Notes under the pieces: generated by a model
The model's input: only the letters and a program-made list of their open reading frames with translations
The model's database searches: none
What the model was told of the DNA's origin: nothing
Part shown: positions 1 to 64,000 of the stretch, piece by piece
Layout of the letters: each line of letters begins with the position of its first letter
Numbering within the stretch: the first letter of the stretch is position 1
NCBI RefSeq assembly: GCF_005869845.1
Contig: NZ_VAWF01000001.1
Coordinates: 868,001-932,000 of the forward strand
DNA from: Fodinibius saliphilus
GTDB lineage: Bacteria; Bacteroidota; Rhodothermia; Balneolales; Balneolaceae
Length of the DNA: 64,000 bases
Direction of reading: 5' to 3'
Position numbers and translations under genes: made by a program

Positions 1-2
1 CC

Positions 3-254
3 TTCCACGGAAGCTGGAACAGGGCGCCTGAACCTCAACAAGGATATAAAATAGTATTCGCTCCTTTTGAAAATGATAAGCCAACCGGTAATTACTGGGA
101 TTTTGCTGATGGCTTTGCAGGGAAAGACAGCCTCGAATCTCCCGCCAATGCCCAGTATCGTCCTATGGGCTTAGCCATTCATAATGACGGTTCCTTATTA
201 ATAACAGACTCTCGTAACGGGAAAATATGGCGAATCTTTTATACCGGTGATTAA
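3..254 (+). CDS. PQQ-type sugar (sorbosone/aldose) dehydrogenase, C-terminal fragment
   Basis: This is an open frame that enters from the left edge and stops at TAA 252-254, giving about 83 residues. It begins FHGSWNRAP and contains YRPMGLAIHNDGSLLITD and NGKIWRI. These are typical of the last blades of soluble quinoprotein glucose/sorbosone dehydrogenase beta-propellers, which oxidise sugars or aldehydes in the periplasm with PQQ. The N-terminus and signal peptide lie outside the window, so substrate and cofactor residues cannot be judged. Family assignment is good; the exact enzyme is unknown. Confidence 0.8.
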   Translation, partial: FHGSWNRAPEPQQGYKIVFAPFENDKPTGNYWDFADGFAGKDSLESPANAQYRPMGLAIHNDGSLLITDSRNGKIWRIFYTGD

Positions 255-324
255 TCAATCTATTAGTTATCTACTCTAAAATATATTTAAAACCATAACC
301 AATAGTTTCAGTATCAAATAACCT

Positions 325-1236
325 ATGGCTTCATCATCCAAGAAAGTAATTTATGCGGCATTAATCGGAAACGGTTTAATCTCAATTACTAAATTTTTTG
401 CCGCCTTTTTTACCGGCAGTGCAGCAATGATGTCGGAAGGGATTCACTCCCTTGTTGATACCGGAAACCAAATATTGCTCCTTTTAGGTCTTAAGAAATC
501 TAAAAAGCCTGCTGATAAAGATTTCCCTTTTGGTCATGGTAAAGAGATCTACTTTTGGAGCTTTGTAGTTGCAATTATGATTTTTGCAGTTGGGGCCGGT
601 ATCTCAATCTATGAGGGAATTCACAGCCTTATCGATCCCCATCCCGTAAAAAATCCGTTAGTTAATTACGTGGTCTTAGGATTGGCAATGATCTTTGAAG
701 GTTTTGCTTGGTATTTTGCATGGAAAGAGTTTAATGCTGCTCGTGGTGATCGTGGGTATTATGAAGCCGTTCGTAAAGAAAAAAACCCCACTACCTTTGT
801 GGTGCTTTTTGAAGATACAGCTGCGATGCTCGGGCTGGTAGTAGCCTTTGTTGGTATTGCACTGGGCCAACTTACCGGACTTCACATATTTGATGGTATT
901 GCATCTATCATCATCGGACTTATACTTGGTGTAACCGCTGCCTGGTTAGCTTATGAAACGAAGGGCTTATTGATAGGTGAAAGTGCTGACACTGAAATAG
1001 TTGCAGGTATTCGCAAAATTGCATCACAGCACGAAGCAATACTTAATGTTAATGAAGCCCTGACAATGCACATGGGACCTAATTTCATACTTGCAAATAT
1101 TAGTGTGGACTTCAAGGATTCTTTAGCTGTATCCGGGTTAGAAAATGATATTGCTCAAATCACTAAGGAGATCAAAAAAGAATTTCCATTAGTTAAACGC
1201 GTTTTTGTAGAAGCTGAGGACCATACACAACGTTAA
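325..1236 (+). CDS. Cation diffusion facilitator family transporter
   Basis: This is an inner-membrane metal/proton antiporter of the CDF family, probably exporting Zn, Mn or Fe; the metal is not defined by sequence alone. The first membrane helices span about residues 10-55 and carry HSLVD (H41, D45), the usual metal site of helix 2. FPFGHGKE lies at 67-74, and the helix-5 acidic site is FEDTAAMLG near 162-170. A C-terminal ferredoxin-like cytoplasmic domain follows from about residue 220. The GHGKE motif and an FED instead of HxxxD helix-5 site resemble the SLC30A9/ZnT9-like branch. The length of 303 residues is normal. ATG start; it stands alone, 29 bp before a lipid A deacylase gene. Confidence 0.9.
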   Translation: MASSSKKVIYAALIGNGLISITKFFAAFFTGSAAMMSEGIHSLVDTGNQILLLLGLKKSKKPADKDFPFGHGKEIYFWSFVVAIMIFAVGAGISIYEGIHSLIDPHPVKNPLVNYVVLGLAMIFEGFAWYFAWKEFNAARGDRGYYEAVRKEKNPTTFVVLFEDTAAMLGLVVAFVGIALGQLTGLHIFDGIASIIIGLILGVTAAWLAYETKGLLIGESADTEIVAGIRKIASQHEAILNVNEALTMHMGPNFILANISVDFKDSLAVSGLENDIAQITKEIKKEFPLVKRVFVEAEDHTQR

Positions 1237-1265
1237 TATCGATCTGCTTTTAGTTATTACTATAT

Positions 1266-1943
1266 ATGCATTACCGATTCATTATACTCATACTGCTAAT
1301 ATCTCTCATTAGCGGTATACAATTAGTCTTGGCACAAACTGAAGTTCCATCTACTGCTAACAATAAAGAGACCTCGCAAACCAAATTCATAGATCATTTT
1401 GAGTGGATTCGAGGTAATAATAGTAATATTCATGAATTTCATGTAGTCGGTGGCTATTCCTTTCACTCTAGCCGGGGATTTTGGGGGAAAATACCAAAGG
1501 GTAACCTAGGTGTTTTAGGCTTGCGATATAATCGAAAAATTTTAGAATTAAATAATATACATACTATAGAGTATGTTTCTGAACTTAATATTTCTGTCCA
1601 TTATTCATTATCCCCCACTAAGTTTGAATATGGCTCTGGAGAGTTCTCTGGTTTTGGTGGTACCCCTTTAGGATTCCAAATAAATCTTGGCAAACGAAAT
1701 GTTATTCAGCCCTTTTTCAAAACTTCTACTGGCTTTATGTATTTCAAACGACCGTTTCCAGATGAGCGAGGAAGAAAATTTAACTTTACTCTGGAACTTG
1801 GAGGAGGGGTTGAGTATATGATATCCCAGAACTTTTCTTTCACTTTAGGTTATAAGTACCACCATATGTCAAATTTCTTTTTGGGAACTATTAATCCCGG
1901 CATCGACTCCAATATTTTTTACACTGGCATTACTATTTTTTGA
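1266..1943 (+). CDS. PagL-like acyloxyacyl hydrolase (lipid A 3-O-deacylase family)
   Basis: This is a predicted outer-membrane beta-barrel that removes an ester-linked acyl chain from lipid A. A Sec signal peptide occupies residues 1-24, ending LVLAQ. The rest alternates aromatic and Gly-rich strands. The C-terminal segment YKYHHMSN (from residue 196) has the His-x-Ser-Asn pattern (H200, S202) used for catalysis in PagL, followed by the family's INPGIDS stretch. It ends in Phe, as outer-membrane barrels usually do. At 225 residues it is slightly longer than Pseudomonas PagL. About 200 bp of spacer follow, with nothing recognisable in them. Confidence 0.8.
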   Translation: MHYRFIILILLISLISGIQLVLAQTEVPSTANNKETSQTKFIDHFEWIRGNNSNIHEFHVVGGYSFHSSRGFWGKIPKGNLGVLGLRYNRKILELNNIHTIEYVSELNISVHYSLSPTKFEYGSGEFSGFGGTPLGFQINLGKRNVIQPFFKTSTGFMYFKRPFPDERGRKFNFTLELGGGVEYMISQNFSFTLGYKYHHMSNFFLGTINPGIDSNIFYTGITIF

Positions 1944-2147
1944 TTACTCTCTACCACTCATCTATTTCTTTAAGCACTTTCTTATTGAAATTAACCATGC
2001 AAACCTAGATTGACATAAAATCTAATCTAGCTATAAATGAAATTAAATTCCCCATTAAAACCCCAAGTGATCATAGATATCATAAATCCGAATGTTGGAA
2101 TTGCACGTATTGTTAGGTAAATGCCAATAATAATAAATTGACAGATC

Positions 2148-2726
2148 ATGAAATATCCAGCACTGCTAATCTCACTATTGCTTTTGGCCTGTGCCAGTAA
2201 AGAGTCTACAAATCAACCTGAGGTAGAAGCTGCGTCTATGCATACCCATGAGTTAGAGGCAGCACAATCAGATACAATGGAGAAATATAAAGTTGAAAAA
2301 ACAAAAGAAGAATGGAAACAGATATTGACCTCCTCTGAATATCGGATTCTACGAGACCGAGGCACCGAGCTCCCTTACGTCAATGAATATTATGACAATA
2401 AAAAAGAAGGTGTTTATTACTGTGGAGCTTGCGGTCAACCGATATTTACATCAAAAACAAAATATGCTTCGGGTACAGGCTGGCCCAGCTTCTGGAAACC
2501 CATTAAACCATCTGCGATTGGCGAAAAAGAAGATAACAGCTTTTTTATGACCCGTACCGAAGTAGTATGTTCACGTTGCGGATCACACTTGGGGCATGTA
2601 TTTAAAGATGGGCCCGAACCTACCGGACTTCGATACTGCCTGAACTCACTTGCCTTAGATTTTGAGGAAAAAGAATTGTCCAAAACTGATGTGCAAAATC
2701 TACCTGTCAAAGAAAAAAAAGAATAA
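2148..2726 (+). CDS. msrB: Peptide-methionine (R)-S-oxide reductase, lipoprotein form
   Basis: The enzyme reduces the R epimer of methionine sulfoxide in proteins. A lipobox, LLLLAC, puts the lipidated Cys at residue 15, so this copy is predicted to act in the envelope, not the cytoplasm. A linker rich in Glu and Thr leads into the MsrB fold from about residue 52. The structural zinc ligands are C92/C95 (CGAC) and C141/C144 (CSRC). The GTGWPSFWKP substrate loop is at 109-118 and the catalytic Cys is C164 in RYCLNS. All key residues are present. An MsrB with a lipoprotein leader and no MsrA fusion is common in Bacteroidota. A strong terminator follows. Confidence 0.95.
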   Translation: MKYPALLISLLLLACASKESTNQPEVEAASMHTHELEAAQSDTMEKYKVEKTKEEWKQILTSSEYRILRDRGTELPYVNEYYDNKKEGVYYCGACGQPIFTSKTKYASGTGWPSFWKPIKPSAIGEKEDNSFFMTRTEVVCSRCGSHLGHVFKDGPEPTGLRYCLNSLALDFEEKELSKTDVQNLPVKEKKE

Positions 2727-2756
2727 TACTAACTAATGAGCTGTAATTTCGTAATG

Positions 2757-2787
2757 AAGGACAGACGAAAAGGTCTGTCCTTTTTTT
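2757..2787 (+). terminator. Intrinsic terminator after msrB
   Basis: A 10-bp perfect stem (AAGGACAGAC / GTCTGTCCTT) with a 6-nt loop runs into a T tract on the + strand, 30 bp after the msrB stop. Confidence 0.9.
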
Positions 2788-2844
2788 ATTGGATCCTGTT
2801 TTATTATTTATCTCTTGCAAAAACAGTAATGCAGCTTATATCCT

Positions 2845-3378
2845 ATGACTACATCAGATAACGTTATACTCAAGGGGGAGTTCAATCCCAAAATAAAAGT
2901 GTATTTAATAGTTTACCTTTCACTGATATTAACAGCTACCATTTTTGGAATCCTATTGCTCCCAATTTTGTGGATTGTAGGATGGTTATTAATCGATCGT
3001 TACTTTAATCGGCTGAGTGCTGAATTAACAAATCGAGCTTTGCGATTTGAGAAAGGTCTCCTATTTCACGTTGAACGCACAATTCCATTAGATAAAATAC
3101 AAGATCTTACCTTTAAAGAAGGGCCCCTATTACGTTTTTTTGGTCTCAGTATACTAAAGGTTGAAACAGCCGGCAGCAGTGCGAAAAACGGTGCAGACCT
3201 CACCCTAATTGGTATTAAAGACGCTTCTGTATTTCGGTCTAATGTACTTAAACAACGTGATATAGTAACGGAAAATAAGTCAAATCCTTCCAATGCCCAT
3301 AATAATGATTCGACATTGGCCGTACTTAAGGAGATCCGCGATTCACTAAAAATAATTGAACAAAAAATAGAACCTTAA
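2845..3378 (+). CDS. PH-domain (bPH_2) membrane protein
   Basis: Two hydrophobic helices (about residues 17-50) form a short membrane hairpin. They are followed by a bacterial pleckstrin-like domain with the TIPLDKIQDL and FFGLSILKVETAG signatures of the YdbS/DUF304 family. The tail (about 130-177) is polar and probably helical. The function of these proteins is not established; they are thought to be membrane-associated scaffolds. Its stop codon overlaps that of the convergent transporter gene: the four bases TTAA at 3375-3378 provide TAA on both strands. Confidence 0.85.
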   Translation: MTTSDNVILKGEFNPKIKVYLIVYLSLILTATIFGILLLPILWIVGWLLIDRYFNRLSAELTNRALRFEKGLLFHVERTIPLDKIQDLTFKEGPLLRFFGLSILKVETAGSSAKNGADLTLIGIKDASVFRSNVLKQRDIVTENKSNPSNAHNNDSTLAVLKEIRDSLKIIEQKIEP

Positions 3379-4880
3379 CTTTTATCACCGGCCATTGTTC
3401 TATCAGCTATTTTACCATTATAAAAGTAGAAAACACCCATTGCTATTCCCCACTGCACGGCTATAGTCGCTACTGAAAATGCACTAAGTGGATTGTACCA
3501 GCTTTCAGGTGCGTATGAGGTAATACTGAGATAGATCCACCAAACCAGTAATGAAATGACCTCAACAGGCACCACATATTTAATGATTACTGACCACCAT
3601 TTGCCAAGTTTAATTTTACTTTCATTGTTATTGACAATCTTTTTACGGAATTGATCAGGATTAAACTTGATAATAGCAAACGACATAAAGGCACCGGAAA
3701 CCATGAGACCTACAGCCCATACAAAATCCTGATTTGCTAATATATCAGTTGATATAGCAGAAGGCATACCCAAGAAAAAACCGGTTATACAAATTGCAAT
3801 AGTGGCATTTTTCCGTGGGAATCCCATATCAACCAACACCCGGCTTGCTAATTCAATCATCGATATAAGGGAACTGAATGCTGCAAATGTTAATCCCAAG
3901 AAGAATAGTATTGCGAAAGCGGTACCGCCGGCCATTTCATTAAAGAGTTGCGGCATCCACATAAAAGTTAGTCCTGTTGAAGCCGGCCCTGAGGTTTTCA
4001 TGATATCCAAAATTTCCCCATTTGCCATGGTACTTCCCAATGTGCCAAAAACTGTTGCAAAGATCGTCATTGCTGCCAACAATGAAACAATATTATTTCC
4101 AATACCGGTCTGAAAGGCACTGATTGTCACATCGTCTTTGGTACGCATATACGCTCCATATGTCAATATAAGCCCCCACGCAGCCCCGGTATCCCATGCA
4201 TTTTGTGTTAAGGCCTCTAACCAGAGACTTGGTTCACTCAACATTGACCAATCCGGGGTAAAAAGGTATTCGAGCCCCTGACCACTGCCCTCTAAGGTAA
4301 TAGCACGTGTCAGAGAAATTATTACTACTAAAAGTAGTGACGGAATTAAAACCTTGTTGATACGTTCAATAGAAGAGATGCCTTTAACAACAATAAAACC
4401 GCCTAAACCCATCATAACAGCATGAAAAACGGAAGGCCAAGCCGATCCCTGAAACCCATACCATACTGCTTCAGCCTGCTGTATATTTGCCGGCAGACTG
4501 CTGGTAACCGATTCAATTAAATAATATAAACACCAACCTGCTACAACACTATAGTAAAACATAATCGCCGTGGCCACAAAACCTATAAAGCTTCCCATCC
4601 AAGCATATTTTCGTCCAACCAGCTTTATAAAGGAACCTACCACCCCTTTTCGGCCATGCCGGCCAATCCCATACTCTGCAATAATTAGTGGGATCGAAAA
4701 TAAGAACAAGCAACAGATCCAGGCAACAAGAAATGCTCCGGCTCCTTCCTGTCCACCATTTTGTGCTGCGATTCGTGGAAATCGCCAAATATTCCCTGTA
4801 CCTACAGCAATACCCAGTACACTGAGAATAAGTCCCAGTTTTGATGAAAAGAATTCGTTGCCTTGGTTTTTAGAACCCAT
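3375..4880 (-). CDS. Sodium-dependent transporter, NSS/SNF family
   Basis: This is a secondary transporter of the neurotransmitter:sodium symporter family, importing an amino acid or related solute with Na+. The N-terminus has the WRFPRIAAQNGG signature that binds sodium and substrate in helix 1. Eleven to twelve hydrophobic segments follow, including WDTGAAWGLILTYGAYM (helix 6-7 region) and the helix-8 stretch TFAAFSSLISMIE. The length of 501 residues is close to the bacterial norm. ATG start at 4880; about 256 bp of AT-rich sequence separate it from the divergent DUF2723 gene. The substrate cannot be read from the sequence. Confidence 0.93.
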   Translation of the reverse strand: MGSKNQGNEFFSSKLGLILSVLGIAVGTGNIWRFPRIAAQNGGQEGAGAFLVAWICCLFLFSIPLIIAEYGIGRHGRKGVVGSFIKLVGRKYAWMGSFIGFVATAIMFYYSVVAGWCLYYLIESVTSSLPANIQQAEAVWYGFQGSAWPSVFHAVMMGLGGFIVVKGISSIERINKVLIPSLLLVVIISLTRAITLEGSGQGLEYLFTPDWSMLSEPSLWLEALTQNAWDTGAAWGLILTYGAYMRTKDDVTISAFQTGIGNNIVSLLAAMTIFATVFGTLGSTMANGEILDIMKTSGPASTGLTFMWMPQLFNEMAGGTAFAILFFLGLTFAAFSSLISMIELASRVLVDMGFPRKNATIAICITGFFLGMPSAISTDILANQDFVWAVGLMVSGAFMSFAIIKFNPDQFRKKIVNNNESKIKLGKWWSVIIKYVVPVEVISLLVWWIYLSITSYAPESWYNPLSAFSVATIAVQWGIAMGVFYFYNGKIADRTMAGDKS

Positions 4881-5136
4881 GAATATAGTTTTGATTTCAT
4901 AGTTTTAGAATAAATAAACAGATGCGTCTATTTTTAAGGAATTTTTGGGGGAGTGGCAACCCTTTCATTCAATTGTTATCAAATTTTAAAAATATTTGAT
5001 AATCCCATGCGTTAAAAGGGGCAAAAATAGTTGAACTATCCTATTGTAGATCGATATTTTGATTCTATCACACCTATGGCTATTATTGCCTGCTACACAA
5101 CCAGAATTTAATTGTATTTAAACAATATAGGCGCGA

Positions 5137-8112
5137 ATGTTTTCGAACCATACCTCGACCAACCGTACTTTAGCCCTATTTACTTTTTTAGCTAGTCTCG
5201 TTTTATATACCCTTACAATGGCACCGACAGCAAGCTTCTGGGATGCCGGAGAGTTCATTGCTGTTGCCCATGGGTTACAGGTTAATCACCCTCCCGGAGC
5301 ACCTTTTTATTCGCTGCTGGGCCGCCTGTTTTCTATGTTCATGCCTGCCTCTTATGTAGCCATAAGTATAAACTTTATTAGTGCATTAAGTTCTGCACTA
5401 ACGGTAATGTTGCTCTATCTTATCAGTGTACGCCTGGTCCGAGAATGGAAAGGGGCACCTGAAAGTATGATTAGCATCGACAAAATCGGAATGTATGGCG
5501 GTTCACTGTTGGGGGCATTGACATTTGCCGTAACTGATACCTTCTGGTTTAATGCTGTAGAAGCAGAAGTATATGCGATATCCCTGTTTTTTACAGCCAT
5601 GGTGGTTTGGCTGGCACTGGTATGGGCAGAAAACCACGATGCTCCCCACAATGAGCGCTGGCTAATTCTTATTTCCTATTTATTCGGGCTTGCGCTTGGG
5701 GTCCACCTGCTGAATTTATTGGCCCTTTTCTTTGTAGCTCTTATCATTTACTTCAAGAAAAAAGAGTTCGACTGGGGTTCTTTTGCTTTAATGGCGGGCT
5801 TGGCGTCTGTTTCCTTCTTATTAATTTATCCCTTTACCCTGCAATCCATACCGTCCATAATGGAGGGGATAACAACAGCTAGCTATGGTCTTATTGGCCC
5901 AATTGCTTTTATAATAATGGTTCTTTTGGCTATTAGCTGGGGCCTTTACTATACGCATAAGAATAATCACCGAACTGCCAACATCGTGATATTATGTTAT
6001 ACGATGATTTTAATAGGCTATTCTTCATATGCCCTAATTTTTATTCGTTCATCTGCAGATCCGCCAATTGATGAAAATGACCCTGAAACCGTTGAATCTT
6101 TTATCGACTATCTTGAACGTAAGCAGTATGGGAATACGCCCCTATTAACTGGTTATTCATATGATAATGCCAAAGGCACTATTGACAGGGATAATGAAAC
6201 CTTTTTTCCCCGGCGTTATTCAACGGCACCCCAACATATACGTCAATACTCTCAGTATTCCAGTGATCTAGACTTCTTCTTAGATTATCAGCTTAAGCAT
6301 ATGTATTGGAGATACTTTGCTTGGAACTTCATTGGCAGAGATGCTGATATCCAGGATTCCGGATGGCAGGCTGGTTTTGTAGATACGGAACATGAAGATA
6401 ATCCCGCGCATAATAGTTATTACTATATCCCATTCCTATTAGGCCTTTTCGGAATGCTTTTTCACTTCCAAAATGATTGGAAACGGGCCCTCTCGGTCTT
6501 TGCCCTCTTTGCATTTACCGGTCTGGCTATTATCGTATTTCTAAATCAAACCCCTATGCAACCGCGAGAAAGAGATTACGCCTACGTCGGTTCCTTCTTT
6601 GCCTTTTCAATATGGATTGGTATGGGTGGAATGGGACTGATAGAATTGATCAAAGAATATCTTAACAGTAATAAAGTAGCCGCCTATAGCACCATTGGGA
6701 TACTATTGCTAGCTTCCCCGGTTTTGGTTGGCGTGCAAAACTTTCATGACCATGATCGAAGTGAACGCTACGTAGCACCCGATTATGCTTATAACCTTTT
6801 ACAATCAGCAGCCCCCAATTCTATTCTCTTCACCAATGGTGACAACGACACCTTTCCATTGTGGTATCTACAAGAGGTAGAAGGGATACGTACCGATGTA
6901 CGTATTGTTTGTTTGAGCCTTCTTAATACCGAATGGTACATTAAGCAACTGCGTGATCAGTGGTCCCATGAGTCTCCTCCACTGCCAATTTCTCTTACAA
7001 ATGACGAGATTGATCAACTCACTCAGAATTACAATCTGCATGAGCCAGATACCATTTCTATCCCTGTTAATAGAAATCTTTTGCAAAAAGCATTCTCTGA
7101 TGAAAATAAATACAAAGAAACAATTGGTGTAAAACCTGACACTTCCCTCGAAATATATTCAAAAGGGATTGACTTTGATATGCCCGTAGACTCATTAGAT
7201 GATGAAGTATCATGGTATTATAAAGGACGCTCACTAGGGAAAGGACGTGACGGCAAACAACGATATTATACTCAAGTACAAGACGAAGTTATCTTAGACA
7301 TTTTAAAAACTAACCGCTGGCTTCGTCCTGTGTATTTTGCCAACACAGTATCGCGTCAAAGTCAATTAAACTTACAGTCCTATTTCCGATTTGAGGGCAA
7401 GGCTTACCGGGTTGTTCCTGATAAGCATAAAGGTGATCGTTATGGATGGATCAATCCAAAAATTCATGCAAAACGACTCAAAAAATTCCGATTCCGTAAG
7501 TGGAATAGCCCAGATGTATACCTTGATGAAAATATTCGTCGCATGCTTAGCAACTACCAAGTAAGCATCACGGAATTAGCTGATAAATATAAAGAGCTGG
7601 GACAACCAGATAGTGCCCGCTATTGGCTAAAATGGGGACAAGAACGTATTCCCTTCCTTAAAGCCTCTACAGGACTGTATCCGCTGGTGATGTACGCTTA
7701 TAATTATGCTGATGTTGGAGGAACAACTGAAGCCCTTGAACTAGCGAATAAGGCAGAAAAGAAGGCCATTGAAATGCTTAAAGAAAACATGGTAAAGTTT
7801 TCTGAAATGCGACAAGAGATAGAACAGCTCAATCAAGAAACCAAGGAGGCCCGTCAGAATGCTGACATGAGTAAACAACAGCAACTACGCAGTCGAATCC
7901 AAAATGTAATGCAGCGTCGCCAAACAATTTCGCGCAACCTCTCCCGGAGTAGAGACTTCTTGGTTATTATTCAGCGGATATACTATCTAGCAGGAAATGA
8001 TGAGAAAGCCACGGCGCTTTACGATAAAGTAAATGAAATTACGGGCGGACAGCTTCCCTTCCCGGATTCTAAAGAGGCCAGTAAATCAAAAGTTGAGCAA
8101 TATGGACTCTAA
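5137..8112 (+). CDS. DUF2723 (TMEM260-like) multi-pass membrane protein, probable glycosyltransferase
   Basis: This large protein of 991 residues has about a dozen membrane helices in the first 550 residues and a soluble C-terminal part. The N-terminal motif ASFWDAGEF followed by VNHPPGAPFY (about residues 30-55) is the DUF2723 signature. Its acidic residue after the first helix is the hallmark of GT-C O-mannosyltransferases. The human homologue TMEM260 is an O-mannosyltransferase, so a glycan-transfer role at the membrane is likely but inferred. The C-terminal 200 residues include TPR-like helices and a Gln/Glu-rich coiled coil near 875-930. Such proteins are typical of Bacteroidota and Rhodothermota. 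Confidence 0.88.
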   Translation: MFSNHTSTNRTLALFTFLASLVLYTLTMAPTASFWDAGEFIAVAHGLQVNHPPGAPFYSLLGRLFSMFMPASYVAISINFISALSSALTVMLLYLISVRLVREWKGAPESMISIDKIGMYGGSLLGALTFAVTDTFWFNAVEAEVYAISLFFTAMVVWLALVWAENHDAPHNERWLILISYLFGLALGVHLLNLLALFFVALIIYFKKKEFDWGSFALMAGLASVSFLLIYPFTLQSIPSIMEGITTASYGLIGPIAFIIMVLLAISWGLYYTHKNNHRTANIVILCYTMILIGYSSYALIFIRSSADPPIDENDPETVESFIDYLERKQYGNTPLLTGYSYDNAKGTIDRDNETFFPRRYSTAPQHIRQYSQYSSDLDFFLDYQLKHMYWRYFAWNFIGRDADIQDSGWQAGFVDTEHEDNPAHNSYYYIPFLLGLFGMLFHFQNDWKRALSVFALFAFTGLAIIVFLNQTPMQPRERDYAYVGSFFAFSIWIGMGGMGLIELIKEYLNSNKVAAYSTIGILLLASPVLVGVQNFHDHDRSERYVAPDYAYNLLQSAAPNSILFTNGDNDTFPLWYLQEVEGIRTDVRIVCLSLLNTEWYIKQLRDQWSHESPPLPISLTNDEIDQLTQNYNLHEPDTISIPVNRNLLQKAFSDENKYKETIGVKPDTSLEIYSKGIDFDMPVDSLDDEVSWYYKGRSLGKGRDGKQRYYTQVQDEVILDILKTNRWLRPVYFANTVSRQSQLNLQSYFRFEGKAYRVVPDKHKGDRYGWINPKIHAKRLKKFRFRKWNSPDVYLDENIRRMLSNYQVSITELADKYKELGQPDSARYWLKWGQERIPFLKASTGLYPLVMYAYNYADVGGTTEALELANKAEKKAIEMLKENMVKFSEMRQEIEQLNQETKEARQNADMSKQQQLRSRIQNVMQRRQTISRNLSRSRDFLVIIQRIYYLAGNDEKATALYDKVNEITGGQLPFPDSKEASKSKVEQYGL

Positions 8113-8216
8113 TAAATCAGATATTTATTGTATTAAAGAAATCTTAAATTTCTTATTCTTCAATCGGAATAGTATATTTACACCGTAATTGAAAATACGT
8201 CATAAGTTCGTACTCA

Positions 8217-8681
8217 ATGGTTCACCAGTTTACAAAAGAAAATATTGATGCTATCGCCGACGTCCTTAAAACCGAAGCCAAACCTTTAGGCAATGATGTG
8301 TATCGGCTGGAAGTTTCAAACGAAGAGGAAGGTCGAAAGCTGGCCCTTGAAATTCATCTTGGTCTTGATGTCAAAGGCGATAACATGAATATGGTTTCAG
8401 TATATGCGCAAAATACTTTTTTGCAACTCCATAACTGTACTGCCTTTATAGCAAGTGACATGCTCAAACAGGTTACCTTTTTCGGACGTCAACAAGGAAG
8501 AACTTCTGGTCTTATTGTTGAACAAACGGCGGGATGCAGCCTCTATGCTAACGTTGGAGATACCATACTCAACAGTGATTTCACTCAGCTTCCTGAAGAC
8601 CTTATGATGTGTGCTATTGCCCTTTCTCTTACAGAATCGGTAGATCTCGACGACTTTTCATTTGAGGAAGATGACCAATAA
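8217..8681 (+). CDS. Conserved hypothetical acidic protein upstream of ybeY
   Basis: I do not recognise a named family. The 154-residue protein has no signal peptide or membrane helix. It alternates helix and strand, with two Gly-containing strands (FFGRQQGRTSGLIVEQTAG, about 92-110) and a very acidic tail ending FSFEEDDQ. Its stop overlaps the ybeY start as TAATG, which implies translational coupling and steady co-expression with an rRNA-processing enzyme. A role linked to ribosome maturation or to the DUF2723 gene before it is only a guess from position. Confidence 0.75.
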   Translation: MVHQFTKENIDAIADVLKTEAKPLGNDVYRLEVSNEEEGRKLALEIHLGLDVKGDNMNMVSVYAQNTFLQLHNCTAFIASDMLKQVTFFGRQQGRTSGLIVEQTAGCSLYANVGDTILNSDFTQLPEDLMMCAIALSLTESVDLDDFSFEEDDQ

Positions 8682-9118
8682 TGAAAGGTAAGCTGCCTGA
8701 TGTCCAGGTTTTTAACCAAACAGACTATGAAGTTCCACTTCCATCCGAAAAATATATTGCAGTAGCTTCTGCCCTTTCTAAATCGGAGGGTTGTGAATTT
8801 AATTTTATTGAAGTTGTGTATGTGGATGAAGATGAGATCGTCCGTATAAACGAAAATCATCTTGAGCGAGATTATGTGACCGACATTATTACTTTTCGGT
8901 ATGATGAATCTACCAACAATAAGTCCATAGAAGGAACTATGTACTGTTGTGCCCCTCGAATTAAAGAACAGGCTGTAGAATTTGATGAACCCTTAAAGAG
9001 AGAATTTTTACGGATATATATCCATGGCTTATTACACCTTGCGGGCTATGAAGATAAAACAAACGAACAGAAGCAGTTGATGACTGCCAAAGAAAACGAT
9101 TACCTTAGTATCGCTTAA
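8681..9118 (+). CDS. ybeY: Endoribonuclease YbeY, 16S rRNA maturation factor
   Basis: YbeY is a zinc-dependent endoribonuclease involved in 16S rRNA 3'-end maturation and ribosome quality control. The metal motif is HGLLHLAGYED at residues 115-125, giving H115 and H119. The third His of the usual HGxLHLxGYDH is replaced by Asp125, a change I also associate with Bacteroidota homologues. The upstream motif ERDYVTDIITFRY matches the family's TDVLSF strand. The length of 145 residues is normal. The ATG shares one base with the stop of the preceding gene. Confidence 0.92.
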   Translation: MKGKLPDVQVFNQTDYEVPLPSEKYIAVASALSKSEGCEFNFIEVVYVDEDEIVRINENHLERDYVTDIITFRYDESTNNKSIEGTMYCCAPRIKEQAVEFDEPLKREFLRIYIHGLLHLAGYEDKTNEQKQLMTAKENDYLSIA

Positions 9119-9209
9119 TTTATCTCATGAAAAAAGTTGTTCTCCCCTAACTACTTTGCCATATTTTCGTATAGGGTTTCTGTTAGCAATTTCATAACCA
9201 GACTTTACT

Positions 9210-10370
9210 ATGGGCAAACAACAGTTAGAAACCAACGAAGATAGTAAAAAAGCACTTGATGTAGCCAAAGATAAAACCCGTGAGCATGCTCGTCACCTTT
9301 GGAAAATCGTTGCTCAATACAGCAAGATTGACGAACTCACCAAAACTTCTGCCCCTCCCACAACACCACCTCAGCGTAAAACACTCTACAGTGCCTCACT
9401 CATTAAGTTTTTATCTATTGTCCCCTACCTGTTGGGGATAATGTTTTTCATTTCATTCTTTTGGGATTTTAACGGGCTTTCCACGGGACTCTGGGGATGG
9501 CAACTCAAATTTGAGGGCCTTCTTAAAATAGTAAGTGTAAGTGGATTAATCGGATTTTTTACCAACTGGCTTGCTATTACTATGCTTTTCAAACCTGCTG
9601 AGAAACGTCCTATTCTAGGACACGGACTTATTCCGGCACAAAAAAACCGTATCGCCTATCGTTTGTCTCACGCAGTATCTGAGGACTTAATCAATCCGGA
9701 AATAATAAAGAAAAAGATTAGTGAATCAAATGTAATAAGCCGTTATCGGGAAGAATCAACCAAATACATTAAAAGTATTATTGATAATCCAGAGTTTCGG
9801 GATGAGTTAAAAGAATGGGTCATTATTTACCTCGATGAAATGATTGCTGATCCTGAAATTCGTGGTGCTCTTGCCGGGCGTATACTTCTTCAAATTGAAG
9901 ATGCAATTCATGATAAATCTTTTGAAAAAGTAGCCCTCAAAGCCTACTCCTTTGTAAAAGGCCAAGAGATGCAGCATATTATTGAAGAAGCTCTTATTCA
10001 AATCCCGACCTCTGTTGAAAGTGGGTTAAACAAGATGGATGACTTGCTGGATGAACTGCCCCAAAAAATTGATGATCACAGTGATGCCATCGAAAATATT
10101 GTTACATCACTGCTGTACAAGCTTATCAATCAACTCAATGTTCAAAAGCTAGTAGAAGAAAATTTACGTAGTTATGATGAACAGCATATCTCAAATATCA
10201 TAAAATCTGCTACGAATGAACAGCTACATTATATTCAATATTTAGGGGCGATACTTGGTTTAATAGGCGGTTTTATTATTTGGGAACCCCTTCTCAGCGT
10301 TATAATCCTCGCTGTATTATCCGGTACCCTACTATCCCTTGATACCATACTTATGAAACGAGCCAAATAA
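9210..10370 (+). CDS. DUF445 family membrane protein
   Basis: This 386-residue protein has hydrophobic helices near residues 68-90 and 103-125 and a C-terminal pair around 345-380. FFTNWLAITMLFKP followed by GHGLIPAQKNRIAYRL is the DUF445 (YheB/YjiN) signature. The long middle part is predicted helical with repeated amphipathic segments. The function is not established. A similar topology with both ends in the membrane is seen in homologues. The gene stops only 7 bp before the convergent amidase gene, leaving no room for a terminator between them. Confidence 0.88.
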   Translation: MGKQQLETNEDSKKALDVAKDKTREHARHLWKIVAQYSKIDELTKTSAPPTTPPQRKTLYSASLIKFLSIVPYLLGIMFFISFFWDFNGLSTGLWGWQLKFEGLLKIVSVSGLIGFFTNWLAITMLFKPAEKRPILGHGLIPAQKNRIAYRLSHAVSEDLINPEIIKKKISESNVISRYREESTKYIKSIIDNPEFRDELKEWVIIYLDEMIADPEIRGALAGRILLQIEDAIHDKSFEKVALKAYSFVKGQEMQHIIEEALIQIPTSVESGLNKMDDLLDELPQKIDDHSDAIENIVTSLLYKLINQLNVQKLVEENLRSYDEQHISNIIKSATNEQLHYIQYLGAILGLIGGFIIWEPLLSVIILAVLSGTLLSLDTILMKRAK

Positions 10371-10377
10371 GAAATTC

Positions 10378-11196
10378 CTACAGTTGAAACCTACGATGTT
10401 GTAGAGAAGGGATTTTTTCCCGTACTATTTTCATTTTAGAAGGTTCAATCTCACCATAAGCTACTCCCGGTTCTTTACCGGCATTAGCAATAATATCGCC
10501 CCAGGGATCTATAATCATTGCATGTCCCCATGTTTTTCTATTTGGTCCGTGAGTACCTGTTTGTGCCGGTGCAAAAATATAACTGGTATTTTCTATTGCC
10601 CTAGCTTTGAGCAGCACTTTCCAATGATCTTGCCCTGTAGTATAAGTAAAGGCCGAAGGTACCGATAATACCTGTGCCCTATCAGCTAATATGCGGTAAA
10701 GTTCCGGAAAACGGAGATCATAACAGACCGACAATCCCCAATCCCCTATAGTTTCATCTTCATAGATAACCGGTTCAACCTTTCCGGCTTTGACATAATC
10801 CGATTCACGATATGATTCCTCTTCACTTAGATCTACATCAAAAAGATGAATTTTATTATATGATGAACGTTTCATTCCATCAGGACCATAAATGGTAGAG
10901 TGGTTGTAAACTTTCCCTTCTTTGGTCGGTACGGGATAGCTGCCCCCCATTATGTATAATCCAAAATCTTTTGCCGTTTTTGACAGAAATTGGGGTATGC
11001 GTTCGGCAATCTCATCAGCCCGCTCCATCCGCATCGATAACCCTCCAAGAAATGCAAAGTTTTCAGGGAGACCTGCAACGAGTGCCCCATTTTCAGAGGC
11101 TTCTTTGATCAAATTAAATGCCTTTTCCAGATTCTCATCAAGATCTGTTTGACTATTCATTTGGATAACAGCGGCCTTATAAGATGATGACATCAT
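10378..11196 (-). CDS. Carbon-nitrogen hydrolase, Nit/deaminated-glutathione amidase type
   Basis: This is a cytosolic nitrilase-superfamily amidase. The triad is complete: E45 in GLPENF, K115 in SYNKIHLFDVDL and C158 in SVCYDLRFPELYR. The LF(D)VD segment after Lys and the RFPELYR segment after Cys are typical of the Nit1/Nit2 branch, whose known role is repair of deaminated glutathione. The start is one of two adjacent ATG codons (11196 or 11193). At 272 residues it has the family's usual length. The gene stands alone, downstream of a terminator that closes the amidohydrolase operon. Confidence 0.9.
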   Translation of the reverse strand: MMSSSYKAAVIQMNSQTDLDENLEKAFNLIKEASENGALVAGLPENFAFLGGLSMRMERADEIAERIPQFLSKTAKDFGLYIMGGSYPVPTKEGKVYNHSTIYGPDGMKRSSYNKIHLFDVDLSEEESYRESDYVKAGKVEPVIYEDETIGDWGLSVCYDLRFPELYRILADRAQVLSVPSAFTYTTGQDHWKVLLKARAIENTSYIFAPAQTGTHGPNRKTWGHAMIIDPWGDIIANAGKEPGVAYGEIEPSKMKIVREKIPSLQHRRFQL

Positions 11197-11262
11197 AAAT
11201 TTTCAGTTTGATAATATTATCAGAAACATAATTAATTATATAAGAGCAATTATATCAGTTAT

Positions 11263-11300
11263 AAAATAAAAAAGGTGTGACATTTATCATGCCACACCTT
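11263..11300 (-). terminator. Intrinsic terminator of the amidohydrolase operon
   Basis: On the minus strand, AAGGTGTG and CACACCTT (11293-11300 and 11272-11279) pair around a 13-nt loop. A T-rich run (plus-strand A tract 11263-11273) follows. It sits about 35 bp after the stop of the last amidohydrolase gene. Confidence 0.85.
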
Positions 11301-11334
11301 CTCATTACAATAGATCGGTAGTAATTATATTTAG

Positions 11335-12654
11335 TTATTTATTCGATTTTGCTCCTCTATTCAGATACTCCTCATAAAGTTGCGTATGTCGACTTACCAT
11401 TGGAATTTTATAACCACGGATAAAAACCTGCTCAATATGGTTCATCGGCTCAAAGGGATCACCATCGGAGATAAAGAGATTTGCCTGCTTTCCTTTTTCA
11501 ATACTACCCAGCTGATCCCCAACATCGAATATCTCTGCAGCATTGAGTGTAATTGCTTTGAGAGCCTCTTTCTTTCCCAACCCATACGTTGCCGCGTACC
11601 CAGCGTGGTAAGGCGCATTACGCACATTTTCAACTCCACCAGTAGCAATAGCAACTTTAACTCCGGCTTCATGTAGCTTTCCGGGATTTTGATAAGGCCT
11701 CTGATAATTATCGTAATCTCGCTGAGGGGTATAAAGTGTAGAAACCAAACACGGTAGACCGGCATCAGCAATTTCGTCAGCTACCCGCCATCCATCTTGT
11801 ACGCCTGCTAAAATAAAACGTGCTTCAGGATGTTCTTTTGTCCACTCTATAGCATTCAATATATCTTTTTTAGCATCAACAGAGATTATTACCGGTATTT
11901 CTCCAGTTATAACTTCTCTCATCGCCTGCATTTTTTTATCGGCATCGGGTTTCTCTTTATTTTGTGGATTGGCTTCATAAGCCAACATCATCTTATGGTA
12001 AAATTCAGCTTTAGACCAAAAATTATTCAGAGTTTTAAGCTTTTCTTCATACTCTTTTTTAATCTTTTTGTCACTGCGGTCATCCCACCATCCTCTTTTT
12101 TGAGAATTTGGCCAGTTTAAGTGTAAACCCGTATTAGCAGATACAGCCATGGAATCAGGTGAATAGCCATAAAGGTCAATGAGTGTTCCTTTTCCTGAAA
12201 TCAAACCTGAAACGGGTAAGGAAACTACATGAGTAATACCATTTACCCGTGTGACCGGGATATTAACACTACTTGGATTAATAGCAGTAAATGCTCGTAC
12301 ATGGGGATTCAAATCACCCAATTCAGCTTGATCATTCGTCACTGCTACAGCTCCAATTTCTTGAAGTCCGAGTTGGGTTCCTGCATCCATAAATCCAGGA
12401 TACAGATGCTTTCCGGTTGCATCAATACGCTGATAATCCGCGGTAATCTTTGCATTTTTACCGACATGGACAATCTTTTCGCCATTGATCAATACCACTC
12501 CATTCTGGATAACACCATCGCTCACAGTATGGATGGTGGCATTTGTAATTGCGAACTTGCCATATTCAGCTTTTTCGGTAATTTGAGCTTCGGCGCTCAT
12601 TCCGATAACAAAAACCAACAGGCATGTTGTCAAAAATGATTTATAATACTTCAT
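11335..12654 (-). CDS. Exported amidohydrolase-fold protein lacking the HxH metal motif
   Basis: This is the third gene of a three-gene operon. I place the start at ATG 12654, because MKYYKSFLTTCLLVFVIGMSAEAQ is a clean signal peptide; an upstream in-frame ATG would add nine charged residues. The composite beta domain (TIHTVSDGVIQNG, and near the C-terminus GSIEKGKQANLFI) is that of the imidazolonepropionase/dihydroorotase-like amidohydrolases. Where active members have PGxIDxHxH, this protein reads YPGFMDAGTQLG with no histidine. The C-terminal AITLNAAEIFDVGD motif is kept. It is probably not a metal-dependent hydrolase by itself; a structural partner of the next protein is an inference. Confidence 0.82.
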   Translation of the reverse strand: MKYYKSFLTTCLLVFVIGMSAEAQITEKAEYGKFAITNATIHTVSDGVIQNGVVLINGEKIVHVGKNAKITADYQRIDATGKHLYPGFMDAGTQLGLQEIGAVAVTNDQAELGDLNPHVRAFTAINPSSVNIPVTRVNGITHVVSLPVSGLISGKGTLIDLYGYSPDSMAVSANTGLHLNWPNSQKRGWWDDRSDKKIKKEYEEKLKTLNNFWSKAEFYHKMMLAYEANPQNKEKPDADKKMQAMREVITGEIPVIISVDAKKDILNAIEWTKEHPEARFILAGVQDGWRVADEIADAGLPCLVSTLYTPQRDYDNYQRPYQNPGKLHEAGVKVAIATGGVENVRNAPYHAGYAATYGLGKKEALKAITLNAAEIFDVGDQLGSIEKGKQANLFISDGDPFEPMNHIEQVFIRGYKIPMVSRHTQLYEEYLNRGAKSNK

Positions 12655-12681
12655 AAGAATTTCTGCCTCTTTCAATTTCAA

Positions 12682-14088
12682 TTAATTTCTACTCTGATTG
12701 AGCTTCATGCCCTTCTTAGTGAAGCGAATCTCAGCTCCTTGCAGGCATGTATTGTTCTGACGACCGTTTTCATTGTACCAACGGCTGCGGCCTTCATCAA
12801 AATCAGTCTCGGCATCTGCTTCCAGTCGCATATCATTCTTATCTTCTGAGCGGTCAAAATATTTCTTTCCATCCACATACGTTTTCTCAGCAATACTGTA
12901 GATACTCAACGGATGGCCGTTCCAGATAGCTATATCTCCGTGTTTTCCTTCTTCAATACTGCCAACCTTATCATCAATACCCAACTGCATTGCCGGATTA
13001 ATCGTAATCATCTTTAGAGCATCTTGCTTAGAAGTGCCTCCATAGTGTACTGCTTTTGCAGCCTCGTGATTAAGGTGACGAATAAGTTCACCACTGTCAG
13101 AGTTAATACTATTTCTTACGCCATTGGCATTGAGTATGGAAGCATTATAAGCCGTAGAGTAGTATACCTCGAACTTATAGGCCCACCAATCTGCAAACAC
13201 GGAGGTATATGCATTATTTTTTTTAAGCTCCGGTGCTACTTTAAACGCTTCATTAGCATGTTGGAAGGTATAATTCTCGATTCCGTAATCATTGAAAACG
13301 CGCATCAACATTACAATTTCATCTGCACGGTACGAGTGGGTGTGTACCCAAACTTCACCTTCAATAATATCAACTAATACCTCTAAACGCTCATTCTTTG
13401 CTACTGGGATAGGAGGATTATCGCGGTCTCCGCTCTCGTAAGCTTCTTTCGCATCCAAGTATTCTTGTCGGTTGCGTTTATAGTCCAAGGCTGCATCAAA
13501 ATGATCTCGCACAACCTGTTCAACACCCATACGACTACGAGGCTTAACGTCAAATCCCTGACCATGCACGCGTGTGGGGTTCTCACCGAGTGCAAACTTT
13601 ATAGTTCGGGGTGCCCCCTTGAAACGCATTTCATCCATACTGGATCCATAGCGCAGCTTTAGTGTCTCATTTTGACCACCAATTACATTTGCGGACCCGT
13701 GCATCAGATGAATTGAGGTTACCCCTCCTGCCAGTGCCCAATAAATATTGACATCTGTAGGATCGATGGATTCCTCCATTGAGACTTCAGCAGTTACAGG
13801 ATTGGTCCACTCATTCACATCAACTGCAGCTATATGTGAGTGCGCATCAATAATTCCCGGCATTACATACTTACTACCGGCATCAACTATTTCAACTCCC
13901 CTGGGAGCGGAAAGATCTTTTCCTATTTTCGTGATGACTCCATCTTCAATTAATACATCGGTATCGGCTTTATTGCCATCAGTGATGGTCATTACCGTAC
14001 CATTTTTAATTAAAACAGAGCCTGTTTTCTGTGCATATCCACTAACGCCAATACACAGTGCTATAACTAATAATAATAGCTTCTTCAT
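12682..14088 (-). CDS. Exported amidohydrolase, metal ligands intact
   Basis: This is the middle gene of the operon, starting at ATG 14088, four bases after the stop of the preceding gene. The signal peptide MKKLLLLVIALCIGVSGYAQ decides the start. The metal-site residues look complete: DAHSH for the HxH pair, VHTHSYRADE and QHANE for later His ligands, and NSDSGE for the Asp. The C-terminal ITINPAMQLGIDDKVGSIEEGKHGD closes the beta domain. It is predicted to be a periplasmic hydrolase of cyclic amide or dipeptide-like substrates; the true substrate is unknown. Flanking paralogues with broken sites suggest a hetero-oligomer. Confidence 0.87.
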   Translation of the reverse strand: MKKLLLLVIALCIGVSGYAQKTGSVLIKNGTVMTITDGNKADTDVLIEDGVITKIGKDLSAPRGVEIVDAGSKYVMPGIIDAHSHIAAVDVNEWTNPVTAEVSMEESIDPTDVNIYWALAGGVTSIHLMHGSANVIGGQNETLKLRYGSSMDEMRFKGAPRTIKFALGENPTRVHGQGFDVKPRSRMGVEQVVRDHFDAALDYKRNRQEYLDAKEAYESGDRDNPPIPVAKNERLEVLVDIIEGEVWVHTHSYRADEIVMLMRVFNDYGIENYTFQHANEAFKVAPELKKNNAYTSVFADWWAYKFEVYYSTAYNASILNANGVRNSINSDSGELIRHLNHEAAKAVHYGGTSKQDALKMITINPAMQLGIDDKVGSIEEGKHGDIAIWNGHPLSIYSIAEKTYVDGKKYFDRSEDKNDMRLEADAETDFDEGRSRWYNENGRQNNTCLQGAEIRFTKKGMKLNQSRN

Positions 14089-14092
14089 AATA

Positions 14093-15439
14093 TTACTCGT
14101 TGGAAGATTCTGATTCAAATTCTGAAAGCTTTCCATCTGATACAGAGAAAAGGACCTTCGTTTCCTTCTCGGTAAATGGTTTAGAGAATACTGTAAAGCT
14201 GGCCATATTGCCTGCTGCAATGTCTCCCATCTTATTCCCATATCCCAAAATTTCTGCTGTATTCTGAGTCAGCATTTTTAAAATATCACCTTCGGAAAGT
14301 TCGCCCTCTTCATTAAGGGTTATAATATTCTTTTGAATATCGGAAAGCTTAATCCCATGTGAGGCATAGCCTACTTTCACACCAGCATCAACAAGCTTTC
14401 GGATATTTCTAATATCTGCTTTATAAGCTGTTAATTGCCGATCACGAAATACACGCATCTCCTCGGTTACTTCTTCGAGCTCTTCTTTAGCTTCACTTTC
14501 GTCTTCCTTTTCTTCAGCCTTTTTCCAGTCGGGCTTTTCTGGAAGATCAATACTCGCCAATACGGGAATATTACGCTCTTTCAATGCATCAGCTTTCTTA
14601 TATGCTTCCTTGCCAGACACAATCACAACCTCAAAGCCAAGTTCATCTTGCAACCAAAAAAGTCGTTCTATGTTCTCTTTACTATCAACAGCAAAGTAGA
14701 AAGGTTGCTCCTGATCCATTACGGGATATAATGCTTCCAAAACCTTGTCTTTTTCCGGTGCAGAATAATTCCCAGATGTTGAGGCATAGTATTGTTGCTG
14801 TTGACGTAATGCCTCGGCATCGTTGAATAATTGACGGAAGGTTGTCATAATACCCATTGTAGTAGAAGGATAAGCTGTACCCCCTGCCTCTTCAAATTGA
14901 GCTAATACCCCTATACCATTTTCAAGCATATGCTCTTTCGTTTTTTCACCGTTGATCGAAAACAAATCGACTTGTCCTGCCAGCATACGTCCCTTTAAAC
15001 CAATAGCAGCCGTGGTAAATCCATGTTTGGGGGCGTCGTCAAATGCTGAATCATCAAACTTTAACTGGTCTGCAGCTGAACGATCTGGTTGTATACCTGC
15101 TCTGGCATAGCTGGGGTTTCCGGGCTCATCAGGTTGTTTTGAGTCATTTGCAATATCGGGACTTCCCCAATGTGCCAGGCCATCAATAAATCCGGGATAT
15201 ACATGGAGGCTGTCACCGCCATCACGAACATAAGCATCAAATGGAATGGTCACATCCTTGCCCAATGAGGTTATTACCCCATTACGCCAAACAATAGTGC
15301 CACTTTCTATGGTTTCTCCATCTGCAGCATGAATTATCACATTCTTAAAAGCCTCAGCAGGTGAGGTCTGTGACAAAACTGGTAATGAATACACCATCAG
15401 AAGGGCGATACATAACACAGTGGTACGCACTAACTTCAT
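14093..15439 (-). CDS. Exported amidohydrolase-fold protein with degenerate metal site
   Basis: This is the first gene of the operon. A signal peptide covers about residues 1-24 (ends VLSQ). The amidohydrolase beta domain is seen in the N-terminal EAFKNVIIHAADGETIESG and the C-terminal MGDIAAGNMASFTVFSKPF. The region equivalent to the HxH motif is YPGFIDGLAHWG, with a single His. The acidic linker at about residues 305-325 (EEKEDESEAKEELEEVTEE) is unusual for the fold. The conserved LTQNTAEILGYG is present. I infer a non-catalytic or altered role next to the intact paralogue that follows by 4 bp. Confidence 0.82.
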   Translation of the reverse strand: MKLVRTTVLCIALLMVYSLPVLSQTSPAEAFKNVIIHAADGETIESGTIVWRNGVITSLGKDVTIPFDAYVRDGGDSLHVYPGFIDGLAHWGSPDIANDSKQPDEPGNPSYARAGIQPDRSAADQLKFDDSAFDDAPKHGFTTAAIGLKGRMLAGQVDLFSINGEKTKEHMLENGIGVLAQFEEAGGTAYPSTTMGIMTTFRQLFNDAEALRQQQQYYASTSGNYSAPEKDKVLEALYPVMDQEQPFYFAVDSKENIERLFWLQDELGFEVVIVSGKEAYKKADALKERNIPVLASIDLPEKPDWKKAEEKEDESEAKEELEEVTEEMRVFRDRQLTAYKADIRNIRKLVDAGVKVGYASHGIKLSDIQKNIITLNEEGELSEGDILKMLTQNTAEILGYGNKMGDIAAGNMASFTVFSKPFTEKETKVLFSVSDGKLSEFESESSNE

Positions 15440-15606
15440 AAGATAGGTATTGGATTGTCGTTTTAATTATGAAATGAAATAATAACAATCTGTTAACGAT
15501 ATAAAAGTTCCAAAACGATAAAAGATGTAAAGAGAAGAAGAAATTATTCACTACAAGGTACGGCCAATGCCCCTACCTATTTCAGGTACTACTGATAACC
15601 GACCTT

Positions 15607-17235
15607 TTAAACCTGCATAACACCTGTTTTAAAATCATCCATTTCAGGATTGTGGTTAGCACATTTTATCGCGTGTGAAATTCTATCACGTGTATCAACA
15701 GGATTAATAATACCATCTACCCATAGTCGTGCAGCGGCATAACGTGCATCTGTTTGGTGTTCATATCGCTCACTAATCTCTTTCATAATCTGTTGCTCTT
15801 CCTCTTCAGTAATCTCTTTACCCTGTTTTTCAAGTGATGAAACCCGAATTTGAGTTAAAACTTTAGCAGCTTGTGTTCCTCCCATTACTGCTATCTGAGC
15901 TGATGGCCAGGCATACATAAAGCGAGGATCATAAGCTCTACCACACATGGCATAGTTTCCGGCGCCATAACTATTACCAACAACAATAGTAATCTTGGGT
16001 ACCGTACTGTTAGATACCGCATTCACCATTTTAGCACCATCTTTAATGATTCCTCCATGTTCTGCTCGCTTCCCAATCATGAAACCTGAAACATCTTGTA
16101 AAAAGACCAGTGGTATTTTTTTCTGGTTACAGTTCATTATAAACCGTGCTGCTTTATCGGCTGAGTCAGAATATATGACCCCACCAACCTGCATTTCCCC
16201 CTTATTAGTCCGGGTAATTTTGCGCTGATTAGCAACAATACCTACACTCCATCCGTCAATACGAGCGAAACCCGTAATTAATGTTTGTCCGTAGCCCTTT
16301 TTAAACTCTGTAAATGAATCTTTATCAACTACACATTCCAAAACCTCATGCATATCATAAGGTTTTGTTCTATCATCAGGGAAAACATCAAAAATTTCAT
16401 CCGCATTGCGTGCAGGGGCTACAGCTTCTGTTCGATTGAAACCCGCCTTGTCAAAAGGCCCCAACTTATCTACCAGATCTCGTACAGTCTCTAAACACTC
16501 TTCATCATCTTGAACCTTATAATCTGTTACCCCACTTATTTCTGTATGGGTAGTGGCACCACCGAGTGTTTCATTATCTACGTCTTCACCTATTGCTGCT
16601 TTTACAAGATAACTTCCGGCCAAGAACACACTACCGGTACCATCCACAATTAATGCTTCATCACTCATAATGGGTAAATATGCCCCTCCTGCCACACAGC
16701 TGCCCATAATAGCAGCAATCTGTGGGATTCCTTCGGCACTTAAGCGAGCATTATTTCTAAAAATTCGACCAAAATGGTCTTTATCCGGAAATATTTCATC
16801 CTGCATCGGAAGGTAAACCCCTGCAGAATCAACCAGATAAAGAATAGGGAGTTTATTTTCTAATGCAATCTCCTGAGCCCTTAAATTTTTCTTTGCCGTT
16901 ATTGGAAACCAAGCCCCCGCTTTTACGGTTGCATCATTGGCTACAATAATACAATCTCTCCCCGATACACTGCCGATTCCCGTTACCACTCCACCAGACG
17001 GGCATCCGCCTTCCTCTTCATACATCTCGTATCCGGCCCATAGCCCCAATTCATAGAGCTCCGTATCCTCATCAATTAACATATCGATACGTTCACGAGC
17101 CGTGAGCTTACCTTTATTATGATGTTTCGCAATCCTTTTCTCTCCACCTCCTTTTTTTATCTCATTTTCAGTTTCATTAATCTGCTTAATAAGTGATTTT
17201 AAATCTTGCGAAGAACTAGAATTGCTGGAACTCAT
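15607..17235 (-). CDS. Acyl-CoA carboxylase carboxyltransferase (beta) subunit, methylcrotonyl-CoA type
   Basis: This biotin-dependent carboxyltransferase moves CO2 from carboxybiotin to an acyl-CoA. The GGCPSGGVVTGIG, DSAGVYLPMQDEIFPDKDHF and MGSCVAGGAYLPIMSDE segments fit the 3-methylcrotonyl-CoA carboxylase beta branch better than propionyl-CoA carboxylase. That would place it in leucine breakdown. The second oxyanion hole region is VGNSYGAGNYAMCGRAYDPRF. The length of 542 residues is right for the subunit. No biotin carboxylase/BCCP gene lies within this window, so the alpha subunit must be encoded elsewhere. ATG start with a Ser-rich N-terminus. Confidence 0.9.
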   Translation of the reverse strand: MSSSNSSSSQDLKSLIKQINETENEIKKGGGEKRIAKHHNKGKLTARERIDMLIDEDTELYELGLWAGYEMYEEEGGCPSGGVVTGIGSVSGRDCIIVANDATVKAGAWFPITAKKNLRAQEIALENKLPILYLVDSAGVYLPMQDEIFPDKDHFGRIFRNNARLSAEGIPQIAAIMGSCVAGGAYLPIMSDEALIVDGTGSVFLAGSYLVKAAIGEDVDNETLGGATTHTEISGVTDYKVQDDEECLETVRDLVDKLGPFDKAGFNRTEAVAPARNADEIFDVFPDDRTKPYDMHEVLECVVDKDSFTEFKKGYGQTLITGFARIDGWSVGIVANQRKITRTNKGEMQVGGVIYSDSADKAARFIMNCNQKKIPLVFLQDVSGFMIGKRAEHGGIIKDGAKMVNAVSNSTVPKITIVVGNSYGAGNYAMCGRAYDPRFMYAWPSAQIAVMGGTQAAKVLTQIRVSSLEKQGKEITEEEEQQIMKEISERYEHQTDARYAAARLWVDGIINPVDTRDRISHAIKCANHNPEMDDFKTGVMQV

Positions 17236-17310
17236 AGAGCGGATAACGTTTTATAGATACTAGATTATTGTTTTTAAGCGTTCTCAAAATAACGATTTTT
17301 AGCAATTGCA

Positions 17311-17352
17311 AAAGTAATGAATGTATCTATTTCGATTCAAGTTCATTACTTT
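17311..17352. promoter_or_regulatory. Inverted repeat upstream of the GWxTD gene
   Basis: Two perfect 11-base arms, AAAGTAATGAA (17311-17321) and TTCATTACTTT (17342-17352), flank a 20-base spacer. It lies in the divergent region, 45 bp before the GTG of the GWxTD gene and 75 bp from the carboxylase ATG. A T-rich run follows on the + strand, so it could be an operator, an attenuator or a terminator-like stem. Confidence 0.45.
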
Positions 17353-17397
17353 GTTCTTTTTTCGGGTAAATACAATTTCTAACAAATCAGATGAGCT

Positions 17398-18810
17398 GTG
17401 AAATCATTTAATTATTTATTATCAACAGCGCTGTTTGTCTTGGGTATGCTTTTTATTTCCGATACTGCTTCTGCCCAATGGAATACGGAATACCAACAAT
17501 TAGTAAATACAAAAGAAAAGAACCCTATTTCGGTTCATATAATTACCTTACCGGAAAAGTCAGACTCGACTGTTACCTTAGGTATTGTATTCAGTATGCC
17601 TTACAGCTATTTACATTTTAAGAAAAATGACCATTCTAATAATGGAAATGATTTTTCTACCAGTCTTGAATTCAATGTAGAGGTTTTTAAAAATACAAAA
17701 ACACACTCATCTTCAAATGATGAATTCTCAATTGAGGGATTAGAGCCTATTGCCCGGGACTTTTGGGAAGACACTGTTTATGCTAAAAACTATGAACAAA
17801 GCCAATCTAGGGAATATTTTTTAAACAGATATTTAAAAATACCGTTACCCCCCGGAACGTATGATTATGTACTGCAAATGAAAAAAAGTACAGATTCTCA
17901 AAGCAGAATATCGCAAAGACAAACAGTACATATCTCCTCCTTCAAAAATGGAAAGAAGGGTAACGTTATTTTGGGGAATAAACTCACAAAAGAAAATGGA
18001 GATTTACAGTTGAGTTTATCACGATTAGGCAGCAATGTAACTTATGGCAAGAATTTTTATATGCTGGCGTATATCCCTGACTACGATTCTACAACCAATT
18101 ACTCACTTGAGATAAATAATCTGGAAGTCTCACAAAAAGATACAAGCCAAAGTAGTACTGTTTATTCACATACTCTTTCCAGAGATGACATTAAAACAGA
18201 GGTTCTTCCTACTCTATCAAAAGATAAAGAGGGTAAAACTCAAATCCGCCTACAGAATATTGAGAATAGCTATACCTATGCCTTAGTTAAAGTACCTAAT
18301 AAGAAATTCCCAAATGGATTTTATCGCTTAACAATTTCAAAAAGCGGTCAGGATAAGGCTATCGTTTATGAAACTTATAAATCTATTTGGGTAGATATGC
18401 CCAAAAGTCTGCTCAACTTAAATGTTGCAATAGATATGTTGCACTATATCGTCGATGACAAAACACTTGATCGTCTATCAAATGGTTCGGCCAAAGAAAG
18501 AGAACAAAAATTCCATAATTTTTGGAAAGAGCGAGACCCAAGCCCAAATACAGATTATAATGAACTTATGGCCGAGTATTATCGGCGTATAGATTATGCT
18601 TACAACAAATTTTCAACCCAAAACAGAGCAGGTCATAAAAGTGACCGTGGTAAAGTTTATATTAAGTTTGGCCCCCCAAAAGATATGCAACGAAAGTTTC
18701 CTACAAACGGCCCTACAACAGAGATCTGGACCTACCCATCCAGAAAATTTATATTTCATGCCACAACAGGGTTTGGGGACTTTAAACTGGTCTCAAAAGA
18801 AAAGCTTTAG
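17398..18810 (+). CDS. GWxTD domain-containing exported protein
   Basis: The gene starts at GTG 17398. The choice is supported by the signal peptide MKSFNYLLSTALFVLGMLFISDTASAQ; an ATG seven bases upstream is out of frame. The C-terminal third carries the GWxTD-domain pattern: FWKERDPSPNTDYNELMAEYYRRIDYA, then SDRGKVYIKFGPP and TEIWTYP. The domain is known from Rhodothermota, Chlorobi and related phyla; its role is not established, though it is presumed periplasmic. The signature Gly-Trp is not obvious here, so this is a divergent member. The pdxA ATG follows three bases after its stop. Confidence 0.82.
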   Translation: MKSFNYLLSTALFVLGMLFISDTASAQWNTEYQQLVNTKEKNPISVHIITLPEKSDSTVTLGIVFSMPYSYLHFKKNDHSNNGNDFSTSLEFNVEVFKNTKTHSSSNDEFSIEGLEPIARDFWEDTVYAKNYEQSQSREYFLNRYLKIPLPPGTYDYVLQMKKSTDSQSRISQRQTVHISSFKNGKKGNVILGNKLTKENGDLQLSLSRLGSNVTYGKNFYMLAYIPDYDSTTNYSLEINNLEVSQKDTSQSSTVYSHTLSRDDIKTEVLPTLSKDKEGKTQIRLQNIENSYTYALVKVPNKKFPNGFYRLTISKSGQDKAIVYETYKSIWVDMPKSLLNLNVAIDMLHYIVDDKTLDRLSNGSAKEREQKFHNFWKERDPSPNTDYNELMAEYYRRIDYAYNKFSTQNRAGHKSDRGKVYIKFGPPKDMQRKFPTNGPTTEIWTYPSRKFIFHATTGFGDFKLVSKEKL

Positions 18811-18813
18811 TTT

Positions 18814-19827
18814 ATGTCGACAATAAATCAGCGAATAGTAATCAGTAGCGGTGATTTCAACGGAATTGGTCCAGAAGTCATATTAAAAACACTGGCCATA
18901 CAACCAAGGGATTCTGTTACCCCAATTATTCTGGGTAATGCTGATGTATTCGACTTTTATTCTAAGAGAATTACAGAAGAGGTTAAATATCATCAAATTC
19001 ATAGCATTGATAATATAAAAGAGGGTCACGTAAATATTCTTGAGTGCTATGGTGATGAATCACCTGATGTTAACCCCGGTATATTTACCAAACAGTCCGG
19101 CAAATGTGCTATGCTTGCTGTAGAAAAAGGCATTGAACTATGTAAAAGCAATTTTGCTGATGCTCTTGTTACAGCACCTATATCAAAAGAAGCCGTCAAT
19201 ATTGCTGGCTACCAAATTCCGGGTCATACCGAATTTTTAGCTGAGCATACCAACTGTACAGACTTCATGATGATGTTAGTTAATAATGGACTGAGAGTAG
19301 GGTTGACTTCCGTTCATGTGCCTTTGGCTTCGGTAGCTGACGAAATTACCGAGCAAAATATATTGCACCATCTCTCAATTATGGATCGAAGCCTTAAAAA
19401 TGATTTTAACATCGAGCATCCCAACATTGCCGTATTGGGCTTAAATCCACATGCCGGTGACGGTGGTATTATTGGGAATGAAGAAATTGAAATAATATCA
19501 CCTACTATCGAAAAAGCCTATGAAGGAGGCATTAATGCAAGTGGGCCTCATCCCGCTGATGGTTTTTTCGGAAACCGAAAATACAAAGAATATGATGGTA
19601 TATTAGCCATGTATCATGATCAGGGACTGATCCCTTTTAAAACCCTCTCTTTTGGAGCCGGTGTTAATTTTACGGCAGGCCTCCCGATTATTCGCACATC
19701 GCCTGACCATGGTACCGCTTTCGACATTGCAGGAGCGGGCAAAGCCAACTCATCTTCTTTTACCCAAGCTTTTGAACTAGCAGTAACTCTTGCTAAGAAT
19801 CGCCAAAATGAAGTAATACACTCATGA
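18814..19827 (+). CDS. pdxA: 4-hydroxythreonine-4-phosphate dehydrogenase
   Basis: PdxA oxidises 4-phospho-hydroxy-L-threonine in the DXP-dependent route to pyridoxal phosphate. The sequence shows SSGDFNGIGPEV at the N-terminus, APISKEA, PGHTEFLAEHT with a metal-ligand His, GLNPHAGDGG with the second, and YHDQGLIPFK with the third. Length (337) is normal. It overlaps the next gene by four bases (ATGA, 19824-19827), so the two are probably translated together. No other PLP gene is nearby. Confidence 0.96.
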   Translation: MSTINQRIVISSGDFNGIGPEVILKTLAIQPRDSVTPIILGNADVFDFYSKRITEEVKYHQIHSIDNIKEGHVNILECYGDESPDVNPGIFTKQSGKCAMLAVEKGIELCKSNFADALVTAPISKEAVNIAGYQIPGHTEFLAEHTNCTDFMMMLVNNGLRVGLTSVHVPLASVADEITEQNILHHLSIMDRSLKNDFNIEHPNIAVLGLNPHAGDGGIIGNEEIEIISPTIEKAYEGGINASGPHPADGFFGNRKYKEYDGILAMYHDQGLIPFKTLSFGAGVNFTAGLPIIRTSPDHGTAFDIAGAGKANSSSFTQAFELAVTLAKNRQNEVIHS

Positions 19828-20609
19828 GTACTATTGAATATCCGGAATATTCTAAACTAGCCGATATCTATGATTCCGTCATGCAGGATGTCAACTATGA
19901 CCTTTGGGCTGATTTTATTGATGCCCTAATGTTAAATCATCATCCTAATCCTGAAACAGTATTAGAACTAGCCTGTGGTACCGGTTCTCTGGCCCTTTCT
20001 CTTGACGAGTTAGAATGCTATGACATTTTAGGGACTGACAAATCTCCCCACATGATCACCAAAGCACGAGAAAAAAATAAAGAAATGAGATGTAACGTCG
20101 ACTTTGAGGTCATGGACTTCCTCGATATCAATCTGGATCAAACCTTTGATATTGTTGTTTCTGTATTTGATAGTATCAATTATTTACATTCCCCTGAAGA
20201 GATAAAACAGTTTTTAAAAGAAGTTAAAGTGGTGCTAGATTCGCAAAGTCTGTTAATATTTGATTTTACGACCCCTAAAAACTCAATGCGTGCAATAGAT
20301 TATTTGCATAACGAAGAAGGATATACTGATGACGGATATCATTTCTTTCGGAAAAGCACCTATGATTCCGGTGATCAAATTCATGTTAATGATTTTAAGA
20401 TTCGAAAACTCGCAGAGGATCGAGAAACTGTATTAGCTGAATACCAGGAATCACACAGTCAACGCGCCTATACCCTTGAACAAATGCTTGATATTATCGA
20501 TGAAACAGCGTATAACTTAATAGCGAAATATAGCGACTTCGAATTTGAAGAAGCAGATGAACATAGTTTACGAATCACAATGGTTTTACAATGTCCCAAC
20601 ATTCAGTAA
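19824..20609 (+). CDS. Class I SAM-dependent methyltransferase
   Basis: This is a soluble Rossmann-fold methyltransferase of 261 residues. Motif I is VLELACGTGSLAL and motif II ends in the acidic residue of LGTDKSPHM. A post-I motif is DIVVSVFDSINYL. The N-terminal SKLADIYDSVMQDVNYDLWADFI is common in the YfiC/UbiE-like small-molecule methyltransferases that Bacteroidota place beside cell-division genes. The substrate is unknown. It overlaps pdxA by 4 bases and the ABC gene after it by 19 bases. Confidence 0.88.
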   Translation: MSTIEYPEYSKLADIYDSVMQDVNYDLWADFIDALMLNHHPNPETVLELACGTGSLALSLDELECYDILGTDKSPHMITKAREKNKEMRCNVDFEVMDFLDINLDQTFDIVVSVFDSINYLHSPEEIKQFLKEVKVVLDSQSLLIFDFTTPKNSMRAIDYLHNEEGYTDDGYHFFRKSTYDSGDQIHVNDFKIRKLAEDRETVLAEYQESHSQRAYTLEQMLDIIDETAYNLIAKYSDFEFEEADEHSLRITMVLQCPNIQ

Positions 20610-21274
20610 TTAAATTTCAAAACGTTAGTGTCTCATACGATCACCGACCGGTACTTGATAATATCAATTTTAGTTTAGGTAATGGAGAATTTGCCTACCT
20701 TATTGGCCAAACCGGGGCCGGAAAAAGCTCTTTTTTACGACTCATATATCGCGACCTATTACCCGATGAAGGATCGGTATCGGTAGCTGGAATGAATGTT
20801 ACTTCCCTAAAAGATAAAAAAGTACCCTATTTACGCCGTCGCCTGGGAATTGTATTTCAAGACTTCCAGCTTCTACCCGATCGTACTGTTTATGAAAACG
20901 TAGCTTTTTCTCTACAAGTTACCGGCGAAAAGAAAAGCTTCATTAAACAGAGAGTATTAGAAGTATTAGGGATGGTTGGACTAAGCCATAAACGCCGTAA
21001 TATGCCCGAAGATCTTTCAGGAGGCGAACAGCAGCGAGTTGTTATTGCCCGTGCACTGGCCAATGAACCTCGCATTATGTTGGCCGATGAACCAACAGGC
21101 AACCTTGATCCGGCTGCTTCTTCAGAGATCATGGATCTGCTTAAGCAGATTAATAACCGAGGCATGGCCGTCCTGATGGTGACACATGACTATGATACCG
21201 TAAAACAGTATCCCTACCGAACTCTTAAGCTTGAAGAGGGAGAAATTAAAGAGATAGATGTCAAAGGGTTGTAA
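20591..21274 (+). CDS. ftsE: FtsE-like cell-division ABC transporter ATPase
   Basis: This is a single ABC nucleotide-binding domain. Walker A is GQTGAGKSS (39-47), the signature is LSGGEQQRVVIARAL, Walker B is RIMLADEPTGNLD, and the switch His is in MVTHD. The FFLRLIYRD-like region after Walker A and the overall 227-residue length fit FtsE, which works with the permease FtsX to activate septal peptidoglycan hydrolases. LolD is the main alternative. No FtsX-type permease lies next to it, so the partner is encoded elsewhere. The start lies inside the preceding methyltransferase gene. Confidence 0.82.
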   Translation: MSQHSVIKFQNVSVSYDHRPVLDNINFSLGNGEFAYLIGQTGAGKSSFLRLIYRDLLPDEGSVSVAGMNVTSLKDKKVPYLRRRLGIVFQDFQLLPDRTVYENVAFSLQVTGEKKSFIKQRVLEVLGMVGLSHKRRNMPEDLSGGEQQRVVIARALANEPRIMLADEPTGNLDPAASSEIMDLLKQINNRGMAVLMVTHDYDTVKQYPYRTLKLEEGEIKEIDVKGL

Positions 21275-21385
21275 TAAGCTATTGAGGTTATTTATTTACA
21301 ATACCACAATCATTACATTTAAAGACAACTCTCGTTATTGAGTAAACTACCTGCATTGGTAGACAAATGTTTTTAGTCTCACGCC

Positions 21386-22339
21386 ATGAATCTGCATGAC
21401 CGCACACAAAAGGTACGAGAAAAAGCCCTTCGACTAGGGTTTAACGCCTGTGGTTTCGCTAAAGCCGGGCGACTGGAAACAGAAGAACGTCGTTTAAGAG
21501 AGTGGTTAAACCAAGATCGTAATGGCAAAATGGGCTGGATGGAAAACCATTTTGATAAACGAGTAGACCCGACTAAGCTTGTGCCAGGTGCTAAATCGGT
21601 AGTATCAGTAATAGCCAGCTATTTCCATCCCCGCCACCGTAAGCAAATGGCTAAAGATAGTAGCCCTCAAATAGCTAAATATGCTCAAGGACGAGACTAT
21701 CACAAAGTATTTAAGCAGAAGCTCAAAACACTTTATGCCGAAACAGAAGAACTGTTGGGGGGATTAGAAGGTCGCGTATTTGTTGATTCTGCTCCTGTAC
21801 TCGATAAAGCGTGGGCGGTGCGTTCCGGTTTGGGTTGGATGGGTAAAAATTCAAACATCCTGAACAAAAACATGGGGTCATTCTTTTTTATTGGCGAAAT
21901 GATCATCGATGCAGAGTTCCAGTATGATGCGCCTATCACCGACCACTGTGGCAGTTGCACGCAATGTATAGACTCATGCCCAACCAATGCTATATATGAG
22001 CCTTACCGCGTAGATGCTACAAAATGTATATCCTATTTAACCATTGAGCTCAAAGAAGAAATTCCAGAAGAGCAACGCGATGACGTGGGTGATTGGATGT
22101 TCGGATGCGATATTTGTCAGGATGTATGTCCTTGGAATAGAAATGCTGTATACAGCAAAATCGAAGATTTAGCACCACGCGAAATATTACTGGACCATGA
22201 TATCAATTTTTGGGAAGAGCTTGATATTAAACAGTATGACGCACTGTTTGAAGGAACTCCCATTCGTAGGGCTAAATTCGAAAAATATAAAGACAATATT
22301 GCTGCTGTGGCCAGTAATTTAAGACACGAGAATGCTTAA
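21386..22339 (+). CDS. queG: Epoxyqueuosine reductase
   Basis: QueG catalyses the last step of queuosine synthesis in tRNA, reducing epoxyqueuosine with a cobalamin and two [4Fe-4S] clusters. The cluster ligands are C188, C191, C194 and C198 (CGSCTQCIDSCP) and C241, C244 and C248 (CDICQDVCPWN), with C214 in between. Asp134 in VDSAPVLDKAWA matches the catalytic acid. The length of 317 residues is normal for the short form without HEAT repeats. ATG start; monocistronic by spacing. Confidence 0.95.
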   Translation: MNLHDRTQKVREKALRLGFNACGFAKAGRLETEERRLREWLNQDRNGKMGWMENHFDKRVDPTKLVPGAKSVVSVIASYFHPRHRKQMAKDSSPQIAKYAQGRDYHKVFKQKLKTLYAETEELLGGLEGRVFVDSAPVLDKAWAVRSGLGWMGKNSNILNKNMGSFFFIGEMIIDAEFQYDAPITDHCGSCTQCIDSCPTNAIYEPYRVDATKCISYLTIELKEEIPEEQRDDVGDWMFGCDICQDVCPWNRNAVYSKIEDLAPREILLDHDINFWEELDIKQYDALFEGTPIRRAKFEKYKDNIAAVASNLRHENA

Positions 22340-22367
22340 TTCATCCGAAGTTGACGAATTGTGAATA

Positions 22368-23006
22368 CTAGAAACGCCCTTTCTTGTCTTTAAGCTCTTT
22401 GTACAATAATTCTCGTGCTCTAAATATATGGGCTTTCACCGTTCCCAATGGTGAATCCAATATATCGGCAATCTCTTTGTAACTTTTCTCCTCCATATGG
22501 CGCAGCTCAATAACCTTCCGATATTTTTCGGGTAGCTCTTTTATCGCATTTTGAACAATTTTTTTGCGCTGCTTTTTTATAATATCACGATCGGTACTTG
22601 CCGATTCATCCGGTAGCTGCATCTCCATCTCCCCGTCTTTTGTCTTTACAGGATCATCAATAGAGAGTGTTTTTAGCTTTTTCTTACGCAGATAATCAAT
22701 GGTGTGATTGGTAGCAATACGATACAACCACGTTGAAAAAGCATAATTAGTATTGTAGGTATTCAAATTATCAAAAGCTTTTACAAAAGCTTCCTGAACC
22801 AAATCTTCAACCTGCTCTCGGTCTTTTACCATCTTTAAAATATGGAAAAACAATGCGCGCTGGTATTTATCTACCAACTTGGTATAAGCCTCCTCTTCGC
22901 CCCCAATAGCTTGTTTTACAAGTTTATCATCTTCGAGACTACTTTCAGAGGCATTCTCACGAGGAGATTCATACCCTTCTTCACTTGCTGTCTGATTTTC
23001 TGACAT
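22368..23006 (-). CDS. ECF-type sigma-70 family RNA polymerase sigma factor
   Basis: This two-domain sigma factor directs RNA polymerase to a specific set of promoters. Region 2 reads LVDKYQRALFFHILKMV ... FSTWLYRIATNHTIDYLRKKK, and region 4 reads LPEKYRKVIELRHMEEKSYKEIADIL ... GTVKAHIFRARELL. The acidic N-terminal extension of about 45 residues is longer than usual. I use the ATG at 23006; the frame also opens at a TTG six bases upstream. No anti-sigma gene is adjacent, so regulation must differ from the standard sigma/anti-sigma pair. It converges on queG with a 28-bp gap. Confidence 0.92.
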   Translation of the reverse strand: MSENQTASEEGYESPRENASESSLEDDKLVKQAIGGEEEAYTKLVDKYQRALFFHILKMVKDREQVEDLVQEAFVKAFDNLNTYNTNYAFSTWLYRIATNHTIDYLRKKKLKTLSIDDPVKTKDGEMEMQLPDESASTDRDIIKKQRKKIVQNAIKELPEKYRKVIELRHMEEKSYKEIADILDSPLGTVKAHIFRARELLYKELKDKKGRF

Positions 23007-23265
23007 TACCAATTAAAAAATTGAACTAAACAGGTGTTAATTTTAGTGTCTTAACATACTGAATCGAAAACATTTTTCCCATCTGCTTTTAGAAAAAACA
23101 TAAAAACATTTATTTTTTTGAGCTTTTTGTATATAATGAAACGCATTATAAGAGTGACGCAAATTAAATTGTAAGGTTTACGTTTTCAAGAGGTCTTACA
23201 TATCAAATAACAACTTCATCAGTTTGAAGTTAATCACTAACCAAAAACAATAAAGCTTACTGACA

Positions 23266-23766
23266 ATGAAAAAACTACTAACATTAGGATGCTTAATTCT
23301 AGGGGTACTATTCTTTTCAAATACCAACACTTATGCTCAAGACTTTAAAGCAGGCGGAGGATTAGCTTATGGTACGGAGATCGAATCTATAGGTATACAA
23401 GCTGGCGCTGTAGTTGGTTTCAACGAAAGCTTTAGAGGAGCCGCAGATTTTGTCTATTTCTTCGGCAAAGAAGAAAATGGAGTTGATACTTCTTGGTGGG
23501 AACTAAATGCCAATGTACACTATGTTTTCTTATCTGAAGCAACCACTACGGTATATGCCTTAGGAGGTCTTAACTATGCTACTGTTGAAGCTACAGTAAG
23601 CAGTGGTGGTTTTACGGCCTCAGCAAGCAATTCAGAGGTTGGGCTTAACCTCGGTGGCGGTGCTGAATTCGGCCTTGGTTTTGCTGATCTCTACACCGAA
23701 TTAAAATATGTTCTTGGAGATGCTGACCAGTTAGGTATTTCTGCTGGCCTTCGATTCGGTTTATAA
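23266..23766 (+). CDS. Small outer-membrane beta-barrel protein
   Basis: A Sec signal peptide (residues 1-25, ending NTYAQ) is followed by about eight amphipathic strands rich in Gly and aromatic residues. It ends ISAGLRFGL, close to the terminal aromatic motif of outer-membrane barrels. With 166 residues it has the size of an OmpA/OmpW-like eight-stranded porin-family barrel. No ligand can be named. It is transcribed divergently from the sigma-factor gene over a 259-bp AT-rich spacer and ends at a strong terminator. Confidence 0.82.
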   Translation: MKKLLTLGCLILGVLFFSNTNTYAQDFKAGGGLAYGTEIESIGIQAGAVVGFNESFRGAADFVYFFGKEENGVDTSWWELNANVHYVFLSEATTTVYALGGLNYATVEATVSSGGFTASASNSEVGLNLGGGAEFGLGFADLYTELKYVLGDADQLGISAGLRFGL

Positions 23767-23789
23767 GATCTATTTGAATTATATTTTCC

Positions 23790-23817
23790 GGGCGTCCTAT
23801 TCAGGACGCCCTTTTTT
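23790..23817 (+). terminator. Intrinsic terminator overlapping the end of ppx
   Basis: A 9-bp stem, GGGCGTCCT / AGGACGCCC, with a 4-base loop is followed by six T on the + strand, 23 bp after the barrel-protein stop. The stem also encodes the last codons and stop of the convergent ppx gene. Confidence 0.9.
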
Positions 23818-24732
23818 ATTTTCCATAGATTTTAGAATTGCCCCATGCCGAATACCCCCAGTCGAAACCAATAACCTATCAAAGTTATATAATTCCATCG
23901 TTTGCTCTAAAATAAGCAATCCGGCTAAAAAAATATCTGCCCTTCCCTTCATCACTTCTGGATATTCATCAATTAACTCAGAGCTATTCTGCTGTTGAAT
24001 ATACGCAATCCATTTTCGGAGAGTAGCGACCTCCAATTGATATTCATTCAATGCTTCAGCATTATAAGATCTGAGACCTAATTCCATATAAACCAAAGAA
24101 GTAACGGTACCTGCTACCCCCACTAATTTCGTACCTTCTGCAAAAGAAAACGGCCTGTTGATCAAAACATTTTTGATTTCTGTGCGACAATCTTCAATCT
24201 GGTTGCGATTAGGAGGATTTGCGAAAAGATAGCGTTCGGTGAATCGCACACATCCCATATTAAATGAATGGCGATCAGTTAGTCCTTCAGCAGGAGAGCC
24301 GACAGCTATTTCTGTGCTCCCTCCGCCGATATCAATAACGGCAATCGGTTTCTCAACAGTAAGTACGCTTTGCGAACCCCAAAAAGTAAACTGTGCTTCT
24401 TCATAGCCATTTAACACTGATACTTCAAAGCCAGCTTCCTGTTTAACTTGTTTTATAAACTCATTCCGGTTATTGGCATCTCTCACTGCACTTGTTGCTG
24501 TAACCTTAATAGTTTTTACCGAAGGATAATTCTCCTTGAGAACTTTTCGGAAGTATATTAATGCGTCTATTACTCTTCTTATTGCTTTTTCACTTAGATT
24601 CCTCTCTTTATCAACTCCTTCTCCCAAGCGAGGTACACGCTGTTGCTCATTTACTACTTTTAGCTCACCATCAGATACTTTGGCCACAAGTAACAGTACC
24701 GTATTTGTACCTATATCAATAGATGCTCTCAT
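23797..24732 (-). CDS. Ppx/GppA family exopolyphosphatase
   Basis: This sugar-kinase/Hsp70-fold phosphatase cleaves polyphosphate or pppGpp. I place the start at ATG 24732, where MRASIDIGTNTVLLLVA carries the first phosphate-binding loop. That ATG overlaps the prmA stop as TGATG; a longer reading would add 11 residues. Further motifs are EEAQFTFWG, AVIDIGGGSTEI (phosphate 2) and GVAGTVTSL (adenosine-type loop). At 311 residues it is the short, Ppx-N/C-only form without the HD domain. Its last codons lie in the terminator stem of the opposite gene. Confidence 0.9.
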   Translation of the reverse strand: MRASIDIGTNTVLLLVAKVSDGELKVVNEQQRVPRLGEGVDKERNLSEKAIRRVIDALIYFRKVLKENYPSVKTIKVTATSAVRDANNRNEFIKQVKQEAGFEVSVLNGYEEAQFTFWGSQSVLTVEKPIAVIDIGGGSTEIAVGSPAEGLTDRHSFNMGCVRFTERYLFANPPNRNQIEDCRTEIKNVLINRPFSFAEGTKLVGVAGTVTSLVYMELGLRSYNAEALNEYQLEVATLRKWIAYIQQQNSSELIDEYPEVMKGRADIFLAGLLILEQTMELYNFDRLLVSTGGIRHGAILKSMENKKGRPE

Positions 24733-25571
24733 CAATTGATTTTTTTTGCCTGAATTGCGATCCACTCATTCTCCTGATAGACCTCAACTATCTCAAAACG
24801 ATCTTTAAGTTCTTCTTTCATCTGGGGTAAATCAGTTTCCAAGAGCCCGGATAACAGTAACTGCCCCTCTTTCTTCAATGCTACTACTAAATCTTCTAAC
24901 AAAGTAAGTATTACATTTTTTTCAATATTCACCAAGACCAAATCTACTCGGGTACCCTCAGTAATTACCTCAGTTGAACCCTGTTTTACCGTAATACTAT
25001 CATTGATTCCATTGAGTAATATATTTTCATGAGTATTAGTAATACTCCATTCATTAATATCAAAAGCGAGTACTTCTTTCGCTCCTAACTTAATTGCAGC
25101 TATGGATAATATACCTGTACCAGTTCCAGCATCGATCACTGTGTCATCTCCATCTAAGAGGTCGGGCAATGCTTTTAACATCAATCGAGTAGTCTCATGA
25201 TAGCCGGTCCCAAAGGACATTTTAGGATCGATCTCCAATAATATTTTGTCATCCGGCACAGTAGCTTGTGACCAGGTAGGTTTTACAAAAAAACTTCCTA
25301 TCTCTTGGGCTTTTACAGTCTGTTCCCACTGTTCATTCCAATTCTGATCAGCAACTATTTCCTCTGTTTCTATATACCCGTTTCCCGGATATGCTCCTAA
25401 CAGCTGGTCAACTCTTTCTCTATCATTAATTCCAAAATTCTTTTTTGCAATATAGGCGATAATAGAACTCTCACGTTGTTCAAAGCCGTCAAAATCCATA
25501 TCAAAAAGCTCAGCAATCAAACTTTCTTGGTACTTATCAGCAATCTTGATAACCAGTTTAATATATTTCAT
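24732..25571 (-). CDS. prmA: Ribosomal protein L11 methyltransferase
   Basis: PrmA trimethylates lysines and the N-terminus of L11. The N-terminal substrate domain (about 1-95) has the DFDGFEQRE pattern. The catalytic domain begins with DPKMSFGTGYHETTRLM and motif I VIDAGTGTGILSIAAIKLG, followed by VLAFDIN and DLVLVNIEKNV (the NIL/NPP-like site). Length (279) is typical. It is translationally coupled to ppx through TGATG at 24730-24734. Confidence 0.93.
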   Translation of the reverse strand: MKYIKLVIKIADKYQESLIAELFDMDFDGFEQRESSIIAYIAKKNFGINDRERVDQLLGAYPGNGYIETEEIVADQNWNEQWEQTVKAQEIGSFFVKPTWSQATVPDDKILLEIDPKMSFGTGYHETTRLMLKALPDLLDGDDTVIDAGTGTGILSIAAIKLGAKEVLAFDINEWSITNTHENILLNGINDSITVKQGSTEVITEGTRVDLVLVNIEKNVILTLLEDLVVALKKEGQLLLSGLLETDLPQMKEELKDRFEIVEVYQENEWIAIQAKKIN

Positions 25572-25601
25572 AAATGAAATTTAGAGGATCTTTTTCCCCA
25601 T

Positions 25602-26600
25602 TTACTCTTGAGGAGATCTTGCAATCCGATTATATATTAATTCAGATAATACACGACCTACCCCATCCAGGGTGTTATGACTAATCACACCCATATCGTC
25701 ATCATGGGTATGCCAATAAGGAGCAAATTCTGCACCCTTATCTGTAACGCGATGTCGAATAATATCAATAGTAGGTAATTGAAGTTCCCTATTAACTATA
25801 ACATGATCATCGGAAATAGCATTGCCTTTTTTATCCAAAAACAGATTGCCCCAACCTTTTTCATCAGCAATTGACCATAATTCATTAACCAGCGCCGGTG
25901 CAAAACGCATGGAGTACTGTTCTTTAGGAAAAGTTGCTCCATCCCCTCCTACCATATCTAATAAGATTCCAAAACGGGGAGAATATCCTTTTACCGGCGG
26001 ATTTTGTGCCCAATATCTTGACCCGAGGAAATAATTATCTAAATCACCCTCTTTGCCATAATCCTCACCATCAAAAAGGACGATATCGACGCCAATAGGT
26101 GGAGGGTGCTGCTGAAACAAGCGAGCCAGCTCTAAGAGAATACCAACCCCACTGCCGCCGTCATCAGCTCCCAAAATGGGTTTTTGCTTGTTTATATCGG
26201 CTTTATCAGCACGGGGACGTGTGTCCCAATGTGCACATAACATTATTCGATCTGAGCTTTGTGTGTTAAACGCAGCAATAATATTGGTGAGCTCTAAGAT
26301 TTCTCCGTTATATCCTTCTGCAGTAAAATCTTGAGGATATACAGCTCGCTCGGAAGCATATTCCCTTAATTTATCTAATAGGTAGTTTCGACCTTTGAGG
26401 TGCCCCTTTGATCCAGGATTACGCGGACCAAATGCAACCTGCTTTTCAATGAAATGATAAGCACTATCGGCATTGAAATCAGGTACAAACTGGCCTTGCT
26501 CCTGAAACGACAATCTCTGATTAGATGATTCTTCTTCTCCACATCCAACAAGCAAGAAGGCGGCAAAACAAAAAAAAGTAAAAACAATGCTTTTATTCAT
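25602..26600 (-). CDS. M28 family zinc peptidase / glutaminyl-cyclase-like lipoprotein
   Basis: This is an extracytoplasmic lipoprotein, with lipobox LLVGC shortly after the start. I use the ATG at 26600, inside the end of the preceding SDR gene; the frame also opens at TTG 26609. The zinc-site motifs are LCAHWDTRPRADK, GADDGGSGVGILLELARL and FDGEDYG, with a later HTHDDD. The combination HWDTRP plus GADDGGSG is strongest in glutaminyl-peptide cyclotransferases, which cyclise N-terminal Gln; an aminopeptidase is the alternative. The length of 332 residues fits either. Confidence 0.88.
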   Translation of the reverse strand: MNKSIVFTFFCFAAFLLVGCGEEESSNQRLSFQEQGQFVPDFNADSAYHFIEKQVAFGPRNPGSKGHLKGRNYLLDKLREYASERAVYPQDFTAEGYNGEILELTNIIAAFNTQSSDRIMLCAHWDTRPRADKADINKQKPILGADDGGSGVGILLELARLFQQHPPPIGVDIVLFDGEDYGKEGDLDNYFLGSRYWAQNPPVKGYSPRFGILLDMVGGDGATFPKEQYSMRFAPALVNELWSIADEKGWGNLFLDKKGNAISDDHVIVNRELQLPTIDIIRHRVTDKGAEFAPYWHTHDDDMGVISHNTLDGVGRVLSELIYNRIARSPQE

Positions 26601-27360
26601 TGCGGGCAACCATCGATGACGAGGATTGCGATACCGGTAATACGATAGAATCCATAATATTCACGTGAGGCGGTCGATTAGCCATAAATAGAATAATCTC
26701 GGCAATATCTTCTCCTGTTAAAGGATCCAAATTGTTATAAACTTCATCAGCTCGTTCATCATCCCCATGGAAACGAACGTTACTAAATTCTGTTTCCACT
26801 AGTCCCGGAGAGACCATACTTACCCGTACATTGGTGCCATGTAAGTCTTTTTTTGTAGCTTCAGTAAAAGCCTTAACTGCATGCTTACTGGCACAGTAGA
26901 CCGACCCGCCCGGATAGCTTTCATGCCCTGCAATAGACCCTACGTTAATAATATGCCCGGTATTTCGTTCTTTCATCGAGGGACTTATAAGGCGAGTCAT
27001 ATTCAAAACTCCCTTGATATTAGTATCTATCATCTCATCCCAGTCTTCAAATGGGGCATCATAGACCGCATCTTTTCCTCGCGCTAAACCTGCGTTATTG
27101 ATAAGTATATCCACAGATGGCTCGAGTTCTGATATAAAATCGGAACAAACTTGTCGATCACGAACATCAAAACAGGCAATTTCTACTGCAACAGCATGTT
27201 GTTCTTTCAGCTGCTTTTGAAGTTGCTCAAGCCTTTTTTTGCGACGCCCATTAATAATAAGATTACAACTTGCGTTAGCAAATATTTTGGCCGTCGCCTT
27301 ACCGATACCAGAAGTAGCACCGGTAACAAAAACCCATTTCTCTTCCAATCGATTAGTCAT
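26593..27360 (-). CDS. SDR family NAD(P)-dependent oxidoreductase (YdfG-like)
   Basis: This is a short-chain dehydrogenase of 255 residues. The cofactor loop is TGATSGIGKAT, and NGRRKKRLEQL after beta-2 suggests NADP. The structural motif is NNAGLARG; the catalytic residues are Ser in GSIAGHESYPGG and Tyr-x-x-x-Lys in YCASK. PGLVETEF follows. The sequence is closest in style to YdfG, an NADP-dependent 3-hydroxy acid/serine dehydrogenase, though the substrate is not certain. It lies in a minus-strand run with gatA upstream (15-bp gap) and the M28 gene overlapping its 3' end. Confidence 0.9.
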   Translation of the reverse strand: MTNRLEEKWVFVTGATSGIGKATAKIFANASCNLIINGRRKKRLEQLQKQLKEQHAVAVEIACFDVRDRQVCSDFISELEPSVDILINNAGLARGKDAVYDAPFEDWDEMIDTNIKGVLNMTRLISPSMKERNTGHIINVGSIAGHESYPGGSVYCASKHAVKAFTEATKKDLHGTNVRVSMVSPGLVETEFSNVRFHGDDERADEVYNNLDPLTGEDIAEIILFMANRPPHVNIMDSIVLPVSQSSSSMVARNE

Positions 27361-27375
27361 TATTGAAATATTAAA

Positions 27376-28911
27376 TTAATCCAGTTGCTCAATAAGTCGA
27401 CCCGCATTAAACAGCTTTCCCTCTTCAAAGGTATCTGCCATAAACTGTAGGCCGTATGGCAATCCATTAGAGTGAGTGCCTGCAGGTACACTCAACCCAC
27501 AAATTCCAGCAAGGTTGGCAGATGTAGTATAAATATCATTGAGATACATTTGCACTGGATTATCTTCATTAGTCCCAAGATCAAAGGCCGTGGTTGGTGC
27601 CGTTGGTGATATGATGACATCAACATCTTCAAAAGCTTTGGTAAAATCCTCTTTAATTAAACGGCGAACTTTTTGGGCTTTGGCATAGTAAGCATCATAA
27701 TAACCGGCACTCAACACATAAGTACCCAGCATTATGCGGCGTTTTACTTCGGGACCAAACCCTTCGGTTCTACTCTTTTTATAAAGTCGAACTAAAGCTG
27801 AGTCCATATCATCAAGCTTGGCACTTAGCTCAACCTTTTTTTCGCCCTCAACCTGTTTTATCTGGTCAGTAATTGCTTCACGTTCTAACTTGAGATCTTC
27901 TTCTACATCTTTGATATCAGCACGATGACCGTAACGAATGCCATCATATCGAGCAAGATTACTGGACGCTTCGGCTGTTGCCAAAATATAGTAGGTAGCA
28001 ATACTATACTTCATGTGTGGCAGGTGGATGGGGACCAATTCTGCTCCATTCTGTTCAAGTTCATCCAATTTTAACTGTATCCCCTCTTTAATCTCTTCGT
28101 CAAGACCTTCCCCAAAATACTCTTCTGGAACACCGATACGAATATTCGCATCCGGCTCTTCAGCAAACTGTCGATAATTAGGTACAGTTCGACTTGAAGA
28201 AGTGTTGTCATTCGGATCTGGTCCTGCTATCGTTTCCAGCAGTATAGCAGCATCTTTTACCGAATGTGTAAGTGGGCCAATACAATCGAAGGATGAAGCA
28301 AAAGCAATTAACCCGTGACGAGAAACACGCCCATATGTAGGTTTTAGTCCTACTACCCCACAATATGAAGCAGGCTGTCTAATAGATCCGCCTGTATCGG
28401 AGCCGAGAGAAGCAGTACAAAAATCTGCCGCCACTGCAGCAGCACTACCCCCCGACGATCCACCGGCTACCTTATCAGTATCAAGCGGGTTATGGGTTGG
28501 CCCGTAAATAGTATTCTCAGTTGATGATCCCATGGCAAATTCATCCATGTTCAAGCGCCCCAATAAAATGGCATCCTCATTTCGTAAACGTTCTATCACC
28601 GTGGCATCGTAAACGCTCTCAAAGTCTGAAAGAATATTTGATGCACAGGTAGCTTGTTTATCACGCTCACAAATCAGGTCTTTGACTCCAACAACCATCC
28701 CGGCCAACTTACCGGCCGTTCCGTTATCGATACGTTCCTGAATATCTTGCGCTCTACTAAGCGCACTTTCTTTATCAATGCTTACTACTGCATTGACTTC
28801 ATCATTGCGCTGCTCAATATTTGTGATATAATGCTGTACAATTTCCGGGAGTGTTAGATCACCAGAGAAAAGTGATTCTTGAACCTGGCTAAAATCTGAA
28901 AAACTCAACAA
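27376..28911 (-). CDS. gatA: Asp-tRNA(Asn)/Glu-tRNA(Gln) amidotransferase subunit A
   Basis: GatA is the glutaminase part of the GatCAB complex that amidates misacylated Glu-tRNA(Gln) or Asp-tRNA(Asn). The Ser-cisSer-Lys triad is present: K77 in GVKDLIC, S152 in AGGSSGGSAAA and S176 in GSDTGGSIRQP. The C-terminal GLPYGLQFMADTFEEGKLF is typical. The start appears to be TTG (28911 or the next codon), because no in-frame ATG lies upstream before a tatA-proximal stop. Length (511) is slightly above the norm because of a charged insert near 300-345. gatB and gatC are not adjacent. Confidence 0.95.
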   Translation of the reverse strand: MLSFSDFSQVQESLFSGDLTLPEIVQHYITNIEQRNDEVNAVVSIDKESALSRAQDIQERIDNGTAGKLAGMVVGVKDLICERDKQATCASNILSDFESVYDATVIERLRNEDAILLGRLNMDEFAMGSSTENTIYGPTHNPLDTDKVAGGSSGGSAAAVAADFCTASLGSDTGGSIRQPASYCGVVGLKPTYGRVSRHGLIAFASSFDCIGPLTHSVKDAAILLETIAGPDPNDNTSSSRTVPNYRQFAEEPDANIRIGVPEEYFGEGLDEEIKEGIQLKLDELEQNGAELVPIHLPHMKYSIATYYILATAEASSNLARYDGIRYGHRADIKDVEEDLKLEREAITDQIKQVEGEKKVELSAKLDDMDSALVRLYKKSRTEGFGPEVKRRIMLGTYVLSAGYYDAYYAKAQKVRRLIKEDFTKAFEDVDVIISPTAPTTAFDLGTNEDNPVQMYLNDIYTTSANLAGICGLSVPAGTHSNGLPYGLQFMADTFEEGKLFNAGRLIEQLD

Positions 28912-28927
28912 TAAGTATGGGTTTTAA

Positions 28928-29152
28928 TTAATCTTCTTTGTTCTTAACTTCTTCCTCGTTCTTGTCACTAGAACTTAAGCCTTCCTTTTCACCTTCTTTG
29001 ATCTCTTTTTTGATCTCATCTGAGGCTTTTTGGAATTCATTGATTCCCTGACCGATTCCTCGAGCAAGTTCGGGTATCCGCTTTGCTCCAAAAAACAATA
29101 AAACAACCAGCAGGATTATTAAAACCTCCATACCACCAAATCCACCTAACAT
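28928..29152 (-). CDS. tatA: Sec-independent translocase subunit TatA/TatE
   Basis: TatA forms the pore-like oligomer of the twin-arginine translocase, which exports folded proteins. The 74-residue protein has one N-terminal membrane helix (about 6-22), the FFGAKRIPELARGIGQGI hinge and amphipathic helix, and a Glu/Lys-rich tail. The hallmark Phe-Gly and the Pro of IPEL are present. It is transcribed just ahead of gatA with a 16-bp gap. tatC is not in the window. Confidence 0.95.
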   Translation of the reverse strand: MLGGFGGMEVLIILLVVLLFFGAKRIPELARGIGQGINEFQKASDEIKKEIKEGEKEGLSSSDKNEEEVKNKED

Positions 29153-29348
29153 AAAATATTCCTTCTAACTTTGAGTTTAAGATTAATGAGACCTTAAGAT
29201 ATGAATAATTTTCTAAACCTTTGAGCATTAGAAAGAAAAAAATAATTGCTTTTTCCTAAAAAAATGACTTGAATTTAATGTATGAAACCTTTTATTAAGG
29301 TTCTCAGTTTTATAGTTGAACCCAAAACAAAATTAAGAAGTTTTATTT

Positions 29349-29603
29349 ATGATCTGGACTGTTGAATTAGCAGCCGTATTAGATGACGCACCATTTCCCG
29401 CAACCCGTGATGAACTTATTGAATGGGCTGAGCGCAATGGTAGTCCTCAGCAGGTGCTCGATAATTTACACGAACTAGAAGAAATTGAACAAGGAGAAGA
29501 TGTCGTATATGAAAGTATAGAAGATATTTGGCCCGATTATATTGGTAAGGAGGATTTTTTCCATAATGAAGATGATGAAGGATTTAATTATGATGATGTT
29601 TAA
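29349..29603 (+). CDS. DUF2795 domain protein
   Basis: This small acidic cytosolic protein (84 residues) carries the DUF2795 pattern: WTVELAAVLDDAPFPATRDELIEWAERNG, then VLDNLHELEE and SIEDIWPDY. The fold is helical and reported members are of unknown function, often conserved as single-copy genes in Bacteroidota. A short inverted repeat, AACCTT-TTATT-AAGGTT (29286-29302), lies in its leader. A strong terminator lies 25 bp after its stop, so it is monocistronic. Confidence 0.85.
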   Translation: MIWTVELAAVLDDAPFPATRDELIEWAERNGSPQQVLDNLHELEEIEQGEDVVYESIEDIWPDYIGKEDFFHNEDDEGFNYDDV

Positions 29604-29628
29604 TTCGTAGTACAATAACATTACCTTC

Positions 29629-29668
29629 AAGCGGTTGTATGGGCTAATCCTACAACCGCTTTTTTTTG
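29629..29668 (+). terminator. Intrinsic terminator after the DUF2795 gene
   Basis: An 11-bp stem (AAGCGGTTGTA / TACAACCGCTT) with an 11-base loop is followed by eight T on the + strand. Confidence 0.92.
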
Positions 29669-29695
29669 GAAAATCTTAATGACTCTCTTTGCCCT

Positions 29696-32104
29696 TTGAA
29701 TCGAGACATCATCCTTTTCGTTTTATCGTTATGTGTGCTCGGAATTATTTCCACCAGCACTCCTACTATTGCTTTATCTCAAAACAACATAACCAGCAGT
29801 GATACTACTGATAATGTAGTACGCATCATTCGTTTTGTGGGTAACGATAATGTTAAAGATAATACCCTTGAAACTCTTATACGTACTCAAACCAATCGCG
29901 AATTTCTCGGTATTCCCCGATTTACCCCCTGGTATTTTATTTGGCAACTCACCGACAAGTTTGGAGAAAAACCTGCGTATTTAAACCGTGCAACTGTAGC
30001 CAACGATATAGAAAGAATTAAACAGTATTATAAAACTATTGGTTATCTAGAAGCAACGGTTGATACAAACATTGTAGAATTCAAGAAAAACCGTGTTGAG
30101 GTCTCTTTTCTTATTGATGAAAGTAAGGCCTTTAATATACAGACATTGGCCTACTCAGGTATCCCCAGCTTTGAGGATTCTACACTTGTACCCAACTTTC
30201 TTGCCCGTAGCCCACTTACGAAGAGCAGTATCAACGATTCTACCTTTACTGTATATAAACGATATTCTGAAAATGAGTTAACAAGCGAACGTAATCGACT
30301 TATCACATTTTTGAAAAACAATGGTTATGCTTCTGTTCAAAAAGACTCTGTCAGAGTATTGATGCGACATGATTCAACCAATCGCCACCAGCTTGATGCT
30401 TTGTTCAAAATCAATTCTGGAAAGAAGTATACCTTTGGAGATTTGCATATTTCCTTAACCGGACCTGAGGGAGATACCACCAATTACCAACAACAAGATA
30501 CGCTGCAAGGCAAACCTCACACAACAGGAAAAGCCAAAATAATTCTACAAAAAAAGAAATCAGCTCAAACAAAATATAGTCTGCTAACAAATCAGATTCT
30601 CTTCAAGCCTGGTGAAACCTTTAATAACGAACTTTATATTCGATCCATTAATGAATTTCAAAACCTAGGCATGTTAACCTTTAGGCAATTTGGGCTTAGT
30701 GAAGATGGAGGGCTGCCGGACTACTCAAAGGACCAGATACCTGCTATGTTTTCCCTTCAGACCATCCCTAAACATTCCATTAACCTAAACCTCTTTGGGA
30801 TGAAGCGATATGGTTTTGGTTCGGGAGCGGGAGTAACATATACTAATAATAATCTCTTCGGAAAGGCAGAAAATCTTCAAATAAGTTTAAATGGAAGCTT
30901 TGAATATGTCACATCCGAAACTGTGCGAGATATTGCCAACTCAAATTCTGGTTCTTACGACGGTCGGTTTTTCCAAAGTTTCGAATCACAAATAAACTAC
31001 ACCCTTCCTCGTCTTATTTTCCCGTTTAGCAACCTCAACGATAATGTATTCTTTTCTAACGGAAGAACAAGATATGGCCTCTCATTTAGTCGCTCTAATC
31101 AGTTGCTTTTTGATATCAATTCAGATATCCGTTTTAACTTACGCTACGAAGTAAAGCACAATGAACGCTTTTCCAGTTTCCTTGATTTCATAGAGTTAGA
31201 CTTATTGGATACCGATCCCTCTCCACAATTTCGGGAAGCCTTGCGTAATGATTTTGGAGAAGATTCTTTTGAATACCAGCGCATACTGGAAGATTTTCGA
31301 CCGCAGGTATCATCTATACTTCGTTACACCTTTCGGAGTAAACGCACTGATCTTATCAAACGTGATTATGGCTATTTTAGCGAATATTCTATTGCAGTCG
31401 GGGGTAATATCCCCTATTTGGCTGATCGTTTTATTGTAACGCCCAATACACTTGAAGGCCATTTACCACCTATAATAACGGGTAGCCAAAATAATCTTGC
31501 CTATAGTCGTTTTGTAAAAGGAACAGCTGATTACCGAAAATATATCCCTATTTCCAATAATGCTGTTTTTGGTTATCGGGGTTTCTTGGGACTCGCATTC
31601 CCCTATGGTAAAAGCACCTCTATCCCACTAAACCAACGCTTTTATGCCGGAGGAAACAATGATATTCGCGGATGGGATATTTACAGTTTGGGTCCCGGTG
31701 CAATTCCACTTGATGATGTTACTATCAACGGTGGGGGAATTAAGCTATTGGCACAAACCGAAGTTCGGCAACGTTTTATTCGCAACTTTTTATCTGCAGA
31801 TTGGATTGCTGCATGGTTCACTGATGCTGGTAATACTTGGTATGGTCCACGCACAGAATTCCCTTCTGACGGAATGAATCAACAAACTACTGCCAGCCAG
31901 AGAGAACGACTACTCAAACTAGGTAAGTTTAAATTTGACCAATTCTATAAACAAATTGCTGTCAGTTCTGGATTAGGCTTACGATTCGACTGGGAATATG
32001 TAGTCGCTCGGTTCGATTTTGCCTTTCGGATTCATGACTTGCAAAAAGGTTGGTTTGAAGATAAAAAGTTATACTTTAGTTTTGGTATCGGTCATTCATT
32101 CTAA
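29696..32104 (+). CDS. BamA/TamA-family outer-membrane assembly protein (Omp85)
   Basis: This Omp85 protein inserts or exports proteins at the outer membrane. I use TTG 29696 as the start, since it gives NRDIILFVLSLCVLG, a clean signal peptide; an in-frame TTG 30 bases earlier overlaps the upstream terminator. POTRA-like repeats cover about residues 40-270 (for example IRFVGNDNVKDNTLETLI). The 16-strand barrel follows, with the loop-6 motif FYAGGNNDIRGWD, and the chain ends FSFGIGHSF with the terminal Phe required for insertion. Three POTRA-like units and about 800 residues suggest a TamA/BamA paralogue, not the housekeeping BamA with five POTRAs. Confidence 0.9.
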   Translation: MNRDIILFVLSLCVLGIISTSTPTIALSQNNITSSDTTDNVVRIIRFVGNDNVKDNTLETLIRTQTNREFLGIPRFTPWYFIWQLTDKFGEKPAYLNRATVANDIERIKQYYKTIGYLEATVDTNIVEFKKNRVEVSFLIDESKAFNIQTLAYSGIPSFEDSTLVPNFLARSPLTKSSINDSTFTVYKRYSENELTSERNRLITFLKNNGYASVQKDSVRVLMRHDSTNRHQLDALFKINSGKKYTFGDLHISLTGPEGDTTNYQQQDTLQGKPHTTGKAKIILQKKKSAQTKYSLLTNQILFKPGETFNNELYIRSINEFQNLGMLTFRQFGLSEDGGLPDYSKDQIPAMFSLQTIPKHSINLNLFGMKRYGFGSGAGVTYTNNNLFGKAENLQISLNGSFEYVTSETVRDIANSNSGSYDGRFFQSFESQINYTLPRLIFPFSNLNDNVFFSNGRTRYGLSFSRSNQLLFDINSDIRFNLRYEVKHNERFSSFLDFIELDLLDTDPSPQFREALRNDFGEDSFEYQRILEDFRPQVSSILRYTFRSKRTDLIKRDYGYFSEYSIAVGGNIPYLADRFIVTPNTLEGHLPPIITGSQNNLAYSRFVKGTADYRKYIPISNNAVFGYRGFLGLAFPYGKSTSIPLNQRFYAGGNNDIRGWDIYSLGPGAIPLDDVTINGGGIKLLAQTEVRQRFIRNFLSADWIAAWFTDAGNTWYGPRTEFPSDGMNQQTTASQRERLLKLGKFKFDQFYKQIAVSSGLGLRFDWEYVVARFDFAFRIHDLQKGWFEDKKLYFSFGIGHSF

Positions 32105-32180
32105 ATTCTTTTTTTAAGTTGATTTAGTACTTCACAGCATTGAGATTGTCGGTATAACTCTTTCATTAAATCATAGTTAA

Positions 32181-32729
32181 ATGTTCGGATCTAAAAAGTT
32201 TGGGAAAGTCAAAAATAAGGGAGACATCATTTTCAACTCCCGTTTTCTCAAAAACCTGACTACCCTGGAACGATCAGAGTTTCTACAATACTGCCATCGT
32301 CGTAAATACAAAGAGAATGAGCATATTTATTACCAGGGAGATCCCGGTACTGGTATGTATTTTATCGAAGAAGGTAAAGTAGAGCTTATAGTAGAACCAG
32401 AACCTGGCGCAGAGGATGAAGCCCAAAGCTGTACTATTGAATCACCTGAAAGCTTTGGTGCACTGTCAATTGGTTATGAACTGAGGCGCATTAGTAGTGC
32501 AAAGTGCCTAACCGACTGTGTTTTGATGGGATTTTTTAAACCGGATTTTGAGACCTTGAAAAAACGTCATCCCAGTATTGCTGTAAAATTTATGGAAACA
32601 TTAGCTATGATCTCTATGAAACAGCTTGAAATTGTAACGAAAGAACTAAAAAAAGTGAGTTCTGCCGAACACGCCTTTTCTCTGCAGTTTAAAACATATT
32701 TAAACAAAGAAAACGAAAATACTCTTTAG
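32181..32729 (+). CDS. Cyclic-nucleotide-binding domain protein without a DNA-binding domain
   Basis: The 182-residue protein has one cNMP-binding beta-roll (about 20-140), with YYQGDPGTGMYFIEEGKVELI matching the family's P-loop strand and GALSIGYELRRISSAKC the phosphate-binding region. A single C-terminal helical segment replaces the Crp-type HTH. The usual Arg of the phosphate cassette is not in the standard RxA context, so nucleotide binding is uncertain. It may gate or sense through protein contact. The next gene (rlmD) starts 11 bp after its stop. Confidence 0.85.
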   Translation: MFGSKKFGKVKNKGDIIFNSRFLKNLTTLERSEFLQYCHRRKYKENEHIYYQGDPGTGMYFIEEGKVELIVEPEPGAEDEAQSCTIESPESFGALSIGYELRRISSAKCLTDCVLMGFFKPDFETLKKRHPSIAVKFMETLAMISMKQLEIVTKELKKVSSAEHAFSLQFKTYLNKENENTL

Positions 32730-32739
32730 CATTACTCGA

Positions 32740-34149
32740 ATGGCATTAAAAAAAGGAAATGATATTAAACTCAAAATCGATGATGCAGCATATAAAGGCA
32801 AGGGCATTGGTAAAATTGATGGATTAGCTGTTTTCGTTCCCAATACCGCACCCGGCGACCGTATCAAGGCACGGGTCATGAAAAAGAAAAAGAATTATGC
32901 CGAAGCAAAACTGCTAGAGGTTCTTGAAGAAGGCCCTTATCGTATCGATCCCAAATGCCAACACGCTAAAAATTGCGGAGGATGTAGCTGGCAGCATGTT
33001 TCTTACAAGCATCAAAAAGAGTTTAAGCAAGATCAGGTGCGTGATCACATACATCGCATCGGGGGTCTGACTGACCTCGAAGTGAGTCCCATTATCAGTT
33101 GCGATAACCCTTTTTACTATCGCAATAAAATGGAGTACTCCATTGGGCACAAACGGTGGCTAAGTCAAGAAGAAGTGAATCGTGATGAATATGTAGATGA
33201 CCGTTGTTTCGCGGTAGGGTTACACGCACCGGGTCGTTTCGATAAGATCTTAAACATCAGAGAATGCCACCTCCAAGATCCCATTTCGTATAAAATAATG
33301 GATTTCTTTCGGCAGTGGTGTATAAAAAATGATATTGCGCCCTTTAACCGAATTGAGAATAAGGGTTTTATGCGCAATTTAATCATCAGAAAGGCTTTTT
33401 ACACCGATGATTTGATGGTTAATGTTGTAACCTATCAGGACGATCAGGGATTAATCGAGGCACTTGCTAAAGCCCTACGTGAAGAATTTCCTGAAATTAC
33501 AACTATCATCAATAATGTAAACGATACCAAGTCCCCTACTTCCGAAGGCCGATACGAAAAAGTTATTTACGGACCAGGATATATTACGGATAAGATTGGT
33601 GACTATCACTTCAATATTGATGCTAATGCCTTCTTCCAAACCAATACCCCACAAGCCGAACAGCTGTATGAGGTTGTTAAACAGTTTGCTGACATAGAAG
33701 CTGATAATATTATCTATGATCTCTACTGTGGAGTTGGAACTTTGACAATATACCTAAGTGACAAAGCACAAAAAGTAGTGGGAATTGAACTGGAGGAAGT
33801 AGCAATTAAAAATGCCCGGAGAAATGCGGAAGTGAATAATATTGCAAATGTCTCATTTATTAAGGGCGACATGAAAGATGTATTCACCGAGGCGGTTACC
33901 AATAAATTTGGCGCACCTGACTGTTTAATTACCGATCCCCCACGTGCCGGCATGCACCCTGATGTAGTCGATCGTCTTAAAGAGCTAAAAGTACCTAGAA
34001 TAGTATATGTAAGCTGTAATAGTTCGACTATGGCACGTGATCTCCAAAAACTTAACGAAGTTTATGAGATACAGGAAGTTCAACCGGTAGATATGTTTCC
34101 ACAGACCTATCACATAGAAACAGTGGCTAAACTGGCCCTTAGAAAATAA
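32740..34149 (+). CDS. rlmD: 23S rRNA (uracil-5-)-methyltransferase, RlmD/RumA type
   Basis: The enzyme makes 5-methyluridine in 23S rRNA (or at a related site) using SAM. An N-terminal TRAM domain (about 1-65) is followed by the iron-sulfur ligands C73, C79 and C82 (CQHAKNCGGC). The SAM site is YDLYCGVGTLTIYL, then ITDPPRAGMHPDVV. The nucleophile is C426 in YVSCNSSTMARDL, with the base Glu in YHIETVAKL. The sequence cannot separate RlmD from RlmCD, which methylates two positions. Length (469) is normal. Confidence 0.93.
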   Translation: MALKKGNDIKLKIDDAAYKGKGIGKIDGLAVFVPNTAPGDRIKARVMKKKKNYAEAKLLEVLEEGPYRIDPKCQHAKNCGGCSWQHVSYKHQKEFKQDQVRDHIHRIGGLTDLEVSPIISCDNPFYYRNKMEYSIGHKRWLSQEEVNRDEYVDDRCFAVGLHAPGRFDKILNIRECHLQDPISYKIMDFFRQWCIKNDIAPFNRIENKGFMRNLIIRKAFYTDDLMVNVVTYQDDQGLIEALAKALREEFPEITTIINNVNDTKSPTSEGRYEKVIYGPGYITDKIGDYHFNIDANAFFQTNTPQAEQLYEVVKQFADIEADNIIYDLYCGVGTLTIYLSDKAQKVVGIELEEVAIKNARRNAEVNNIANVSFIKGDMKDVFTEAVTNKFGAPDCLITDPPRAGMHPDVVDRLKELKVPRIVYVSCNSSTMARDLQKLNEVYEIQEVQPVDMFPQTYHIETVAKLALRK

Positions 34150-34311
34150 TTCGGTACAAGGATAACTACTTGGGCCATTTATTAAAAGGGACTTCTACAA
34201 ATATCTGTACCTTGCTTTCGGTTATACGCACACCCTATGTTTGTCCTTTTAACGAAAGCATAACTCCCTATGAGGTGTTTTTACCAGGCAGTTTTTGGAA
34301 GTCCTTTAAAA

Positions 34312-35454
34312 CTAATCTGCTGGAATTAGCTTTAGGAATACAGGCTGAGAAACCTTTATCTCTGTCTCTGTAGACTCTAAAAGTCCATTTTCCCTATCTC
34401 GTTTAAAAACCACGATATTATCAGTTTTACGATTTGCCACAAGCAAGAAATTTCCTGTAGGATCAATCGTAAAGTTCCGGGGATGTATCCCTCTTGTTGA
34501 TTGCCTTCCCACTTTGGTAAGCGTTCCCTCTTGCTGATCAATGCTATAAATAACAATATCATTTAGATTCTCACGATTCGACGCATACAGAAATCGACCA
34601 TCAGGAGAAATATGTATATCAGCAGCAGTTTTAGGTCCCTTATACCCCTCTGGGAGAGTACTGGTAGTCTGTATAGGACGAAGAGAATCCCCTTGATAGC
34701 TAAAAGCTGAGACCGTTCCATTAAGCTCATTTATCAAATACGAAAAACTATTTTTAGGATGGTTCGTAATATGACGAGGACCAGCACCGGCAGCTGCAGC
34801 AGAGCTGAAAGCAGGTTTAGAATCCAAACTAACTGTTTTACGATCGAATGCATAGCCATACACCTTATCGGTTCCCAAATCAGTCACTAACAAATGATTT
34901 CCATCAGCAGAAAGTATAGTACAGTGTACATGTGGGCTATTTTGCCGATTTTTATTAATACTGTTTCCCCGATGTTGGATCGTCATCGTGGCCTCTGCCA
35001 ATGTACCATTATCGCGTATGGGATAGAGTGAAACATTGCCACCAACATAATTACCCACAAATACAGCCTTCCCTTTATTATCAGTACTGATATAACATGG
35101 AGCACCGCCCATACTGGACTGTTTGTTCAGAAACATGAGCTCTTGCTTTTCTTTATCAAATGAAAATGCACTAACGGTTGAATTAGCCGAATCAGCAGCT
35201 TCATTGACGGCATATAGGTTGGAATGATCCTCGGATAATGTTAGATAGGATGGGTTATCAACACCCTTGGTCACTCCTATGGAATCGATAGTCCCTGTAT
35301 TCGTATCAAAAGTATACAGGTAGATACCTTCACTGGCTTCACTGGTATAAGTTCCTACAAAAAGAAAGTAATCGGAGGAGGTATCTGTTGTATTACAAGC
35401 CCATCCGCTGAAAATAACAAATATTGCCAGCATCAAAATTCTAAAATGGTTCAT
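34312..35454 (-). CDS. Seven-bladed beta-propeller lactonase-like lipoprotein
   Basis: This is a lactonase (6-phosphogluconolactonase Pgl-like) propeller. The ATG at 35454 gives the lipoprotein leader MNHFRILMLAIFVIFSGWAC; a TTG upstream would add five residues. Motifs of the family include FVGTYTSEASEGIYLY, SPHVHCTILSADGNHLLVTDLGTDK, AGPRHITNHP and HPRNFTIDPTGNFLLVANR. The lipoprotein signal argues against a cytosolic pentose-phosphate role and for an envelope sugar-lactone or signalling function. It follows the S10 peptidase gene by 18 bp on the same strand. Confidence 0.85.
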   Translation of the reverse strand: MNHFRILMLAIFVIFSGWACNTTDTSSDYFLFVGTYTSEASEGIYLYTFDTNTGTIDSIGVTKGVDNPSYLTLSEDHSNLYAVNEAADSANSTVSAFSFDKEKQELMFLNKQSSMGGAPCYISTDNKGKAVFVGNYVGGNVSLYPIRDNGTLAEATMTIQHRGNSINKNRQNSPHVHCTILSADGNHLLVTDLGTDKVYGYAFDRKTVSLDSKPAFSSAAAAGAGPRHITNHPKNSFSYLINELNGTVSAFSYQGDSLRPIQTTSTLPEGYKGPKTAADIHISPDGRFLYASNRENLNDIVIYSIDQQEGTLTKVGRQSTRGIHPRNFTIDPTGNFLLVANRKTDNIVVFKRDRENGLLESTETEIKVSQPVFLKLIPAD

Positions 35455-35472
35455 AAGTACTACTCTCAAATG

Positions 35473-36981
35473 TTAGTATTTAGCAGGTACCCCATCTTTT
35501 GGTATCGACTGCTTGATAAATGTTCTAATATCGTCATTAGCAGATTCAAGATCCTCTTTACGTAAATACATCATATGCCCGCTTCGATAGCCTTTAAACT
35601 GGATACGGTCTTGCAGCTTCCCACTACGATCCATATTCCATATCGTATATTTAGCATCAAAATACGGAGTTCCGCCATCGTAATATCCCGACTGCACCAT
35701 TACATTCAGAAAAGGATTTTCATTCATTGCCGACTGCAGGTTTTGGCCGGTTCTATTATTTTCGCGATCCCACGGATGCACGGGACCGAATAGCCAGTAT
35801 TGAAGATCTGTTTCATATCCTAAATCGTTGCGTAGATAGTGGTTAATAGCAGGAGTAAATGCATGGTTCCAAGAGCTTAGCGCGGGATCATACGTATAGC
35901 GCTCTCCCCCACTCTGGGGATCCTGCCCCCTATACCTGGAATCCAAGCGACCTATAGTTAATTCTTTTTCATCGCGTAACAACTCTTTCCAAAAAAATGA
36001 CGTTGATATACTCAGGTTACGATCAAGTATTGCGCCTTTAGAAATACCGGAATAATAAGCCACTTTCTCAGCCACTTTTTGCTTCTGCGAATCCTCAAGT
36101 GCTCCTCCTTTTGATAAAGCAGGGATATATTTATCAATTGTATAGGCTTCTACTTCGGGTAATATGTCAGCAAGGTCTTGCTGTTGCAGTGCGTTTGGCA
36201 AGGCCTCATGGTACCAGGCTGCAGCTGTAAAGTATGGTAACGTAAGGGCATCCCCTACCGGACCGTCCCGATCGATACCAAGTCCTGTTGGTGAAACTAG
36301 TATAATCCCATTCAGGAACATCCACTGAGAATTCTGCAGTTCTTTTGCAAGCCCGGAAACTCGAGTTGTACCATAGCTTTCACCTATCAAAAATTTAGGT
36401 GACCTCCACCGTTGATTACGCGAGACGAAAGTATCGATCCAATCAGCCAAATAATCGATATCAGCATTGACACCAAAGAACTTTTCCTTTTTAACCTCCT
36501 TATCAACAATTCTGGAGAAACCGGTATTAACAGGATTTACATATAAAATATCTGCTATATCCAAAATTGAATGGGGGTTGCTTTCGACCCCATAGGGTTG
36601 GACCGGGAATCCCTCATCACTAATTTTAACTTTCTTGGGGCCGGTGTAACCGATATGCATCCAAACGGAAGCCGATCCGGGTCCGCCATTAAATGATATT
36701 ACCAGTGGACGTCGTTCCGTATCATCAACATTAGTACGTTTATAATAAGTATAAAAAAGAGAGGCTATAGGTTTTCCATCTTCATCCCATACCGGCTGAT
36801 GGCCAACTGTAGCAGAATAAGAAACCTCCTCTCCGTTAATCCGTTGTTCATGATCAGTAGTAACCGCTGTATCAATATTCACTTCAACATTCTGAGCAAA
36901 TAACGGTGATGAACTTAGCAGTAACAACATCCCAAAAACCATAGGATAGAACGAGCGATTGTCTTCCATTTTAGCATCCAT
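35473..36981 (-). CDS. S10 family serine carboxypeptidase, exported
   Basis: This extracytoplasmic serine carboxypeptidase starts at ATG 36981 or the in-frame ATG at 36969. The signal peptide ends SSSPLFAQ. Motifs: oxyanion loop ISFNGGPGSASVWMH, nucleophile in LIGESYGTTRVSGLA, and the catalytic His in YRSGHMMYL. The Asp is likely in VQSGYYDGGTPYF. Length (502) matches bacterial S10 peptidases. The divergent desaturase gene lies 187 bp away, with a perfect inverted repeat between them. Confidence 0.9.
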   Translation of the reverse strand: MDAKMEDNRSFYPMVFGMLLLLSSSPLFAQNVEVNIDTAVTTDHEQRINGEEVSYSATVGHQPVWDEDGKPIASLFYTYYKRTNVDDTERRPLVISFNGGPGSASVWMHIGYTGPKKVKISDEGFPVQPYGVESNPHSILDIADILYVNPVNTGFSRIVDKEVKKEKFFGVNADIDYLADWIDTFVSRNQRWRSPKFLIGESYGTTRVSGLAKELQNSQWMFLNGIILVSPTGLGIDRDGPVGDALTLPYFTAAAWYHEALPNALQQQDLADILPEVEAYTIDKYIPALSKGGALEDSQKQKVAEKVAYYSGISKGAILDRNLSISTSFFWKELLRDEKELTIGRLDSRYRGQDPQSGGERYTYDPALSSWNHAFTPAINHYLRNDLGYETDLQYWLFGPVHPWDRENNRTGQNLQSAMNENPFLNVMVQSGYYDGGTPYFDAKYTIWNMDRSGKLQDRIQFKGYRSGHMMYLRKEDLESANDDIRTFIKQSIPKDGVPAKY

Positions 36982-37113
36982 AACCCAACTTATTTATTAA
37001 TAAAAAAAGTAATAACCTTAAATAACAGATCATTAAAATAGTTGCCATAAACTCAGTTACAAATTTATGGGATTATTAAACTGTCAAATCTTGTTAAAAA
37101 TCTTCAATGTACG

Positions 37114-37143
37114 AAGGTAATCCATTTAAATAACGATTACCTT
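37114..37143. promoter_or_regulatory. Inverted repeat upstream of the CrtI-like gene
   Basis: Arms AAGGTAATC (37114-37122) and GATTACCTT (37135-37143) pair perfectly over a 12-base loop, 25 bp before the desaturase ATG, followed by TTTTAG. An operator for the divergent pair or an attenuator stem are both possible. Confidence 0.45.
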
Positions 37144-37168
37144 TTAGAAAATTCTTATAATACTTTTT

Positions 37169-38641
37169 ATGGATATAAAAATTATTGGTGCCGGTCTTGG
37201 CGGACTTACTACTGCATGCCTGCTGGCCAAAGAAGGACACCGGGTTACCATTCTTGAGAAAAATGCAAAGCCCGGAGGAAAAATTAATGAGGTTCGGGCC
37301 TCTGGTTTTCGGTTCGATACTGGCCCCTCACTGCTAACTATGCCCTTTATCCTCGACAAACTATTTGAAGAGTGTGGTAAAAACCTCAAAGACTACTTGG
37401 ATATTCAACCCATAGATCCCATCTGCAGATATTTCTACCCGGATGGAACCCAGTTTGACTGTTATCAAAAGAAAGAAGTTAATATAGCACAACTTCAGAA
37501 ATATGCACCCACGGACGTTCAAGCCTTTATCGATTTTCATGAATATGCTGCCAAACTTTATAACCATACAAAAGATGCGTTCCTTTTTAATCCTCTCTAC
37601 GGTCTTTCGGATTTAAACTCATTAGACCTTACTGATTTTTTTAAGATTGACGCATTCAAGACCGTATCTGAGCGTATTGATCGAATGTTCGAATCGACTA
37701 TGCTTCGAAAATTCTTTAAGCGCTTTACTACTTATAATGGATCATCACCCTACCAAGCACCGGCCACGCTCAATGTTATTCCCCACGTAGAACTAGCTAT
37801 GGGTGGGTTTTATATTGATGGGGGAATTTATACTTTGGTTGAAGCATTAACTGAGCTTGCCTACCAACTAGGTGTTTCTATTCAGTATGAAACCAATATA
37901 TCAGCTATAGAAACAGATAACAGTACCGTATCTGGAATCAGAGAGAACACCGGTGAGTTCCATTCAGCAGAAATTGTGGTATCAAATGCAGATGCTGCCG
38001 AAACATACCTGAACTTTCTCCCCAATGATGAACTCCCTTTTTTAAAAAAGAAAAAAATGAATTCACTCGAGCCTTCGTGCTCTGGTTTTGTACTTTTATT
38101 AGGCATTGACAAAACATATAGTGCGCTATCGCATCATAATATCTTCTTTTCTGATGATTACAAATATGAATTTGAGCAGATCTTTGAAGAAAAAGTGATG
38201 CCGGACGATCCCACTATCTACATTGCCAATACTTCCTATTCTAATCCCAAAGATGCACCGAAAGGCGGGTCCAATCTGTTTATCCTGGTTAATGCTCCCT
38301 ATCTAAGCGATAATTATGATTGGGATACGGAAACAGCATCCTATACAAGAAAAGTAATTAGATCGCTCCAAAAACGAGGGCTTAAGAAGCTGAAAGAACA
38401 TATAACCTATAGCGAGACCATTACTCCCAAGGATTTTTATAAACGATATCGCAGTAATAAAGGTAGTATTTATGGGACCTCATCCAATAGTAAAATGGCC
38501 GCATTTTTACGACCCCGCAACAAATCTCGTTCAGTGAAGGGGTTATACCTGGTAGGCGGCAGTACTCATCCGGGGGGCGGCATTCCCCTTGTTACCCTTT
38601 CAGCATTTCACGCCTGTGAACTTATAAGCCGCTTCGAATAA
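37169..38641 (+). CDS. Phytoene desaturase (CrtI) family carotenoid oxidoreductase
   Basis: This FAD-dependent desaturase/isomerase belongs to the CrtI/CrtN/CrtD family. The dinucleotide loop is IIGAGLGGLTTACLLAKEG, with EKNAKPGG after beta-2 and FDTGPSLLTMP. The C-terminal signature is LVGGSTHPGGGIP. Length (490) is right. It could be phytoene desaturase or a later step such as CrtD; I leave the symbol blank because no phytoene synthase lies next to it. Pink or orange carotenoids are common in this lineage. The leader carries an inverted repeat. Confidence 0.88.
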   Translation: MDIKIIGAGLGGLTTACLLAKEGHRVTILEKNAKPGGKINEVRASGFRFDTGPSLLTMPFILDKLFEECGKNLKDYLDIQPIDPICRYFYPDGTQFDCYQKKEVNIAQLQKYAPTDVQAFIDFHEYAAKLYNHTKDAFLFNPLYGLSDLNSLDLTDFFKIDAFKTVSERIDRMFESTMLRKFFKRFTTYNGSSPYQAPATLNVIPHVELAMGGFYIDGGIYTLVEALTELAYQLGVSIQYETNISAIETDNSTVSGIRENTGEFHSAEIVVSNADAAETYLNFLPNDELPFLKKKKMNSLEPSCSGFVLLLGIDKTYSALSHHNIFFSDDYKYEFEQIFEEKVMPDDPTIYIANTSYSNPKDAPKGGSNLFILVNAPYLSDNYDWDTETASYTRKVIRSLQKRGLKKLKEHITYSETITPKDFYKRYRSNKGSIYGTSSNSKMAAFLRPRNKSRSVKGLYLVGGSTHPGGGIPLVTLSAFHACELISRFE

Positions 38642-38698
38642 GCTATCAAATCCTAATTTCTTACTAATGAGGCATGCAGCATATCAAGGCTCCGAATA

Positions 38699-39202
38699 CT
38701 ATGCTCCCTTTTCTCCCAAATTAATCACTTCAACATCCTGTATTTTGCCCTCATCGATAGCAAACCGTACACAAGTACGATAAACCTGAAATCCATGCCG
38801 GCCAGCTGCCCCGGGGTTTATAAATAACATTTTATCTTTTTGCTGATCCCGGCCAATCTTTAGAATATGGGAATGTCCACAAATAAATACGTCCGGGGGA
38901 TCATTTTCCATTTCTTCTCGGATAGGCAAACAATAACGCCCAAGCGTACCTCCGATGTGGGTCATCCAAAAATCAATGCCCTGGCGATCAAAACGCTGAT
39001 GCAGTGGGTACTCCTGACGAATATCTTGCCCATCGATATTTCCATATACCCCAATAAGCGGAGCTATTTCTAACAGCTTATCAGCAATTTCAAGGGTTCC
39101 AAAATCCCCGGCATGCCAGATCTCATCCCGGTCTTCAAAAAAGTCAAAAACCTGTGGATCTAGATAAGAATGAGTATCCGATATTAATCCTACTTTGATC
39201 AT
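38699..39202 (-). CDS. YfcE/MJ0936-type metallophosphoesterase
   Basis: This is a small binuclear metal phosphodiesterase (167 residues). All five motifs are present: GLISDTHS, WHAGDFG, VYGNIDG, MTHIGG and CGHSH. The fold and length match MJ0936/YfcE, which cleave phosphodiesters in vitro; the physiological substrate is unknown. It faces the desaturase gene tail to tail with a 57-bp gap. Confidence 0.92.
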   Translation of the reverse strand: MIKVGLISDTHSYLDPQVFDFFEDRDEIWHAGDFGTLEIADKLLEIAPLIGVYGNIDGQDIRQEYPLHQRFDRQGIDFWMTHIGGTLGRYCLPIREEMENDPPDVFICGHSHILKIGRDQQKDKMLFINPGAAGRHGFQVYRTCVRFAIDEGKIQDVEVINLGEKGA

Positions 39203-39313
39203 AGATTATTCTTTATCATTTTCAGCTAAATGATAGGGATTCATTTTATAAGTATATGTGAATGCGGTAATCCCTTGCAAGAAAAACAATTTATTTATTA
39301 TTCAAAATCTAAT

Positions 39314-40333
39314 ATGCCCTTTTTTAGTATTATAATTGTTTCATGGAACGCCCTACACCATCTCAAAAAGTATTTACCCAGTGTTGCTGAAACAGAATAC
39401 CCGAATTTTGAGATAATTTTAGCTGATAACGCTTCTAAGGACGGATCCAAGGCATGGGTCAGGAAACACTACCCCAATGTAAAGATCGCTGAGTTTGATA
39501 AGAACTATGGCTATTGTGGCGGGAATAACCGTGCTGTTTCATATACTCAAGGGGATATTCTTTTATTTTTGAATAATGATGTTCGTGTTACCCCTACTTG
39601 GCTCAATGAACTCGCACAATGTTTTCAAAACAATTCTTCCGTAGCTGCGGCACAACCGAAGATGCTTTCTGATGATCAACCCTCCCATTTTGAATATGCC
39701 GGGGCAGCCGGTGGATTTATTGACCGTTTTGGCTATCCTTTTTGCCGAGGACGAATTTTTGATACCGTCGAAAAAGACCGGGGGCAATATAACGATAATG
39801 CCGATATCTTTTGGGCCAGCGGAGCAGCACTGGCTATTCGAAAAAAGGTATTTAACGAAGTCGGTCCTTTTGATGAGGATTTCGAATTCCATATGGAAGA
39901 GATTGACCTGTGTTGGCGACTCTGGAATAACGGTCACAAAGTTCGATACTGTGCCAACAGTACCGTCTACCATCTGGGCGGGGGATCAATGGCAATGGGG
40001 TCTCCCCGTAAGGTATATTACAACTATCGTAATAATCTCAGGATGCTCTGGAAAAACAGCAGCAGTGATACCTACATCTGGCGATTTGCAGGACGCTACC
40101 TCCTTGATATTGTAGCTTCTTTTCGTTCGCTGCTAAGTGGAAACTGGGAAGAATTTAAAGCCATTGCTCGTGCGCATATGCATTTTTGGCGATCTTTCCA
40201 TAACACGCAACAAAAGCGGAAACAGTTACAAAAGCAGCGTACCGTTATTACCGATCCTGAAACTCTGTTACCCGTTAGTATTATTCATGAATACTTCGTC
40301 AAGGGAAGGAAAATATTCCAAAATATTATCTGA
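39314..40333 (+). CDS. Glycosyltransferase family 2
   Basis: This is an inverting GT-A glycosyltransferase. I place the start at ATG 39314, where PFFSIIIVSWN gives the first Rossmann strand at once; a longer reading adds 28 residues unlike the family. The nucleotide-sugar and metal sites are IILADNASKDGS and LFLNNDVRV. FASGAALAIRKKVFNEVGPFDEDF and EEIDLCWRLWNNG complete the rhamnosyl/Lgt-type pattern. A C-terminal amphipathic part with YLLDIVASFRSLL may bind the membrane. Likely role: O-antigen, exopolysaccharide or glycolipid assembly. The next gene starts three bases after its stop. Confidence 0.88.
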   Translation: MPFFSIIIVSWNALHHLKKYLPSVAETEYPNFEIILADNASKDGSKAWVRKHYPNVKIAEFDKNYGYCGGNNRAVSYTQGDILLFLNNDVRVTPTWLNELAQCFQNNSSVAAAQPKMLSDDQPSHFEYAGAAGGFIDRFGYPFCRGRIFDTVEKDRGQYNDNADIFWASGAALAIRKKVFNEVGPFDEDFEFHMEEIDLCWRLWNNGHKVRYCANSTVYHLGGGSMAMGSPRKVYYNYRNNLRMLWKNSSSDTYIWRFAGRYLLDIVASFRSLLSGNWEEFKAIARAHMHFWRSFHNTQQKRKQLQKQRTVITDPETLLPVSIIHEYFVKGRKIFQNII

Positions 40334-40336
40334 AAA

Positions 40337-40951
40337 ATGGAAGTAAAAAAACTTAAGACGTTAGCACTATCACTCTTAAAAAAGTGGTGGAGTTCTCTGC
40401 TTATTTTCCCTTTTCTGATATATTCATTACATCAGATCTATTGGGCCCTTCGGTATAACATATTTTTTGCGGTTAACTACGACTACCCCTTCCCTTTAAA
40501 TATCGTCTATATTTTTGTCGATAATTTTTTATTGATTGTACATGAAGCCGGCCACACTTTTTTTGGTCTTTTCGGGCTACGCTTTATAACCATATTGGGG
40601 GGATCGCTATTCCAAATTATTCTGCCACTGATAATATTCGCATATTACTGGTTTAACAGGAAAAAGAGGGGCATGCAATTCTCTCTTGTACTGCTAGGTT
40701 TTAGCTGGCTGGATGTAGCTGGTTATGCCGCTGACGGCGGAGCCCGACAACTGCCACTTATTGGTGGACTTGGTAAAGAATCGCATGATTGGTATAACCT
40801 CTTAACACAAATCAATATCCTGGAACATGATCTTACCTTTGCCCTCTGTTTCGTGGCCTTAGGAACCATTTGTTATCTTTGGGCGTTAGTAATTCCGCTA
40901 TTTCCTAAACAACCGGCTGAAGTTTCAATAGACCTTAATTTAGACACCTAA
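40337..40951 (+). CDS. Membrane protein with HEAGH metallopeptidase-like motif
   Basis: This 204-residue integral membrane protein has about five helices. Helix 2 holds VHEAGHTFFG (HEAGH at 69-73), the zinc-binding HExxH found in M50/intramembrane peptidases. A later helix reads SWLDVAGYAADGG (D126), and HDWYNLL follows at 150-156. In this group the second motif could supply the third ligand. No PDZ or C-terminal NPDG motif of classical site-2 proteases is seen, so the class is uncertain. It follows the glycosyltransferase by 3 bp and probably belongs to the same transcript. Confidence 0.72.
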   Translation: MEVKKLKTLALSLLKKWWSSLLIFPFLIYSLHQIYWALRYNIFFAVNYDYPFPLNIVYIFVDNFLLIVHEAGHTFFGLFGLRFITILGGSLFQIILPLIIFAYYWFNRKKRGMQFSLVLLGFSWLDVAGYAADGGARQLPLIGGLGKESHDWYNLLTQINILEHDLTFALCFVALGTICYLWALVIPLFPKQPAEVSIDLNLDT

Positions 40952-40968
40952 TAACATTAATCATTGCC

Positions 40969-41898
40969 ATGAGAGGTATCTCCATTCATTATTCAGTTTA
41001 TGTCCTATTCGGTATATCACTATTATTGATTTTTACATCATGCCATGATCACCAACCTCAAAAATCTCAAAAAGAGTATCAGCAGAAAATTGACAGCTGG
41101 CATCAAGAGCGGGTAACCTCTTTGAAAGAAAATGACAGCTGGTTAACGTTGGCCGGGCTGTATCCCTTGAAGAAAAAAAACCTTAGTTTCGGATCCGATT
41201 CCACAAATGATATTATATTCCCTCCTAAATCAGCAGGTAACATAGGAACAATCACCAGAGAAGACAGTACCTTTTATATTGATATCCGAGATGGCATTAA
41301 TGTTTTACATGACAGTTCCAGAATTTCATCTATAAAGCTGAATCCTATTTCCTCGGATGAGACAACCATCTTGCAACACCAAACCTTTCTCTGGTATATC
41401 ATTGAACGAAGAGGGCACTATTATATCCGATTAAAAGACCAAAAGCACCCAAATTTATCAATTTTCAACGGAATTGACAGGTTTCCAGTTTCCCAAGAGT
41501 GGAACATTAAAGCCTACTTTAAACCCTTTGATAATCCCCAAACGTTGACCATACCAGATATTTTAGGAGATACCTATGAGGAAACGATCTATGGAACCCT
41601 TGAATTTTCAATGGATGGAGAAAACTATAGCATATTACCTATTGGCCATCCTCAAAAGGATGATGAATTTTTCATCGTGTTGGGAGACAAAACAAATGGA
41701 GAAAGCACATACAGCGGAGGACGATATATCTATATCCCCACTCCCAATGAAGATGGCTACACACATATTGATTTCAATAAAGCTTACAATCCACCCTGTG
41801 TGTTTACTGATTTTGCCACCTGTCCCTTACCCCCTCCCGAAAACCGATTAGATATGACAATTACAGCAGGCGAAAAGGTCTACGAAGGTTCTAAATAA
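40969..41898 (+). CDS. DUF1684 lipoprotein
   Basis: The 309-residue protein begins with a lipoprotein leader (LIFTSC, lipidated Cys near residue 25). The DUF1684 pattern covers the rest: EYQQKIDSWHQERVTSLK, SWLTLAGLYPLKKKN, YSGGRYIYIP and the C-terminal DFNKAYNPPCVFTDFATC with PENRLD. Homologues are small beta-rich proteins of unknown role. It starts 17 bp after the HEAGH membrane protein gene and 6 bp before a methyltransferase gene, so an operon is likely. Confidence 0.88.
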   Translation: MRGISIHYSVYVLFGISLLLIFTSCHDHQPQKSQKEYQQKIDSWHQERVTSLKENDSWLTLAGLYPLKKKNLSFGSDSTNDIIFPPKSAGNIGTITREDSTFYIDIRDGINVLHDSSRISSIKLNPISSDETTILQHQTFLWYIIERRGHYYIRLKDQKHPNLSIFNGIDRFPVSQEWNIKAYFKPFDNPQTLTIPDILGDTYEETIYGTLEFSMDGENYSILPIGHPQKDDEFFIVLGDKTNGESTYSGGRYIYIPTPNEDGYTHIDFNKAYNPPCVFTDFATCPLPPPENRLDMTITAGEKVYEGSK

Positions 41899-41904
41899 AT
41901 TATT

Positions 41905-42648
41905 ATGGGTTCACGTTTTTCGGAACAAGCAGATCTCTATGCAAAGTATCGACCTCACTATCCCCCTGAGCTCTACAATATTATTTATAATCACTTACAG
42001 GCTACCGAAAGAGCATGGGATTGTGCCACCGGTTCGGGGCAAGTTGCCAAACAGCTGGCAAAAAACTTTAATCATGTGACAGCTACTGATATTAGCCAGG
42101 AACAGTTAGCACATGCCCCCGAAACAGAGAATATCAGTTATTCCATTGCCCCTGCCGAAAACTCAGGTCTGCCAGCCAATCATTTTGATTTAATCACTGT
42201 TGCCCAGGCTATTCACTGGTTTAGCTTTGATGAATTCTATGATGAGGTCTGTCGGGTGGGAAAAGCTGGTGGAATGCTGGCCGTTATTGGCTATAGCATG
42301 ATTAGTATTGGTGATAAGGTGGATCCCATTTTAAAAGCCCTGTATGAAGAGGCTTTTGGTACCTATTTCAATGAAAACCGTCAATACCTGGACCAGTATT
42401 ACCGAACCATCCCCTTCCCCTTTGAGGAGATCCAAACCCCAAACTTAGAGTATACTGTTTCGTGGTCGATAGATGAACTGGAAGGCTATTTCAACAGTTG
42501 GTCAGCCATCCAAAAGATGAAAAGTAATCAAGGGTATAACCCAGTTCCAAAAACAATAAATAAGCTAAAATCTAAACTTCCGGGAAATAAAAAAATAGAG
42601 GTTTCCTTTCCCATCTTTATGCGACTGGGACGCATAGCCGCCCGTTAA
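41905..42648 (+). CDS. Class I SAM-dependent methyltransferase (Tam/UbiE-like)
   Basis: This soluble methyltransferase of 247 residues begins SEQADLYAKYRPHYPPELY, a typical start of the methyltransferase-11 group that includes trans-aconitate methyltransferase. Motif I is AWDCATGSGQVAKQLA, the acidic residue is in VTATDIS, and FDLITVAQAIHWF is the post-I motif. The substrate is unknown. It ends the + strand run and converges on nfo with a 5-bp gap. Confidence 0.88.
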   Translation: MGSRFSEQADLYAKYRPHYPPELYNIIYNHLQATERAWDCATGSGQVAKQLAKNFNHVTATDISQEQLAHAPETENISYSIAPAENSGLPANHFDLITVAQAIHWFSFDEFYDEVCRVGKAGGMLAVIGYSMISIGDKVDPILKALYEEAFGTYFNENRQYLDQYYRTIPFPFEEIQTPNLEYTVSWSIDELEGYFNSWSAIQKMKSNQGYNPVPKTINKLKSKLPGNKKIEVSFPIFMRLGRIAAR

Positions 42649-42653
42649 GAAGC

Positions 42654-43496
42654 TTAGTCTGCCATTTGATAGAGTAGCTCAATCTCTTCGGGCCATCGCT
42701 CGGTATTAGGTGTTTCCAGTATCATCGGGATATCATCAAAGCGGTCATCCTGCATTAGTAATTCAAAGCCTTTTGTCCCGATCTCTCCCTCCCCAATATT
42801 GGCATGGCGGTCTACCCGACTTCCCAGCTCTTTTTGCGAATCATTTAAGTGCATTCCTTTCAGATACTCAAACCCTACGGTTTGGTCAAATTCAGTCATC
42901 ATTTGTTGGTATCCTTCGGCCGTTGACATATCATATCCCGCAGCAAAGGCATGACATGTATCGATACAAACGCCAACACGGCTTTTATCTTCTACGCCAT
43001 CAATGATTTCAGCCAGGTATTCAAACTTATAACCGATACTGGTGCCCTGCCCGGCGGTATTTTCGATAACAGCAGTTACGCCCTCTGTTTGCTCCAGTGC
43101 CCGATTTATGGACTCAGAATTTCGTTGCAGACACTCATCAACACTAATTTTGCTTAAATGATTACCGGGATGAAAATTCAATAGTTCTATCCCAAGCTGC
43201 TCACATCGCTTTAATTCAACGGTAAAAGCATTTCTTGATTTCTGTAATTTATCCTCATCAGGATGGCCCAGATTAATCAAATAGCTGTCGTGAGGCATCA
43301 CGTAATCCATCTTATAATTAAGATCTGCACACTTCTGTTTAAATCCCTCTATACTTTCTGGGGTAAGCGGCGGAGCCTCCCACCTGCGCTGATTTTTAGT
43401 AAAAAGGGCAAACGCTTTAGCTCCAATTTTATCTGCCCGTTCCGGGACGTTTTCTACACCACCTGCGGCACTTACATGGGCTCCTATATATTTCAT
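42654..43496 (-). CDS. nfo: Endonuclease IV (deoxyribonuclease IV)
   Basis: Nfo cuts DNA at abasic sites in base-excision repair with three zinc ions. I place the start at ATG 43496, where [17 protein letters not shown] is the conserved N-terminus; a longer reading adds 34 unrelated residues. Zinc-site motifs are [42 protein letters not shown] and MILETPN. The length of 280 residues is normal. Confidence 0.95.
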
Positions 43497-43705
43497 AAAC
43501 CTGTGGGTTAAATTCTTTTTAGGACACGAGAGAAGTAATTCAAAAGAAGTAGCAATTTCAACCGCTTTCTGATGAATCACTCCCGATATTATAATCATTT
43601 AAGAGAATTCATCGTGTCAAAACAGGTGTTCATCGAAAACCCCTTTTGAGACATCCTATAATTTCATTAGTTGAGGACAGTTCAATCGCAACAAAGCCAT
43701 AAATC

Positions 43706-44353
43706 ATGAAAAAAATAACATATAGTATCCCGGTTCTACTTCTCCTTTTCATTCTTACCGGTTGTGGCATTCCTTCGGTGCATCCCCTCTATAATCCTGA
43801 CGATTTGGTGGTAAAAGAAGAGTTGTCCGGTAAGTGGAAAAAAAAGGGAAGCAGTGATGTTTATAATGTATTTCATCTACAAGACCTGAAAGTAAATCAA
43901 CAGGTTCGCGACACACTTGGTATCAAAGAGGATGATAGTCTTATTGCGGCCTTTGAGGAGATTAATCTTGATAATACCTACTTGATTGTTGAGTCAGATA
44001 TTGGCGAGGCAGATTCAGAAATTTTCGTAGGCGGGCTTGTAAAGCTTGATAAAAACTACTATTTGGATTTATATAAATATCCAGGTTTCTCTGCGGACAA
44101 CTTTTCATACCCGGTACACCTTTTTGTAAAAGTTGATCTGCATGACGATAAAATTGTAATGCACCAGTTTCGGGAGCAATGGATCAAGGAATTGATCAAA
44201 AAAAGAGAAATTCGTATTAAACATGAAGTCTCTTTTGATAACTTTTTGCTAACGGCTTCTACCAACGACTTGCAAGCATTTATCCGCAAGTATGGAGATA
44301 ACCCAAAAGCCTATGACGGGGATGAACTTATTTTCAACAAAATAAATGATTAG
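43706..44353 (+). CDS. Hypothetical lipoprotein upstream of a LytS/LytTR pair
   Basis: The lipobox is LTGC, with the lipidated Cys at about residue 20, and the mature start IPSVHPLYNPDDLVV resembles many uncharacterised Bacteroidota lipoproteins. The rest is mixed alpha/beta with no recognised domain. Its TAG stop overlaps the kinase GTG start as TAGTG, so expression is tied to the kinase. A sensory input or accessory role is an inference from this coupling only. Confidence 0.7.
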   Translation: MKKITYSIPVLLLLFILTGCGIPSVHPLYNPDDLVVKEELSGKWKKKGSSDVYNVFHLQDLKVNQQVRDTLGIKEDDSLIAAFEEINLDNTYLIVESDIGEADSEIFVGGLVKLDKNYYLDLYKYPGFSADNFSYPVHLFVKVDLHDDKIVMHQFREQWIKELIKKREIRIKHEVSFDNFLLTASTNDLQAFIRKYGDNPKAYDGDELIFNKIND

Positions 44354-45399
44354 TGGACCGCCTTAAGACCTATACCACTGCTTTTTTAAGCAACCACTGG
44401 GTACAGTATTTTTTATTCTGGATGCTTTGTTACTTCGTATTAACAAAGCATTTTTCCTACGATGGTACCATTAAAAAGATTGATCTTATATATACCGGCC
44501 TATTTATGCTGAGTATATGGGGGGCGGTAATCATAAACAGCTTTGCACTTATTCCCCGTTTGCTGGCTCATAAAAGAAACGTTGGGTACCTCGGGTTAAT
44601 AACCCTTACCATGTTGGGAGCCACCTGGTTTAATATTCTTACCTACGAATATCTGTCTGACTGGCTCTTTCCCGACTATTATTTCATCTCATACTTTGAA
44701 TGGTACCAAATTTTACAATATATACTGGCATTCACGGGCATCACAACCCTGTTGCAACTATCACGGAGCTGGTTCAGGGAAGCTGAAATGCAGCAATCAT
44801 TAGCCGAAATAAAAGAGGAAAAAATAGCTACAGAGCTCAAAGCATTGCGAGCTCAAATAAATCCTCATTTTTTATTTAATAGTCTCAATCACATTTATGC
44901 TCTGGCCGTTAAAAAATCATCCCAGACAGCCCCTGCGGTACTTCAGCTTTCTGAGCTTTTGCGCTATGCAATCCAGCGGATGAATCATGAGAAAGTACCA
45001 TTAGAGGAAGAGATTGAATACCTCGAAAAGTTTGTGGCTCTTTATAAAAGCCGAACCCACCATCCTGAAAGGGTTCATTTTTCGGTGACCGGCAGCCCCA
45101 AAAATCTAACTATTGCCCCTTTACTGCTTGTGGTATTTGTTGAAAACTGTTTTAAACATGGCAGCACACCCCTCAAAAACGACTCCATAGATATCTCTTT
45201 ATCCATTGAGGAGCAGAAGCTTCGCCTGCAAACGAAAAACAGAATTTCTCAAGATCATGAACTGCCCAAAATATCGAATGGACTAGGACTCGAAAATGTA
45301 CGACGCCGCCTTGTGTTGCTTTATGAGAATAAGTACAACCTCGACATTAAACGAAATGATCGTTTTTTTGAAGTTGATTTAGAATTGGAACTACTATGA
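44353..45399 (+). CDS. LytS/YehU-type membrane sensor histidine kinase
   Basis: This histidine kinase has four membrane helices in residues 18-135 and no obvious extracellular sensor domain. A coiled coil leads into the His_kinase box LRAQINPHFLFNSLNHIYAL, with H172 as phosphoacceptor. An HATPase_c domain follows (VFVENCFKHGSTPL and NGLGLENVRRRL). It starts at GTG 44353, overlapping the lipoprotein stop, and ends in ATGA shared with the response regulator. This three-gene order suggests a single signalling unit. Confidence 0.92.
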   Translation: MDRLKTYTTAFLSNHWVQYFLFWMLCYFVLTKHFSYDGTIKKIDLIYTGLFMLSIWGAVIINSFALIPRLLAHKRNVGYLGLITLTMLGATWFNILTYEYLSDWLFPDYYFISYFEWYQILQYILAFTGITTLLQLSRSWFREAEMQQSLAEIKEEKIATELKALRAQINPHFLFNSLNHIYALAVKKSSQTAPAVLQLSELLRYAIQRMNHEKVPLEEEIEYLEKFVALYKSRTHHPERVHFSVTGSPKNLTIAPLLLVVFVENCFKHGSTPLKNDSIDISLSIEEQKLRLQTKNRISQDHELPKISNGLGLENVRRRLVLLYENKYNLDIKRNDRFFEVDLELELL

Positions 45400-46079
45400 G
45401 TAATACTATCACCTGTCTAATTGTTGATGATGAACCTTCTGCCCAGCAGATACTGGAGCGTTATATCTCAGATGTTCCAAGGCTAGAGCTACTCAAAAGC
45501 TGTGACGACGCGCTCCAGGCTCGAAGCTACCTCACTGATCACCACGCTGATTTATTACTGTTAGATATCAACATGCCCACCCTCTCGGGAATTAGCTTTT
45601 TAAAGTCACTGAGAAACCCGCCGGAGGTTATCTTAACTACTGCTTATGACGAATATGCCTTGGAAGGCTACGAGCTAGATGTAATTGATTACCTGCTCAA
45701 ACCATTTTCATTCGAACGGTTCCTGCAGGCAATTTCAAAATATGAGGATCGGGTTCAGAACGATAATCAACAAAATACCCTTTTTATAAAAGCCGACCAC
45801 AAAACATACCGAATCGATAGTGATTCCATCTCATATATCGAATCGTTAGGAGATTATATAACGATCCATATCTCTGATAAAAAGTTGACGACCTACGAAA
45901 CATTGAAGAATATCCAAACAAAATTACCGTCTAACTTTATGCGCGTACACAAATCTTTTATTGTATGCATCGATAAAGTCAACTACCTGGAAGGCAATCG
46001 CCTTATTCTGAGTACAGATGAGATTCCCATAGGGGGAACTTACCGTGAAAAAGTTAAAAGCAGATTCAATATATCGTAA
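45396..46079 (+). CDS. LytTR-family response regulator
   Basis: This is the response regulator partner of the LytS-type kinase. The receiver domain has D11/D12, the phosphoacceptor D57 in LLLLDINMP, and the switch Lys in YLLKPFSF. The C-terminal LytTR DNA-binding domain has YISYIESLGDYITIHI, MRVHKSFIV and the final GGTYREKVKSRF. Length (227) is standard. It overlaps the kinase by 4 bp (ATGA). Targets are unknown. The convergent DUF1761 gene begins its stop 5 bp downstream. Confidence 0.94.
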   Translation: MSNTITCLIVDDEPSAQQILERYISDVPRLELLKSCDDALQARSYLTDHHADLLLLDINMPTLSGISFLKSLRNPPEVILTTAYDEYALEGYELDVIDYLLKPFSFERFLQAISKYEDRVQNDNQQNTLFIKADHKTYRIDSDSISYIESLGDYITIHISDKKLTTYETLKNIQTKLPSNFMRVHKSFIVCIDKVNYLEGNRLILSTDEIPIGGTYREKVKSRFNIS

Positions 46080-46084
46080 TGGAC

Positions 46085-46504
46085 CTATTTCCAGGATCCA
46101 ATAATAAGCCCCATTATCGTAAAAGCAACACTCCAGTAGCCACCGTTTATTCCAATATACTTCCAAGATCTACGCTCGTATAAACTATTGACAGCAAGGG
46201 CAAAAAAGATCCATCCGAATCCGGTTAAAAATCCATATAAGGCCCCAGTGCCGGCCGTTATATTTGAGGCTGCTTCGGGTGACCCCGTTAAAAAGAGAGC
46301 CAGATTTAGTGCCATAATGAGTTCAAAAACAAAAGCCAAACCAAATATTTTAGCCATATTCGCTTCTTTTAGTTTTTCTTCACTTAACCCTACCACTTCC
46401 AACCATGCCGAACCAAAAAGTGGTCCATACCATAACCACCCTACCATAAAGGTTGAAAGTGTAGCTACTAAAACGGCCCACATATTAATGCTGGATAAAT
46501 CCAT
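46085..46504 (-). CDS. DUF1761 membrane protein
   Basis: The protein has 139 residues and four membrane helices. The N-terminal WAVLVATLSTFMVGWLWYGPLFG and the segment VGLSEEKLKEANMAKIFGLAF fit DUF1761, a family of unknown function. It starts at ATG 46504 and is followed on the minus strand by nothing else; the kinase remnant lies 56 bp upstream. Confidence 0.85.
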   Translation of the reverse strand: MDLSSINMWAVLVATLSTFMVGWLWYGPLFGSAWLEVVGLSEEKLKEANMAKIFGLAFVFELIMALNLALFLTGSPEAASNITAGTGALYGFLTGFGWIFFALAVNSLYERRSWKYIGINGGYWSVAFTIMGLIIGSWK

Positions 46505-46559
46505 AGTTCCCCTTTGCTTTAGTTAAATGTTTTTAGACAGCAACATTTTGAAGATTTCC

Positions 46560-47280
46560 CTACTGGTAATTTTCTGTAGCAGGCAATGTTAAGATAAATG
46601 TAGCCCCTTCTCCCTCTCCATCACTCTTAACTTCAATACTGCTTCCCATTTCTGCAATGTAGTTAGCACTGCTGAGTAATCCAAAACCATGACCATCATC
46701 TTTTGTTGTAAAACCTTAAGTGAATATACTCCCCAAGTTTTCTTTTTTAATTCCAGTACCATTATCTGATATGGATAAATAGAGGTTATCATTTTTTTGC
46801 CAGGATTTGATAGAAATGATCCGTTCCGAAGCCGGCTTGTGTAACGTTTATTCTTTAATATTAACACTCAAAGTTTGATGACGTTTATTAACTTCTCCTT
46901 TGAACTGAATAAAACGATCTCTTCCTCGATCATATAGATTGAATCCTCTGGCCAAAGTTCCAACCCAGATATCACCCGTGTCATCTTCATACAATGTTCG
47001 AACCTCATTTGAGCTAATGCTAAAACTGTCTTCAGAATAATGGCTAAACACTGAAAACTCATATCCATATTATTTATTTAAACCATCCTGAGTTGCGAAC
47101 CACATATACCCTTGTTCATCCTGCAGGGTTGTATAAACAGAACGTTTGGGAAAGCCCATCTACCGGCGTTAACTGATGAAACTGATTAATCTTGGGATGT
47201 TGCCCCTGCACCAAGTTAGTTGATAATACCAAAGCTAATATGGCAAAGCCCTATATTACTTTTCGGCTTTGAATTTCCAT
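46560..47280 (-). pseudogene. Decayed two-component-propeller histidine kinase
   Basis: Read on the minus strand from ATG 47280, this is a wreck of a kinase like the two intact ones upstream. A signal-peptide-like stretch (GFAILALVLSTNLVQGQ) comes after an early in-frame stop. DGLSQ follows, then a frameshift to QDEQGYMWFATQDGLNK and another stop. Next comes a propeller repeat (VRTLYEDDTGDIWVGT). A large deletion joins this directly to the HATPase domain, with SWQKNDNLYLSISDNGTG, a stop where the His of the NHGFTT motif should be, then [17 protein letters not shown] and [12 protein letters not shown], ending at TAG 46560. At least three stops or shifts and a deletion of over 2 kb rule out function. 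Confidence 0.85.
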
Positions 47281-47331
47281 TATTTACTATTCCTAAAGCT
47301 GTTATAAACACCCTATTTGAATGCTTTCCTT

Positions 47332-48759
47332 CTAAATTCTTGGAAAATACAATGTAAACGTCGTTCCTTGTCCTTCACTTTCTACCTGAATCTTACCACT
47401 CATTTCGGTCATATAATTAGCGCAGGTATGCAAGCCGTAGCCATGCCCCGATTCCTTTGTAGTAAATCCGTGATTAAATATTTTTTCTTTGTTTTCTTCC
47501 GTTATTCCTTCCCCATTATCTGAAACAAATATATAAATATGCTTCTCATCCTGTTTGGTCCCAATAGTCAACACTCTCTTATCTCTGTTAACATTGGTCA
47601 TAGCCTCCTTAGCATTCTTAAATAAATTAACCAGTATGTGTATCAGCTTACTCTTTTGTACTTTGACAACATCAGTATCTTGAAACTCTTTTTTAATATG
47701 CAATTCGTGGCGTTCAATACTGCCTGCTTGCAGTTTAAGAGTATCTTCGATGATCTCTTCTAGCTGAACTTCTTCCACAATACGCCCAACTTTTGCGTAG
47801 TCTTGCTGAGCATCAATCACTTCCAACATCAAATTAACCTTTTCATTTAGCCTATCGCAATGCTCTCTCAGTTTCTCATGCTCCTTATATAAGGGCTCAT
47901 CAAGTTTTAGGTAATAGTTCAATAACTTTGGTCCCCGTGAGTCCTCAGTAATAAACTCTTTTAAATCATCTTTGTTTTCATTCAAAAGTTCATTGGCTTG
48001 CCGAATTTTCGGAATTTTTGACTCCTCCAGCGTTTCATTGATAACCGATGTTGATATATTAACACTATTCAAGATATTGCCGATATTATGGAGTACTCCC
48101 GTTGCTAAATCGGCCATACCGGCCTTATGAGCTTTTTCAACTAATTCATTTCTTGTTGATTTAAGCTTCTGGACCGTTTCATTAAGCGTTTCATTCTTTT
48201 CTTCCATCTTGCTACGCATTCCCGCTAGCTTTCGTGCTTGGCTGTAAAAAGAGGCTGCTGCATTAATTATAAAAAGGATAAGCGTTACCATAACAATAAT
48301 GTCGATATAATAAGGAGCTTCCAAGCTAAAATTTATCCCCATTACCAGCCCTCCAAGAAGAGCTCCTACTATAAACAAGGTTAGTGTTTCAAACATCTGT
48401 TTAAACCCTCCAATCATTGTATTGGTAATAAGGCCTCCGGCTAAAAAAGCGTATGACTGCCACAAGTAAAATTCAATGGCAGCAATCCAAAAGCCAATCA
48501 TCACTGATTCAAATCTCATTGCCAATAATTCAACTTGTTTATCGCCGGACTTTAGCTTGGATAACAAAAAAATAAAATTGGGATAGACTAACAGTGATAT
48601 TGTTAGGAAGAAAAAATACCAACTGGACCATCCCCTCTCTCTAACTAATAGACCAATAATAATAAAAGAAGCAATGAACCCCACCATTCGCGGAATGTAG
48701 TTAGCACGTGCCAAACGATGTGCATCACCCAATTTAAGACCGCTAAAAAATGATGGCAT
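47332..48759 (-). CDS. Membrane histidine kinase with MASE2-like sensor and LHN-x-GN H-box
   Basis: This is a 475-residue sensor kinase. The first 170 residues form about six membrane helices. RANYIPRMVGF, the PNF/LLSKLKSGDKQVELLAMRFES loop and the following helices resemble the MASE2 domain, better known from diguanylate cyclases. A coiled coil (about 175-210) leads to KAGMADLATGVLHNIGNILNS, with H224 the likely phosphoacceptor. The HATPase_c domain carries the N box (HILVNLFKNAKEAM), VSDNGEGI and GHGYGLH. No receiver or output domain is fused. It lies just downstream of the propeller kinase and shares its kinase module. Confidence 0.85.
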   Translation of the reverse strand: MPSFFSGLKLGDAHRLARANYIPRMVGFIASFIIIGLLVRERGWSSWYFFFLTISLLVYPNFIFLLSKLKSGDKQVELLAMRFESVMIGFWIAAIEFYLWQSYAFLAGGLITNTMIGGFKQMFETLTLFIVGALLGGLVMGINFSLEAPYYIDIIVMVTLILFIINAAASFYSQARKLAGMRSKMEEKNETLNETVQKLKSTRNELVEKAHKAGMADLATGVLHNIGNILNSVNISTSVINETLEESKIPKIRQANELLNENKDDLKEFITEDSRGPKLLNYYLKLDEPLYKEHEKLREHCDRLNEKVNLMLEVIDAQQDYAKVGRIVEEVQLEEIIEDTLKLQAGSIERHELHIKKEFQDTDVVKVQKSKLIHILVNLFKNAKEAMTNVNRDKRVLTIGTKQDEKHIYIFVSDNGEGITEENKEKIFNHGFTTKESGHGYGLHTCANYMTEMSGKIQVESEGQGTTFTLYFPRI

Positions 48760-48817
48760 ATAACTTAGTTACACCCTCTGGGTTATAAAATTGCTGTTCT
48801 TGACCCGGGATATATTA

Positions 48818-51800
48818 TTATTTCTCTTCATCTTTATTATCTTCGGCTTTGGAAAAAACTAAAGTAAAAGTAGCTCCTTGCCCCTTACCCTCACTTTCTA
48901 CTTCGATGTCTCCTCCCATCTCTTTCATATAATTAGCACAGCTATGTAACCCAAAACCATGGCCACTTTTTTTAGTAGTAAACCCATGATTAAATACCTT
49001 TTTAAGATTCACGTCTTTAATTCCGGAACCGTTATCAGAAATCGACAAAAACACTCTATCATCATCCTGCCAACTTTTTATGTTTAATACTTTATTATCC
49101 GGACGATTGCCCGCCATTGCTTCTTTCGCATTTTTAATGAGATTTACAAGTACATGCATCAGTTTTGAATGTTGGGCAATAATCGGATCTACAGATTCCA
49201 AATCTTTATCAACTGTTAATCCATGACGGTCAATAGATCCGGCTTGTAGCGTTAAGGCATCTTGAATCATCTCTCCAAGCGAAATATGATCGGCATACAT
49301 ACTTGCTCCTGCATAACTTTGTTGTGCTGCTATGGCCTCATTAATAAGCTCGATTTTTTCCGTTAATCGCTTCGATTGTTTAATAACCTTGCGCTGCTCT
49401 TTTTTAAGAGGTTCTTCCAGTTTTAAATAATATTGCATCAACTTCTTGCCTTTAGGATTATTGGCAACAAAATCTTCAATATCCTCCACATGTTCTCGTA
49501 AAACGTTGTTTGCCTGCAATAGCCCCTGCAGTTTTGAATGCTTCATAGTATCTTCAATAAGAGCTGCAGAAGTATTTACGCTATTCAAAATATTTCCCAC
49601 ATTGTGCAGAATTCCGGTCGCGAGGTCGGCCATACCGGCTTTATGAGCTTTTTCTACTACTTCATCTCTTGCTTTTTCAAGTTCTTCGAGAGCATTTTTA
49701 AGCTCTTCATTTCTATTATTTAGTTCCGATGTGCGATCTGCTACCTCTTGTTCCAGCCGTTCACTATACTCTTTATACCTGCGTACTTTTATCTTGTACC
49801 CGGTAAATACAATGCCAATAATAAATACTGAAGCAAACAAGTAAAACCATGTTGTCTGCCAAAATGGAGGCATTATATTAATGGTAAGAGCAGTCCCTTC
49901 TTCATTCCAAACTCCGTCACTATTTGCGGCTTTCACCCGGAAAGTATATTCACCTGGTGGCAAGTTCGTATATGTAGCGAAGTTACGACTTCCCACATAG
50001 TTCCAATCTTCCTCAAAGCCTACCATCTTATAAGCGTACTTATTTTTTTCAGGTATGGTATAATTCAAAGCGGCAAATTCAAAGGAAAAGACGTCATCAG
50101 CATGCGATAATGTAAGTGTATCGGTATAGGTAATAGATTTTGTTAGGATATCACCATAGGTCTCATCCGCATTGGCTGTATCACGGACAGGTACCTTCTC
50201 ATTATAGAGTTGAAATTCAGTTATAACTACGGGTGGTGGATGGGGATTTCCTTCCAGGTCGGAAGGATAAAACGTATTGAACCCATTAATTCCGCCTATA
50301 TAAATTTTCCCATCCGAAGCAGTAAGTGCAGCACCAGCGTTGAATTCATTTGCCTGTAATCCGTCTCTCTTATCAAATAGATCGAAGGTTTCGTTTTCGG
50401 CATTCCAAACAGCTAAACCAAAGGTAGTCGTTAAATAGATAGTGCCATTTTCATCTTCGGTTATACCCCAGATGGTATCATCAGGCAGGCCGTCTTTTCG
50501 CGAAAAGTATTGTAGCACCTCATGGGTTTCAATATCGAGTACGGTTACTCCCATCATAGATCCTACCCATAGACGTCCTTTGGAATCTTCATAGAAATCC
50601 ATCACCATATTATCGTCGAGGCTGTGTGGATTATCAGATGAACGCGGAAATTTTTTAAATGAGTCGGTCTCAGGCTGATATAGATCAAGTCCTCCCCGGG
50701 TACCTATCCAGACCTGACCCTTGCTGTCAACATAGACATCAGAAACAAAGGCACCACTTATGCTTTGGGGGTTATTGGGATCATGATTATAATGCTTAAA
50801 AGTATTTGTTTCAGGATTTAGTACGTCCAGTCCCCCTCCCCTTGTAGCAATCCAAACATGCCCCTTATGGTCAATATCAAGTCCCCAAAGAGCATTGTAA
50901 CTAAGCGAATTAGGATTTCCCGGTTCATGATAATAACGTTTATTATCTCCCGACTGGGGATCAAAGTGATTCAGTCCATTTGCGGTACTTACCCATAAGT
51001 CTTTGTTTTGATCCTGTTCTATATTATAGATCCGATTACTACTTAAAGTATTAGGATCTCCCTGCTCATTAAAGTAATGACTGAATTTTTTTGTCTTAGG
51101 ATCAAATTGATTCAGACCTTTGTCAGTAGCAATCCAAATATTGTTATCAGCTCCTTCATAAAAATCAAGGATACTGTTATCACTTAAGCTGTTGGGGTCG
51201 TTAGGGGTATAGAGGTAATGCTTTAAATTTTTCCGGTGGTAGCTAAACTTGCTGAGCCCCCCTGTCCAGGTTCCTATCCAAAGGGTATTGTGATTGTCCT
51301 CATAGATACTATGTACCCGATTCGATCCAATACTTTGTTCATCCTTGGGATCGTTATTAAACCGACTAAAGTTACCACTTTGAGGATGAAATAAATTCAA
51401 ACCATTCTCGGTACCAACCCAAATATTTTTTCTACTGTCTTGATAAATAACATTAACTGTATTATCACTCAAAGAGGTCGATTCACCACGAATATTTTTA
51501 AATATTTTTACTGTTGTCTCATCCTCATTAATCCGAATAACCCCATTATTGGTGCCTACCCATAAGTATCCCTGACGATCTTCATAAATAGCATTTACCA
51601 CTTTATCCTGTAATTTAGAAATCGGACTCTGAACCAGCTTATCGGTCTCAGAATCCAGGTAATACAGCCCCGCTCCAAAAGAACCAACCCATAATCTTCC
51701 GGCTCGGTCGCGGTATACCGCCTGAAAATCATTCATCTCCTCAGTTCCCTCAGGCGCAAAATACTGGCGGTTAAAACCTTCCTGTTTATTCTTCAGGCTG

Positions 51801-52264
51801 TTCAGTCCTCGGTCTGTAGCTGCCCAAACTGTTCCGTCTGCATCACAGTATATGCTATTAATCTCATTATGGCTAACCTGACCCGGCCCATACTCATCAG
51901 AATACCGGAGGAATTGTTCGGTTTTCAAATTAAAAAATGAAATACCGTTTGAACTACCGATCCAAAAATTACCGTCCGGATCCTTACACATATCCGTAAT
52001 CTGTTGGTTACTCAAAGTGTTGGGATCTGTTAAGTCACTCCTGTAGATAAGCATATTTTGCCCGTCATAGCGATTTAATCCACCAACGGTTCCGAACCAT
52101 AACAATCCCTTGTCATCCTGTAATATGGATGTAACAGTGACCTGAGAAAGCCCATCATCAAGTCCAAGGTGGTTGAACTTTACACTATCTACCTGGGAGT
52201 AACTGGGTGAACTCAGCAAAAGGAGGAGTAAAACACTCAGAACGTACGGAGTCAATCTATTCAT
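48818..52264 (-). CDS. Two-component-propeller hybrid sensor histidine kinase
   Basis: This is a 1148-residue sensor kinase. After the signal peptide (about 1-23, ending SYSQ), about a dozen Reg_prop repeats (DDKGLLWFGT-like blades) build a twin periplasmic propeller to roughly residue 680. A Y_Y_Y domain (YKMVGFEEDWNYVG ... YTNLPPGEYTFRV) and one membrane helix (about 790-810) follow. After a coiled coil comes the H-box KAGMADLATGILHNVGNILNS, then HATPase_c with SISDNGSG and GHGFGLHSCANY. It lacks the receiver and AraC output of classical hybrid systems. It probably signals to an external regulator, perhaps the REC-HK-REC protein upstream. Confidence 0.92.
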   Translation of the reverse strand: MNRLTPYVLSVLLLLLLSSPSYSQVDSVKFNHLGLDDGLSQVTVTSILQDDKGLLWFGTVGGLNRYDGQNMLIYRSDLTDPNTLSNQQITDMCKDPDGNFWIGSSNGISFFNLKTEQFLRYSDEYGPGQVSHNEINSIYCDADGTVWAATDRGLNSLKNKQEGFNRQYFAPEGTEEMNDFQAVYRDRAGRLWVGSFGAGLYYLDSETDKLVQSPISKLQDKVVNAIYEDRQGYLWVGTNNGVIRINEDETTVKIFKNIRGESTSLSDNTVNVIYQDSRKNIWVGTENGLNLFHPQSGNFSRFNNDPKDEQSIGSNRVHSIYEDNHNTLWIGTWTGGLSKFSYHRKNLKHYLYTPNDPNSLSDNSILDFYEGADNNIWIATDKGLNQFDPKTKKFSHYFNEQGDPNTLSSNRIYNIEQDQNKDLWVSTANGLNHFDPQSGDNKRYYHEPGNPNSLSYNALWGLDIDHKGHVWIATRGGGLDVLNPETNTFKHYNHDPNNPQSISGAFVSDVYVDSKGQVWIGTRGGLDLYQPETDSFKKFPRSSDNPHSLDDNMVMDFYEDSKGRLWVGSMMGVTVLDIETHEVLQYFSRKDGLPDDTIWGITEDENGTIYLTTTFGLAVWNAENETFDLFDKRDGLQANEFNAGAALTASDGKIYIGGINGFNTFYPSDLEGNPHPPPVVITEFQLYNEKVPVRDTANADETYGDILTKSITYTDTLTLSHADDVFSFEFAALNYTIPEKNKYAYKMVGFEEDWNYVGSRNFATYTNLPPGEYTFRVKAANSDGVWNEEGTALTINIMPPFWQTTWFYLFASVFIIGIVFTGYKIKVRRYKEYSERLEQEVADRTSELNNRNEELKNALEELEKARDEVVEKAHKAGMADLATGILHNVGNILNSVNTSAALIEDTMKHSKLQGLLQANNVLREHVEDIEDFVANNPKGKKLMQYYLKLEEPLKKEQRKVIKQSKRLTEKIELINEAIAAQQSYAGASMYADHISLGEMIQDALTLQAGSIDRHGLTVDKDLESVDPIIAQHSKLMHVLVNLIKNAKEAMAGNRPDNKVLNIKSWQDDDRVFLSISDNGSGIKDVNLKKVFNHGFTTKKSGHGFGLHSCANYMKEMGGDIEVESEGKGQGATFTLVFSKAEDNKDEEK

Positions 52265-52544
52265 TTATAACTTATTTGATTACTGGGGCAAAATAGGTTC
52301 CATAACTGCCACATTATCTTGTAGCTTTATCATGGAAAACCTTGCGTTGTTCATATTTTCAGGGAGTATCATATCTCCCTTAAACAAATCAAGACTGTTA
52401 TCTGCCCTGTACCCTGATATTAGATTTTAATTAATTGTTTACCAGCAAAATACTCTACTCATATTCCCTCCATTGACACCTGGTGGAATAGAAGTTAACA
52501 TGAACTACATCTTTCAGCTATCATAAATCACTCGGTTACCCAAA

Positions 52545-54314
52545 CTAACCCGTAGTAACCTGTGACGTATTTCCTTGAGTTAATGTTCTTTTCAAAGCTT
52601 TCATCAGATATTCCCTGTCAACAGGCTTAGGTACATAATCGTCCATGCCGGCGTCCAGGCAAAGTTTGCGATCTTCTTCCATAGCCGAAGCCGTAAGGGC
52701 GATAATGGGTATATGCTTACCGGTTTCCTCCTCCATTTCCCTTATTGCTCTAGTGGCATCATAACCGTCCATCTCAGGCATCTGGATGTCCATCAAGACA
52801 AAAGCATAATCATTTTCTTTGACAGCCTTAACCGCTTCAAGACCGTTCTCTACGATTTCAACATCAAGCCCCTCTTTTTCTAATATTTTGGTTGCAACCA
52901 TTTGGTTTATTTCATTGTCTTCGGCAACCAATATCTTCATATCTTCAGAAAGGAAAGCTTTCTCTTCTTTCTCCTCTTCTCTGCCTGTCTGGACTTCATT
53001 TGTCTCTTCTTCAACATCTTTAAATGGAATAGTACAATAAAAGGTTGATCCTTCTCCGAGTTCACTCTCCACATCAACTTCTCCGTCCATAAGTTCTGCC
53101 AGTTGCCGGCAAATTGCCAACCCAAGTCCGGTTCCCCCAAATTTGCGCGTTGTAGATGAATCAGCCTGTGAAAACGATCCAAAAATATCTGACTGTTTAT
53201 CTTCGGATATTCCCGTTCCAGTATCCTCTACCGAAAATTGTACCAAGTGTTCATCTTCCTCTGATTCAATTAAATCGATATTAAATGCAACATATCCTTC
53301 TTCGGTAAATTTGACGGCATTACTACCATAATTGAGTAATATTTGACGCAGTCGCGTGGGATCTCCAAGCAATTTTTGAGGAATATCCTCATCTGCAGAA
53401 TATGTTATATCCAGACCTTTTTCTTCAGTAGAATATGTTATTATCTCAACAACTTCTTTAATAACATTACGGATATTGAATGGAATCTCTTCAATATCCA
53501 TCTTTCCTGCTTCAATTTTGGAGAAGTCTAAAATGTCGTTAATAACGCGTAGCAATGATTCTGCGCTACGCTTTACCAGCCGTGAAAGTTCTTCTTGCTC
53601 CTCATCAAGATCGGTCTCCATCAACAGGTCATTCATTCCAATAACCCCATTCATGGGTGTGCGAATTTCGTGACTCATATTCGCTAAAAAGATGCTCTTC
53701 GTAGCCGATGCTTCTTCGGCCTTTTCTTTCATCTTTTTAAACTTTTCTACCGATTCATTGAGCTGCTGTGTACGTTCATTAACCTTCTCTTCTAGTTTTT
53801 CTGTATAAGAAATAGCCTCTTGCTGGAGCTGCCACTTGGTAGTTTGAGTTAAGGCTGTCTGCTTAAGAGCAGTAGCATCAAATGGCTTTTTGATAAACAA
53901 TAGCTTATCCGTTGTTCCCAGATTTTGTATAATCTCATCCAGCGAATAGTCTGAATAGGCTGTACAAATTACAACTTCGGTATATGGATAATCATCCCAA
54001 ATTCTTTTAATCGCCTGTATCCCATCTATGCCCGGTGGCATCCTGATATCCATAAATACCAATGAATAGGGATTGTCACTTTCCTGAGCCTTAGCTACCT
54101 TTTCAACAGCTTCTTCTCCTTGGTAGGCATGGTCAATCTCATACTCAACTTGCGCAACAGGCTCCTTTTTCTTTTCACTTCCATCACTGAAAAGATCTTC
54201 TTCAATTTGCTGAAGTTCAGGATCAGAATCCCCACTGGAGTTCGATAATATAGTCTCAATATCCTCATGGATAGATTCATTATCATCGACTATTAAAATA
54301 TGATTATGCCCCAT
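52545..54314 (-). CDS. REC-HisKA-HATPase-REC hybrid histidine kinase
   Basis: This 589-residue cytosolic hybrid has no membrane helix. The N-terminal receiver has D10/D11, phosphoacceptor D89 (FMDIRMPP) and a switch Lys in FIKKPFD; an acidic insert of about 30 residues follows its first helix. A coiled coil (170-205) leads to the canonical H-box [18 protein letters not shown] (H215). HATPase_c shows [21 protein letters not shown] and [10 protein letters not shown] second receiver near the end has [13 protein letters not shown] and PKPVD. It may take phosphate from the neighbouring kinases; this is inferred from position and strand only. Confidence 0.93.
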
Positions 54315-54545
54315 ATTTGCTGATGTTTACAATCGTCCCAATTATTATTTCAAAACCTGACCCTACACACTTCTTTAAAACCTGAACCAATGTAACATTA
54401 ATATAATAAAATCTTTGTAAAAATATTTTTACGTCTTAACTCTACTCACACTACAATATTATCGTCAGATTTTAGAAATAATTAATCGAAAATCAATTTT
54501 GCCCTAATAACTCAATCTGATTATTCGATTGGTGATATTATAATC

Positions 54546-54777
54546 TTAATTCGTTTCAATGTTGTTAGAGGGATAGTTAAATACTTCTTCAATAGATAGA
54601 TTAAATACCCTGGCAATCCGAAAAGCTAAATTCTAAAGAAGGAGAATATTTAGCAGCTTCAATCGCATGAATCGTTTGACGTGTAACTCCTGCCCTGTCT
54701 GCTAACTGCTGCTGAGTCATCTCCCCATTCTTAAAACGTAATAAGCTAATGTTATTATCAATAGGATTCTTATCCAT
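54546..54777 (-). pseudogene. Frameshifted XRE-family HTH regulator (YozG-like)
   Basis: The minus-strand frame from ATG 54777 reads MDKNPIDNNISLLRF, then MTQQQLADRAGVTRQTIHAIE, a clear helix-turn-helix. It shifts at the triple A of 54628-54630, where one extra base breaks SPSLE from the expected LAFRIARVFNLSIEEVF. Removing one base restores a 76-residue protein ending at TAA 54546. The regulator follows its membrane partner by one base (TGA-T-ATG). It may be a real pseudogene or a sequence error, since only a homopolymer is involved. Confidence 0.8.
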
Positions 54778-54778
54778 A

Positions 54779-55230
54779 TCAAATATGTTTTCTGTAGAAA
54801 TATAACTGGGTACCGGCCTTTGTTATATCAGCAATAAAGAAAATCATGACTAACAGGTGCAGTGATAAAAATGGAACGGATAAAACCAGCTGATCTTCAA
54901 ATATCTCTTGTCCCAAATTATTTAGAAAAATATACAATGCCAATATGACAAGCGATGCCATCAAAAAATAATAGGCATTTCTATATCCCACTGATTGAAT
55001 TTTTTCATCGCCTTCATCTTCATAAGCCCCGGTTGAATTGATCTCTTTTAAGCCCTCTATCGCTAATTCAATAACCACCGCAATTACCAAAACCTTCCAG
55101 AATAAACCTGAGATATAATCTGCATGCGCTTCAATGGTTGTTGGCCATCCGAATACAGCAACCAGATATAATCCTAGTAACAGAATTGATGAAGTTAACG
55201 AGCTCCACGTATAGATCTCTTTTTAGACAT
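54779..55230 (-). pseudogene. Frameshifted small membrane protein, partner of the HTH regulator
   Basis: From ATG 55230 the frame MSKKRS ends early. Adding one base to the five-T run at 55220-55224 gives MSKKEIYTWSSLTSSILLLG and a continuous 150-residue membrane protein through VFGWPTTIEAHADYISGLFW to the stop at 54779. About four helices are predicted. Pairs of a YozG-type HTH and a small membrane protein (DUF2178-like) are common. As in the neighbouring HTH gene, one homopolymer base is the only lesion. Confidence 0.78.
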
Positions 55231-55447
55231 AGCTATTTTTTCTTGAGTTTATATTTCATAAAAGTAAATTATCTTATACTTATTCTTACACTTATCAAGC
55301 TGTTTGCTGATTTACGACAGAAAACATCCAAGCCTCAAGGCTATTTCCCAAACTCTGGCTTCTGCCACTAATTCTTGCCCTCTACAAATATAATTGTATG
55401 TTTAAAGTAACTTAAAATCCTAACTTCAACATAGCTAGACAACCAAC

Positions 55448-55645
55448 ATGGAAAAAATGGACCAACTTCGTGATGCTATTACTGATTATATCTATGACGA
55501 AGGCCAAGAGTACCAACGTTTGTTACTTTCCCGTACATTTTATAATGCACTTAAAAAGGAAGCTGAGGAACATGATGTACCTATTGATTTACCGCGGATG
55601 GAGATCAAGGACAATGTAGAATATGATTATAAACTGCTCCCCTAA
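55448..55645 (+). CDS. Small hypothetical protein (65 residues)
   Basis: I do not recognise it. The product is acidic and helical, MEKMDQLRDAITDYIYDEG and LSRTFYNALKKEAEEHDVPIDLP, without a signal peptide. Composition and codon use look like a real gene and there is an ATG start, though no strong ribosome-binding site is seen. It stands alone between the broken HTH pair and a long spacer. Confidence 0.6.
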   Translation: MEKMDQLRDAITDYIYDEGQEYQRLLLSRTFYNALKKEAEEHDVPIDLPRMEIKDNVEYDYKLLP

Positions 55646-56099
55646 TCCCGTTCTTAAAAATAATAACTATCCAGAACAACCTATGCTTTCCCAGGCTATA
55701 AGGAAATAAAAAGATGTGCTGTATTGACAGTGGCTCACTAGTCACTTCTTTTTTAGTATTAGACATTTATAAATATTTAACGTCGGTGATTCAAATCTGA
55801 GACATTCCAAAAAAGATATCAACTTCATTTTGTACTTCTTCAGGCTGGAATAATGATATTGATATTCACCGGCGTTTTTTTTCTTTATATCAGCTGTTGT
55901 ATGTCATTTTGAAGAGTACCAACTTCTTTTCTCTTCTGAGTTTCTTTACCACCTGTAGGTAACAACCGGTTAAGTACAAAATTAGAGAAAATAATACTTC
56001 GAAAACTGCTATTTTTTTTGCAATTTTATAGATGTGCAAGAGTTTCTTTAACCTTTGTACAATTTAAAATAGTAATACTAAAAAGGTACGTATTTTTTT
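55646..56099. other. 454-bp AT-rich spacer
   Basis: I find no convincing gene here. The region contains a nested stem structure (55779-55882, listed separately). Short open stretches exist on both strands without a recognisable family or start site. Confidence 0.5.
55779..55882 (+). ncRNA. Candidate structured RNA ending in a terminator-like stem
   Basis: The arms AACGTCGGTGA (55779-55789) and TCACCGGCGTT (55866-55876) pair over 11 bases with one G-T pair, followed by eight T. Inside, GATATCAA (55815-55822) pairs with TTGATATT (55859-55866), abutting the outer stem on its 3' side. This could be a small RNA with its terminator, or only a long-loop terminator for the small gene upstream. No known RNA family is recognised. 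Confidence 0.35.
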
Positions 56100-56276
56100 A
56101 TGCCACGATGTGAATTATACCAAGACGCCCACGGTGAATGGAGATGGCGGAGAACCGCAAAGAATGGTGATATCGAAGCTTACTCCAACGGCGGATTTGA
56201 AGAAAAAGAAAAAGCTAAAGAAGATGGTAAGGAAAACGGAAACTGCACAAGTTATACCCGCAGTAATTCTTACTAA
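56100..56276 (+). CDS. DUF1508 (YegP-type) single-repeat protein
   Basis: This is a 58-residue protein with MPRCELYQDAHGEWRWRRTAKNGDIEAYSNGGF, matching one DUF1508 repeat (the FELYKDxxGxWRWRLxAxNG pattern). A Lys/Glu-rich segment follows and it ends at TAA 56274-56276. One-repeat forms of this small alpha/beta fold exist in many bacteria and haloarchaea; the function is unknown. A terminator follows 29 bp later, which supports a real transcript. Confidence 0.82.
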   Translation: MPRCELYQDAHGEWRWRRTAKNGDIEAYSNGGFEEKEKAKEDGKENGNCTSYTRSNSY

Positions 56277-56305
56277 GCCCAATATTTAATAATCGATTTT
56301 ACAGA

Positions 56306-56337
56306 GGCTGTTCATCTTAAATGATGAACAGCCTTTT
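56306..56337 (+). terminator. Intrinsic terminator after the DUF1508 gene
   Basis: The stem GGCTGTTCATC / GATGAACAGCC (11 bp) has a 6-base loop and is followed by TTTT. Confidence 0.88.
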
Positions 56338-56916
56338 CTCATTAACGACCAGTCTATCAAGCTCTTAGTCTTTGGACAATTAGCACTCAGTAGACAACAA
56401 CACTTAGCTAGTTTTATAGAGATATCTTTGATATGTCACCCTTAAAAAGGAAGACATAACGTTCATTTTAGATCAACGGCTTTTAATAAGATATTTTTGA
56501 CAGAGATACCTTGAACAAGGGTGCGGGTAATATCCCAAATAAGTGGATTCAAAAGGCGCTCACAGGCCGGTAACGTATCCTCAGAAGAAGCTTGTACATG
56601 CTTTTTAAAAGGTTTTCAGAAACAGGAATTGCCATTAGCCTTAGGAAAATTTCTGAGTAGGATGCATAGATTATATTGCAAATCCTGAAATAACAGGTTA
56701 AAAATAGCATACAATCCACAGATCTCCTCTAATAAGAAGAAAAATATAATAGCAAATCAAAAACAGTCTCTCGGATATTAAACGTTCGTAAAGGTATTTC
56801 CCGTGGATTTTCTTTTTTCAAAAGATCATAATTGCTAAAATGTAACAACTATATAAATATCTCGTAATGCTTACATCTTTAAAAGAACACATCTATTTAA
56901 AGAAAATAGGCAATCA
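56338..56916. other. 579-bp spacer without a recognised gene
   Basis: No start-to-stop gene with a family match is seen. On the minus strand a 47-codon open stretch (about 56475-56618, ending ILLKAVDLK before TGA) has amino-acid-like composition but no start codon, and could be a gene remnant. On the + strand a comparable open stretch overlaps it. The last 80 bases are AT-rich and probably hold the promoter of the DUF5694 gene. Confidence 0.45.
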
Positions 56917-57762
56917 ATGTTTTTAAATACTTCAATCAATAAGTTCAGAATACAAGCTTTTCTCGCACTCATTCTAATTTTATCAACTTCGATTCCGGCT
57001 ATTGGGCAGTCACAAGCGACTACTTATCAAACGGATACAACCGTGGAAGTAATGATTTTAGGAACCGGGCATTTCGGTAACCCCGGCCAGGATGTTATTA
57101 ATATCAAGTTCCCAGATGTACTGAAGCCGAAATATCAAAAACAGGTCGGCCAAGTTCTCGATTCTCTGGCGACTTTCAACCCTACAAAAATGGCGGTAGA
57201 AGTACGCCCCTCCTATAAGTCCAAATTTGACAGTCTCTATAAGGCCTATTTGGAAGGAAGTCATTCTTTAAGTAGAAATGAACGACAACAGATCGGCTTT
57301 AGAATAGGAAAACGATTTAACCATTCCCATCTTTATTCAATTGATCACAAGGGTAAATTTCCTTTTACCAAAGTCGTCAAGTATGCCCGTCAACACAACC
57401 CCCAATTTGTTAATTACTTCAAAGCGCTCAGAAAAGAGATCGAATCAGAGGATCAAGAACTCTATAATAATGCCACCATTCGCGAGATTTTGCAGGAAAA
57501 AAATAGCCCACAAAATCTGCAGAAGCAACGTGATTTTTATGCCCAAACAGCTGCAGTTGGAGCCGATACCACTTGGGTAGGAGCTAAATTGGTATCTCAA
57601 TGGCATAAACGCAATATCAAAATATTTGGTCATCTTGCTAAAATTGCAGAAGAAGGGGATCGAATTATCGTACTCTTTGGAAGTGGTCATGCCCCACTCC
57701 TGCGATATTTCGTTAACTCTTCCAAAAGAATGAAGCTCGTAGAACCACTGGATTATTTATGA
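56917..57762 (+). CDS. DUF5694 exported protein (TraB/PrgY-like fold)
   Basis: A signal peptide (about 1-31, ending IPAIGQ) is followed by VEVMILGTGHFGNPGQDVINI, then a central helical region with FNPTKMAVEVRPSYKSKFDSLY. A C-terminal VLFGSGHAPLLRYFV completes the DUF5694 pattern. The GTGH and GSGH motifs at both ends resemble the paired GxxH motifs of the TraB/TIKI metal-dependent protease-like superfamily, so a metal-dependent hydrolase is possible but unproven. Length 281. Confidence 0.82.
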   Translation: MFLNTSINKFRIQAFLALILILSTSIPAIGQSQATTYQTDTTVEVMILGTGHFGNPGQDVINIKFPDVLKPKYQKQVGQVLDSLATFNPTKMAVEVRPSYKSKFDSLYKAYLEGSHSLSRNERQQIGFRIGKRFNHSHLYSIDHKGKFPFTKVVKYARQHNPQFVNYFKALRKEIESEDQELYNNATIREILQEKNSPQNLQKQRDFYAQTAAVGADTTWVGAKLVSQWHKRNIKIFGHLAKIAEEGDRIIVLFGSGHAPLLRYFVNSSKRMKLVEPLDYL

Positions 57763-57824
57763 CAATAATATCAACGGAAGTATCAATTAGGTATACTCAT
57801 ATTGGTACTATATAATCATTATGC

Positions 57825-57846
57825 AAGCCCGGCCAAAGCCGGGCTT
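57825..57846. terminator. Hairpin after the DUF5694 gene
   Basis: AAGCCCGGC and GCCGGGCTT form a perfect 9-bp GC-rich stem with loop CAAA. There is no T tract on either side (AAATATT follows), so a Rho-independent terminator is only moderately likely. Confidence 0.5.
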
Positions 57847-57928
57847 AAATATTAAGCTGGCAAATGGCATAATTACTGTTAATATCTTATTGTTATGAAG
57901 ACCATAATTGTCAAGAAATCACTGACTC

Positions 57929-58741
57929 ATGAAAATTGCTCTTATCCAGCAAGCATGTACTGAACATAAATTTGAAAACCTAGACCGTGGTCTTCAATCG
58001 GCTCGCGAAGCTGCGAAATCAGGAGCTAATATCATCTGTTTCCCGGAACTGGCTTTTGAACCGTTCTACCCTCAGTACAATAACCCAACTGAACCGGAAC
58101 GGCATGCCCAGAAAATACCGGGTACTATTACCGAATCTTTTTCTGAGCTGGCAGCAGAATTTGAAGTGGTCATCATACTTAATTTATACGAGCAAGATGG
58201 AGATAAAACCTATGACAGTTCTCCCGTGATAAATATTGATGGCTCCATTATGGGAACAACTCGCATGGTTCATATTACTGATTATGCTTGTTTCCATGAA
58301 AAACAGTATTACACACCCGGTAATAATGGGGCCCCGGTATATGATACTCCCTATGGTAAAATCGGTGTTGCTATTTGCTACGATCGGCATTATCCGGAGT
58401 ATATGAGAGCTTTAGCTTTGAATGGTGCCGAAATTGTATTTGTACCACAAGCCGGTGCCGTTGGGGAATGGCCCGAAGGCTTATACCAATCGGAACTGCG
58501 TACTGCGGCTTTTCAAAATGGATATTTTACCGCACTTTGCAACCGAGTAGGCGAAGAACCAAAACTTACCTTTGCCGGAGAATCTTTTGTTTGTAACCCC
58601 CAAGGATCTGTCATTGCAGAGGCAGCAAGTCAAGACGAAGCGATACTGTATTGTGATATAAATTTAGAAGAAGTTCCCAACTCCCATGCACGAAAGCTTT
58701 TTATGAGAGATCGACGGCCAAATATATATAAGGATTGGTAA
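57929..58741 (+). CDS. Carbon-nitrogen hydrolase (AguB-like) with Met at the usual Lys position
   Basis: This is a nitrilase-superfamily protein of 270 residues. E40 in CFPELAFEP and C150 in GVAICYDRHYPEYMRAL match the catalytic Glu and Cys. The second member of the triad normally sits in YRKxHI; here the segment reads TTRMVHITDY, with M113 at the Lys position. The rest is closest to N-carbamoylputrescine amidase/beta-ureidopropionase-like proteins. Whether it is still a hydrolase, uses another Lys or binds ligand only is open. It is monocistronic, after a hairpin and ahead of a spacer. Confidence 0.85.
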   Translation: MKIALIQQACTEHKFENLDRGLQSAREAAKSGANIICFPELAFEPFYPQYNNPTEPERHAQKIPGTITESFSELAAEFEVVIILNLYEQDGDKTYDSSPVINIDGSIMGTTRMVHITDYACFHEKQYYTPGNNGAPVYDTPYGKIGVAICYDRHYPEYMRALALNGAEIVFVPQAGAVGEWPEGLYQSELRTAAFQNGYFTALCNRVGEEPKLTFAGESFVCNPQGSVIAEAASQDEAILYCDINLEEVPNSHARKLFMRDRRPNIYKDW

Positions 58742-58939
58742 CCTCATACCTGATATAATACAAATCCTGATAAACTGAGAGTTATTTCTCCCCACACCAA
58801 TTAGTTCACTGTTCTATTACCTTCATACCTGTTGGGAAAAAAGGGGTGTTTCAAAACTTTGAAATCATCTATACAGGAAAGTACCTCATTGTTGTTAAGT
58901 AGCTTTTTAATACAAAACATACTCATAAAGGTACTTGTT

Positions 58940-60061
58940 ATGATAGAACAAACAATCCCAAACAAGTTCGTTGAACTTGCAGATAAACAACGAGAAAGTG
59001 AAGAAGAACTCTTTTCGAAAGAAAATGTGGTAGGAGTTGCCCTTGGTAATAAGATCAAGAATGGTAAAGATACCGAAGAAACTGCCATTCAGGTTTTAGT
59101 ACAGCACAAACTGGAACCAGATTTACTATCCAAAAATGACCTCATACCCGATAAGGTTAAAGGAACTAAAACAGATGTAATTGAAGTAGGTCAAATTGTA
59201 GCCGGCCCCTTGGCTCCTGATATAGAGCCTGTGACTCAAACTGGTTTAGATGTAGGCAATGGGGATATGGTTGACTGGGATATGCAAGAAGAGCTGGATG
59301 ATATACTTACCGACCCCAAAGAACGTACACGTGCTCTCAAAAAACGACGAGCGAAATCGGCAAGAGGAATATCTCCTGAACAGCTACACCAACGAAGTCG
59401 TCCCGTTCGTGGTGGTTTTAGTATCGGCCATTATAAAATCACTGCCGGTACAATGTCTACAGCGTGTTACGATTTAAAAGCTTTTCCCGGTATACCCCAG
59501 AAATTCTATATTTTGAGCAATAATCATGTTCTGGCAAACTCTAATAAAGCCAACATGGGAGACCCAATTTTACAACCGGGTCCCTATGACGGAGGATCAT
59601 ATCCCCGAGATATGGTTGCTCGTTTAAGTCGATTTATTCCTATTCGATTCAAAAATTCTTCTACGACTCCTCGTAATTATGTAGATGCTGCTATCGCTGA
59701 AGTTCCCTTCCATATTGCAAACCGTGAAGTATACTGGATTGGACACGTTAAAGATCTGTATGCAGCTCCAAAAGTTGGTGATATCGTCCAGAAGGTAGGG
59801 CGTACTACTGATTTCAGTACTGGGCGTGTCAAAAGTATCAACGCAACTGTTGATGTCAATTATGGTAATGGGCGGGTAGCTCGATTTGCACACCAAATCC
59901 TTACTACTCGTATGAGCGCGGGAGGCGATTCGGGTAGCCTTGTTACTACATTGGATGAAAAAGCTGTGGGATTGTTATTCGCTGGTTCGCCCTATGTAAC
60001 AGTACTTAACAATATCCTCTATGTACAATCATTGCTCAATATTCGTATCCACGAAAAATAA
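58940..60061 (+). CDS. Trypsin-like serine protease without signal peptide
   Basis: I use ATG 58940, which has AAAGG about nine bases upstream; a longer reading from 58832 adds 36 residues without homology. An N-terminal domain (VVGVALGNKIKNG, EETAIQVLVQHKL) precedes a chymotrypsin fold. The triad is His in LSNNHVLANSN, Asp in YVDAAIAEV and Ser in SAGGDSGSLV. VGRTTDFSTGRV before the Ser is typical of NAL1-like and related bacterial proteases. There is no export signal, so it should be cytosolic or released another way. The targets are unknown. Confidence 0.82.
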   Translation: MIEQTIPNKFVELADKQRESEEELFSKENVVGVALGNKIKNGKDTEETAIQVLVQHKLEPDLLSKNDLIPDKVKGTKTDVIEVGQIVAGPLAPDIEPVTQTGLDVGNGDMVDWDMQEELDDILTDPKERTRALKKRRAKSARGISPEQLHQRSRPVRGGFSIGHYKITAGTMSTACYDLKAFPGIPQKFYILSNNHVLANSNKANMGDPILQPGPYDGGSYPRDMVARLSRFIPIRFKNSSTTPRNYVDAAIAEVPFHIANREVYWIGHVKDLYAAPKVGDIVQKVGRTTDFSTGRVKSINATVDVNYGNGRVARFAHQILTTRMSAGGDSGSLVTTLDEKAVGLLFAGSPYVTVLNNILYVQSLLNIRIHEK

Positions 60062-60092
60062 TACCCTCTAGAGTAATGGCATCTAATTCTAA

Positions 60093-60119
60093 AGGGGAGA
60101 CAGTATAATTGTCTCCCCT
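60093..60119. terminator. Hairpin after the protease gene
   Basis: AGGGGAGACA pairs with TGTCTCCCCT (10 bp) around a 7-base loop, 32 bp after the stop. It is followed by CTTATA without a full T tract. Confidence 0.5.
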
Positions 60120-60327
60120 CTTATACCACAGCCTTCAAATAACTATATCAAACAATTTTTTGAAGAATATCGTTATACCCAAGATAACTCAATGGATAAT
60201 AAGAGGGTAATTTCTGTTGCCGAAGGGTTCAATAATCAGCATAGAACTATTGATATTTATTTTTTTGGATCTGGGAATAAGATTAATCAATAAATCCGTT
60301 CAGGATACAAAATATTTTCGGTAACCT

Positions 60328-62262
60328 TTATGGGTCACAACATTTTTTTGCAGGAGTATTTTCTTCCTCCCCTTGTCTACCATTGCCAAGAATTAAATGC
60401 ACGTCTGAGTATCTATGTTGAATGCGAATGGCATTGGCAATTGCTAATAACGCTACCCCTACATCAGCAAAGATAGCCTCCCACATCGTTGCAATTCCAA
60501 AAGCGGCAAGCGCCATTACCAATAGTTTAATACCCAGCGCAAAGCCAATATTTTGCCATACCACCCGGTGCGTAAAATTCGCAATCTCTATAGCTGTAGA
60601 TATTTTTGAAGGCTGATCGGTTTGTATAACCACATCAGCTGTTTCTATTGTTGCGTCTGACCCTATACCACCCATTGCAATTCCAACATCGGCTAAGGTA
60701 ATCACCGGGGCATCATTCACACCATCTCCGATAAAACCTACCACATTCTTAGGTCCCAGCGCCCCTTTAACGTAACTATATTTATCATCAGGCATAAGAC
60801 CGCCATAAGCATACTCCAACCCCAACTTGTTCGCAACACGATCGACTACTTCCTGTTTATCACCAGACAACATTACAAGCTTTTCAACGCCTAGCTGATG
60901 TAACTTTTGAACTGCACTTTTGCTATCCTCTTTAATTTTATCTGTTATGCTGATGGTTCCTACATGCATACCCTCTTTTGCAACATGCACATAGGTATAA
61001 GAATCTTTCCAGCCATTACCTACAAGCTGGATATCATAATCATTCAATAAATCACGGTTCCCAACAGCTACCATTTTCTGGTTAATGGTCCCTACAAGTC
61101 CTTTACCAGATACTTCTTTTTGATTGGCCACCGAATACAACGATTGCCCATTCACGTAATCTGCTATAGCCTTTGCAATGGGATGAGTAGACTGCCGTTC
61201 CAATGAGGCGGCCAATTTAAGCAGCTCCTCTTTATCGTAACCATTCACAGGATAAACCTCCTGAACTTTAAATTCTCCCTTTGTCAGGGTTCCTGTTTTA
61301 TCCATAAATAGGATATTCATCTTGCGAAGTTGATCCAGAAAGTTAGCGCCTTTGAAAAGGATGCCATTGCGCGATGCCGCACCAATGCCTCCAAAATAGC
61401 CGAGGGGAATGGAAATCACCAACCCACAGGGGCAAGAAACAACCAAGAAAATAAGAGCACGATAGAACCATTCTTGGAAAACATAGTTCTCTACAAATAA
61501 ATATGGCAGAAAAGTCACAGCCACAGCCATCCACACGACAATGGGCGTATAGACTTTAGCGAAACGGCTCATAAACCGTTCTGTTGGTGCCTTTCGCGAG
61601 GAAGCCTCTTTTACCATCTCTAATATCTTGGATAGCTTCGTTTTTTCATAGGCACTGGTTACTTCAATACGCACAGGAGTTTGGCGGTTGATGGATCCGG
61701 CCCATACCTCTTCCCCAGTTTTGCGTATCATCGGCTTGGATTCTCCGGTTAAGGCAGCCGTATTAAAAGATCCCTGATCTGAAAGCAATATCCCATCCAA
61801 TGGCACTTTCTCCCCGGGTTTGACACGAATAATTTCCCCTACTTTAACATTTTGGGGACTAACTTTTAACACAGTGCGATTTCGTTCAACGTTTGCTATA
61901 TCGGGCTGACTGTCAATTAATGATTTGATAGATCGTCGTGCCCGTTGTACAGCATTACCCTGGGCATATTCTCCAACCATATAGAACAGCATTACGGCTA
62001 CCCCTTCAGCATACTCGCCGATGGCAAAAGCACCAACCGTGGCAATACCCATCAGCAGAAATTCACTAAATATGTTTCCTTTTTTAATGGATTTAAATGC
62101 TTTTATCCATACCGGGCCACCTACTGACAGGTACGAAAGTATATATAGCGATAGATACACGTACTGCTGTCCTGTAAAGGATATTAAATATTCTGCGACT
62201 AATGCCCCTACCAGGAACACAGCACTAATAATGACTTCTTTGTATTTTTTGAGATATGACAT
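60328..62262 (-). CDS. Heavy-metal P1B-type ATPase without N-terminal HMA domain
   Basis: This pump exports a soft or divalent metal such as Zn, Cd or Pb. The start is ATG 62262, overlapping the stop of the upstream gene as TAATG. The protein begins directly with membrane helices; no CxxC HMA domain is present. The ion-binding motif is SCPCGLVISIPLG, the phosphorylation site DKTGTLTKG, the A domain LTGESKPM and the hinge GDGVNDAP. The tail ends KKCCDP, a possible metal site. The CPC type with a GYFGGIGAASRNG follow-on is frequent in Bacteroidota Zn/Cd exporters. Length 644. Confidence 0.92.
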   Translation of the reverse strand: MSYLKKYKEVIISAVFLVGALVAEYLISFTGQQYVYLSLYILSYLSVGGPVWIKAFKSIKKGNIFSEFLLMGIATVGAFAIGEYAEGVAVMLFYMVGEYAQGNAVQRARRSIKSLIDSQPDIANVERNRTVLKVSPQNVKVGEIIRVKPGEKVPLDGILLSDQGSFNTAALTGESKPMIRKTGEEVWAGSINRQTPVRIEVTSAYEKTKLSKILEMVKEASSRKAPTERFMSRFAKVYTPIVVWMAVAVTFLPYLFVENYVFQEWFYRALIFLVVSCPCGLVISIPLGYFGGIGAASRNGILFKGANFLDQLRKMNILFMDKTGTLTKGEFKVQEVYPVNGYDKEELLKLAASLERQSTHPIAKAIADYVNGQSLYSVANQKEVSGKGLVGTINQKMVAVGNRDLLNDYDIQLVGNGWKDSYTYVHVAKEGMHVGTISITDKIKEDSKSAVQKLHQLGVEKLVMLSGDKQEVVDRVANKLGLEYAYGGLMPDDKYSYVKGALGPKNVVGFIGDGVNDAPVITLADVGIAMGGIGSDATIETADVVIQTDQPSKISTAIEIANFTHRVVWQNIGFALGIKLLVMALAAFGIATMWEAIFADVGVALLAIANAIRIQHRYSDVHLILGNGRQGEEENTPAKKCCDP

Positions 62263-62633
62263 TATAAATGAGGTTTTTGATCGATCCAGCTCCATGCATT
62301 TTCAGCCTCGTCAATAGAAAATATCATTAATTCTCCTTTCATTAAGGTACCAAAATACTGTCTCGTTTGTTTTTGATTCTTATGACTATGAACAACAGCA
62401 ATACGGTCAAAACAGTTAGCATATTTCGCATACAGGCGGCGGCTCATCCTAAGTACATTAAAGGCCGCCCACCCTTCAAAACCTTCTATAATGACTAATA
62501 GGTGAGGATCTTTCAAATATTGAGCTTGTTTTCTAATCAATTCTGCTAGCTCTGCTAATTCTTCTCTAGAAATCTCTCCGGCCACCCGCAAGGCCAGGTT
62601 CCCATTATTCACATCTTCATTTATCTCTATCAT
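62262..62633 (-). CDS. SpoIIAA-like STAS/SEC14-type protein
   Basis: This 123-residue cytosolic protein starts at ATG 62633; TTG 62639 is the alternative. The pattern LALRVAGEISREELAEL, HLLVIIEGFEGW and the C-terminal AENAWSWI match the SpoIIAA-like (PF11964) family of small STAS-fold proteins, some of which bind lipids or partners. The stop is fused to the start of the P-type ATPase gene (TAATG), so a link to that pump's activity or assembly is likely but inferred. Confidence 0.85.
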   Translation of the reverse strand: MIEINEDVNNGNLALRVAGEISREELAELAELIRKQAQYLKDPHLLVIIEGFEGWAAFNVLRMSRRLYAKYANCFDRIAVVHSHKNQKQTRQYFGTLMKGELMIFSIDEAENAWSWIDQKPHL

Positions 62634-62730
62634 TTTCAATGATTTATTTTTATTTCAATCTTTATTTCAAAAATAAACCCTTGATAAACTTAATTCTTAC
62701 AACATTATGTATTTATTGTGCAAAATTATG

Positions 62731-63185
62731 AAATCTACCACTACATTCCTTTTTTATGGCCTTTAATCAACATAGCTATACTCTTTCAATGAGTAGCGCC
62801 TGTCTATTACCAGTTTTAACTTTCCCATTTAAATCAGTTCCTTAAGGAGAAGTATAGTTTTCTTTTCGCCCCGCTAATTCAGCCAGGTAACCTGCCCCTA
62901 AATCACAGATAACGTTATTTGGACAGGCCTCAAATAGACTCCCTGTGGGTGTAATCAATCATCTCTTCGGCTTTCAATGGTTTTACCATTTCTATGTTAG
63001 TAGTACGGCAAAATCCAATAACTTCTGCTCAAAAATATTTAGCGAACTGAACTAGAACCTTGCCGACTGAGCCAAAAGCCTCAAAGATAAGATCCTTTTG
63101 CGCTTCTCAGATATTTCTATTTTAAGAAAGGCAGTATAGTATGTTCACCAAATTGGATAACGGCTACTTTCTCAAAGATCTAGGT
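62731..63185 (-). pseudogene. Decayed zinc-type (MDR) alcohol dehydrogenase/quinone reductase
   Basis: Read on the minus strand the region gives pieces of a medium-chain dehydrogenase in shifting frames: VAVIQFGEHT, KDLIFEAFGSVGKVLVQFAKYF, then a stop where Gly is expected and AEVIGFCRTTNIEMVK with EEMIDYT. A deletion follows, then LKELI, a stop, MGKLKLVIDRRYSLKEY and YVD before another stop near the HKKGNVV end. The order matches residues of about 120-320 of NAD(P)-dependent alcohol dehydrogenases. Several stops, shifts and the loss of about 80 codons show long decay. The N-terminal third is gone. Confidence 0.75.
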
Positions 63186-63273
63186 TAGGAGTTTTTCACA
63201 ACCTTCTCTTCACCCTCTATTCAGCAATACTCCGAACAATTTCAAAATTGGGTATTTCCTCCTGCTGATAATA

Positions 63274-63840
63274 CTATAATCGGTCAATAGAAGTACGTTT
63301 ATTTTGCTTGATGTCCTTGAAATGGGATGGTGCAAGTCCCGTCTCTTTTTTAAACTGTCGTGAAAAATGCTGTTGACTACTATAGTCAAGCTCCAAAGCA
63401 ATCTGGCTTAGGGTTTTCTCATCATATACAATAAGTTCTTTAGCTCGTTCTATTTTTTGAAGAATAAAATACCGCTCTATTGATTTGCCCTCAACGGCAG
63501 AAAAAAGGCGACTAATCTGCTGATAGTCTTTATAAATATTATCTGCTAAAAAGTCGGATAAGTTATTCTCTAATGGAGTGCCTGACCTCACTTGCTGAAT
63601 AATAAGTTGCTTCACCTGTTCAACAATGCGACTGTTCTCATCATCAATAATATCAAAACCATTATCACGAATAATGGAAATAAGTTTGGCATACTGATCT
63701 TCATCAATAGGTTGAGTCAGATACAACTCACCAAGTTCCATATTTTGCACCTCAAATCCAGCTAGTTTCAGCTTTTCTTCTAATACCTCAGCACAGTGGT
63801 TGCACACCATATTTTTAATATGAAAGTGTTTGTTGTTCAT
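63274..63840 (-). CDS. AraC-family regulator with N-terminal HMA-like metal-binding domain
   Basis: This is a two-part regulator of 188 residues. Residues 1-70 look like an HMA domain: IKNMVCNHCAEVLEEKLKLAGF with C13 and C16 as soft-metal ligands. Residues about 100-185 carry a double-HTH AraC DNA-binding domain, with KTLSQIALELDYSSQQHFSRQFKKETGLAPSHF. A metal-responsive activator is the simple reading. It is probably the controller of the P1B ATPase operon a short way downstream, separated from it by the decayed dehydrogenase. The ATG is at 63840. Confidence 0.9.
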   Translation of the reverse strand: MNNKHFHIKNMVCNHCAEVLEEKLKLAGFEVQNMELGELYLTQPIDEDQYAKLISIIRDNGFDIIDDENSRIVEQVKQLIIQQVRSGTPLENNLSDFLADNIYKDYQQISRLFSAVEGKSIERYFILQKIERAKELIVYDEKTLSQIALELDYSSQQHFSRQFKKETGLAPSHFKDIKQNKRTSIDRL

Positions 63841-63897
63841 AGGAAATAAAATAAAACAATTAATGGAAAACTATTACTATTTACCAAAACAGAGTAT

Positions 63898-63910
63898 AAC
63901 GTTTAACGTT
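63898..63910. promoter_or_regulatory. Palindromic site upstream of the HMA-AraC gene
   Basis: AACGTT-T-AACGTT is a perfect inverted repeat with a one-base centre, extended to TATA on both flanks with one mismatch. It lies about 58 bp before the regulator ATG, a usual position for an autoregulatory operator. Confidence 0.4.
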
Positions 63911-63942
63911 CTATAGAATTTGTCATACTTATCTATATTCAT

Positions 63943-63987
63943 TTCCTAACAAGTTCACATTGAGAATATCCTTCCAAATGTTAGGAA
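63943..63987. repeat. Inverted repeat near the right edge
   Basis: TTCCTAAC (63943-63950) and GTTAGGAA (63980-63987) are perfect 8-base arms with a 29-base spacer. No T tract or start codon is close. Confidence 0.25.
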
Positions 63988-64000
63988 TGATTTATCGTAT

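Follow-up and report, generated by a model that had tools for sequence, protein, structure and literature searches.

A predicted HMA-AraC regulator, a candidate direct-repeat operator and an HMA-less Zn-type pump in Fodinibius saliphilus

What does it mean for a metal-efflux locus to have an HMA domain on its regulator and none on its pump? This question is raised by a locus of Fodinibius saliphilus, a salt-loving bacterium, which lies in the 64,000-nucleotide stretch of DNA that was analysed (hereafter the window). The original prediction placed a P1B pump, a STAS protein and an AraC-type regulator there, at positions that gene calls and Pfam all bear out, and read them as a compact sensing and export unit. 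The features that matter are the following.

60328..62262, minus strand: predicted P1B-2 (Zn/Cd/Pb-type) P-type ATPase, 644 aa (Pfam, NCBIfam, structure match, motif reading)
60337..60342, minus strand: codons of C641/C642, the di-Cys of the pump, in the Cys-rich tail of the Balneolaceae clade
62262..62633, minus strand: SpoIIAA-like STAS protein, 123 aa (PF11964 and model)
62668..62675, minus strand: TATTTTTG, which fits the Bacteroidetes -7 box consensus TAnnTTTG (sequence reading)
62698..62730, minus strand: candidate operator, a direct repeat with a 21-bp period, CATAATTTTGCA-CAATAAATA-CATAATGTTGTA
63274..63840, minus strand: regulator, 188 aa, with a predicted HMA-like domain (about 1-66) and an AraC-type DNA-binding domain
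63975..63978, minus strand: TTTG, putative -7 region of the regulator gene (sequence reading)
64006-64038 in window numbering (G000:C1:932006-932038), just outside the window: candidate operator of the regulator itself

The pump is indeed devoid of an N-terminal HMA domain, which is common in P1B-2 ATPases but not required, Pfam finding E1-E2_ATPase and Hydrolase domains and no HMA. It displays CPC(x6)P at residue 277, DKTGT at 321 and N571-x7-K...DxG, and hence the signature that we take from the P1B literature to be that of P1B-2 pumps (CPC(x6)P in TM6, N(x7)K...DxG in TM7-8). It scores above the cutoff of the TIGR01512 Cd family (509.1 bits, cutoff 313.5), below that of the TIGR01511 Cu model (372.6, cutoff 397) and under both cutoffs of the ZntA-specific models NF008262 and NF033775, its closest solved structure being ZntA (4umv, E 1.7e-110). 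By its sequence, the pump belongs with the ZntA-like Zn/Cd/Pb (P1B-2) ATPases and has no HMA. Its only Cys residues are 277, 279, 641 and 642, the last two forming part of a ...KKCCDP tail. This C-terminal di-Cys, on which the original prediction was silent, has counterparts in the 2-4 Cys found within the last 30 residues of 21/21 Balneolaceae clade pumps (L010, L246-L265), and at least two Cys occupy the same stretch in 16 of the 17 CPCGLV pumps of one locus set, the exception being that of L057, whose early frame stop leaves it without the tail.

The regulator was expected to begin with a CxxC HMA-like domain, which profile and model evidence supports. In Pfam, it matches HTH_18/HTH_AraC, i.e. 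a two-HTH DNA-binding domain (only AraC-type HTH are found, none of the MerR type), and gives no match to HMA (PF00403). Pfam alone was dropped as proof of HMA and, since it misses the window regulator, the assignment relies on a profile and a model. Further evidence is that 9 of 51 members of the regulator family have Pfam HMA matches (at E<=0.1). The profile of these 51 proteins matches, at about positions 2-62, the CopA HMA 1p6t (E 5e-6) and CopZ (6e-5), and the AlphaFold model of the window protein (pLDDT 89.1) contains a beta-alpha-beta-beta-alpha-beta domain at 3-65. C13 and C16 sit right at the start of helix 1 in the model, within the motif C13-N-H-C16, and are unchanged in all 51 aligned members. 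The regulator is thus predicted to join an HMA fold to the DNA-binding domain of an AraC-type protein.

A wider view comes from related loci, one search for which kept 80 of 226 relatives. For the comparison of regulators, 96 were retained once those scoring <100 bits against the profile of the family, and those whose cores were identical, had been dropped. The motif is CxHC in the clade of the window regulator vs mostly CxRC in the others (L071 was counted as CxHC on reading; L113 and L114, in which the motif is absent from the ORF used, were grouped with CxHC by clade). As CxHC regulators form one clade (support 100/100), their association with Zn-type pumps counts as one event only. The nearest downstream pump is CPCG for 23 of these 32 regulators and SPC for 6 (1 fragment, 2 without pump), vs CPCALG for 32 and CPHALG for 1 of the 64 others (17 with a fragment or an unread motif, 14 without pump), with no crossing of pump types between the two groups. 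CusA/CzcA-family RND genes are often found near the CPCG and SPC pumps of the CxHC clade.

As for the STAS protein, it matches the SpoIIAA-like family PF11964 (Pfam, E 1e-13), and its model (pLDDT 75.7) has the SpoIIAA-like fold 2q3l as top PDB match. Its TAA (62264-62262, minus strand) and the ATG of the pump (62262-62260, minus strand) have base 62262 in common, which is the TAATG coupling originally described. The pairing is not confined to this genome: STAS lies immediately upstream of a P1B pump in 14 of 16 STAS loci, a count that includes some near-copies, and the two genes overlap or are separated by no more than 22 nt in 11 of the 14 adjoining pairs. One locus (L064) has STAS 192 nt upstream of the pump, with a 76-aa opposite-strand ORF called in between, and in another (L084) three STAS genes occur without a pump. 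The partner is an SPC pump, i.e. another pump type, in 6/15 STAS-pump loci, and STAS is present in 16 of the 32 regulator loci of the CxHC clade and absent from the other 16. No Cys is found in the invariant columns of the STAS alignment.

About 640 bp separate the regulator from the STAS-pump operon. A lost gene in this gap (62640-63273) was considered and rejected, no trace being left of the 369-aa gene that G004 has at this place (best E 1.9); the top blastn matches of the gap span the candidate operator. This 21-bp-period direct repeat is new here, the original prediction having made no mention of 62698-62730. The 3.6-Mb genome holds two exact copies, one before STAS-pump and one before the regulator gene, both in this locus, and no exact copy of the reversed pattern. 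At up to 2 mismatches, there are 19 matches in the genome vs 7 for the reversed pattern, and 2 in the window, where 100 shuffles average 0.15 (1 of them reaching 2 matches), although the pattern was derived from sequences including the window and its presence there is therefore no independent test. From the end of either site, it is 26-27 nt to the TTTG of a putative -7 box; measured from where the second half-site begins, the TTTG of TATTTTTG is 30 nt away in the STAS-pump operator and that at 63975..63978 is 31 nt away in the regulator's own operator.

In 92 family genomes, all 22 exact copies of the repeat, five of which (G121, G171, G299, G424, G425) come from genomes outside the derivation of the pattern, have a regulator, STAS or pump gene of this type no more than 1.5 kb away, and the reversed control has no exact copies. 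In 12 genus genomes, at up to 1 mismatch, there are 26 matches vs 2 for the reversed pattern, some of them away from the locus. With a weight matrix, sites scoring some 24 bits or higher turn up in 30 of the 32 CxHC-clade loci, 15 of which contributed no site to the matrix, and none in L069 and L101; the best score in 54 loci outside the clade is 17.3. Where STAS is missing, a site mostly lies immediately 3' of the stop codon of the regulator, as it does in the non-clade lineage. There, 46 of 64 non-clade regulators have half-site pairs at lag 21 (21/38 after removal of near-copies) vs at most 8/64 (3/38) for each of the remaining lags between 12 and 32, and vs 16/403 behind other genes, bearing in mind that half-site and lag were picked after the sequences were seen. 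Of the non-redundant sites outside the clade, 11/21 keep the spacing to TTTG of the window sites. The half-site test is stronger than an unbiased scan of all lags behind the regulator gene, in which lag 21 comes top in both classes, though weakly (z about 3), and 8/10 matches are reached by 3/20 CxHC-clade regulators and 9/38 others. An EM motif search on 40 regions yielded the repeat, with a log-likelihood of 114.6 at width 20 vs 63.5 and 66.5 for shuffles (two per width, with 25 restarts vs 60 for the real data). Upstream of RND genes, EM gave weak assignments only, several upstream pieces being ended by the locus ends, and among the tested loci no pair of ungapped 18-mers (<=3 mismatches) was common to promoters of one genome.

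The original interpretation is partly supported by all this: the idea of a compact unit that senses and exports metal, its sensor bearing a domain of the HMA type, finds support at the sequence level. What we consider a reasonably probable reading is a one-component unit in which metal-bound HMA-AraC would activate two targets, the STAS-pump operon and the gene of the regulator itself. In this scenario, (i) the short regulator would bind Zn(II), Cd(II) or Pb(II) via C13/C16, and possibly H15, (ii) it would recognise two 12-bp half-sites with a 21-bp period just upstream of the -33 region, a position that points to activation of the two targets, (iii) the HMA-less ZntA-like pump would then export the metal, its di-Cys tail probably standing in for the missing N-terminal metal-binding domain, and (iv) STAS may be an accessory produced together with the pump, the simplest role being that of a partner or stabiliser. 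The HMA of the regulator would be a trait of its family, which is for the most part linked to copper, and would not have been transferred from the pump.

The latter possibility, i.e. a metal-binding domain shifted from pump to regulator, with sensing replacing delivery and STAS tuning the pump, agrees with the arrangement seen here (a pump without HMA, a regulator with one, a TAATG-coupled STAS) and is weakened to the point of being very unlikely by the relatives. The regulator family keeps its HMA beside copper-type CPCA pumps that have their own [GN]MxCxxC motif (23/29 in L115-L168), which argues against "instead of", while among the pump relatives inspected, which were the best 30 of the pump matches, 9/9 distant ones are HMA-less with no HMA-AraC regulator within 1.5 kb. 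A tuning role for STAS is further at odds with its absence from half of the CxHC-clade loci. Another idea is that the sensor mainly answers copper, with copper or general thiophilic-metal stress inducing a Zn/Cd pump: CxxC HMA sites can bind Cu(I), and regulators outside the CxHC clade mostly adjoin CPCALG pumps where the pump could be read, but within the clade CPCALG is the nearest downstream pump in 0/32 cases, RND genes of the CusA/CzcA family are often nearby and CxRC is replaced by CxHC, which makes it quite improbable.

The other two alternatives concern the repeat. With the same wiring, the regulator could be a repressor released from its site upon metal binding, as many bacterial metal sensors (ArsR, CopY, CsoR) are repressors and a site before the regulator's own gene would fit autorepression; this is unlikely, since the sites, in the window and at the conserved spacing outside the clade, lie upstream of the usual blocking position and AraC-type proteins are mostly activators. 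That the repeat belongs to another regulator, HMA-AraC being a mere neighbour, is scarcely credible given its place directly behind the regulator gene in most STAS-less and non-clade loci, and given that paired half-sites about two helical turns apart fit AraC-type proteins.

We give an even chance to the view that short HMA-AraC fusions are an undescribed, widespread sensor class of Bacteroidota/Balneolota with one promoter architecture (a 21-bp-period repeat directly behind the regulator gene, at a fixed distance from the -7 box), which would have undergone one Cu to Zn/Cd switch, CxRC changing to CxHC together with new TGCA half-sites and a Cys-tailed HMA-less pump. In the open-licence literature, the matches listed include no paper that deals with an HMA-AraC regulator or with STAS as the partner of a P1B pump. 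A genome survey of copper homeostasis in a flavobacterium names MerR, CopY and ArsR candidates, with "AraC" absent from the main text (PMC11213822), and one-component copper/zinc sensing in Bacteroidota looks poorly assigned. The predicted operator, its predicted targets and a candidate selectivity residue make the metal response testable across Bacteroidota, as does the recurrence of the probable regulator site beside the same type of regulator in relatives, and the family offers a possible natural Cu-to-Zn switch for study.

How does this unit compare with known systems? Like AraC/XylS family members, the regulator has a two-HTH DNA-binding domain and candidate paired half-sites about two turns apart, but its N-terminus is a predicted 66-residue HMA fold, not the usual cupin. 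This domain has the fold and CxxC position of CopZ/Atx1/P1B HMA domains, from which it differs by its fusion to a DNA-binding domain, its CxHC and NMVC context and its escape from the Pfam HMA model. As in ZntR/ZntA, a ZntA-like pump, whose closest solved relative is 4umv, would be under regulator control; unlike in that system, the regulator is of the HMA-AraC and not the MerR type, the candidate operator is a 21-bp-period direct repeat, and the pump has a Cys tail and no HMA. The 'ZntR' of Riemerella is described as a MerR protein and is therefore not an HMA-AraC regulator (PMC11960050). Plant HMA4 also has di-Cys motifs in the C-terminal extension of a Zn P1B pump, which are reported to have nanomolar zinc affinity and to be needed for function (PMC6255694), whereas here a bacterial pump terminates in one short CC-type tail, a putative metal site. 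Finally, PacL1, which unlike the SpoIIAA-like STAS combines a TM segment with a metal-binding motif, is a small protein whose gene is apparently co-operonic with that of the P1B pump CtpC in Mycobacterium (PMC9374683), and provides a precedent for a small pump partner encoded next door.

The reading that most likely accounts for this metal locus is a metal-responsive HMA-AraC activator that drives a STAS gene, a P1B pump gene and its own gene, which are arranged with two copies of a predicted operator as follows.

63274-63840, minus strand: regulator gene (HMA-AraC fusion)
62262-62633, minus strand: STAS gene (SpoIIAA-like protein, PF11964)
60328-62262, minus strand: pump gene (P1B ATPase)
62698-62730: candidate operator copy 1, upstream of the STAS and pump genes
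932006-932038 of contig C1: candidate operator copy 2, about 166 bp upstream of the regulator start

A 640-bp gap separates the regulator from the STAS gene, and the STAS and pump genes overlap by their stop and start codons (TAATG). Loci of relatives often also contain CusA/CzcA-family RND genes and a PII-like gene; no such genes turned up next to the one in the window. Two plus-strand ORFs of the same sequence cluster (409 and 372 aa) bracket the metal locus, at 58832-60061 and just past the window end (14415 onward in fetched stretch L005).

In the regulator model (pLDDT 89.1), residues 3-65 form a beta-alpha-beta-beta-alpha-beta unit, with C13 and C16 beginning helix 1, and residues 94-181 form an AraC DNA-binding domain. 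Foldseek places AraC DNA-binding domains top, then CopZ and Atx1 (E 0.02-0.08), and a 51-member regulator profile matches the CopA HMA domain 1p6t (E 5e-6). The closest named regulator, among 80 relatives retained out of 226, is that of Fodinibius halophilus (86% identity). CxHC is visible in 30 of 96 distinct family members, to which two same-clade ORFs without the motif are added, the rest being 62 with CxRC, one with CxKC and one with the first Cys lost. CxHC regulators form a single clade (support 100/100), and of 395 phylum genomes, the 22 with a KNMVCxHC DNA pattern all belong to the window's family. The own genome also holds a paralogous HMA-AraC regulator lacking the first CxxC cysteine (MVSLRC; L086 6393-6980, around C4:223401-223946).

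The candidate operator emerged from EM on 40 upstream regions, two shuffles per width giving no equal, and reads CAWAANNNTGYA-N9-CAWAANNNTGYA. Its placement is near-exclusive at sequence level: the own 3.6-Mb genome holds two exact copies and no reversed one (19 vs 7 at up to two mismatches), while 17 of 92 family genomes hold 22 exact sites and no reversed ones, each of the 22 having a regulator, STAS or pump gene no more than 1.5 kb away. With one mismatch, 12 genus genomes gave 26 matches vs 2 reversed, some distant from the locus. Scored with a weight matrix, 30 of 32 clade loci reach about 24 bits or more (15 of these 30 contributed no site to the matrix), and 54 loci outside the clade reach at most 17.3 bits. 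In STAS-less loci, the candidate site mostly begins directly after the regulator stop codon. In one genome (G121), an exact copy lies beside a pump relative (C2:34521-34553; L239) and the CxHC regulator match on another contig, C1, which suggests control in trans. In another (G004), a 369-aa gene between regulator and STAS (L055 5566-6675) has its own operator-like site (6738-6770, 29.6 bits).

The same geometry recurs outside the clade, in Flavobacterium, Chitinophagaceae and others, where 46 of 64 regulators (21 of 38 after near-copy removal) have TGCAA/TTACAA-like half-sites at 21-bp spacing no further than 70 nt from the stop; the next best lag gives 8/64 or 3/38, and the lag-21 pair follows other genes in 16 of 403 cases. 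TTTG, part of a putative -7 box, lies 30-31 nt from the second half-site start in 11 of 21 non-clade sites and at 30 and 31 nt in the own-locus sites. The predicted site, to which the regulator would bind, ends just upstream of the -33 region, which fits an activator.

As for the metal, which we infer, the window pump scores 509 bits with the NCBIfam Cd-family model (cutoff 313.5) and below cutoff with the copper model, its closest relative of solved structure is ZntA (4umv, E 1.7e-110), and it carries the P1B-2 signature, CPC(x6)P with N(x7)K...DxG. Counting the nearest downstream same-strand pump within 5.5 kb, the 32 clade regulators have 23 CPCG, 6 SPC, 1 fragment and 2 none, and the 64 others 32 CPCALG, 1 CPHALG, 17 fragments or unread motifs and 14 none. 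Pump types never cross between the two groups, but since CxHC forms one clade this association is one event. The copper-type label of the CPCALG pumps comes from their motif. One of them, L008, scores above cutoff with the NCBIfam model for copper pumps (586 bits, cutoff 397) and, at a lower score, with the Cd model. Directly after eight non-clade regulators (L124, L128, L130, L135, L137, L139, L144, L150) lies a 237-244-aa ORF matching part of an ATPase profile, in some with a CPHALG pump further downstream.

The original prediction held that the metal-binding HMA domain sits on the regulator instead of the pump. The window pump indeed has no Pfam HMA domain, but the swap fails across relatives. 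Pump matches (E<=1e-120) occur in 87 of 296 genomes of a phylum sample; among the best 30, fetched for inspection, nine distant pumps (L266-L274) have neither a Pfam HMA domain nor an HMA-AraC regulator within 1.5 kb. A Fur-family gene lies just upstream in L269 (PF01475, E 7e-9), with similar-looking ORFs, by reading, in L266, L270 and L273; in L271 and L274 a STAS gene lies two genes upstream. The window pump's four cysteines are the CPC pair and, close to its C-terminal end, C641-C642, in a tail that may bind metal. Among the same 30 matches, Cys-rich C-terminal ends are found in 21 of 21 clade pumps (L010 and L246-L265) and 0 of 9 distant ones (16 of 17 in an earlier, partly overlapping set). 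Several distant N-termini are His-rich and some bear a CC pair (L266-L270, L272 and L273 show one or the other), as if, judging by sequence, the tail had switched ends.

The predicted STAS-pump coupling does extend beyond this genome, with STAS directly upstream of a P1B pump in 14 of 16 STAS-gene loci (in 11 of them the two genes overlap or are at most 22 nt apart, in three the distance is 79-113 nt). In the others, STAS lies 192 nt upstream (L064), or three tandem SpoIIAA-like genes stand without a pump (L084 6540-7664, from G009, a genus member without a CxHC match). With L064, the paired pump is CPCG in 9 of 15 and SPC in 6. Within the stretches covered, STAS is present in 16 of 32 clade loci vs 0 of 64 others. 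The window protein is modelled as a SpoIIAA-like fold (pLDDT 75.7; best match 2q3l), and no Cys occupies an invariant alignment column; it may act on the pump.

Among the matches listed, a literature search returned no paper on an HMA-AraC regulator. Two papers offer precedents, plant HMA4 di-Cys tails for the di-Cys pump tail (PMC6255694) and PacL1-CtpC for a pump with a small partner such as STAS (PMC9374683).
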